Notes under the pieces: model-generated
Told to the model about the DNA's origin: nothing
What the model saw: only the letters and a program-made list of their open reading frames with translations
The model's database searches: none
Shown here: positions 1 to 35,311 of the stretch, piece by piece
Layout of the letters: each line of letters begins with the position of its first letter
Numbering within the stretch: position 1 is the stretch's first letter
Program-made: the position numbers and the translations under genes
Origin: an uncultured Clostridia bacterium
GTDB taxonomy: Bacteria; Bacillota; Peptococcia; Peptococcales; Peptococcaceae
Reading direction: 5' to 3'
DNA: 35,311 nucleotides
NCBI GenBank assembly: GCA_944391285.1
Contig: CALXSY010000019.1
Coordinates: forward strand, 1-35,311

Positions 1-50
1 TTCGGTGGTACTGTTTCTTACTATTATTATACGCTATTTCTCGTCAAAAA

Positions 51-944
51 TCAACCATTTGTTGTGACAGAGCCTTTAATTAAATCTTCAGCTACTCGAG
101 CAATATCGCCTTTAATATATATTTTCTGTTCATCGAGAAAATCCGGCAAAAATGCATCCTGCAAATTAACGCAAGCATAAGTCGCTTGAGGATTATTTCC
201 CACAAGTTGCCAAAAAGAATATTTAATAATCATGGGCGTATTGTCTCCGACACCTATCTCCCAAAAGAGTATATCCCCGTCTTTATAATTATGGATAAAC
301 TGGTCATAACGGTTTTTAGCCCTATACCAGCCTTCGTCCTGAACAAAAGTGCGGTCAGTGCGCAGGTTGAGCGTCATCGGTGCTCCGCAGAGAGGACAAT
401 AGGGGATCAGCTCACTGGCAATACGCATATCCTTTTGTTCTTTCAGCATTTTCAGCACAATTTCCTCGTTGTCATAGGTAATTTGCGAGCAGGGTTTGCT
501 GCATTGGAATAAACCGAAATCGCCCTGCATATAGTACAAGCGCTCTTTTTTGAAACCGGAGTTTTGAAAAAGATGGTCGACATTGGTCGTGATGACAAAA
601 TAATTTTTGCCTTCAACCAGTTCCAACAGCTGCTCATAAACCGGCTTTTGGGCTTTTTGATAACGATTGACATAGATACTCCGGCTCCACCATGCCCAAT
701 ACTCTTCCAAAGTAGGAAATTTGTAAAATCCGCCGGTATAAATATCTTTAATGCCGTATTTTTGTGCAAAGTCAGCAAAATTTTCTTCGAAACGCCTGCC
801 TTTATAGTTAAATCCGGCGGCAGTGGAAAGCCCTGCTCCGGCTCCGATTACAATCGCCTCTGCTTCTTCAATTCTCTGATAAAGCTGCTCAAGCTTCTTG
901 TAATAATCGTCGGTAGATTGCTTCGTCTGATTCTTTAAAGACAT
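51..944 (-). CDS. SirTM-class sirtuin, probable protein ADP-ribosyltransferase
   Basis: A 297-residue sirtuin. The NAD-binding GAGAGLS motif is at about residues 34-40 and the ITTNVDH block near 118-124. Two cysteine pairs (C148/C152 and C183/C186) look like the structural zinc site. The catalytic histidine of deacetylase sirtuins, expected just before the conserved glycine, is replaced by glutamine (MQGD, Q140). That Asn/Gln combination is the published hallmark of class M sirtuins (SirTM), which ADP-ribosylate a lipoylated GcvH-like carrier in Staphylococcus and Streptococcus. The ATG at 944 has a GAGGTG site nine bases upstream. The gene overlaps the end of the macrodomain gene by 56 bases, so the two are translationally linked. 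No GcvH-L or LplA2 gene is visible, but the operon may continue past the window edge. Class is secure; the substrate is inferred. Confidence 0.9.
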   Translation of the reverse strand: MSLKNQTKQSTDDYYKKLEQLYQRIEEAEAIVIGAGAGLSTAAGFNYKGRRFEENFADFAQKYGIKDIYTGGFYKFPTLEEYWAWWSRSIYVNRYQKAQKPVYEQLLELVEGKNYFVITTNVDHLFQNSGFKKERLYYMQGDFGLFQCSKPCSQITYDNEEIVLKMLKEQKDMRIASELIPYCPLCGAPMTLNLRTDRTFVQDEGWYRAKNRYDQFIHNYKDGDILFWEIGVGDNTPMIIKYSFWQLVGNNPQATYACVNLQDAFLPDFLDEQKIYIKGDIARVAEDLIKGSVTTNG

Positions 945-1662
945 TAAAAATCACCTCAATCGGTTTTTCTTTTTGGTACTCCCGCACCGTTTCAATGGCT
1001 ATTTTAGCCGCCTCTTCATTAGGGAAATGATATTCACCGGTAGAAATGCAGCAAAAAGCGATATTTTGACAATTATTTTGAACGGCAAGCTTTAAACACG
1101 AACGATAGCAATCAGCCAAATCCTTACGGTCTTTACCGCTCACTTCTCCGTATATAATCGGGCCTACTGTGTGAATGACAAAACGGGAAGGCAGATTAAA
1201 AGCGGGAGTAATCTTTGCCTGACCGCACTTTTCATTATGCCCTTGTTTTTTTATTATTTCAGCGCAAGCCAAGCGCAGCTGCACGCCGCTGTAGGTATGA
1301 ATACAATTATCTATACAGCCGTGATTAGGATAATAGCAGCCGGTCATTTGGCTGTTAGCAGCATTAACAATCGCATCAACCTTTAGACGGGTTATATCAC
1401 CGCGCCACAAATATATTCCTGCAGAAACGACCTTCAGCTGAGCCATATCCACTATGCCTTTCTCCACAGCCCGTTGCTTTAAATAAGCATCCTGCACTGC
1501 TAAAAACTCTTCAGAGATCTCCTTTGCTCGGCGTACATTCAATAACGCCCGCAAAAGCTTTCGCTGCTTTTCTTCGTCCTGAGGCAGAGCTATATCCTGA
1601 TAATCATTATTTTCTTTCAGCAAATATTCAATTAAATACTCCCTGCGTTCGCTTTGCTTCAT
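889..1662 (-). CDS. Zinc-dependent macrodomain ADP-ribosyl hydrolase (SirTM partner)
   Basis: A 257-residue protein with a helical N-terminal region (about 1-80) followed by a macrodomain. It carries the ADP-ribose-binding VNAAN motif (99-103) and, right after it, GCYYPNHGCIDN, in which C109, H114 and C116 match the zinc-binding signature of SirTM-linked macrodomains. VIHTVGP and the later STGEYHFP segment complete the fold. Its expected role is removal of the ADP-ribose mark added by the sirtuin encoded next. The likely start is the ATG at 1662, preceded by GAGGTG; a TTG twelve bases upstream lies before that site and would be an artefactual start. The gene comes first in the pair and overlaps the sirtuin gene by 56 bases. 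Confidence 0.9.
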   Translation of the reverse strand: MKQSERREYLIEYLLKENNDYQDIALPQDEEKQRKLLRALLNVRRAKEISEEFLAVQDAYLKQRAVEKGIVDMAQLKVVSAGIYLWRGDITRLKVDAIVNAANSQMTGCYYPNHGCIDNCIHTYSGVQLRLACAEIIKKQGHNEKCGQAKITPAFNLPSRFVIHTVGPIIYGEVSGKDRKDLADCYRSCLKLAVQNNCQNIAFCCISTGEYHFPNEEAAKIAIETVREYQKEKPIEVIFNVFKESDEAIYRRLLQEA

Positions 1663-1690
1663 ATCGCACCTCAAAAATTATTTAGATAAA

Positions 1691-1719
1691 GAAAAAATGC
1701 GATATTTACATATCGCATT
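1691..1719 (-). terminator. Intrinsic terminator after tRNA-Arg
   Basis: A perfect ten-base-pair stem (arms 1696-1705 and 1710-1719, loop TTAC) is followed on the minus strand by a run of T. It starts four bases after the tRNA 3' end and finishes 28 bases before the macrodomain start codon. Confidence 0.85.
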
Positions 1720-1722
1720 ATC

Positions 1723-1794
1723 TACGCCCGATTGGAATTGAACCAACGCACCCGGCTCCGGAGGCCGGTGCTCTATCCACTGAGCTACGGGCGC
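1723..1794 (-). tRNA. tRNA-Arg (anticodon CCG)
   Basis: On the minus strand the sequence folds as a cloverleaf. It has a seven-base acceptor stem starting GCGCCCG with a terminal G:U pair, TAGCTCAG at the D arm, a five-base anticodon stem CCGGC/GCCGG holding the loop CTCCGGA, and a GGTTCAATTCC T-arm. The anticodon is CCG, which reads the arginine codon CGG. The discriminator base is A and CCA is not encoded. It has its own promoter and terminator. Confidence 0.95.
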
Positions 1795-1809
1795 TTAACT
1801 AACTTAAAT

Positions 1810-1838
1810 ATTATACCAAGTTTTTGGCAGTTTGTAAA
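1810..1838 (-). promoter_or_regulatory. Sigma-A-type promoter of tRNA-Arg
   Basis: On the minus strand, TTTACA (1833-1838) and a perfect TATAAT (1810-1815) are separated by 17 bases. Transcription would begin about ten bases before the mature tRNA 5' end. Confidence 0.85.
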
Positions 1839-1860
1839 GAGTTTTATCCTACTTTTCGCC

Positions 1861-2259
1861 TTAGTTTTTCACTTTTTTATAGCCGCTTGCCATGACCATA
1901 GCTACCGGATTGCCCAAATCATCAACAATTTCAATCTGATAGCAGCAGGTTGTTCTGCCGTCTTTTAAACATTTTGCCTCGGCAACAATTTGACTGCCTT
2001 TAGCCGTGCCGTAAAAAGTGACAGTGCTGTTTAAAGTGACAGTGCCGGCTTGCTTCCAATTAGCCGCCACGGCAAAGGCGAAATCCGCCAAAACAAAAAT
2101 TGCACCGCCCATCACTCCGCCCATGGCATTTAAATGTTTAGGAGTGATATTCATCCTGCATTTGGCATAATTATCGTCAATTTTTTCGATATACGCCCCA
2201 TTTTCCACCGCAAATCTGTCATGAGAGAAAAACTCTCTTACTTCTTCTATATCCTTCAT
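1861..2259 (-). CDS. PaaI-family hotdog-fold thioesterase
   Basis: A 132-residue single hotdog domain. HLNAMGGVMGGAIFVLAD (42-59) is the central-helix motif of the PaaI/4-hydroxybenzoyl-CoA-type thioesterases, with D59 in the position of the catalytic acid; the usual histidine of the HGG element is methionine here (M50). These enzymes hydrolyse acyl-CoA thioesters, often aromatic or short chain; the substrate cannot be read from sequence. The ATG at 2259 has a GGAG site. The gene has its own promoter and is followed by the tRNA promoter, so it appears monocistronic. Family call is firm. Confidence 0.85.
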   Translation of the reverse strand: MKDIEEVREFFSHDRFAVENGAYIEKIDDNYAKCRMNITPKHLNAMGGVMGGAIFVLADFAFAVAANWKQAGTVTLNSTVTFYGTAKGSQIVAEAKCLKDGRTTCCYQIEIVDDLGNPVAMVMASGYKKVKN

Positions 2260-2289
2260 TTTTCCATCTCCTGCTTTGTATGATTAAAT

Positions 2290-2318
2290 AATATACTACT
2301 TTTTTCAAGAAATGTCCA
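2290..2318 (-). promoter_or_regulatory. Promoter of the thioesterase gene
   Basis: On the minus strand, TGGACA (2313-2318) is followed after 17 bases by TATATT (2290-2295), 31 bases before the start codon. It diverges from the plus-strand promoter at 2378-2406. Confidence 0.7.
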
Positions 2319-2377
2319 GCCAAAAGCTAACAATTTGCCCACAAAAAATTTTTTTATGCATTTTTATCCTCTTTATA

Positions 2378-2406
2378 TTGCCACATAACCATAATTGGGC
2401 TATAAT
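2378..2406 (+). promoter_or_regulatory. Promoter of the Dabb/AI-2E-transporter operon
   Basis: TTGCCA (2378-2383), a 17-base spacer and a perfect TATAAT (2401-2406) lie 35 bases ahead of the start codon at 2442. Confidence 0.85.
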
Positions 2407-2441
2407 TAAAGCGATAAATATACTATTTTCAGGAGGAACTT

Positions 2442-2732
2442 ATGACCCATTTGGTTTTAATGAAATTTCAAGACAATTTTCTTAACGATGCTAACCTTTC
2501 GGAAATCACCGAAGCTTATCAAGAGCTAAAAAAAGCTTTGCCGGAGGAAATTTATAATGTTAATATTCACCGCAATATTGTACCGCGGGAAAGCAATATG
2601 GATATAATGATTGCCGTGGAGTTGAAAAACGCCGATTCACTGCCTATTTACCTTACTCACCCTATTCATCAAGCTATTTCCACAAAGATGAATCCCTATG
2701 TAACCACTCGTGTTTCTTTTGATCATGTCTAA
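2442..2732 (+). CDS. Dabb-domain (stress-responsive A/B barrel) protein
   Basis: A 96-residue protein covering one complete Dabb ferredoxin-like barrel. It starts MTHLVLMKF, has the middle HRNIVPRESNMDIMIAVEL strand region, and ends with the typical HPIHQAI followed by a short tail. Such proteins form dimeric barrels; some act as monooxygenases or cyclases, but most bacterial members have no known reaction. The start is clear: AGGAGG five bases upstream of the ATG. It is first in an operon with the membrane protein that begins 11 bases after its stop. Confidence 0.8.
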   Translation: MTHLVLMKFQDNFLNDANLSEITEAYQELKKALPEEIYNVNIHRNIVPRESNMDIMIAVELKNADSLPIYLTHPIHQAISTKMNPYVTTRVSFDHV

Positions 2733-2743
2733 GAGGTGATACT

Positions 2744-3787
2744 ATGCCCAGTGAAAATCATACTAGTATTAAAAAGGTAGCCTTTATATTTGCTATAACA
2801 TTCTTGCTGACTCTGGTCGTTTTTTTTGGTTTATTTTATACTTTTCGCTACATGCTCAATATTATTCTTTTAACCTTCCTCTGCACTTTTATTTTTTATC
2901 AGCTGCTGAGCTTAGTAAAAAGACTCGCCAAGAAATATCGAATCCCGCTGTTGCCAGATAAATTTTTGATTGCCATTTTTTATTTGGCATTCATATTGAT
3001 CATGGTCTATGCCTTTTACAGACTTTCTCCGATCATAGCCAAGCAAATCAAGGATTTAATTACTATCTTTGAAAATTTTGATCTAACTGCTTTAGCTATC
3101 AATCTTACCCCTGATTACGCTAATGTTTTTATTGAAAAACTGCATTTAAATGATTTGTTAACCAATTTAGCTCAAAGTCTGGGCAGCGTAGCAACCACAG
3201 TGACCGGATTAACGGTGGATATCGTTTTAGCATTGCTTTTAAGCCTGCTCATTTTAATGGAAAAAGACGATCTTTCTGCCTTTGGCAGAGCTTTGGAAAA
3301 AAGCAGTATCTCCGGCATTTATTCGCAGATCACTTACTTTGTTTCCAGCTTTGTCCGCACTTTCGCTCAAGTAATGAAAGTGCAGGTTATAATCGCTACT
3401 ATCAATTGTATAGTTTCAGTGGTTTTCTTAAAATTTATGGGCTTCAGTTCAATTATCGGTTTGGGAATCATGATTTTTCTTTTAGGCTTGATTCCGGTCG
3501 CCGGAGTTATTGTTTCTTTAATTCCCCTCTCTATTATTGCTTACAACTTAGGCGGAATTCCCAAAGTGTTGGGGATTTGGGTGATGATTGCCGTTATTCA
3601 TGCTCTCGAAAGCTATGTCCTCAATCCTAAGTTAATGAGCAACCGCACCCATTTGCCGGTGTGCATGGTGTTTATTATCCTGCTTGTCGGCGAGCATTAT
3701 TTGGGAGTTTGGGGACTTTTGATCGGAGTGCCGCTGTTTATCTTCTTCTTAGAAGTATTAAAAATCAAGTATCAAGAGAGAAAATGA
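2744..3787 (+). CDS. AI-2E-family (UPF0118/PerM) transporter
   Basis: A 347-residue polytopic membrane protein with about seven or eight hydrophobic helices. A soluble stretch (about 95-145) lies between the N-terminal helices and the conserved C-terminal half, with the GLGIMIFLLGLIPVAG and ESYVLNPKLM segments diagnostic of the AI-2E exporter family. Members have been linked to autoinducer-2 export and to Na+/H+ antiport, so the substrate is open. A GAGGTGA site precedes the ATG. It is cotranscribed with the Dabb gene; no clear terminator follows before the T-box promoter. Confidence 0.88.
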   Translation: MPSENHTSIKKVAFIFAITFLLTLVVFFGLFYTFRYMLNIILLTFLCTFIFYQLLSLVKRLAKKYRIPLLPDKFLIAIFYLAFILIMVYAFYRLSPIIAKQIKDLITIFENFDLTALAINLTPDYANVFIEKLHLNDLLTNLAQSLGSVATTVTGLTVDIVLALLLSLLILMEKDDLSAFGRALEKSSISGIYSQITYFVSSFVRTFAQVMKVQVIIATINCIVSVVFLKFMGFSSIIGLGIMIFLLGLIPVAGVIVSLIPLSIIAYNLGGIPKVLGIWVMIAVIHALESYVLNPKLMSNRTHLPVCMVFIILLVGEHYLGVWGLLIGVPLFIFFLEVLKIKYQERK

Positions 3788-3833
3788 ATATATTCTCTAT
3801 AAAATATTTTTTTCGCAAAATTCTTTGTCCCGC

Positions 3834-3862
3834 TTGACAGCTTTAAATTATTTTGTTACACT
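3834..3862 (+). promoter_or_regulatory. Promoter of the T-box leader
   Basis: A perfect TTGACA (3834-3839), a 17-base spacer and TACACT (3857-3862) place the transcript start near 3869, at the beginning of the T-box leader. Confidence 0.8.
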
Positions 3863-3868
3863 TATTGT

Positions 3869-4138
3869 TAATTTAAGATTAGTAAACGCTTTGAAAGGGT
3901 TTAAGGAACAATCCATATTTCCCAGAGAGCCGATGGTTGGTGTAAATCGGCAAATATCTTGTTACCGTTGTCGCCCCGGAGCAGCCGACTGAAAGAAATT
4001 ATAAGGAGGACGGCTTTTCCCCGTTACGGAAAACGCATATGATTTGTATGTATGAGAGGATATCTTAGGATGTCAATTTGGAGTGGTACCGCGGAAGTAT
4101 AGCTTTCGTCTCTGTTTTCGGAGACGAAGGCTTTTTTT
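3869..4138 (+). promoter_or_regulatory. T-box riboswitch leader
   Basis: This fills most of the 380-base gap between coding genes. Stem I is recognisable: a GATTAGTA segment near the 5' end, the AG bulge AGAGAG (3924-3929), and the apical CCGAT/ATCGG helix closing GGTTGGTGTAA. The T-box core TGGTACCGCGG (4084-4094) pairs with an uncharged tRNA acceptor end in this class, favouring the antiterminator over the terminator that follows. T-boxes monitor charging of one tRNA through a specifier codon. I could not fix the specifier by eye: a GUC/GUU segment before CCCCGGAGC (about 3966-3976) is one option and AGA after GAA (3994-3996) another. The genes controlled are the XRE-cupin regulator and acyl-CoA synthetase, an unusual pairing for a T-box. 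Confidence 0.93.
4102..4138 (+). terminator. T-box intrinsic terminator
   Basis: An 11-base-pair stem (4102-4112 with 4121-4131, one G:T pair, 8-base loop) is followed by seven T residues. It is the default OFF structure of the leader. Confidence 0.92.
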
Positions 4139-4167
4139 ATTTTATAATATTTTAGGAGGTCGGAATT

Positions 4168-4716
4168 ATGTCTGAATTAAGTGAAATTGCTGCTCGCATT
4201 CGTGAGTTAAGAGAAATCTGTGAATATTCGCAGGAGGAATTGGCTAAAGAATTAAACATCGATTTGGAAACCTACCGCAAATATGAGGAAACCGGCACCG
4301 ATGTACCTATCAGCTTCATTTACCAAATCGCTAAAAAGTTCAATGTGGACTGCTCGGAAATTCTCTCTGGTGTTTCTTCCAAGCTGCACACCTATCAAGT
4401 GATCCGTGCCGGCGAAGGTCAAGCTATCAAACGTTATCCCGGATACGAATACAAAGGTTTAGCTTATCATTTTTCCAACCGTTTAATGCAGCCTTTAATG
4501 GTTGCTTTAGATCCCACTAAAACCCGCACCAGCCTTTCAGTGCATGCCGGGGAGGAGTTCAACTATGTGGTTAAAGGAAGCATTTCCATTACCTTAGACA
4601 ATAAAGACATTATCTTAAATGCCGGCGACAGCATTTATTTTGACTCCAATATTCCCCACGGGCAAAATTGCTACGGCGACGAACCGGCTTTGTTCTTAGC
4701 AGTAATTGCAGAGTAG
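4168..4716 (+). CDS. XRE-family regulator with C-terminal cupin domain
   Basis: A 182-residue protein. Residues about 7-65 form a Cro/C1-type helix-turn-helix (IRELREICEYSQEELAKEL). Residues about 105-180 form a cupin sensor barrel, with the HAGEEFNYVVKGSISI and GDSIYFDSNIPHG motifs. Such two-domain proteins usually regulate an adjacent catabolic or redox gene in response to a small molecule held in the cupin. AGGAGG lies nine bases before the ATG. It sits directly behind the T-box terminator and 18 bases ahead of the acyl-CoA synthetase, whose product or substrate is the natural guess for its ligand. The ligand is inferred only. Confidence 0.88.
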   Translation: MSELSEIAARIRELREICEYSQEELAKELNIDLETYRKYEETGTDVPISFIYQIAKKFNVDCSEILSGVSSKLHTYQVIRAGEGQAIKRYPGYEYKGLAYHFSNRLMQPLMVALDPTKTRTSLSVHAGEEFNYVVKGSISITLDNKDIILNAGDSIYFDSNIPHGQNCYGDEPALFLAVIAE

Positions 4717-4734
4717 TATTTCGGAGGTGATCCT

Positions 4735-6405
4735 ATGTTAGAAAAATATCTTCCCCGCATAGAGTTCGATTCCTATGAGGATTTTAAAGCAAATTATAAA
4801 GTAAATATTCCGGAAAATTTTAACTTCGGCTTTGATATCGTTGACGGCTGGGCTCAGGAACATGGTGATTACCGTGCTTTAGTCTGGTGCGATGACAACG
4901 GCAATGAAAAAATCATTACTTACGCTGAAATGAGCCGTCTTTCCAACCAAGCCGCCAATTATTTCAAATCATTAGGCTTAAAAAAAGGCTCAGTTGCTAT
5001 GCTCATCCTGCGCCAGAGATGGGAATATTGGGTTTGCGCTACGGCGTTAATCAAGCTAGGCGTTATCTTTATTCCCGGAACCTTGCAGCTAACTAAAAAA
5101 GACATCGTTTACCGGGCTTCCTCTGCCAATGCCGAAATGATTATCTGCGTTGACGATGATTATGTTATCGCCCAAGCCGAAGGCGCCAAAGCAGAAGTTC
5201 CCAGCATCCGCCATCTTTTAATCGTTAATGATACCTACCGCGAAGGCTGGCTCAATTTTAATAAAGAGTTCCAAGCTTTTCCCGACACCCTGGAGCGTCC
5301 CACCGGTGCCGATGCCCCGCAAAACACCGATATTATGCAGATGTATTTTACCAGCGGCACCACCGGCATGCCCAAGTCCGTTTGCCACAATTATCTGCAT
5401 CCTTTAGGTCACATTGTTACTGCTAAATACTGGCAGCAGGTGCAGGAAAACAAGCTTCATTTAAGCGTTACCGATTCCGGCTGGGCAAAGTTCGGCTGGG
5501 GCAAAATTTACGGTCAATGGATTTGCGGTGCTACTGTTTTCGCCCATGATTACATCAAATTCAACGCTAAAACTTTATTGAGCATGATTGAAAAATATAA
5601 ACTCACCACCTTCTGTGCTCCGCCTACCATGTATCGCTTTATGCTGCAAGAGGATGTCAGCCAATACGATCTCTCCAGCGTCGCCAACTGGTGCACCGCC
5701 GGTGAACCGTTAAACGCTGAAGTATTCAACCGCTGGCTGGAATACACCAACGGCAAAATCCGCACCGGTTTCGGACAAAGCGAAGGCACTGTTTTGATTG
5801 CCGATTTTCCGTGGATTGAGCCTATTGCCGGAGCCTTAGGCAAGCCGTCGCCTATTTATGATTTGAAGCTGTTAAACAATGACGGCAATGTCTGCGAAGT
5901 CGGCGAAGAAGGCGAAATAGTTCTCTGCGACGTCATTAACAATCCGCCGGTCGGCTTGTTTGTCGGCTATTATAATGATCCGGAAAATACTCAAGCCGCT
6001 TTAGGCAGCGGAAACTATAATTTAAAAGACGTTGCATGGTGTGACAATGACGGGTATTATTGGTTTGTCGGTCGTCATGACGATGTTATCAAGTGTTCCG
6101 GCTACCGCATCGGACCTTTTGAGGTTGAAAGCGCTTTAATCGAACATCCCGCCGTTTTGGAATGTGCTATCACTGCTGTTCCTGATCCTATCCGCGGTCA
6201 GGTTGTTAAAGCGACCATTGTTTTAACCAAAAATTATTCTCCTTCGCCGGAGTTAGTCAAAGAATTGCAGAATCATGTTAAAAAGGCTACTGCTCCTTAC
6301 AAATATCCGCGAGTTGTCGAATTTGTCGACGAACTGCCCAAAACCATCGGCGGCAAAATCAAGCGTGCTCAGATTCGCAATGCTGATGCAGCTAAACAAA
6401 ATTAA
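4735..6405 (+). CDS. AMP-forming acyl-CoA synthetase (medium-chain/ACSM-like)
   Basis: A 556-residue ANL-superfamily ligase that would activate a carboxylic acid through an acyl-adenylate and transfer it to CoA. Motifs in order: the ATP-binding P-loop YFTSGTTGMPK (204-214), DSGWAKFGWGKIYG (247-260) typical of the medium-chain/ACSM branch, GFGQSEG (345-351), the hinge region GRHDDVIKCSGYRIGPFEVE (446-465), and C-terminal PKTIGGKIKR with the catalytic lysine at about K541. Length is normal for the family. GGAGGTGA precedes the ATG. It is cotranscribed with the XRE-cupin gene under the T-box. The acid could be short, branched or medium chain; T-box control hints at an amino-acid-derived acid, but that is inference. 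Confidence 0.9.
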   Translation: MLEKYLPRIEFDSYEDFKANYKVNIPENFNFGFDIVDGWAQEHGDYRALVWCDDNGNEKIITYAEMSRLSNQAANYFKSLGLKKGSVAMLILRQRWEYWVCATALIKLGVIFIPGTLQLTKKDIVYRASSANAEMIICVDDDYVIAQAEGAKAEVPSIRHLLIVNDTYREGWLNFNKEFQAFPDTLERPTGADAPQNTDIMQMYFTSGTTGMPKSVCHNYLHPLGHIVTAKYWQQVQENKLHLSVTDSGWAKFGWGKIYGQWICGATVFAHDYIKFNAKTLLSMIEKYKLTTFCAPPTMYRFMLQEDVSQYDLSSVANWCTAGEPLNAEVFNRWLEYTNGKIRTGFGQSEGTVLIADFPWIEPIAGALGKPSPIYDLKLLNNDGNVCEVGEEGEIVLCDVINNPPVGLFVGYYNDPENTQAALGSGNYNLKDVAWCDNDGYYWFVGRHDDVIKCSGYRIGPFEVESALIEHPAVLECAITAVPDPIRGQVVKATIVLTKNYSPSPELVKELQNHVKKATAPYKYPRVVEFVDELPKTIGGKIKRAQIRNADAAKQN

Positions 6406-6420
6406 ATTTCATCTCATAAA

Positions 6421-6482
6421 AAAATATGCTCCCTGTAAAGCAGGCTCCTTTAAAGTCTGCCCTATAGGGAGCATATTTTTTT
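6421..6482. terminator. Bidirectional terminator
   Basis: Fourteen-base complementary arms (6421-6434 with 6466-6479) enclose a smaller GCAG/CTGC stem. Runs of T follow on both strands. It separates the plus-strand acyl-CoA synthetase from the converging minus-strand gene at 6489. Confidence 0.9.
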
Positions 6483-6488
6483 GTAATT

Positions 6489-6950
6489 TTAAAGAAAGCA
6501 TCGATTTTCACCAAACCATTCTTCTCTCATGTCGATTAGCTCTTTTAAATGTGCCAATTTTTCTGCAAGCTCCTTCTCTCTGGCTGCCACATCTAAATCT
6601 TCGTAATCAGTAAACGAAGCCCACTGTTCAATATTCTCACTTATATCGTCATAAAGATCCTGGCAAAACTGCAGCATGCTGATGTGAGAAAATTCATGAC
6701 TTACATCACTTTCCTCCAAAGGATAGCGGCTTTCGTTTTCGCTTATAATATGGCAGTTCCAGTAGCTTACCAAACACAAAAACCTTTTCGGCTCCATAAA
6801 GCCTTTGACGCAAAACGGCAGCATTGTCTCCAGCGCATGGATTGCCTGCTCCACCCATTCAAAAGCTATATCATCCAGATAGCTCAACGAATATACAAAA
6901 GTGCCTTCAAGCTGAAAATCGCTCCAGCCATAAATCGGTTTTGTCAGCAT
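6489..6950 (-). CDS. Uncharacterised soluble protein (153 aa)
   Basis: I do not recognise this protein. It has no signal peptide or membrane helix. The N-terminal half contains aromatic-rich segments (SLSYLDDIAFEWVEQAI, then CLVSYWNCHIISENES). The C-terminal third is acidic and helical (residues about 118-145, many E, K and L), possibly a short coiled coil. The ATG at 6950 has only a weak ribosome site (GATGGTG). On the minus strand TTGTGC and CATAAT are 17 bases apart in the 77-base gap upstream, a possible promoter. The gene ends against the bidirectional terminator. Size and composition would fit an accessory or immunity-type protein, but nothing here proves that. Confidence 0.7.
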   Translation of the reverse strand: MLTKPIYGWSDFQLEGTFVYSLSYLDDIAFEWVEQAIHALETMLPFCVKGFMEPKRFLCLVSYWNCHIISENESRYPLEESDVSHEFSHISMLQFCQDLYDDISENIEQWASFTDYEDLDVAAREKELAEKLAHLKELIDMREEWFGENRCFL

Positions 6951-7027
6951 TTTTTCACCATCTTTAACCTTTTGATTTTAATAAACGTTGCTTCCTCAAT
7001 TATGGCTTATCACAACGCCGAGCACAA

Positions 7028-7339
7028 TTATTTCTGGCGCTTGAATAATCTCTTCAACTTCTCTTTGCGGATCTGTTTATGCATCATTTTGAGATTGCGT
7101 TTTTCAATCTCTTTTTCTTCTTCAGTAGGTGTGCCATAATCCGATAAAAAAGATTCACTCTTCCAATCTCCTACCGTTACTTCTCTGATGCCGCAGGACC
7201 ATATATCATCATAACGATGACAATTTGGACATTCCGAATAATACCCGCTGGTGATTCCATACCCCATAAATTCTTTTGTTACTAACTTACTGCCGCAAAT
7301 GGGACAAGTGTCTTGTTCATATCCGGGACGAAATCCCAT
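7028..7339 (-). CDS. Small zinc-ribbon protein, unknown function
   Basis: A 103-residue protein with an N-terminal zinc ribbon: CPIC at about residues 12-15 and CPNC at about 37-40, a spacing that suits a four-cysteine metal site. A further cysteine follows at about 49. The C-terminal third is a very basic, probably helical tail (KMMHKQIRKEKLKRLFKRQK), so nucleic acid or ribosome contact is conceivable. AAGGAGAG precedes the ATG at good spacing. It begins 42 bases after the DUF4911-like gene and may be cotranscribed with the mltG-trmR-trhP cluster. No specific function can be assigned. Confidence 0.75.
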   Translation of the reverse strand: MGFRPGYEQDTCPICGSKLVTKEFMGYGITSGYYSECPNCHRYDDIWSCGIREVTVGDWKSESFLSDYGTPTEEEKEIEKRNLKMMHKQIRKEKLKRLFKRQK

Positions 7340-7381
7340 ATAAAGTCTCTCCTTTCCAAATCATAAAATATAATTCTCATT

Positions 7382-7585
7382 TTATGTTTTTATTTCTAAA
7401 ATATGCTCATCGGCAAAGGAATTTAATAAATCCTCAACTGCTTTTTTATTGCTTTTCGGATAAATCAAACAAGCTTCGCCTTTTTTACCGTCCAATGTTT
7501 TCAGCACCGCCAAACCGTCAGCGGCTTCCAAGATTCTTAAAAGCCTTGTTAAATCATGGCTCGACAGCTTAATTAAGGTTTTCAT
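7382..7585 (-). CDS. DUF4911-like small protein
   Basis: A 67-residue protein starting MKTLIKLSSHDLTRLLRILE. It reads like the short DUF4911 family, a small alpha/beta domain that I recall sitting beside U32 peptidase genes in Bacillota. No catalytic motif is evident. Its ATG directly follows the TAA stop of the U32 gene with no gap, so translation is coupled and a role alongside that tRNA-modifying protein is a reasonable guess. The family assignment is from memory and moderate. Confidence 0.65.
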   Translation of the reverse strand: MKTLIKLSSHDLTRLLRILEAADGLAVLKTLDGKKGEACLIYPKSNKKAVEDLLNSFADEHILEIKT

Positions 7586-8803
7586 TTACTCGCTTTCCTT
7601 TCTGATTAAATCCAGCGGATAAACCTTAAAAGGAACCTTTAAGCGAACAAGCATCTGGGCATTGGGCGCTTTTAATATAATATTTCCATCTTTGTCTTGC
7701 ATTTCCTCTATTTTCAGCTTAAATTGTTGATATTTAGGACTAAAAAATTCAATTTCATCGCCCACTTTGAAATGATTGCGCTGTTCAATAGTCGCTATGC
7801 CGCTTTCTTCGTCATAATCAACCACTACGCCGATAAAATCATAAGGTTTGATATAGCCGGAATGATTTAAAGTCAGCGCACCGTTTTCCGGTCTGCCGTA
7901 ATAAAACCCGGTGCAGTAGGGACGGTGGCTGACCTTTTCCAACTCCTGCATCCAATAATCATAATCGGGCTCTTCGCCCTTATATAAAGCATCCAGCACC
8001 GCCCGATAGGCTCTGACAATAGTTGCGGTGTAATATAAGCTTTTCATGCGCCCTTCGATTTTCAAACTGTCAATAGTGCCATTGAGCAAGTCAGCTAAAT
8101 GAGGCAAAAGGCACATATCCTGCGAATTGAAAACATAGCTGCCCCTCTCGTCCTCCTCAATGGCAAAATATTCACCGGGGCGCTTTTCCTCCACCAAAGC
8201 ATAATTCCAGCGGCAGGGCTGGGCGCATTCTCCTTTGTTGGCATCTCTGCCGGTCATATAGCAGCTCAATAAACATCTGCCCGAGTAAGAAATACACATC
8301 GCGCCATGGACAAAGGTTTCTATCTCCACGCCGGTTTTTTCTTTAATCTCCCTTATCTCTTCTAAGGACAATTCCCGTGCCAAAACTGCCCTTTGCACTC
8401 CCACATATTTCTGCCAAAACTCTACATCAGCCCAGTTGGTGGTGTTGGCTTGGGTGCTGATATGAATAGGCAACTCAGGCACAGTTTCGTGAGCCAGCAT
8501 AATTATACCAGGGTCTGCTACGATAATACCGTCAACCTTTAACTCATCTAATTCCTTTAAATATTCCTTTAAGCCAACTAAATCCTCATTGTGCGGAAAA
8601 ATATTAACTGTTACATATACCTTGACTTGATGCTCATGAGCATATTTTACTCCCTTTGCCAGCTCATCTTCGTCAAAATTGCCGGCAAATGCCCGCAAGC
8701 CGTATTTTTTGCCTGCCATATAGACCGCATCGGCGCCGTAATGAACAGCAAATTTTAGTTTTTCTAAATTGCCGGCCGGTGCCAGCAGCTCTACTTTGTG
8801 CAT
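7586..8803 (-). CDS. trhP: U32-family protein, probable tRNA U34 hydroxylation protein TrhP
   Basis: A 405-residue peptidase-U32-family protein. It begins KVELLAPAGNLEKLKFAVHYGADAVYMAGK in TIM-barrel fashion and carries the family cysteine cluster (GRCLLSC, then GECAQPCRW), which binds an iron-sulfur cluster in related proteins. TrhP proteins, once called collagenases, carry out prephenate-dependent hydroxylation of wobble uridine to 5-hydroxyuridine in tRNA. The preceding gene encodes the methyltransferase that finishes this modification in B. subtilis, which supports the call. The ATG at 8803 shares one base with the trmR stop (TGATG); a TTG just upstream is less likely. B. subtilis has two such genes (yrrN, yrrO) here; only one is seen in this window. 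Confidence 0.85.
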   Translation of the reverse strand: MHKVELLAPAGNLEKLKFAVHYGADAVYMAGKKYGLRAFAGNFDEDELAKGVKYAHEHQVKVYVTVNIFPHNEDLVGLKEYLKELDELKVDGIIVADPGIIMLAHETVPELPIHISTQANTTNWADVEFWQKYVGVQRAVLARELSLEEIREIKEKTGVEIETFVHGAMCISYSGRCLLSCYMTGRDANKGECAQPCRWNYALVEEKRPGEYFAIEEDERGSYVFNSQDMCLLPHLADLLNGTIDSLKIEGRMKSLYYTATIVRAYRAVLDALYKGEEPDYDYWMQELEKVSHRPYCTGFYYGRPENGALTLNHSGYIKPYDFIGVVVDYDEESGIATIEQRNHFKVGDEIEFFSPKYQQFKLKIEEMQDKDGNIILKAPNAQMLVRLKVPFKVYPLDLIRKESE

Positions 8804-9462
8804 CAATTTTCCTTCTTTCGTAAGATTAGTACTCCATCGCCTAAGGGAATCAGCGACGAATCGTATTTTGGATTGTCCCTCATGCTTTCTAAAAACTCCC
8901 GCATGCGGTAAACAAAGGTTTTGCGGCGGTGATTGGGATAGCTTAAATCCACCACCCAGCCGTTTAATAAAACATTGTCAGCGATAATCAACCCTCCCGG
9001 GGACAGCATTTTATCCAAGTGCGGGAAAAAGTTTAAATACTGCCCTTTGGCAGCATCCAAAAAGATGAAATCAAAGGTTTCTTTCTCTGCCAACTGCGGC
9101 AAATATTCCCGGGCATCAGCCAAAATAAGCTCTATCTTTTTTGCCGAACCGCTTTGCTCAAAGTAATATTGGGCGCGATTGGCTCGGTCTTCGTCCATTT
9201 CAATCGTTGTAATTTTCCCCCAAGGAGGCAAATTTTCTGCCATTGCCAAACTTGAGCGCCCGATAGCTGTGCCTATCTCCAAGATATGCTGAGGTTTCGC
9301 CATTTGCACCAGCAAACCTAAAAGATTCGCCACTTCATCCTCCACTATGGGAATATGGCTTTCCTCTGCTTCTTTTTTCTGCTCAGCGGCGATTGTGCCG
9401 CTCTCAGGCAATAAAGAGCGCAAATAATTTTGCAGTTCAACTGCCAGTACGTCCTTCATCAT
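8803..9462 (-). CDS. trmR: tRNA 5-hydroxyuridine O-methyltransferase TrmR
   Basis: A 219-residue SAM-dependent O-methyltransferase of the COMT-like family 3. It shows ILEIGTAIGRSSLAMAE (SAM-binding motif I), ITTIEMDEDRANRA with its acidic ribose-binding residue, DFIFLDAAKGQYLNF (metal-binding aspartate) and IIADNVLLNG. In B. subtilis the orthologue in the same gene order (yrrM, TrmR) methylates 5-hydroxyuridine to 5-methoxyuridine at tRNA position 34. Placement between mltG and trhP favours this over a generic catechol methyltransferase. Two adjacent ATG codons follow AAAGGTG; either could start translation. Its stop overlaps the trhP start by one base. Confidence 0.85.
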   Translation of the reverse strand: MMKDVLAVELQNYLRSLLPESGTIAAEQKKEAEESHIPIVEDEVANLLGLLVQMAKPQHILEIGTAIGRSSLAMAENLPPWGKITTIEMDEDRANRAQYYFEQSGSAKKIELILADAREYLPQLAEKETFDFIFLDAAKGQYLNFFPHLDKMLSPGGLIIADNVLLNGWVVDLSYPNHRRKTFVYRMREFLESMRDNPKYDSSLIPLGDGVLILRKKEN

Positions 9463-9476
9463 CTTTCACCTTTGGC

Positions 9477-10526
9477 TTAATAACCGTATTTTTTTCTATT
9501 TTCCAAATGTCCCTGATAATCTTCGGCAAAAACATGACCGATGCTTTCATCCTTGCTCCAGAGATAATACAAATAATCGGTATCCGCCGGCTGGCAGGCT
9601 GCTTCCAAGGATTTTAAGCCGGGACTGCAAATAGGTGTCGGCGGCAATCCGGTATATTTGTAAGTGTTATAAGGCGAATCATACTCTAAATCGCTGTATA
9701 AAACCACATCTTTTTCCTCCGGCAGAGCATAAAGCACAGTAGCATCACATTGCAAAGCCATGCCCTGAGCCAATCTGTTGAGATAAACAGAAGCGATATT
9801 GGCTCGTTCGCTGTCCAGCTTGGCTTCTGACTCAACCAAAGAAGCTAATATAACCATCTCTTTATCACTTAAGCCGCTTTGATTTTCCGGCAGCATTGCG
9901 CTTATTTCTGCAAAACGGTCAAGCATTGCACAGATAACCTCTCTGGGCTTACTGTTTACACCGATAATATAGGTGTCAGGGAATAAATACCCTTCCAAGC
10001 GATGCTCATTGGCTTCTAAATCAGCTAAAAATGGGTATTCGCTGAAAGGCTCATCTATAACTAACTGCCAAAATTCCTCTTCGGTCATTATCTCTGCACT
10101 GACAAACACTTGAACAATATCCTTTAAGGTATAACCCTCCGGAATGGTAAACTTTTTCACCTCACCGATACCCTTTAAAATCTTCTCGGTTATCTCCTCT
10201 ATACTCATGCTGGGGCTGAGCTCAAAGCTTCCGGAACGTAGCTTGCCGTCATTGCCGCTTTTTTTCACATAATGCACAAACGCCAGCTCGCTGCGGATCA
10301 GCCCGTCTTCCTTTAGCGCTGAAGCAATGGATTTAGTTGTTGCTCCGCTTGAAATTTCAAAAACTTGCGTTTGGGTAATTTGGGCATTGCAGGGCTTAGT
10401 GGAAAATACCTGCTGATAAGCTACAGTTGCTCCTATAATCAGTATAACCACTATTGTGATTAGGATAAACAATTTATTTTTCTTTATTTTGTATTTCTTT
10501 GGTGATGAATGTTTACTGGAATTCAT
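9477..10526 (-). CDS. mltG: Endolytic murein transglycosylase MltG
   Basis: A 349-residue YceG-like protein that cleaves nascent glycan strands at the membrane. A basic N-terminus is followed by one membrane anchor (about 19-41), a LysM-like region (about 50-140), and the catalytic domain. That domain contains LASLVESEAK, whose first glutamate is the expected catalytic residue, and the C-terminal NTYKYTGLPPTPICSPG motif. The ATG at 10526 follows GAGGTG; an in-frame ATG twelve bases upstream precedes that site and is unlikely. A TATAAT-like element lies at 10562-10567 without a good -35, so it may be read from its own promoter or from the addBA operon, 95 bases or so upstream. Confidence 0.93.
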   Translation of the reverse strand: MNSSKHSSPKKYKIKKNKLFILITIVVILIIGATVAYQQVFSTKPCNAQITQTQVFEISSGATTKSIASALKEDGLIRSELAFVHYVKKSGNDGKLRSGSFELSPSMSIEEITEKILKGIGEVKKFTIPEGYTLKDIVQVFVSAEIMTEEEFWQLVIDEPFSEYPFLADLEANEHRLEGYLFPDTYIIGVNSKPREVICAMLDRFAEISAMLPENQSGLSDKEMVILASLVESEAKLDSERANIASVYLNRLAQGMALQCDATVLYALPEEKDVVLYSDLEYDSPYNTYKYTGLPPTPICSPGLKSLEAACQPADTDYLYYLWSKDESIGHVFAEDYQGHLENRKKYGY

Positions 10527-10633
10527 AGTGCACCTCATGGTTATAAATTTGTCTAAATTTTATTATACTACATTTTTTGCATTATTGGTAGAGTAATTTA
10601 AGTAAAGTTTATATATTTTGTTTTTTATTTGAA

Positions 10634-13600
10634 TTACTTGGCGGTTTTTACTTCTATTGCCCGCTTGCTATTGAGCAGATATAAATATGTTTCTTTTAAC
10701 GGCTCCTGCCAGATTTGTTCTATCGCCTGAGCATAAAGCTTTAGCTGGCTGTAATAGCTTTGGACAAACTCCTCCTCTTTTGCCGGCGGCACATGATTGC
10801 TCTTATAATCGACTAAAACCCAGCCGTCTTCCTCCAGCCACATGCAGTCGATGATACCTTGAATCAAAATCGTGCAGGGCTTTTCTGTCTCGTCAGCTAT
10901 TTTTAAAGGCAGCGTAAAGGCTTTTTCCCGATAGACCAGTTTATTTTTCCTCATTCTCTCTCCCAAAGGGCTTTGGAAAAAGCTGTCAATAGCCTTTAGA
11001 TCGATTTCGTCCAAGCTGTTGGCAGGAATAATATTGCGGCTGATTAAATCCTCCGCTACCTTTTTCAGATATTCCAAATCAATCTCTTTTTTTAAATCAA
11101 CCTCGCTGATGATGCGGTGCATTATCGTTCCTTTTTCTGCCGCCGAAAGGGTGGATTTATTTTGCCAAAACTGTTCGGAGGAAAAATCGCTTTTGCTCAC
11201 AAAGTGGGTATGCAGCATTTTTTTATTATTCACAGCGCTGACGCTGGTTTTGGTGGGAATAAACACTTGCCCTTGATAAGGATACAGCCAGCTCAGGGCT
11301 TCTTTTAACGCCTCATCTTCCGGTGGATTGTCTTTTTCCGTCTCATTTTTTTCTTCGGTCGCTTCTTCCTCTGAAGAGACATCCAAGGATTTAAACTCCC
11401 ATTGAGCCTTTAAATCCCCTTGCTTAGCCTTTAAAATATTAAGCCAGTCCATATAGCTCTGCTCTTTATCTTCCTCCGGGTTTATTTCCTGGCCGATAAA
11501 ATATAAAATTTCGCGGGCTCGGGTCATTGCTACATACAAAATGCGTTTTTCCTCTGCCAAAAGAGCCTCTTTTTTCTTATTTTTGAGCACTTCAGTGCAA
11601 ACAGTAGGATATTTTACCCGCTCCTTTAAATCGACATTGGGCAAAATCAAGCCTAAATTTTTATCCAGCAAAACTTCGGCCGTGTAGTCTTTGGCAAAAA
11701 ACTTTTTGCTCATTAGCGGCAGAAATACCACTGGAAACTCCAGACCTTTGCTTTGGTGGATACTCATAATCCGCACCACGTCCACATTTTCACCGATTAA
11801 GGGCGCCGGCTCGATATTTTGATTTTTCTTCTGCATCTGCTCGATGAAGTCCAAAAACATAAACAGCCCGTGAAAATTGGTTTGCTCATACTGCAAAGCT
11901 TTATCATAAAGAGCCTCCAAATTGTTTCTGCGTTCCAAGCCGTTGGGCAAAATAGCGGCATACTCCAAAAGATGACACTGCAAAAATAATCTATTCAAAA
12001 GCTCGCTCAAAGAGCACTGCACTGCCCAAGTGCGGAATTGCGCCAGCATCTGCAATGTAGTTTTCGCTTTTTCCTTTAAGCCACACTCTTCATCTTCCGC
12101 CGCTTTTTCCAAACAGTCATACAAATTTCCCTGCTCGGATAGCTGCCGGATGGTCAGCAGTTCCTCATCGGAATAATTGGTAAATCCGATAAAAGGCGCC
12201 CGTAAAACCGCCGCCAAAGGCAAATCCTGCTGCGGATTGTCCAAAATTTTCAGCAAATCCAAGGTAATCTGCACTTCCCAGGAAGAAAAATAACCGCTTT
12301 TTTTCTCCAGATAGCAGGGAATTTCCTGCCTAGTCAGATAATCATAAATTTCCCCGGCGCCGTTGGTCGGTGCCCGCATGATAATAACCATATCTTTGTA
12401 GCAAATGGGACGATAGCCGTCTATTTGCTTATCATAAATGGGCTGTTTATCTCGGATCAAACGCTTTATTTCCTGAGCAATAACCTGCGCTTCCTTGGTA
12501 ACCTCTTTAATTTCCTGCTTTTTCTCTTCTTCCTCGTCGTCTTCCGTTGGCTTATCGTCAGCATTTTTGGCAATACTCCAGACTTTCAGCGGCTGATCTT
12601 CCACCTCTTCGTTATGATAATACTCGGCGCCGAATTCCATCATAGCTGTCGCCTTATAAGCGGGATTTTCATCACCGCCGGGCATGAGAATAGTGAATAG
12701 ATCATTAGTGCCGGTGACAATATTGGCGCGGCTGCGGAAATTTTTATTCATATCGATTTTATTTTCCGCCTTAAAGCTGTCATATTTGCCTTTAAACAAA
12801 CTGGGATTTGCCATGCGGAAGCTGTAGATGCTTTGCTTAATATCGCCCACCATGAAATAGTTATCCTCTCGGCTCACAGCCAGCATAACCTTTTCCTGCA
12901 AATCATTGGTGTCCTGATACTCGTCAATCAGCACCGCCTCATAGCGCTCCTTTAATTCCTTGGCTAAAAGAGTAAGCTCTCCTTTTTTATCATACAAAAG
13001 CTCCAATGCCAAATGACCCATATCATCAAAATCCAAAATATTTTTTTGGCATTTGGCAAACTCATAATATTCCCCAAAGCCGTAGGTCATAAGCCCTAAC
13101 TCCCGCACAAAGGGATAAATCTCCGCCAAATCCGCTTTAGCCTGCGAGGAATGGGCATTGGCTAAGGAAGCTTGCAGATTGACAAAAATATTCTTTGCCT
13201 CTTTATAAATGCTCACCGCTTGGTTATAATATTCGCCGGCTTTTTGATTTTTCCGCACTGTCAGATTAAACATCTCCTGGCGGTCGGTGAATTCGATAAA
13301 TGCATCTAAGCTGTTTTGGAGCTGGTCCGCTCCTTTTTCCGCCAAGGTTAAATCACTTATAAAGCCCGGCAAATATTTCTCCTTGCTTTTGTCGTCCATT
13401 TGGCAATATTCAACCGCTTTTTGCAAAAGCTGGATAATCTGCGCCATCTTTACAGTAGCTTCATTTTGCATATATCCTAACCAGATTTCGGTATCCGCAA
13501 GGCTCTTGCCCAAATTTTTCAGCCAGCTTTCATAATCGGGCATAGCAATAGCCTGCTCATAAAGGGAGAAGATGATTTGGCGAATATTTTCGTCCTCACT

Positions 13601-14080
13601 GCCGCCGTAGCGCTCCAAAAGTTCACGGAAAACATCGTCATTTTGCTGATATTTAAACTCTAAATAATCATCTAGTGCCTGCTCCTTTAAAAGCTGGCAC
13701 TCCACCTCATTGGCGACTTTCATATTAGCGTCAATATCCAAAAGATAATAATACTCTCTCAATAAATCCAAGCAAAAGGAGTGAATAGTGGTGATGGCAG
13801 CATTGTTTAAAAGCAGGCACTGCTCATTCAGATACGCAGAATGGGGATTTTCTGCCAACTTTTGATACAATGCCTCCGCTATGCGGTTTTTCATCTCGCC
13901 GGCAGCCGCCTTGGTAAAGGTTACGACCAATAATTTATCAGCCGACACTTTTTCCTCGGCAATCATTTTGATTATCCTCTCTACCAATACTCGGGTTTTG
14001 CCGCTGCCGGCACCGGCAGAGAGTAAGATGCTGTCTCCTCTTTTATTGATTGCTTGCTCCTGCGCGGGGGTATAATTCAT
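10634..14080 (-). CDS. addA: AddA helicase-nuclease subunit
   Basis: A 1148-residue UvrD-like superfamily 1A helicase fused to a RecB-family nuclease. The Q motif and Walker A (SAGAGSGKT, about 21-29) open the protein. LIDEYQDTNDLQ is the Walker B box, VRIMSIHQSKGLEFPVV and LYVAMTRARE are helicase motifs V and VI, and VLVDYKSNHV near the C-terminus is the nuclease site. With AddB it unwinds and resects double-strand ends for RecA loading at Chi. Start and the addB stop share ATGA, so production is coupled. The linker near residues 890-925 is strongly acidic. Length is slightly below the B. subtilis protein but complete. Confidence 0.97.
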   Translation of the reverse strand: MNYTPAQEQAINKRGDSILLSAGAGSGKTRVLVERIIKMIAEEKVSADKLLVVTFTKAAAGEMKNRIAEALYQKLAENPHSAYLNEQCLLLNNAAITTIHSFCLDLLREYYYLLDIDANMKVANEVECQLLKEQALDDYLEFKYQQNDDVFRELLERYGGSEDENIRQIIFSLYEQAIAMPDYESWLKNLGKSLADTEIWLGYMQNEATVKMAQIIQLLQKAVEYCQMDDKSKEKYLPGFISDLTLAEKGADQLQNSLDAFIEFTDRQEMFNLTVRKNQKAGEYYNQAVSIYKEAKNIFVNLQASLANAHSSQAKADLAEIYPFVRELGLMTYGFGEYYEFAKCQKNILDFDDMGHLALELLYDKKGELTLLAKELKERYEAVLIDEYQDTNDLQEKVMLAVSREDNYFMVGDIKQSIYSFRMANPSLFKGKYDSFKAENKIDMNKNFRSRANIVTGTNDLFTILMPGGDENPAYKATAMMEFGAEYYHNEEVEDQPLKVWSIAKNADDKPTEDDEEEEKKQEIKEVTKEAQVIAQEIKRLIRDKQPIYDKQIDGYRPICYKDMVIIMRAPTNGAGEIYDYLTRQEIPCYLEKKSGYFSSWEVQITLDLLKILDNPQQDLPLAAVLRAPFIGFTNYSDEELLTIRQLSEQGNLYDCLEKAAEDEECGLKEKAKTTLQMLAQFRTWAVQCSLSELLNRLFLQCHLLEYAAILPNGLERRNNLEALYDKALQYEQTNFHGLFMFLDFIEQMQKKNQNIEPAPLIGENVDVVRIMSIHQSKGLEFPVVFLPLMSKKFFAKDYTAEVLLDKNLGLILPNVDLKERVKYPTVCTEVLKNKKKEALLAEEKRILYVAMTRAREILYFIGQEINPEEDKEQSYMDWLNILKAKQGDLKAQWEFKSLDVSSEEEATEEKNETEKDNPPEDEALKEALSWLYPYQGQVFIPTKTSVSAVNNKKMLHTHFVSKSDFSSEQFWQNKSTLSAAEKGTIMHRIISEVDLKKEIDLEYLKKVAEDLISRNIIPANSLDEIDLKAIDSFFQSPLGERMRKNKLVYREKAFTLPLKIADETEKPCTILIQGIIDCMWLEEDGWVLVDYKSNHVPPAKEEEFVQSYYSQLKLYAQAIEQIWQEPLKETYLYLLNSKRAIEVKTAK

Positions 14081-17000
14081 GAGTTTTCCTCCTCAAGCTT
14101 AGTCCAAACCTCTTTGCGGGAAAGTTTGGTCAAAGTATTGTAGCTCAAAGTCTCCTGAGCACGGAAACGGCAGATACTGCTGTAATTGCAGTATTTGCAG
14201 CCGTCTTTGCTTTTGTAGCGGTAAGGGGCTTTGGCAAAATTGCCCTTTAAAATCTCCGCACCGGTTTTTTTAATTATTTCCGCCGTGTGCTTTTCTAATG
14301 CCGCAAACTGCTCCTTAGTGGCTACGGCGCTGTATTGGTCAAAAAGGTTGTCCTGCTTTTCTTTAGGCGGATTTATGCCATGCTCCCTCAAACATTCCTT
14401 GCCCTCTTTTTTCAGCTTAATCGGCAGGATATCGCTTTCCATTTTGGAGCTGAATTTATTATCCGCCAGACAAATCGGCTCTAACTCCCCTAAAAGCAAG
14501 CCTTTGGGTCTGATTTCCTTTAAATATTTTTTCTTGGCTTCTTCAGCGGTTAATTTGCGTTTCTCGCTGATGAAAGGATTTTTGATATAGCGGTAAAGCA
14601 CCCCTGCACCCTCATAGCCGGGAAGTTTTTTTAAGGTCACATTCAAATAAGTGATTAATTGCAGCTTTAAGCCATAGTAAACTTCGTCCAAAGGCAAGTC
14701 GTTATTACCCGATTTAAAATCGATAATGCGCAGATATTTCTTCTCTCTGCCTTGGGCAGCTTCCAGCAAATCTATCCTGCCTCTGAGATAAATTTTAGTG
14801 TTATCCTCCAAAGTCAAGGTGAATTCTTCCTCGCCCATACCGAAAGTCAGCTCTGTTTTTAAGGTGCGGAACGCTCCTTGGCGGCTGTTTTGGGCTAAAT
14901 CAGCAGCGCTTTTGCTTAAAGTCGCATAAAGCTTGTCCTTGAGATAGCGATAGCGGCCGCTTGAAAGCAAAATTTCACTTTCTAACTGGGGCAGTAATTC
15001 TGTCACAACCTCATGGATTAATCTTGCCAGCTCTTCGTCCGCAATCGTCGACCAATCCAAACTTAATTCCAGCATTTTGTTAGTCAAATCTTCCATGGCT
15101 TTATGATAAAACTGCCCGATATTCATCTTATCCAGAGTATAAATATCCCGCTCCTTCAGACGGAGGATATAGTTAAGAAAATAGGCATAAGGGCAGGAAT
15201 TGTATTTTTCTACCGCCGAAACACTCAATTTTAACCCCTTAGCCAAAGCAGTTTTCATGGCTAACGGCTCTTGGGGCGGTTCTTTTTGCATTTGTTTGAT
15301 TATTTCCAGCCGGCTCGGCGCATTTTGCTCATACCAATTAATGATCGTCTGTGCCTCATTTGGCGGCAATAATTGCTCGTCCTTATTTTGCAGGGCTTTT
15401 AAGGCGGTACTGGCAGAAATATGCCGATCTGAAAGATTGTCCTGCCAAAATTTTTCCTCATCAATGATAATTCCGCCGGCAAACATTTTGTTTAACTTAG
15501 CAACAATCGCCGAGCTTCTTTGGCTTTTGCCCTCAGAATCCGCCAAAGCATAAGTGAGATACAGCCTCTCAGCCGGCGCTGTCAGAGTTTTATAAATGCT
15601 GAATTCTTCATCGTAAATTTTCTCCAGCGCATCAACCCAGCCAAAGCGCCGCAGGACGCTTAATTCCGGCAAAGTAAATACGCCCTGTGCTGCGGCTTTA
15701 GCCGGTAAAACACCTTCATTAACTCCTAAAAGCACCACCGCTTTTACATTGCTGAGCCGGGAGCGTTTGGGCGAGCCGATGAAAACCTGATCCAGCCCTA
15801 AGGGAATTTTGCCCAAAGAGATATTGCTGAATGCCGTTTGCAACAAAACGGCTATTTCCTTAAGCTCCGTTTTTTCTTCGCCGTTCAGCTCCAGCAGCTG
15901 AGCAAATACCTTCACTAATGTCTCCCAAATCTGCCCGTGAATCTGCGCTAAGGTATAATCCCCCTGCTCCAGAGCTTCATTTTGCCATTTTGCCAGCTGA
16001 GACGGCACCTGCAAAGCTTCTAAATAAGCCATCAGGCGGCTTAAGACTTCTTTTGCACTAACCTTGCCCCGCAAATTTTTAAGCAGCTCCGCTAAAGGCA
16101 GAGCAATACGTCGGCGCAAGTCGTTGAGATGGAATAAATCCTCCTCGCTCCAAGGATTTCTGCTTTCCCATTGGTTGCTTTTGCCCTGCCACGCCCACGG
16201 TACAGGGCTCAGCCAGGCAGCAGCTCCTTTGATGCCTGAGCTCAGGCAATAGTTTTCTAAGGTGTCGATTTCTTCTTTCTCCAAGCACAGCAAATCACTG
16301 CGCAGATAGCCGAAAACGCTTTTGTAGCTCCAGTTGCTCAAAGAAATCTCCAGAATATTGTTGATCAATTCTAAAAGCGGATGGGTGAAAAGGCGGGTGT
16401 TTTCGTCCAAGAAGTAAGGTATTTGATAAAGGGGAAATATTTTCGCCAGATAATTTTGATAAACGGTCAAATCCGCCACCATAACGGCGATTTCGTTATA
16501 GCGCAAGCCTTGGGTGCGCACCAGCGAGCGCACGATAATAGCCGCCGTTTCCACTTCATGCTTGGCATTTTGGCACTCGATAATTTGAACAGCGTTATCA
16601 TGCTCAGCAAAAGGCTCAATTTTGCGCAAATCATAATTTTTTTCCAGATAATTTAAAGCCGGAGCTTTCTGAGGATTTTCCCATTGCAGATTGACAATCT
16701 CGCAATGGCAATGATTTTTCACTGCCAGATCCTGCAAATATGCAAAATTTCTCCTTTGCTTGGCAAACAAAGAAGTATCCGTTTTATCATCCAAGCAAAG
16801 GGCAATCACTACCTTAGCCGCTTGGCGCAGGAATTGCTCAATGAGTTTCAGCTGCTGCATAGTGAAATATTCAAAGCCGTCGATATAGATAACCGCTTCA
16901 TTTAAAATATTTCTGCGTTCCAATAAAGCGGTCAATTCGTTTATAATACCGCTTTCGTCCAGCCAATCCCGGCTTAAAAGGCTTTGGGTATATGCTTCTT

Positions 17001-17484
17001 GAATCAGGGCGATTTCCTGCGCCTTAGCCTCTAATAAGCCCGTTTTTTCCGCCTTCAAGCTCTCGGCTATCTCCAAAGCGCTGCTGCCGGTGCGGTTTAA
17101 TTCATCTAAGGTTTCGCTGATGGCTTTTAAATAGCCGAAATGCTTTAATGCTCCTTGAGCATAATTTAATCTATCACGGTTTTGCTCGATAATACTGCGC
17201 AAAAGCATGATTTTGCCTAATTCGTCCAAGATTAATGGATTTTTCTCGCCGTATTTTTCCAGCATTTTTTTGGCTAATCTCTCAAAGCTCATTACCTCAA
17301 TCATGCCCAAGCCTTGCAGCTCCGGCTGCGAAGATAAGCTGTATTCGACCGAAAAGGTTGTTTGCTCGGGAGATAGATGATAAATCATCTGCCGAGGATA
17401 GTTTTGATGCACTTTTTTGATATCTTGCCGTATATAATGGCTTTTGCCGGCGCCGGAACGCCCGATGATTAATTCTACTCCCAC
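14077..17484 (-). CDS. addB: AddB helicase-nuclease subunit
   Basis: A 1135-residue partner of AddA. It begins with GRSGAGKS (Walker A, residues 8-15). The helicase-like body is followed by a RecB-type nuclease domain, with IIDFKSGNN as its catalytic strand. The Fe-S staple is present: one cysteine in NSCPYAYF ahead of the nuclease and three in the C-terminal CKYCNYSSIC. AddB is the Chi-recognising subunit in this family. The start is GTG at 17484 with AAGGGAGAG upstream. It is 13 bases downstream of the TIGR04086-like gene, which suggests a three-gene operon. Confidence 0.97.
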   Translation of the reverse strand: MGVELIIGRSGAGKSHYIRQDIKKVHQNYPRQMIYHLSPEQTTFSVEYSLSSQPELQGLGMIEVMSFERLAKKMLEKYGEKNPLILDELGKIMLLRSIIEQNRDRLNYAQGALKHFGYLKAISETLDELNRTGSSALEIAESLKAEKTGLLEAKAQEIALIQEAYTQSLLSRDWLDESGIINELTALLERRNILNEAVIYIDGFEYFTMQQLKLIEQFLRQAAKVVIALCLDDKTDTSLFAKQRRNFAYLQDLAVKNHCHCEIVNLQWENPQKAPALNYLEKNYDLRKIEPFAEHDNAVQIIECQNAKHEVETAAIIVRSLVRTQGLRYNEIAVMVADLTVYQNYLAKIFPLYQIPYFLDENTRLFTHPLLELINNILEISLSNWSYKSVFGYLRSDLLCLEKEEIDTLENYCLSSGIKGAAAWLSPVPWAWQGKSNQWESRNPWSEEDLFHLNDLRRRIALPLAELLKNLRGKVSAKEVLSRLMAYLEALQVPSQLAKWQNEALEQGDYTLAQIHGQIWETLVKVFAQLLELNGEEKTELKEIAVLLQTAFSNISLGKIPLGLDQVFIGSPKRSRLSNVKAVVLLGVNEGVLPAKAAAQGVFTLPELSVLRRFGWVDALEKIYDEEFSIYKTLTAPAERLYLTYALADSEGKSQRSSAIVAKLNKMFAGGIIIDEEKFWQDNLSDRHISASTALKALQNKDEQLLPPNEAQTIINWYEQNAPSRLEIIKQMQKEPPQEPLAMKTALAKGLKLSVSAVEKYNSCPYAYFLNYILRLKERDIYTLDKMNIGQFYHKAMEDLTNKMLELSLDWSTIADEELARLIHEVVTELLPQLESEILLSSGRYRYLKDKLYATLSKSAADLAQNSRQGAFRTLKTELTFGMGEEEFTLTLEDNTKIYLRGRIDLLEAAQGREKKYLRIIDFKSGNNDLPLDEVYYGLKLQLITYLNVTLKKLPGYEGAGVLYRYIKNPFISEKRKLTAEEAKKKYLKEIRPKGLLLGELEPICLADNKFSSKMESDILPIKLKKEGKECLREHGINPPKEKQDNLFDQYSAVATKEQFAALEKHTAEIIKKTGAEILKGNFAKAPYRYKSKDGCKYCNYSSICRFRAQETLSYNTLTKLSRKEVWTKLEEENS

Positions 17485-17497
17485 AAATACTCTCCCT

Positions 17498-17857
17498 TCA
17501 CTTGACCAGCATGATTCCTGCCACTCCGCCTAAGGCACCGCATAATAAAAATATTGCTCCTGCCGTCAGTATTCCTGCCGCCGGCAACGCCATAAGCGTA
17601 CGGCAAAGAATAAAAAATATGAAAAACACCGCGCCTACTGCCAATCCCTGCCACAAACCTCTGCTGCCATTGGTAAAAGCCGCCGTCATTGCCCCTAAAA
17701 ATACACAAACATAGCGGCCGATATTCATTACCAAGGCGATGGTTTCTTCTCCCAAAGGCGTAAAGGCTAAGGCAAGAGCTCCAAAAATAATTAAGCTGAT
17801 TAACAAAATAACGCTTACGAGAAATCCCTTTAAAACGGCAAATAAATTTTTCGGCAT
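17498..17857 (-). CDS. TIGR04086-family small membrane protein
   Basis: A 119-residue protein with four predicted membrane helices and little else. The glycine- and alanine-rich helices and the NIGRYVCVFLGAMTAAFT segment match what I know as the TIGR04086/YrzE-type membrane family, of unknown function. The ATG at 17857 sits nine bases after AAGGAG; a TTG nine bases earlier overlaps the ribosome site spacing and is unlikely. It is the first gene of the addBA operon, but a role in repair is not implied. A frame-shifted reading through this region is a shadow. Confidence 0.75.
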   Translation of the reverse strand: MPKNLFAVLKGFLVSVILLISLIIFGALALAFTPLGEETIALVMNIGRYVCVFLGAMTAAFTNGSRGLWQGLAVGAVFFIFFILCRTLMALPAAGILTAGAIFLLCGALGGVAGIMLVK

Positions 17858-17939
17858 ATCGTCCAACTCCTTTTGGTTTTTGTACCAATATATGCCCGAA
17901 AAAATTTAAAAATCATTATTTGCCAAATTTTTTATTATG

Positions 17940-17972
17940 AAGACAAAACTCCCGATAAAAATATCGAGAGTT
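17940..17972 (-). terminator. Terminator after pgpA
   Basis: A hairpin with eleven-position arms (17947-17957 and 17962-17972, one mismatch, AAAA/TTTT loop) ends in TTTTGTCTT on the minus strand. It closes the ftsK-to-pgpA operon five bases after the pgpA stop codon. The T-tract is imperfect. Confidence 0.7.
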
Positions 17973-17976
17973 CAGA

Positions 17977-18408
17977 TTAAAATATCCACAATAAAACTGC
18001 CAGCACAATGCGAGCCGCAATGCCGGCTAAAATATCATCAAGCATAACCCCTACGCCGTTGGGGTAGCTCTGCACTTTGTCGATCAGCCAAGGCTTGGTG
18101 ATATCAAACAAACGAAACAGCACAAAGGCAACAAGATACCAAATTAAATGATGGGGAATAGCCCAAATAGCAAGCCACATGCCGACCCATTCGTCAAATA
18201 CTACACTGGAAGGATCTTCTTCACCCAGCATTTTTTCTGCCAAACCACAGATATAAATGCCTAAGAGCGCAGCGATAATTATAGTGCCTAATTTGGGGGT
18301 GATAATCCAGCCGATCATCAAAGCTGCCAATGAGCCCCAGGTGCCGGGGGCTTTTTTAGCCAAACCTGAGCCTAAACCTTGTGCCAAAAGCAATAAATAT
18401 TTTTCCAT
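17977..18408 (-). CDS. pgpA: Phosphatidylglycerophosphatase A
   Basis: A 143-residue membrane protein. GSGLAKKAPGTWGSLAAL (13-30) and the acidic VFDEWVGMWLA segment are the conserved PgpA motifs, with several membrane helices. It removes the phosphate from phosphatidylglycerophosphate, the step directly after PgsA. It starts with an ATG eight bases after a GGAG that lies inside the end of pgsA; the two genes are four bases apart. Last gene of its operon before the terminator. Confidence 0.93.
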   Translation of the reverse strand: MEKYLLLLAQGLGSGLAKKAPGTWGSLAALMIGWIITPKLGTIIIAALLGIYICGLAEKMLGEEDPSSVVFDEWVGMWLAIWAIPHHLIWYLVAFVLFRLFDITKPWLIDKVQSYPNGVGVMLDDILAGIAARIVLAVLLWIF

Positions 18409-18412
18409 TTTT

Positions 18413-18958
18413 TCAACTCCAGCTTATCTTTTTGCCAATCTTGATAAAATAGTCACATCCGGAATAAATCGTCAGAATTAAGGCGATGTAGATAAAGAGC
18501 ATACCGATATTAAAGGGGAATATTGCCAAAGTTAACGGTTTGGCGATTAGAAATACCAGCGCAATCATCTGAAATGTGGTTTTCCATTTGCCCCAAATTC
18601 CCGCGGCAATGACAATGCCTTCTGCGGCTGCTACCGAGCGCAAACCGGTGACGGCAAACTCTCGGGCTAAAATAATAACTACAATCCACGCCGGCAAATC
18701 TCCTAACTGCACTAAGATTACCATTGCCGCTGTCACTAATAATTTATCAGCCAATGGATCCATGATCTTGCCAAAGTTGGTTATCTGATTGTTTTTTCTG
18801 GCTAAATGCCCGTCCAAAAGGTCGGTTAAAGAGGCAACTATAAAGACTAAGCAGGCAATATTGCGGCTCCAGCCATGATTGATTAATAAAAATATCATCA
18901 TCAAGGGAATCATGATAACCCTTGCTAAAGTTAATTTATTGGGCAGATTCATCGCCAT
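18413..18958 (-). CDS. pgsA: CDP-diacylglycerol--glycerol-3-phosphate 3-phosphatidyltransferase
   Basis: A 181-residue CDP-alcohol phosphotransferase. The diagnostic D-x2-D-G-x2-A-R-x8-G-x3-D-x3-D signature is complete (D46, D49, G50, A53, R54, G63, D67, D71), within a multi-helix membrane protein of normal length. It makes phosphatidylglycerophosphate from CDP-diacylglycerol. The ATG at 18958 lies seven bases after GGAGTG and overlaps the end of rimO by 23 bases. Its neighbour pgpA completes phosphatidylglycerol synthesis. Confidence 0.96.
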   Translation of the reverse strand: MAMNLPNKLTLARVIMIPLMMIFLLINHGWSRNIACLVFIVASLTDLLDGHLARKNNQITNFGKIMDPLADKLLVTAAMVILVQLGDLPAWIVVIILAREFAVTGLRSVAAAEGIVIAAGIWGKWKTTFQMIALVFLIAKPLTLAIFPFNIGMLFIYIALILTIYSGCDYFIKIGKKISWS

Positions 18959-20288
18959 TTACAATCACTCCTATCAAATCATATTCATCCAATGCCGTGA
19001 TTTCTACCACAAACATATCGCCAACTTGCTTAGTATAATTATCATACACCAAAATATAAGGATCAACATCCGGTGCTTCGCTTTGACTGCGACAGAGCAA
19101 AAGTCCCGGGACATCTTCACTGAGTTCATCGACCTTGACCAAAACCTTTGTGCCAATTCTTTTTTCGTGGCAATGATACATGATATCATACTGCCGCTCC
19201 ATCAGCTCTTCCGCCCTTTGCTCAGCGATTTCGGTAGGTATCTGCTTTGGCATCAATGCCGCCGCTGTGCCTTCCTCGCAGGAATAGGGGAATACTCCTA
19301 CCCTTTCAATCTGCATTTCTTCCAAAAAGTTTAGCAGATGAGCAAAATCCTCTTCGCTCTCTGCAGGAAAACCGGTAATAAAGGTTGAGCGCAGAGTTAT
19401 CTGCGGCATTTTCTGCCGCAGCTTAGTCAATAAGCTTTTGATTTCTTCGGTAGTTATCCGCCGGTTCATGCGGCGCAGGATATCATTGGCACTGTGCTGC
19501 AAAGGAATATCCAAATACTTGCACACTTTATCCAAAGAAGCGATAGTTTCGATCAGCTCATCATCAAAGTTATTGGGATAAGCATACAAAATACGAATCC
19601 ATTTCAGCCCCTCGATTTTATCAAGCTCTTTTAATAAATCGCTCAGCAAAAATTTACCTGCTAAATCATAGCCATAGTATGTAGTGTCCTGCGCTACCAA
19701 AATAATTTCGCTGATACCTTGCTCCACTAAACTTTCAGCCTCTTGAACTACGCTTTTTATACTGCGGCTGCGGTAAGGTCCCTGCATTTGGGGGATAACG
19801 CAATAGGTGCAGTTGTTGTCGCAGCCTTCGGCAATACGCAAATAAGCATAGGACTTAGGTGTAGTGATGATGCGCGGAGCTACTTCCTCCGGCTCTTTGA
19901 GCCATTTGTCCGCTACTTGAATTTTTTCGGTTTCTTTGTTTTGCCAGCCATCCAGAATATCGGCTATCTGCAAATAGCTGCCGGTGCCTAAAAATAAATC
20001 TACCTCCGGCAAGCCTTCGGCTAATTCCTCGGGATATTTCTGCACCATACAGCCTAAAACGATTAATGCCCGGCACTTGTCCTCTTTGTATTGTGCCATT
20101 TCCAAAATAGTATTGATGGACTCTTCCTTAGCTGAATTGATAAAGCCGCAGGTGTTGATAATTATCACTTCTGCTTCGCTGTAATCATCGCAGAGCTCAT
20201 AGCCCCGCTCCTTTAAGATGCCCATCATATTTTCGCTGTGCACCAAATTTTTGGCACATCCCAGCGAAAGCACACTGACTTTTTTCAT
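18936..20288 (-). CDS. rimO: Ribosomal protein S12 methylthiotransferase RimO
   Basis: A 450-residue radical-SAM methylthiotransferase. The N-terminal MTTase domain begins VSVLSLGCAKNLVHSE and has the three cluster cysteines (C11, C47, C80). The radical-SAM motif EGCDNNCTYC (C156, C160, C163) follows, and a TRAM domain forms the last 65 residues or so. The GCAKN-LV start and CVIPQMQGPYRSR distinguish RimO from MiaB. It methylthiolates an aspartate of ribosomal protein S12. The ATG at 20288 follows GAGGATT; the TTG nine bases before is not favoured. The end overlaps pgsA. Confidence 0.96.
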   Translation of the reverse strand: MKKVSVLSLGCAKNLVHSENMMGILKERGYELCDDYSEAEVIIINTCGFINSAKEESINTILEMAQYKEDKCRALIVLGCMVQKYPEELAEGLPEVDLFLGTGSYLQIADILDGWQNKETEKIQVADKWLKEPEEVAPRIITTPKSYAYLRIAEGCDNNCTYCVIPQMQGPYRSRSIKSVVQEAESLVEQGISEIILVAQDTTYYGYDLAGKFLLSDLLKELDKIEGLKWIRILYAYPNNFDDELIETIASLDKVCKYLDIPLQHSANDILRRMNRRITTEEIKSLLTKLRQKMPQITLRSTFITGFPAESEEDFAHLLNFLEEMQIERVGVFPYSCEEGTAAALMPKQIPTEIAEQRAEELMERQYDIMYHCHEKRIGTKVLVKVDELSEDVPGLLLCRSQSEAPDVDPYILVYDNYTKQVGDMFVVEITALDEYDLIGVIVNGDESAQ

Positions 20289-20310
20289 ATTTTCCAATCC
20301 TCACTCATAT

Positions 20311-21354
20311 TTATTGCGGAGTATTCAGCAGATTTGGGTCTTCGTTGCTTACTTCCGTCGGCTGTTCATCATAAATACCGCCGCTGATGGGTTCAGTAGC
20401 GCCGGGAGAATAAACCACTTCCTCTTCTTCCTCCAAGGATTCCAAGGTATACTCTCTGGTTACTACCTGTGAATAAGAGCCCATCGTGCCGAAATCTTTG
20501 CCGTTTAAGTTAATATTAACTACTCCGGCATTGCCGGCTTTGATTTTAATACTCTCTTTGGCTTCAATAGTTTTGGAAGCTCCTTCGTTTAAGGTTTCCT
20601 CCCATAAAAGCTTGCCGTCGGCAGTTACTTGCAGCCAGCATTTGTCTACGCTGGACGGTTCAACATCCAAAAGAGTGAGAGTTAGGGTTAAGCCGTCATA
20701 AACCGGCTCTTGAGGAGTAACGGACTGGTTTTGTCCTTCATTTTGTCCTGCAGTCTGTCCCTCGTTTTGCCCTTCATTGGTTTGGGTATTGTTTTCGTTG
20801 TTATTTTCATCAATATCGGTATTGTTGTTCTCTTCGTCAAGATTATCCTGCTCGGAATTAACTATCGGCGGGTTTTGCTCATCATTATTAATATCTTCCT
20901 TATTAAAGATACTGTAAATGCCGCCGATTGCCAAAAGCAGCACCACAAACAAAACGCTGATCCCCACCAGACGGCTTACCTTTTTATTCAAAGGCTTGTC
21001 TTCTATGGGGCGTTCTTTAGCCGGTATTTTCTCTAAGATAGAATATTTTTCTTTATTTTGCCGCTTTAATGTTCCTTCCGCCGGCTTTTCTTCTACAACG
21101 GGGGTCACCGGTCTCTGCCCGCCAAAGGTTTCTTCGATCAGCTCCTGAATAACCGGTTCCTGATCGATTTTAAAATACCTGGCATAGCTTTTCACAAATC
21201 CTTTAGCGTAAACTTTGCCCGGAATAGCATCGAAATCGTCCGCTTCAATAGCCTGTAGATACTTAGCCCGAATCTTAGTAGCCGCTTCTACTTCTTCAAT
21301 GGAAATATTGTTGCTCTCGCGAATTTCTTTAAATATTGCTCCTAAGCTTTCCAC
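20311..21354 (-). CDS. RodZ-like helix-turn-helix membrane protein
   Basis: A 347-residue protein. An N-terminal HTH_25 domain (about 5-70) is followed by a basic linker, one membrane helix (about 128-150), an acidic Asn/Gln/Gly-rich spacer (about 160-215) and a C-terminal DUF4115 beta domain (about 225-300). This is the architecture of RodZ/YmfM, which links MreB to the elongation machinery, although the cytoplasmic domain may also bind DNA. It starts with GTG at 21354 after a strong AAGGAGGG. It follows ftsK by 22 bases and precedes rimO, an order typical of Bacillota. Confidence 0.85.
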   Translation of the reverse strand: MESLGAIFKEIRESNNISIEEVEAATKIRAKYLQAIEADDFDAIPGKVYAKGFVKSYARYFKIDQEPVIQELIEETFGGQRPVTPVVEEKPAEGTLKRQNKEKYSILEKIPAKERPIEDKPLNKKVSRLVGISVLFVVLLLAIGGIYSIFNKEDINNDEQNPPIVNSEQDNLDEENNNTDIDENNNENNTQTNEGQNEGQTAGQNEGQNQSVTPQEPVYDGLTLTLTLLDVEPSSVDKCWLQVTADGKLLWEETLNEGASKTIEAKESIKIKAGNAGVVNINLNGKDFGTMGSYSQVVTREYTLESLEEEEEVVYSPGATEPISGGIYDEQPTEVSNEDPNLLNTPQ

Positions 21355-21376
21355 AGCTATCCCTCCTTAATTTGAT

Positions 21377-23809
21377 TTACTTTTCACCATATAGCTGATA
21401 ATACTCATCTAAAGTGATCTTTACCTGCCGGGGCTTACTGCCCTCATGAGGACCGATCATGCCCTTTTGCTCCATCTGGTCAATTATGCGGGCGGCACGG
21501 TTGTAGCCAACACGAAAACGGCGCTGCAAAATGGAGATTGAGGCTTGTCCGTTTTCGATAAACAGCTTGCACGCCTCGGGAATAAGCTCGTCCTCTTCTT
21601 CCTCCTGCTTATTGGTATCATTGCTTAAAATGGGCATACTGCCGATGGATTCATCATATTTAGGCTGTCCCTGCTGTTTGATTGCCTCTACTACCCGGTC
21701 AATCTCTTTATCGGATACATACACCCCCTGCACCCTTTTGGGTTTGGGAAGACCACTGGGAAAGAAGAGCATATCTCCTCTGCCTAATAATTTCTCGGCT
21801 CCGCCCATATCCAAAATAGTGCGGGAATCGATTTGCGAAGAAACGGAGAAAGCAATGCGGGAAGGAATATTTGCCTTAATAATACCGGTGATAACATCCA
21901 CAGAAGGTCTTTGCGTAGCTACAACCAAATGCATTCCTGCCGCTCTTGCCATCTGCGCCAGCCGGCAAATAGCATCTTCAACATCGGCAGGCGCTACCAT
22001 CATCAAATCCGCCAGCTCGTCAATCAAAATGATGATAAAAGGCAAAACTTCAATTTGCTGCTTTTCTTCCTCGGTTTTAGCTTGGGCAATTTTTTCCCTG
22101 GCATAATTATTATACCGCTCGATATCCTTATTGCCGGTATTGGCAAACAATTCATAGCGTCTTTCCATCTCCATCACTGCCCAGCGCAAAGAGGAGGCTG
22201 CTTTTTTAGCGTCCGTCACTACCGGAGCAAGCAAATGGGGAATACCGTTATAATTACCTAACTCAACCATTTTCGGGTCAACCATCAAAAATTTGACCTC
22301 ATCGGGCTTAGCCTTATACAAAATGCTGACTATTAAAGTATTCATGCAGACACTCTTGCCGCTGCCGGTAGCACCGGCAATTAAAAGGTGGGGCATTTTG
22401 CCCAAGTCAGTTATTACCGGCTGACCGGCAATATCCTTGCCCAGAGCCACCGTCAGCTTGGATTTAGCATCTTTAAAGAGCGGTGTATCAATAATTTCCC
22501 GCAAAGAAACCGTGCTGGTTTCTTTATTGGGTACTTCAATCCCGACTGCCGCTTTGCCCGGAATCGGTGCCTCGATACGGATTCCCGAAGCCGCCAAATT
22601 TAAGGCAATATCATCTGCCAGATTAACTATCTTGCTGACCTTTACTCCGGAAGCCGGCTGAAATTCATAGCGAGTGATCGCCGGTCCGATGCTCACTTCG
22701 CTGATATGTCCTTTGACACCGAAATCAGCCAGCGTTTTATCCAAAAGAGCCGCTTTTTCTTGAATCTCATTTTGAGTTACACCGCTTTTGGCTCCTTTTT
22801 TCTTGTCCAAAAGATCCAATGAAGGAAATTTATATTCCTTTATTTCTTCTTTCTGCGGCACAAAGGTTTCTCCCTGCTCTTGAGAAGAAACTTTTTTCTC
22901 AGTTTTTACTTCTTTTTGCTCGTTAGTTTTCTTTAATGGTTCCATGCTTTCTTTAGGCTTAGCGCTTGAGGGAACTACATCTTCGTCCTTTAAAATATTC
23001 TTGCCCAATTTTTCGCTTACTAACGGAATTTTTTTCTCTTTTTTATTGTCATTGATATCTTGTTGAATTTCCTGTAAATTATTAATTATAAATGGCTTAG
23101 CATGGTTTTCTTTTTCTGCTTTTGTTTTAATCGGCGGCAAAGCTTTCGGCTTCGCTTCTCTGGGAGCATTATTTTCCTCTACTTCCTCCAAAATAATTTT
23201 GGAAGTGCCGTGAACTACTTCTTTAATAAAAGCAGCAAGCTTTCTGCCCCAAGCTCTGAGCCAGCGAAAAATCTGTCCTTTAGAGCTTAAGACGATACCT
23301 AAAATTAACAAAATATACGCTACGATATAGCTGCCAATCTCGCCGAAGGCTTTGGCTAAAACCCAAGCAATAAGCGCACCGATTATGCCGCCGCCTTCGC
23401 CCAGCCATGCCAAACTGATGCTGTTGATGCCAAAAGCCAACGGCAAATGGACGATGCTTAAAATCATCATTACGCTGAAAACTATGCCAAAGCTTTGAAA
23501 GGCGGTCAGTTTAAATTTAGGCGAAATAAAGTTCACGCCAAAGACAAAAAAGCCCAGCGGAATCAACATCTTGCCGTTTCCTGCTAAACTCGCCAGCGAG
23601 CGGTAGATAAACGCTCCGACTACACCTAAAGCTGCTGTTGATTCTTCGACAGTGATTTCTACCTTTTGATTGATCAGCCAAAAAAGATAGATACCTATAC
23701 CTATAAAAGCTAAGCCTAATAAAAGCTGCACCAGCCTGTTAGTTTTGAGTGCAGTTTTTTTCTGATTTTTATCTGATTTTTGGCGGGAATTGCCTTTTTT
23801 CTGCGCCAT
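21377..23809 (-). CDS. ftsK: FtsK/SpoIIIE-type DNA translocase
   Basis: An 810-residue septal DNA pump. The first 185 residues hold about four membrane helices. A lysine/glutamate-rich linker (about 200-330) leads to the motor, with Walker A GATGSGKS (about 479-486), [13 protein letters not shown] (Walker B) and the [21 protein letters not shown] segment. The last 65 residues or so form the winged-helix gamma domain ([19 protein letters not shown]) that reads polar DNA sequences. GAGGTG precedes the ATG. It is first in the ftsK-rodZ-rimO-pgsA-pgpA operon. Whether it acts like FtsK or SpoIIIE depends on whether the host sporulates, which the window does not show. Confidence 0.95.
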
Positions 23810-23839
23810 AAGTACACCTCTGGATTATAAGCTAAATAT

Positions 23840-23867
23840 ATTATATCACCATTTGCTAAATTTTCAA
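23840..23867 (-). promoter_or_regulatory. Promoter of the ftsK operon
   Basis: On the minus strand, TTGAAA (23862-23867) and TATAAT (23840-23845) are 16 bases apart, 30 bases ahead of the ftsK start. It falls in the 79-base gap after dacF. I see no terminator for dacF here, so read-through is also possible. Confidence 0.75.
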
Positions 23868-23888
23868 TCGTTTTTTCTATATTAATTT

Positions 23889-25040
23889 TTAAGAAAAGAA
23901 ATAACTTCCCACCCTTTTTAAGGCGCCAAAAAAGCCTAAAGCTGCCACATCCTCCGCCGCACATACATTATAGCTGCCCAAACATTCATCTTGAGCATAC
24001 ACCTTAACGATACCTAAAATTTCTCCTTTTTGAACGGGAGCATTAATATCAACAAAAGTCAGCTGGGCACGCAAATCCTGCTGTTCCTCCTTGGCACTCA
24101 GTATACCTATATCTGCAGAAGCAACCAGTTTTACTTCCCTTTGTTCACCCTTTTGCACAGCACAAGAAGTTATCTCCTCACCTTGGGCAAATAATTTTTG
24201 GTAAGTGTAGTTTTCAAAGCCCCAGTTAAATAATTTCATAGCATCATAAAAATTGTCATAAGTTTTTTCCGCTCCCAAAACGATTGCTGCTAAACGCATC
24301 TCATCTTTAGTCGCAGTGGCAGCTACATTGTAGCCGGATTCTTCGCCGATCCAACCGGTTTTTAGACCATCAGCGCCCTCATACCACCAAAGGAGCTTAT
24401 TTTTATTGTAAAGCTCAAAAGGCTTGCTGTCTTCCCGCAAAGTATAGCTTTTTAAAGAAGTATAATTTAAAATCTGCGGATATTTATTGACAATTTCCCG
24501 CACCAAAAGGCTTAGGTCGCGGGCAGTAGTATAATGATTATCCGCCGGCAAGCCGTTGGGATTCATAAAATTAGTATTATTCATGCCTAAATCCTTGGCT
24601 TTGGTGTTCATTAAAGCCACGAATGCTTCCTCACTGCCCGCTAAATATTCCGCTACTGCCACTGCGGCATCGTTGGCAGAACCGACCGCTATAGCGATAA
24701 TCAATTCCTCTAAGGTCATTTTTTCGCCTTCTGCCAGATAAATCTGCGTCCCTCCCATAGACGAAGCATAGGCGCTGGCGGTAACCACATCAGCTAAAGA
24801 ACATTCGTTGTTTTCCACCGCTTCAAAAACCAACAAAAGAGTCATCAGCTTGGTAACGCTGGCAGGAATACGCTCTTCATCGGCATTATTTTCATATAAA
24901 ATCTGCCCGCTTACCGGCTCCATTAAAACGATTGACTTGGACTCAAGAGCGGGTATTTCACTCAAGGCATATGCATAATTGCTCAAAACGGAAGACATAA
25001 TAAAAAATGCAAGCGTAAGGCTTAAAAAAATTTTTTTCAT
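23889..25040 (-). CDS. D-alanyl-D-alanine carboxypeptidase (DacF-like, S11 family)
   Basis: A 383-residue secreted or membrane-anchored penicillin-binding protein. It has a signal peptide (about 1-26, cleavage near AYA-LS) and a transpeptidase domain with SVTK (61-64, catalytic serine), SAN (121-123) and KTG in GADGLKTGW. A C-terminal PBP5-like beta domain ends in an aromatic, basic segment that could lie on the membrane. It trims the terminal D-alanine of peptidoglycan side chains. The ATG at 25040 follows AAGGGGG; an ATG 33 bases upstream lies ahead of that site and is rejected. Confidence 0.93.
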   Translation of the reverse strand: MKKIFLSLTLAFFIMSSVLSNYAYALSEIPALESKSIVLMEPVSGQILYENNADEERIPASVTKLMTLLLVFEAVENNECSLADVVTASAYASSMGGTQIYLAEGEKMTLEELIIAIAVGSANDAAVAVAEYLAGSEEAFVALMNTKAKDLGMNNTNFMNPNGLPADNHYTTARDLSLLVREIVNKYPQILNYTSLKSYTLREDSKPFELYNKNKLLWWYEGADGLKTGWIGEESGYNVAATATKDEMRLAAIVLGAEKTYDNFYDAMKLFNWGFENYTYQKLFAQGEEITSCAVQKGEQREVKLVASADIGILSAKEEQQDLRAQLTFVDINAPVQKGEILGIVKVYAQDECLGSYNVCAAEDVAALGFFGALKRVGSYFFS

Positions 25041-25087
25041 GATTTTTCCCCCTTTTCTTTTATTTTTATGCAAGGAGGCAATGTAAT

Positions 25088-25207
25088 ATGTATGCTCTGG
25101 CTGTGGTATTGTTTTGTATTTTAGGCGGAGTTTGTGCTTATGTCTTATTCAGCCGAGTTTTTCTTACCTGCTGGAAACTGCTGCGTGATGCGCGCCAAAT
25201 GAAATAG
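25088..25207 (+). CDS. 39-residue membrane microprotein
   Basis: A short reading frame encoding MYALAVVLFCILGGV, further hydrophobic residues, then a basic tail ending RDARQMK. One membrane helix (about 3-29) contains cysteines; the charge pattern suggests a cytoplasmic C-terminus. Support for a real gene: AAGGAGG ends nine bases before the ATG, and a strong intrinsic terminator begins 12 bases after the stop. It diverges from dacF, with 47 bases between start codons, and its promoter would lie within or near the dacF start. No family is recognised and no function can be given. Confidence 0.7.
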   Translation: MYALAVVLFCILGGVCAYVLFSRVFLTCWKLLRDARQMK

Positions 25208-25219
25208 CCAAACAAATTT

Positions 25220-25253
25220 AACTTCTGCCGGCATTGAGGCAGAAGTTTTTTTT
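25220..25253 (+). terminator. Terminator of the microprotein gene
   Basis: A perfect ten-base-pair stem (25220-25229 with 25238-25247) and an eight-base loop are followed by a continuous T run. Confidence 0.92.
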
Positions 25254-25279
25254 ATTATCCGGGTTTTATTGCGTGGAAT

Positions 25280-25298
25280 ATATCTTTAAATTAGATAT
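25280..25298 (+). promoter_or_regulatory. Possible LysR operator (inverted repeat)
   Basis: ATATCT and AGATAT are separated by seven bases, 40 bases ahead of the -35 element of the permease gene. The interrupted dyad contains the T-N11-A spacing LysR proteins favour. A direct ACCGG repeat (25303-25307, 25316-25320) lies just after it. AT-rich dyads arise easily by chance. Confidence 0.3.
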
Positions 25299-25337
25299 TA
25301 TTACCGGCTCTTATCACCGGATATAATACTTAACAAT

Positions 25338-25366
25338 TATACATTATATATCAGAAGTGCTATAAT
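25338..25366 (+). promoter_or_regulatory. Promoter of the permease/amidohydrolase operon
   Basis: TATACA (25338-25343), a 17-base spacer and a perfect TATAAT (25361-25366) give a leader of about 65 bases before the start codon at 25437. Confidence 0.7.
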
Positions 25367-25436
25367 ACAAATAAAGAAAGCCGCGACTTCTTTTATAATA
25401 ATTAATCACCAAATTAGTGAAATCGGAGGTGTTTTT

Positions 25437-26825
25437 ATGTCGCAAGTTTCTGCGCAAAAAAACAATACTATGCTTATTAAATGGGCAATAAATATTTTAA
25501 TTCCTCTTGTCATTCTTTTTATGCCCACCAACGAAACTTTTACTGTTGGTATGAAAGGTTTTTTAGTTATCACAGTTTGGGCAATTTTATCATTCATTTT
25601 TGAAACTTTACCTACAACTACTACTTCAATCTGCTTGATGTTCGGTTATGCATTTTTTAATGTTGCTCCTTTGGCAACTGTTCTTTCCAGCTGGGCTGGC
25701 AGCACACCTTGGATGGTCTTTGGCAGTTTAGTTTTGGTTAATGTTGTACAGCGCACTACCTTAATGAGACGTATTGCTTATTGGCTTTTAATAAAAACCG
25801 GAGGAACTTATGCCGGCATCATTTATGCTTTAATTACATTATGCGTTATCAGCAATATTTTAGTTGGCAGTACTTTAATGCTAATCGCCATTCTTACTTT
25901 AGCCTATGGCATCACCCAAGCATTGGAATTAGGCAAATCCAAAGCCTCTGCCGGAATCATGATGGCTACTGCCATGTGCTTCTTAGACGCCGGTAACTTT
26001 ATTTTTACCCCTAACGGCTTTGGGGTATTGATGGGTATCTGTGCTACCATCACTCCATTGGAAATCTCCTACTTAAACTTCTTTATCCAAAATGCTGTTT
26101 TTGTTCCGTTAGTTTATATTTTAGGTTTTATCATTATTAAAATCATGAAACCGGAAAAAAGTATTGACGGCAAACAATATTTTATTGAACAATATAAAGC
26201 TTTGCCTAAAATTACTAAAGAAGAAAAGAAACTAACCGGTGTACTTATTGGTTTGTTAATTTATTTATTTACTATTACCTGGCACGGATATGATATGATG
26301 TATGGCTTCTTAATTGCTGCCTTTATCTTATATTTCCCGGGCTTTAAAATTGGTACTCCCCAAGATGTGGCTAAGGCTGATTTTGGCGTTTTAATTTTCG
26401 TTACTGCCTGTATGTCCATTGGCTCTGCTGCTTCTTATGTAGGCATTGGTCCGGTATTCTCCTCTTTGGTACTGCCTGTTTTGGCTAACGCCGGCAGTTA
26501 TGCCTTTATTGTTATCACTTGGGTTATCATTGTTGCCGGCAACTTCTTGATGACTCCCGGCGCTGAATTTGCCGTTTTCGGTCCGGCTTTAACCCAAATT
26601 TGCGTTGATTTAGGTATCAATCCTATGCCAATGCTTTATGCCTTCTATCAAGGAACCAATAACTTATTATTCCCTTATGAATCAACATTAGTTCTGATTG
26701 CTTTTGGTTACGGTAATGTTCATATGAGCGATTTCATCAAATGCTGGGGCATGAAAATGATAGTTTGTGCTATTTATCTTTGCGCTTTAGGTATTCCTTA
26801 CTGGATGTTAATCGGTATATTATAA
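25437..26825 (+). CDS. SLC13/DASS-like permease
   Basis: A 462-residue membrane protein with about eleven or twelve helices. The organisation resembles the divalent-anion:sodium symporter (SLC13/DASS) or wider ion-transporter superfamily: two similar halves, each with a re-entrant, serine/threonine- and asparagine-rich segment (FETLPTTTTSICLMFGYAF in the first, MTPGAEFAVFGPALTQIC and YQGTNNLLFPYES in the second). It probably imports an organic acid. GGAGGTG precedes the ATG. It is followed after 19 bases by the amidohydrolase-fold gene, and a LysR regulator lies beyond, so the three are likely one catabolic unit. The substrate is unknown. Confidence 0.78.
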   Translation: MSQVSAQKNNTMLIKWAINILIPLVILFMPTNETFTVGMKGFLVITVWAILSFIFETLPTTTTSICLMFGYAFFNVAPLATVLSSWAGSTPWMVFGSLVLVNVVQRTTLMRRIAYWLLIKTGGTYAGIIYALITLCVISNILVGSTLMLIAILTLAYGITQALELGKSKASAGIMMATAMCFLDAGNFIFTPNGFGVLMGICATITPLEISYLNFFIQNAVFVPLVYILGFIIIKIMKPEKSIDGKQYFIEQYKALPKITKEEKKLTGVLIGLLIYLFTITWHGYDMMYGFLIAAFILYFPGFKIGTPQDVAKADFGVLIFVTACMSIGSAASYVGIGPVFSSLVLPVLANAGSYAFIVITWVIIVAGNFLMTPGAEFAVFGPALTQICVDLGINPMPMLYAFYQGTNNLLFPYESTLVLIAFGYGNVHMSDFIKCWGMKMIVCAIYLCALGIPYWMLIGIL

Positions 26826-26844
26826 TTTATAAGGAGTGGTTTTT

Positions 26845-27687
26845 ATGAAAATTATTGACTTTAGAGTACGTCCACCTTATGGCGGATATTTAAAGGATTT
26901 TCTTTACACCGGCATTGATGTCATAGAAAGTTCCATTTCCCCCAGCTATGCTAATGCCACTATTTCTCCGGCTGCAAAGCAAAAATCTATGGAAATGCTT
27001 TTAAAAGAAATGGATGAATTAAATGTAGAAAAAGCAGTAGTTCCCATCCGCAGAGCTAAAAATCCTGACAGCACCAACGAAGATTTAGTTAATTTGATGA
27101 AAGATTATCCCGGACGTTTTATTACCATGGCCGGTATTGATCCTTTCCTCAACCCATTGGAAGAATTAGATAAATATGTCATCAATGGTCCTTGCCAAGG
27201 CATTTTATTGGAGCCGGCTATCTTCTTGCCGGAAGCATTGTACGCCAATGATAAGCGCCTATATCCCATTTATGAAAAATGCCAGGAAAACAATATTCCG
27301 GTGGCTATGACCTTTGGCGGCTTAGGTGCTCCTAATCTTTCATATTACAAAACAGAGGTTATCGAGCAAGTAGTGCTGGATTTCCCCAAAATGAAAATAG
27401 CTGCTTGCCATGGCGGCTGGCCCTGGACTCAAGCAATCTGCGCCGTAGCCTTTGAGCGTGGCAATTTATATATCTGCCCCGATATCTATATGCGTAAGAT
27501 GACCGGTTATCAGGAATACATCAACGCCGCTAACTATATGCTGAGCGATAAAATCATTTATGGTACCACCTATCCTTTGACCTCAATGGCTGACGGCATT
27601 GAATCTCACACAAAATATGGTATCCGTCAAGAAGTATTGCCCAAAATCATGCATGACAATGCTTTAACATTCCTTAATTTAATGTAA
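26845..27687 (+). CDS. Amidohydrolase-2 fold protein lacking most metal ligands
   Basis: A 280-residue TIM-barrel protein with the layout of the amidohydrolase-related (ACMSD-like) family: an IDFRVRPP start, LEPAIF near 122-127, ACHGGWPWTQA (187-197) and the late IIYGTTYPLTS strand. The N-terminal HxH pair is RVR (7-9), the third-ligand region reads VAMTFGG without histidine, and the catalytic aspartate of the usual DYP is threonine (TTYP). Only H189 remains. It may use a different chemistry, need no metal, or bind rather than hydrolyse. The ATG at 26845 follows AAGGAGTG; a GTG inside that site is not a start. It is cotranscribed with the permease. Confidence 0.8.
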   Translation: MKIIDFRVRPPYGGYLKDFLYTGIDVIESSISPSYANATISPAAKQKSMEMLLKEMDELNVEKAVVPIRRAKNPDSTNEDLVNLMKDYPGRFITMAGIDPFLNPLEELDKYVINGPCQGILLEPAIFLPEALYANDKRLYPIYEKCQENNIPVAMTFGGLGAPNLSYYKTEVIEQVVLDFPKMKIAACHGGWPWTQAICAVAFERGNLYICPDIYMRKMTGYQEYINAANYMLSDKIIYGTTYPLTSMADGIESHTKYGIRQEVLPKIMHDNALTFLNLM

Positions 27688-27701
27688 GAAATTTTTTTAA
27701 T

Positions 27702-27732
27702 AAAGGCAGCAATTGCTGCCTTTATTTTTTTT
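27702..27732 (+). terminator. Terminator of the permease/amidohydrolase operon
   Basis: A perfect nine-base-pair stem (27702-27710 with 27715-27723, loop AATT) is followed by TTTATTTTTTTT. It isolates the LysR gene transcriptionally. Confidence 0.92.
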
Positions 27733-27758
27733 GCTGCTTCTTTTCAAATATTTCTTAG

Positions 27759-27787
27759 TAGACATCTAACCATTTTTGTGTTATATT
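27759..27787 (+). promoter_or_regulatory. Promoter of the LysR gene
   Basis: TAGACA (27759-27764) and TATATT (27782-27787) are 17 bases apart, 24 bases ahead of the start codon. Confidence 0.75.
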
Positions 27788-27810
27788 TTTGCTAAAGGAG
27801 GTAAAATGTA

Positions 27811-28731
27811 ATGCGTATGGAACAATTGCAATATTTAGTAGAAATAATTGATTCCCACTCGATGAATCAAGCGGCGAAAAAACTCTTTGTTACCCAGCCT
27901 GCGCTTAGTCAATCAATTGTATCTTTAGAAGAAGAATTAGGCTTTGAGCTGTTAAAACGTTCTTCCAAAGGAATTGCCCCTACGGTTTTAGGCTCTATTG
28001 TTTATGAGGATGCCAAAAAATTGACCGATGATTTTAAATCATATCAGCATAAGTGGAAAAATTTTGTCCAAAAAACGCCCAGTGTTCCTATCAATATTCA
28101 AATAGTTGCCACCCCTTTTGCCTGCCGTATTATTTCTAATGATATTATTCCTAAGCTTTGGCAGGAAAATTTTAATGTTTTTTTAACCTTAAGAGAAGTC
28201 ATCTCTACCCCAAGTTTTCAGTCAGCCATGCTGCAAGAAAATATTAATATCGGTATTCAAGCCTTTTCTGAGGATAATCGCCAGGAAATTTACTCTTTTG
28301 CCAAAGAACACGAGCTGAATTTGGATATATTATTTGAAGACACATACCAGCTTTTTTTGTCTAAACAAAGTCCTTTGGCTCATAAAAATAAAATTGTGAT
28401 TGCTGACTTAGCTAATTACAATCTTGCTTATCTCAGCGCTTCCCCGGAATCATCAGAAATAATTAATAATTTTCTTAAGCCTAAATCGTGTATTGGCTTA
28501 AATAACGCTGAAAATATTTTTAAATTAATTGAGCAAGATAAAGCATTCACTTTTATGGCCAGTGCCAATCGCCATTATCTTAATAATGACAATATTTGTA
28601 CCAGACCGATTGCCGATTTTTATTATCCCATTTGTTATTATATTCTTTATCCTAACAATGACCGGCTCAGCAATGAAGAAAGATATTTAATAAGCTATCT
28701 GAAGGATTTTTTTCGGGAAAACATTTTATAA
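27811..28731 (+). CDS. LysR-family transcriptional regulator
   Basis: A 306-residue regulator. The winged helix-turn-helix spans about residues 3-65 (MEQLQYLVEIIDSHSMNQAA, then VTQPALSQSIVSLEEELGFEL). The remainder is a periplasmic-binding-like effector domain (about 90-300). AAAGGAGG lies upstream of the ATG at 27811; an ATG five bases earlier is followed at once by TAA and is not used, and an ATG at 27817 is an alternative start. LysR proteins usually control nearby genes with a small-molecule co-inducer, so the permease/amidohydrolase operon upstream is the likely target. No terminator is evident before cydA. Confidence 0.93.
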   Translation: MRMEQLQYLVEIIDSHSMNQAAKKLFVTQPALSQSIVSLEEELGFELLKRSSKGIAPTVLGSIVYEDAKKLTDDFKSYQHKWKNFVQKTPSVPINIQIVATPFACRIISNDIIPKLWQENFNVFLTLREVISTPSFQSAMLQENINIGIQAFSEDNRQEIYSFAKEHELNLDILFEDTYQLFLSKQSPLAHKNKIVIADLANYNLAYLSASPESSEIINNFLKPKSCIGLNNAENIFKLIEQDKAFTFMASANRHYLNNDNICTRPIADFYYPICYYILYPNNDRLSNEERYLISYLKDFFRENIL

Positions 28732-28772
28732 TTTTCTCCGGCAAATATTATGTTGTAATTTCTTTATAAACT

Positions 28773-28783
28773 GTGTTTAACAC
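28773..28783 (+). promoter_or_regulatory. Inverted repeat upstream of cydA, possible operator
   Basis: GTGTT-T-AACAC is a perfect 5-1-5 dyad in the 102-base gap between lysR and cydA. It resembles neither a full Rex nor a full Fnr site. A TATACT (28802-28807) and a CATAAT (28812-28817) nearby are possible -10 elements without a convincing -35. Confidence 0.3.
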
Positions 28784-28833
28784 TACCTCGTTTGCGGTAT
28801 ATATACTATAGCATAATTTAAAGGAGGGATTAT

Positions 28834-30225
28834 ATGGACGTCTTAAGTCTATCCCAATTACAGTTCGCAATCACGACTGTATTTCATTTCTTTTTCGTTC
28901 CTTTAACCTTAGGTTTGTCTATCGCTGTAGCCGTGATGGAGACATTATATGTTAAAACCGGGAATGAAAAATATAAGCAAATGACCTTATTTTGGGGCAA
29001 ATTATTTTTAATCAACTTTGCTTTAGGTGTGGTTACCGGTATTGTGCAGGAATTCCAATTCGGCATGAACTGGTCCAATTACTCCCGCTTTGTCGGTGAT
29101 ATTTTCGGCATTCCCTTAGCTATCGAAGCTCTGCTGGCGTTCTTTTTGGAGTCTACCTTTATCGGGCTGTGGATTTTCGGCTGGAACAAGCTTTCTAAGA
29201 AACTGCATTTGGCTACCATTTGGTTAGTAGCTATCGCCAGCAATCTCTCGGCCTTATGGATTTTGATCGCCAATTCCTTTATGCAAAACCCGGTAGGCTA
29301 CGCTATCAATAACGGTCGTGCCGAACTGGTGGATTTTGGGGCGGTTGTGACTAATGCCAATCTCATGACCCAATATCCCCACGTTTTCTTTGCCGGTATT
29401 ACCACTGCCGGATTTTTCATCGTAGCTTTTGCGGCAATCAATATTTACCGCAAGAAAAATGTCGACTTTTTCCGCAAATCTTTCCAAGTAGGCATAATAT
29501 TTGCACTTATCGGCTCTGTAGCCGTAATGGGCGTAGGACATTTGCAGGGACAGAAGGTCGCCGAGCGTCAGCCCATGAAAATGGCAGCGGCTGAAGCCTT
29601 GTGGGAAACCGAGGACGGTGCCGGCTTAAATCTTTTTGCCAGCATTAACACCGAAGAAGGCAAAAATGACTTCGCCATCGCTATTCCCAAATTGGCAAGC
29701 TTTATGTTTTACAATGATTTTGATGCCACTATTGTCGGTATCAATGACTTAGAAGCCCAATATGATGAAATGTACGGCGAAGGAGATTATACGCCCAATG
29801 TGCCTTTAGTTTTCTGGGCATTCCGCATTATGGTTGGCAGCGGCTGTTTGATGCTTTTATTAGCCTTGATCGGATTTATCGGACGCAAAAAGGACGGGCT
29901 CTTTAAGCACAGACTGTTTTTATTGTGCGCAAGCATCGCCATCGTTCTGCCTTACCTGGCAAACAGCTTTGGCTGGATTATGACCGAGGTCGGGCGGCAG
30001 CCGTGGATTGTTTACGGTTTGCAGACTGTTGCCGAGGGTGTTTCTCCCAGCTTAAGCACCAGTGATGTCTGGATTTCTTTAATCGGCTTCACCTTAGTTT
30101 ACAGCATTTTAACCTTCTTGGATTTCTTCTTGATTGCCAAATACGCCTTAAAAGGTCCTGAGGCTAATGATGAAATTTTGCATGAGGTTTATCAATCTGA
30201 CAAGGAGGAATCGCTATGGATTTAA
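28834..30225 (+). CDS. cydA: Cytochrome bd oxidase subunit I
   Basis: A 463-residue membrane protein with about nine helices. The haem ligands are where expected: H18 (FHFFFVPLTLG), H183 (YPHVFFAGITTAG) and M333 (FRIMVGSG). The quinol-binding loop has GQKVAERQPMKMAA, and GWIMTEVGRQPWIVYG follows. The Q-loop is short, as in Gram-positive CydA. With CydB it reduces oxygen to water using quinol at high affinity. AAGGAGG precedes the ATG. First gene of cydABDC. In an anaerobe this normally protects against traces of oxygen. Confidence 0.97.
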   Translation: MDVLSLSQLQFAITTVFHFFFVPLTLGLSIAVAVMETLYVKTGNEKYKQMTLFWGKLFLINFALGVVTGIVQEFQFGMNWSNYSRFVGDIFGIPLAIEALLAFFLESTFIGLWIFGWNKLSKKLHLATIWLVAIASNLSALWILIANSFMQNPVGYAINNGRAELVDFGAVVTNANLMTQYPHVFFAGITTAGFFIVAFAAINIYRKKNVDFFRKSFQVGIIFALIGSVAVMGVGHLQGQKVAERQPMKMAAAEALWETEDGAGLNLFASINTEEGKNDFAIAIPKLASFMFYNDFDATIVGINDLEAQYDEMYGEGDYTPNVPLVFWAFRIMVGSGCLMLLLALIGFIGRKKDGLFKHRLFLLCASIAIVLPYLANSFGWIMTEVGRQPWIVYGLQTVAEGVSPSLSTSDVWISLIGFTLVYSILTFLDFFLIAKYALKGPEANDEILHEVYQSDKEESLWI

Positions 30226-31223
30226 ATATTTTGTGGTTTATTTTAGTGACCGTACTTTTCAGCGGTTTCTTCATCTTGGAGGGCTTTGATTTCGGAGTAG
30301 GCTCACTCTTGCCCTTTGTCAGCAAAACTGATAACGAAAGACGGGTAGTTTTTAACAGCATCGGTCCTCACTGGGACGGCAATGAGGTTTGGCTTTTGAC
30401 CGCCGGCGGAGCAATTTTTGCCGCTTTTCCTCACTGGTATGCTACTCTCTTTTCCGGCTTCTACCTGGCACTTTTCGCTATCCTTTTAGCCTTAATCGGT
30501 CGTGGCATAGCTATCGAATTCCGCTCTAAAATGCCTTCTGCGGCTTGGCGCAAAGCCTGGGATATCATTTTCTTCTTAGGCTCTGTTTTGCCCGGGGTAT
30601 TGTTTGGCGTAGCGGTGAGCAACTTTATCACCGGTGTGCCTATTGATGCTAATATGGAATATGCCGGCAATTTCTTCACTTTGCTTACTCCTTTTAGTTT
30701 ATTAGGCGGAGTAATGTTGGCTTTAGTTTTTGCTTATCACGGCAGTCTGTTTTTGTCACTCAAAAGCGGGATGCCCTCTGTCAGTCAGCGGGTTAACAGT
30801 ATTCGCTCCAAACTGGGTGCTGTGACAATCATTGTTGCTGTCGCTTGGCTGGTTTATGCATTCTTTGCCAGTGTATTATTCCAAAGCACTATCTCCGTAA
30901 TTGCAGTAGTGATTGCAGCGATAATGTTGGTTATCTCGTATCTGTTGCAATTTAAGCAAAAATTCGGTTTGGCTTTTGTAGCATCTTCGTTAGCAATCTT
31001 GGGCGTAACAATAGCGGTATTTGCCTCTATGTTCCCTAATGTAATGATTTCTACCATCAACGAAGCTTACAATCTAACTATTTATACCGCCTCTTCTACT
31101 CCTTACACCTTAAAAGTAATGAGCATTGTTGCCGGTATTTTTGTACCTATCGTTTTGCTTTATCAAGCTTGGAGCTATTGGATTTTCCGCAAACGCATTA
31201 CCGAAAAGGAGCTGCACTATTGA
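30216..31223 (+). CDS. cydB: Cytochrome bd oxidase subunit II
   Basis: A 335-residue membrane protein with about eight or nine helices. It shows the family start (ILWFILVTVLFSGFFILEGF, then DFGVGSLLPF) and the conserved PHWDGNEVWLLTAGGAIFAAFP segment. It pairs with CydA in the oxidase. AAGGAGG lies inside the last codons of cydA and the two genes overlap by ten bases, so synthesis is coupled. Normal family length. Confidence 0.97.
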   Translation: MDLNILWFILVTVLFSGFFILEGFDFGVGSLLPFVSKTDNERRVVFNSIGPHWDGNEVWLLTAGGAIFAAFPHWYATLFSGFYLALFAILLALIGRGIAIEFRSKMPSAAWRKAWDIIFFLGSVLPGVLFGVAVSNFITGVPIDANMEYAGNFFTLLTPFSLLGGVMLALVFAYHGSLFLSLKSGMPSVSQRVNSIRSKLGAVTIIVAVAWLVYAFFASVLFQSTISVIAVVIAAIMLVISYLLQFKQKFGLAFVASSLAILGVTIAVFASMFPNVMISTINEAYNLTIYTASSTPYTLKVMSIVAGIFVPIVLLYQAWSYWIFRKRITEKELHY

Positions 31224-32941
31224 TGAATCCTCTCTTGCTTCAGTTAGTTTTTAAAAAACCTTTATTGCTCGCTCTTATTGCCCTCAGTAGTATCCTGGGG
31301 GCAATAAGCATTTTAGCGTGGTGCTATTATCTGGCAGAAATCATTGACGGGGTATTCTTATGCCATTTGGCAGTCAGTGATTTAAGCTATCAATTTGCCG
31401 GCTTGGCCTGCGCTTTAATCGTGCGCTTGTTAGCCGGCTTAGTCAGCGAGGAGGCGGCTTTGCGCTTAAGCAATAATATTCAAGCGGAGGTTTCGGCAGA
31501 TATTTTGCTCAAAATGCGCAAAATCGGCCCTTTAGCCTTAAAAAATCAGGAAAACGGCGGTTCTCTGCTCAATTTGCTGAGCGAAGGAGTAGCGTTATTA
31601 GACGGCTTTTTAAGATTGTATTTTCCCCTTTTTCTCAAGGCAATCATTTTTCCTATCGTTTTTTTAATCTTTATCTTCCCCAATGACCCTACCAGCGGTA
31701 TTATCATGCTGGTTACCGCTCCTTTGGTTATTGTTTTTATGATTTTAATCGGTCGTTTCAGCGCCATTGCCAGCAAGCGCAGCTGGAAGGTGCTGGAGCA
31801 AATCAGCGGCTATCTGCAAGATGTAATTTACGGCTTAACTACCTTAAAGCTTTTGGGACAGAGTGAAAAGCAAGGGGAAAAAATCGCCAAAATCAGCGAC
31901 AAATTCCGCCGCACTAATTTGAATGTCTTAAAAGTCGCCTTTCTTTCCGCTTTTACCTTGGAGCTGGTCACTACCATCAGCATTGCCATGGTAGCAGTAG
32001 GATTGGGAATCAGGCTGATTGAAGGGGGAGTTAATTTTCCCATTGCTTTGATGATCATCTTTTTAGCACCGGAATATTACCTGCCTCTGCGCAATCTGGG
32101 CAGTCAGTTTCATGCCAATCTAAACGCCGCCGAAGCCGCCGAAAGCATCGGTGAATTTTTAGGCGCTGAGGAAAATCCCTTATGCCGCACACAAACGGCT
32201 GATAATGCGGACTTAACCGCCGAAGGCTTAAGCTTTAAAAATGTTTCCTATCATTATCCCAATCATCATGGAGTCGATGATATCAGCTTCAGCTTACCCC
32301 AAGGTCAGATAACCGTTTTAATCGGTCCTTCCGGCGGCGGCAAAACTACCGTTTTAAACTTAGCGGCAGGGCTTTTGGCGCCTCAAGCCGGCACCATCAA
32401 TTATCTGGGCATGACGTTGGGAGCAAGCGATTTAAATCTCTGGCAGGAACATATCGCCTATATTCCTCAAGCGCCGCATATATTCTCCCTCTCCCTTTTG
32501 GACAATCTCCGCCTTTACAATCCCCAAGCCACACTCAGCGATGTGCAGGCGGTCATTGAACGCTTGGATTTAAGGGATTATTTTGCTAAATTCCCCCAAG
32601 GTTACGAAACCATCTTGGGCGAAGACGGACAGGATTTGTCCGGCGGGCAGAAACAATTAATCGCTATCGTCCGTGCCGCTTTAAAACCGGCAGAGCTCAT
32701 CATTTGCGATGAATTTTCTCAGGGTTTGGATTTGCTGAGTGAGGAAAAAATCTTATCATCTCTTAAAAGATTAGCGCAGGATAAAACTCTGCTTTTAGCC
32801 GCTCACCGCAAAAACTGCGTGGAGTTTGCCGATTACGCTATTAAAATTGCCCAAGGCAGACTCTGCTATCAAGGCTATACTGCGGATTTAAAGCAAAATA
32901 ATGCGGATTTCCGTCGTTATTTGGGAGGTGCCTATGAATAA
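31223..32941 (+). CDS. cydD: Cysteine/glutathione ABC exporter subunit CydD
   Basis: A 572-residue ABC half-transporter: six membrane helices in the first 310 residues or so, then an ATPase with GPSGGGKTT (Walker A), LSGGQKQLIAIVRAAL (signature) and LIICDEFSQGLD (Walker B). With CydC it forms the heterodimer needed to assemble cytochrome bd, exporting thiols and binding haem in studied systems. The ATG at 31223 overlaps the cydB stop by one base (TGATG) and follows AAGGAG; a longer reading into cydB is not supported. Assignment as D rather than C rests on order and is interchangeable. Confidence 0.92.
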   Translation: MNPLLLQLVFKKPLLLALIALSSILGAISILAWCYYLAEIIDGVFLCHLAVSDLSYQFAGLACALIVRLLAGLVSEEAALRLSNNIQAEVSADILLKMRKIGPLALKNQENGGSLLNLLSEGVALLDGFLRLYFPLFLKAIIFPIVFLIFIFPNDPTSGIIMLVTAPLVIVFMILIGRFSAIASKRSWKVLEQISGYLQDVIYGLTTLKLLGQSEKQGEKIAKISDKFRRTNLNVLKVAFLSAFTLELVTTISIAMVAVGLGIRLIEGGVNFPIALMIIFLAPEYYLPLRNLGSQFHANLNAAEAAESIGEFLGAEENPLCRTQTADNADLTAEGLSFKNVSYHYPNHHGVDDISFSLPQGQITVLIGPSGGGKTTVLNLAAGLLAPQAGTINYLGMTLGASDLNLWQEHIAYIPQAPHIFSLSLLDNLRLYNPQATLSDVQAVIERLDLRDYFAKFPQGYETILGEDGQDLSGGQKQLIAIVRAALKPAELIICDEFSQGLDLLSEEKILSSLKRLAQDKTLLLAAHRKNCVEFADYAIKIAQGRLCYQGYTADLKQNNADFRRYLGGAYE

Positions 32942-34673
32942 GCATTCTGAAGCCTATAAATTTTTTGGCAAACTGATGCAGGAGCATAAACGAGCCATTT
33001 TATGCTGCGGATTTTTGGGAGCTTTGAGCATTTTAGCCAACATCGCTCTTCTGTCCGCTTCTGCTCTGCTCATCTCCCGGGCGGCTTTGGCGACTTCCAT
33101 TATGGAATTATTCGTTTTGGTGGCAGGAGTAAGGTTTTTTGGCATCTTTCGGGCTTTTCTGCGCTATTTAGAGCGCCTGCTCAGCCATAATATTACTCTC
33201 GGCGTGCTTTCTAAGCTGCGGGTGGAGCTTTATCAAATAATTTGTCCATTGGTGCCGGCGGCTTTAGGCTTAAAGAGCAGTCAGCTTTTTAAAAGCTTGC
33301 TCAGCGATATCGAAACGCTGAAATATTTTTATCTCCGAGTGGTCAATGTGCCCTTGATCTCCTTTTTAGTCTGGGTAACAGTCAGCAGCTTTTTATGGTT
33401 TTATGAGCCTGTCTTAGCAATTATTTTTGCTTTAAGCTATCTTTTGGCGGCATTAATCTTGCCGGCATTGGCACAAATTTATCTAAAAAATAAAAGTGCT
33501 GTTAAGGATCAGGAGAAATTAGCCTTAAACATCCGCTTTCAGGATTATATCTTAGGCGCTGTTGATTTAACCAACAGCGCTTCTGCCCAAAGCTATCTCG
33601 AGGATTTAATTAAGAGACGGCAGAAGCTGCTGCAAGCTGAATCAACTCTCATGCGGCTGGAATATTTAAGCAACACCTTTAATAATTTATTGGCCAATAT
33701 CACCCTTTTTGCCGCTCTTATTTTTGCCTCTGTCCGAGTTTCAAGCGGTGCTTTGGACGGAGTTTATCTGGCAATGCTGGTTATTTGCTTATGGAGTGCC
33801 TTTGAGGGCGTACAGGGCTTGCCGCTGGCTTTTGCTTATGCTGATGAAAGCCTGCACGCCGCAGAAAATATTATCAGCTTGGCACAGACTCCCGCTGCTG
33901 AAAGAAATAATTTTCAAGGAACTATTCCTCAAGACGGGCATATACTGTTTGAAGGAGTTAATTTTCACTATCCTAAGCAAACCGTTAACGCTTTAGATAA
34001 TATTTCCTTTGAAATTGCTGACGGCGAGCATATCGCCATTGTAGGGGCTTCTGCCAGCGGCAAAAGCACTATCGTCCAGCTGTTATTAGGCTTGCAGTGC
34101 CAGCAGGATGGAACAATTAAAGTGGGCGGAGTTGATTTAGCTGATCTGTCTGTAAAAGAATTAACGGAACACATCAGCGTATTAAGCCAAAACAGCTATA
34201 TTTTTTCGGCTACTATCAGAGAAAATTTGCTTTTAGCCAAGCCGGCTGCCAGCGAAAATGAGCTATGGCAGGTATTAAACAAAGCGGGCTTAGAGGAATT
34301 TGTCCGTTCATTGCCGGAGAAACTGGACACCCACCTTTACCAAAACGGCAGCAATTTATCCGGCGGACAAAGACAAAGGCTGGCATTGGCAAGGATGTTT
34401 TTGCAAGACAGCAAAATAATAGTTGTCGATGAAGCTTTAAAAGGCTTGGATTATCAAAATGCCCGGGAAATAGAAGCAGCTATCCATTCTTTCGCCCAAA
34501 ACCGCACCCTGATAGCCATTACCCACGACCTCAAATATTTGCAAAACTATCAGCGCATCATGGTTTTGCGGGACGGAAAATTAATTGCCTTTGCTCCTTT
34601 AGAACAGTTACTTTGCGATTGTACTTACTTTATTGAGTTGTATAATCTGGAAATGAGTAGATTCGAATTATAA
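32934..34673 (+). CDS. cydC: Cysteine/glutathione ABC exporter subunit CydC
   Basis: A 579-residue ABC half-transporter, partner of the preceding protein. Six membrane helices are followed by GASASGKST (Walker A), LSGGQRQRLALARMF (signature) and IIVVDEALKGLD (Walker B); the membrane part has the CydC-like FFGIFRAFLRYLERLLSHN segment. GGGAGGTG precedes the ATG at 32934, eight bases inside the end of cydD. A longer start at 32901 has no ribosome site. Last gene of the operon; no clear terminator follows before the next promoter. Confidence 0.92.
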   Translation: MNKHSEAYKFFGKLMQEHKRAILCCGFLGALSILANIALLSASALLISRAALATSIMELFVLVAGVRFFGIFRAFLRYLERLLSHNITLGVLSKLRVELYQIICPLVPAALGLKSSQLFKSLLSDIETLKYFYLRVVNVPLISFLVWVTVSSFLWFYEPVLAIIFALSYLLAALILPALAQIYLKNKSAVKDQEKLALNIRFQDYILGAVDLTNSASAQSYLEDLIKRRQKLLQAESTLMRLEYLSNTFNNLLANITLFAALIFASVRVSSGALDGVYLAMLVICLWSAFEGVQGLPLAFAYADESLHAAENIISLAQTPAAERNNFQGTIPQDGHILFEGVNFHYPKQTVNALDNISFEIADGEHIAIVGASASGKSTIVQLLLGLQCQQDGTIKVGGVDLADLSVKELTEHISVLSQNSYIFSATIRENLLLAKPAASENELWQVLNKAGLEEFVRSLPEKLDTHLYQNGSNLSGGQRQRLALARMFLQDSKIIVVDEALKGLDYQNAREIEAAIHSFAQNRTLIAITHDLKYLQNYQRIMVLRDGKLIAFAPLEQLLCDCTYFIELYNLEMSRFEL

Positions 34674-34691
34674 ATTCTTATACAAATTCTA

Positions 34692-34720
34692 TTGACTTTT
34701 GTAAAATAATACGGTATACT
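34692..34720 (+). promoter_or_regulatory. Promoter of the 91-residue orphan gene
   Basis: TTGACT (34692-34697), a 17-base spacer and TATACT (34715-34720). Close to consensus at both elements; the leader is about 50 bases. Confidence 0.85.
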
Positions 34721-34778
34721 TTTCGTAAGTAAAAGTTATGTTAATGTCTAAAAGTGGTTATGAAAGGAGATTTTAGCT

Positions 34779-35054
34779 ATGGGACTGATGAACAAATTTC
34801 TTAAATCCAAGGAAACTCACTGTATTGAGAAATATGCCGATGACGGCGAGTTATGTTTGGAGTGCACTCAAGGTGATACTGTAAGAATGATCAAGATGGA
34901 AAAAATTAAAGAATTTTTGCACATGAGCAATGGTGACTATACATTGAAAAATGAAAACGGTGAAACTTTCTTTGAGTCTAAAGATGGGCAAAAAATCAAT
35001 GTTTTCGAAGCTAAAGATCTTCAAGATAGTATTAACGGCAAGACAGAAGAATAG
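34779..35054 (+). CDS. Uncharacterised small soluble protein (91 aa)
   Basis: I do not recognise this protein. It is acidic overall with a basic N-terminus (LMNKFLKSKE), has no membrane helix, and reads as a compact mixed alpha/beta domain: two cysteines in ELCLECTQGD (28-37), a KMEKIKEFLHM helix, then a run of short strands (YTLKNENGETFFESKDG). AAAGGAG lies upstream of the ATG. It has its own near-consensus promoter and terminator, so it is a monocistronic gene between cydC and a response regulator. Strong signals suggest substantial expression. Confidence 0.8.
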   Translation: MGLMNKFLKSKETHCIEKYADDGELCLECTQGDTVRMIKMEKIKEFLHMSNGDYTLKNENGETFFESKDGQKINVFEAKDLQDSINGKTEE

Positions 35055-35063
35055 TTTTTTCTT

Positions 35064-35094
35064 AGCACTGTGAAATTTTTTCCGGTGCTTTTTT
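35064..35094 (+). terminator. Terminator of the 91-residue orphan gene
   Basis: A seven-base-pair stem (35064-35070 with 35083-35089, one T:G pair) with a 12-base loop and a run of six T. The large loop lowers confidence slightly. Confidence 0.75.
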
Positions 35095-35148
35095 CATTTT
35101 TGTGTAAAATCCTTTCAAAATACACACAATTTTATCACATTTAAGATG

Positions 35149-35154
35149 TATAAT
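35149..35154 (+). promoter_or_regulatory. Possible -10 element of the response regulator gene
   Basis: TATAAT lies 29 bases ahead of the start codon at 35184. No good -35 is visible at the usual distance, so an activator or another spacing may be involved. Confidence 0.45.
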
Positions 35155-35183
35155 AAGCTTATGCTTACGAAGAGGTGATAAAT

Positions 35184-35311
35184 ATGAACAAAGTTTTATT
35201 GGTAGAAGATGAAAATGATTTACGCAAACTTATTGCAAATTATCTGAAAGAAGAAAACTTTACAGTTGTAGAAGCCAAAGACGGCGAAGAAGCTTTGGCA
35301 CTTTTTGCTGA
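35184..35311 (+). CDS. Response regulator receiver domain (partial, runs off window)
   Basis: The first 42 residues of a two-component response regulator. MNKVLLVEDENDLRKLI contains the acidic pair (E9/D10) that binds magnesium, and the GEEAL helix follows; the phosphorylated aspartate lies beyond the window. AGAGGTGAT precedes the ATG. It is probably an OmpR-type regulator with a kinase gene after it, but neither is visible, so the output domain is unknown. Confidence 0.88.
   Translation, partial: MNKVLLVEDENDLRKLIANYLKEENFTVVEAKDGEEALALFA

Follow-up and report, generated by a model that had tools for sequence, protein, structure and literature searches.

A stand-alone SirTM and zinc-macrodomain gene pair in a Clostridia genome that appears to lack a lipoyl carrier and a lipoate ligase

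Lipoylated GcvH-L is the sole characterised substrate of bacterial SirTMs that we found in the literature. The locus described here raises the question of what a SirTM and its zinc macrodomain (Zn-Macro) would act on in an organism without a lipoyl pathway, and such a combination in one organism is a genetic argument for another target. The stretch of DNA that was analysed (the window) comprises bases 1–35311 of contig C19, from a 1.70-Mb draft genome of 36 contigs with a completeness rating of 100%.

The lone SirTM/Zn-Macro pair has already been published (Rack 2015, PMC4518038; Ariza 2024, PMC11490716), and pairs are known to occur alone, in extended operons, or fused (Ariza 2024, PMC11490716). 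According to the same study, the Zn-Macros of lone pairs and fusions that have been tested were unable to demodify lipoylated GcvH-L. MorMacro, which comes from a minimal operon, demodifies Glu/Asp-ADP-ribosylated PARP1 and not GcvH-L (PMC11490716). The sequence-only reading of this locus had treated the absence of GcvH-L and LplA2 as an anomaly. That view did not hold, as lone pairs are both published (PMC4518038, PMC11490716) and common, with at least 583 relatives.

The SirTM/Zn-Macro gene pair

The Zn-Macro gene (positions 889–1662, minus strand) encodes a putative zinc-dependent protein-ADP-ribose hydrolase of 257 residues, the "eraser", which was assigned from family NF003163, PDB matches and motifs. 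The SirTM gene (positions 51–944, minus strand) encodes a class M sirtuin of 297 residues, a putative mono-ADP-ribosyltransferase or "writer", which was assigned from its family match, motifs and position in a tree. For both proteins the enzymatic activity is inferred from characterised homologues.

The best PDB match of the SirTM is 5a3a (5a3a/b/c; E = 1.1e-66), its sole close solved relative, which we take to be the S. pyogenes SirTM structure. The next match, the fungal fusion 8rsn, is weaker (E = 3.9e-20). In the alignment of 14 rows, Q140-G141 replaces the catalytic His-Gly and is invariant, which bears out the earlier remark that Gln stands in place of the catalytic His. The conserved active-site residues N121 and R195 are likewise invariant, as are V232-G233 and N235-T236-P237 of the GVGx[NT]TP motif, which reads GVGDNTP in the window protein. 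The QG dipeptide, the GVGx[NT]TP motif, the active-site Asn and Arg and the linked Zn-macrodomain gene together place the protein in the M class of sirtuins. In the tree it lies among the SirTMs of lone pairs, outside the extended-operon clade (support 100/100, two members).

The macrodomain passes the NCBIfam model NF003163, "protein-ADP-ribose hydrolase", with a score of 372 bits (cut-off 272). Its best PDB matches are 5kiv and 8rsl, and the closest solved zinc macrodomains are 5kiv, 8rsl, 8rsi and 8rsm. The VNAAN motif occupies residues 99–103 and is followed by the zinc motif C109-x4-H114-x-C116, all three residues of which are invariant in 19 aligned rows, so that the zinc signature reported from the sequence is confirmed. 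In the Dx3H of the catalytic loop (D118/H122), D118 is invariant and H122 nearly so over the same 19 rows. The positively charged GcvH-L-binding patch used for comparison consists of R175/R176 in SauMacro and of R172, K175 and R183 in SpyMacro. Comparing aligned residues only, the window macrodomain has I-I-Y-G at this patch versus Q-I-R-R in the S. aureus and R-I-T-K in the S. pyogenes protein, and the Aerococcus protein from an extended operon is also without the RR.

The two genes overlap out of frame by exactly 56 nt (positions 889–944, minus strand), as had been claimed. The SirTM ATG at position 944 is the sole start codon ahead of the conserved core; it falls within the macrodomain codons for F-N-V-F, and a ribosome-binding site, GAGGTGA, lies a few nucleotides before it inside the macrodomain gene. 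The macrodomain and SirTM are probably made from a single mRNA, on which the sirtuin start lies within the 3' end of the macrodomain gene. Upstream, as first described, a tRNA and a thioesterase take the place of GcvH-L and LplA2. These neighbours outside the module are a tRNA-Arg(CCG) gene (1723–1794, minus strand) and a gene for a PaaI-like hotdog thioesterase (1861–2259, minus strand). A terminator-like hairpin with a T tail (1696–1719, minus strand), as called by a consensus scan only, sits directly after the tRNA-Arg and 33 nt ahead of the macrodomain ATG; no consensus promoter was found in the gap between the tRNA gene and the pair.

To place this architecture in context, we used 80 named loci from a SirTM profile search. 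These are the closest of the at least 583 relatives and not a random sample. Flanks of up to 6 kb were fetched, and gene presence was scored by six-frame profile searches. A macrodomain is present in 74 of the 80 loci. Where both genes were called on one strand, the order is that of the window in 59 of 61 loci. Overlaps of 50 or 56 nt account for 37 of these 59. The remaining two (L033 and L044) have the sirtuin first, and in L040 the genes are separated by a gap of about 34 nt. The overlap is thus typical and not universal, and the claim that it implies strict coupling of writer and eraser was an over-reading. Together with the internal ribosome-binding site it is compatible with co-expression from a single transcript and is no proof of strict translational coupling.

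The intact motifs and the conservation of the architecture speak for a functional writer/eraser pair. The alternative that the pair is a degraded remnant, which has lost its target and is now inactive or under relaxed constraint, would account for the absence of the usual partner genes of both kinds, described below, and for the SirTM branch length of 0.92 versus 0.44 for its nearest relative. It is nevertheless unlikely, because neither reading frame is interrupted, no family-invariant residue has been lost, and the overlap and the internal ribosome-binding site are preserved.

Lipoyl genes in the window genome and across the phylum

A genome-wide search found no GcvH in the 36 contigs of the window genome. 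No lipoate ligase or LplA2 was found there either; the single match to BPL_LplA_LipB is a BirA-type biotin ligase (TIGR00121, 128 bits, cut-off 83). The genome contains three Biotin_lipoyl matches only, which from reading the ORF sequences, rather than from family searches, were named as a pyruvate-carboxylase-type ORF, a biotin-carrier gene and an HlyD-like protein. The small biotin-carrier gene adjoins a biotin-carboxylase-like ORF. The organism therefore appears to have neither a lipoyl carrier nor a lipoate ligase. The pair is a lone SirTM/Zn-Macro pair, with no lipoyl genes upstream and none anywhere in the genome, its downstream side being the contig edge. The sequence-only reading had offered a different target or a carrier encoded elsewhere. 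The former is supported, whereas the latter is excluded within the assembly. Because the organism has no lipoylated GcvH-like carrier, nor an enzyme to lipoylate one, such a carrier is not expected to be the target.

In comparison with the published lone pairs (MorMacro, 8RSI, and the pairs of Enterococcus faecalis and Treponema pedis; PMC4518038, PMC11490716), the window shows the same proteins, motifs and operon adjacency and the same lack of lipoyl genes. There is no difference in kind; what the window adds is the absence of the lipoyl pathway from a whole genome. The extended operon of Staphylococcus, Streptococcus and Aerococcus consists of OYE, LLM, GcvH-L, Zn-Macro, SirTM and LplA2. Its Zn-Macro and SirTM are homologous to those of the window, but in the window no GcvH-L, LplA2, OYE or LLM adjoins the pair. 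Mfs1, a fungal macrodomain-SirTM fusion (8RSN), has the same two catalytic domains in a single polypeptide, unlike the two genes of the window.

A phylum sample of 398 genomes was compared for GcvH only; lipoate ligase and lipoyl domains were searched in the window genome alone. Adjacent Zn-Macro and SirTM genes occur in 16 of these genomes, a number that takes in two divergent pairs (G138 and G318), one pair cut short where its contig ends (G349) and a fragmentary copy (G183). GcvH is absent from 12 of the 16 genomes versus 106 of the 382 others (one-sided Fisher p = 1.7e-4, with shared ancestry uncontrolled beyond a family-level count). At that level, 9 of 13 pair-bearing families are GcvH-minus throughout. 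The enrichment of adjacent pairs in genomes without GcvH is a new observation.

Biotin carriers, whose fold is common to GcvH, are the sole swinging-arm carriers left in the genome, and the pair might modify one of them, either the pyruvate carboxylase domain or BCCP. We regard this as quite improbable. The SirTMs of S. aureus and S. pyogenes show absolute selectivity for lipoylated GcvH-L, with biotinylated BCCP among the proteins tested (PMC4518038), and no carrier gene recurs as a neighbour in the 80 related loci.

The contig edge was also considered. Base 1 of the window is the end of contig C19, only 50 nt past the SirTM stop codon, and in the Aerococcus operon (L132) LplA2 directly follows SirTM. 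An extended operon with GcvH-L, LplA2 and oxidoreductase genes might on these grounds be hidden in an assembly gap past position 1. If both genes lay there, this would be an ordinary SirTM operon, as had been pointed out at the outset. The genome-wide search found neither, in a genome rated 100% complete. Moreover, the Aerococcus GcvH-L gene lies upstream of the macrodomain, where the window has the tRNA and the thioesterase. GcvH-L, LplA2 and the LLM oxidoreductase were found in 0 of the 80 related loci within flanks of up to 6 kb, while the Aerococcus control was recovered, and the window SirTM falls outside the extended-operon clade. A concealed extended operon is accordingly very improbable.

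Redox neighbours of related loci and the proposed target

In place of lipoyl genes, the related loci frequently contain redox genes. A PNPOx-type split-barrel protein is encoded in 37 of the 80 loci, in 30 of them immediately upstream and on the same strand. These counts were made with the PNPOx part alone, since a 277-residue ORF (L117_6) otherwise bridged the PNPOx and macrodomain clusters. In most cases the PNPOx-type neighbour is a fusion with a two-cluster ferredoxin domain, and two CxxCxxCxxxC ferredoxin motifs are present in 33 of 49 PNPOx-matching six-frame ORFs; at the plasmid loci of Enterococcus casseliflavus (L128) and Treponema the PNPOx gene is without the ferredoxin part. In a second sample, the 16 pair genomes of the phylum survey, a PNPOx gene lies at most 2.5 kb from the pair in 7. 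HxlR regulators occur in 30 of the 80 loci, mostly upstream and divergent. Rrf2 is found in 11, an NAD(P)-binding protein in 10, nitroreductase in 9 and DUF1848 in 4. In the text that was searched, which left subscription papers and preprints outside its scope, we found nothing linking SirTM with PNPOx or redox operon genes. The thioesterase of the window and a 96-residue ORF were rejected as conserved partners, both being absent from all 80 related loci.

The Clostridia operon of PNPOx/ferredoxin, Zn-Macro and SirTM (L079, and L129 on a Roseburia plasmid) contains the same pair as the window, usually in the same order and with the same overlap of 50–56 nt. The window differs in having the tRNA and thioesterase upstream, and searches with PF01243 and with the A5 profile found no matching PNPOx gene in its genome (G000). 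The redox operon of the relatives is the more interesting lead, although the window itself is without it. The PNPOx-ferredoxin gene that recurs upstream in the relatives provides a concrete candidate substrate.

Taken together, we consider it probable that the window encodes a minimal, stand-alone SirTM/Zn-Macro module for reversible mono-ADP-ribosylation, whose target is not a lipoyl carrier and is likeliest a redox protein encoded elsewhere. SirTM would move ADP-ribose from NAD+ onto a residue of the target protein, and Zn-Macro would take it off again, with zinc serving as the Lewis acid. A redox protein is favoured because of the redox setting in the relatives, which parallels the OYE and LLM of the extended operon; flavoprotein genes are common to extended operons and to the loci of the relatives. 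The redox nature of the target is thus suggested by neighbours in relatives only. Because the window genome has no PNPOx gene, the target would have to be encoded elsewhere in the genome, and candidates are flavoproteins and Fe-S proteins or their regulators.

A wider reading can be put forward tentatively. Lone pairs may form an ADP-ribosylation system that is independent of lipoate and widespread among anaerobic gut Firmicutes, with a flavin or Fe-S redox protein as substrate (often the PNPOx-ferredoxin fusion one gene upstream) and with control by HxlR or Rrf2. On this view the system of staphylococci and streptococci, which acts on a lipoyl carrier, would be an offshoot. This generalisation is possible but doubtful.

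Some sirtuins act in phage defence, and the writer/eraser layout resembles a toxin with its antidote. A role of the sirtuin as an anti-phage effector that consumes NAD, with the macrodomain as antidote, is nevertheless highly unlikely: no PADLOC model matches either protein, and in the relatives the pair is flanked by redox and regulatory genes, not by defence islands. The class M active site also fits use as a transferase (PMC4518038).

A radical SAM protein of the ACGX type is encoded in 10 of the 80 loci, and in the Roseburia relative it is the maturase of an ACGX system, beside a gene for an ACGX-repeat peptide. On this plasmid (Roseburia sp. 831b, L129:1731-5927), and in about 10 of the 80 loci, ACGX-repeat peptide, radical SAM maturase, nitroreductase, 4Fe-4S protein, Zn-Macro and SirTM occur together. 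A peptide-modification cluster is apparently tied here to the ADP-ribosylation pair; our search found no literature on ACGX with radical SAM.

Other sirtuin and macrodomain arrangements

Erasers without an adjacent writer were observed in genus g3 of the window's own family. In L018, L019, L020 and L022 the Zn-Macro gene lies start-to-stop with an EcsC-family gene (PF12787 in L018), and no sirtuin is present there. EcsC was rejected as a general partner, since it occurs in 0 of the 80 loci. The idea that these relatives have no sirtuin at all was also rejected, because divergent QG sirtuins are present elsewhere in them. Divergent QG-type sirtuins with no adjoining macrodomain were found in L137, L139 and L140 (genomes G002, G006 and G010), and the sirtuins from L137 and L139 cluster with the paired ones of G138 and G318.

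The reverse case, a writer without a nearby eraser, is seen in Mesomycoplasma hyorhinis (L150:2577-7015), where LLM, a lipoyl carrier, SirTM, a lipoate ligase and a flavin oxidoreductase are encoded in an operon of the extended type and no macrodomain is annotated. In L135 (G001:C39) a gene for a flavodoxin-like FMN reductase precedes SirTM, again with no macrodomain beside it, and the Zn-Macro of that genome is located on another contig. On a Mesobacillus foraminis plasmid (L149:2883-6891), two tandem sirtuins, an HD-domain protein and a nicotinate phosphoribosyltransferase form an NAD-metabolism cluster. Finally, on a Lactiplantibacillus plantarum plasmid (L131:4995-7167) a long-branch sirtuin gene adjoins a gene for a cupin-domain protein, with no annotated macrodomain, and similar matches occur on further lactobacillus and pediococcus plasmids.
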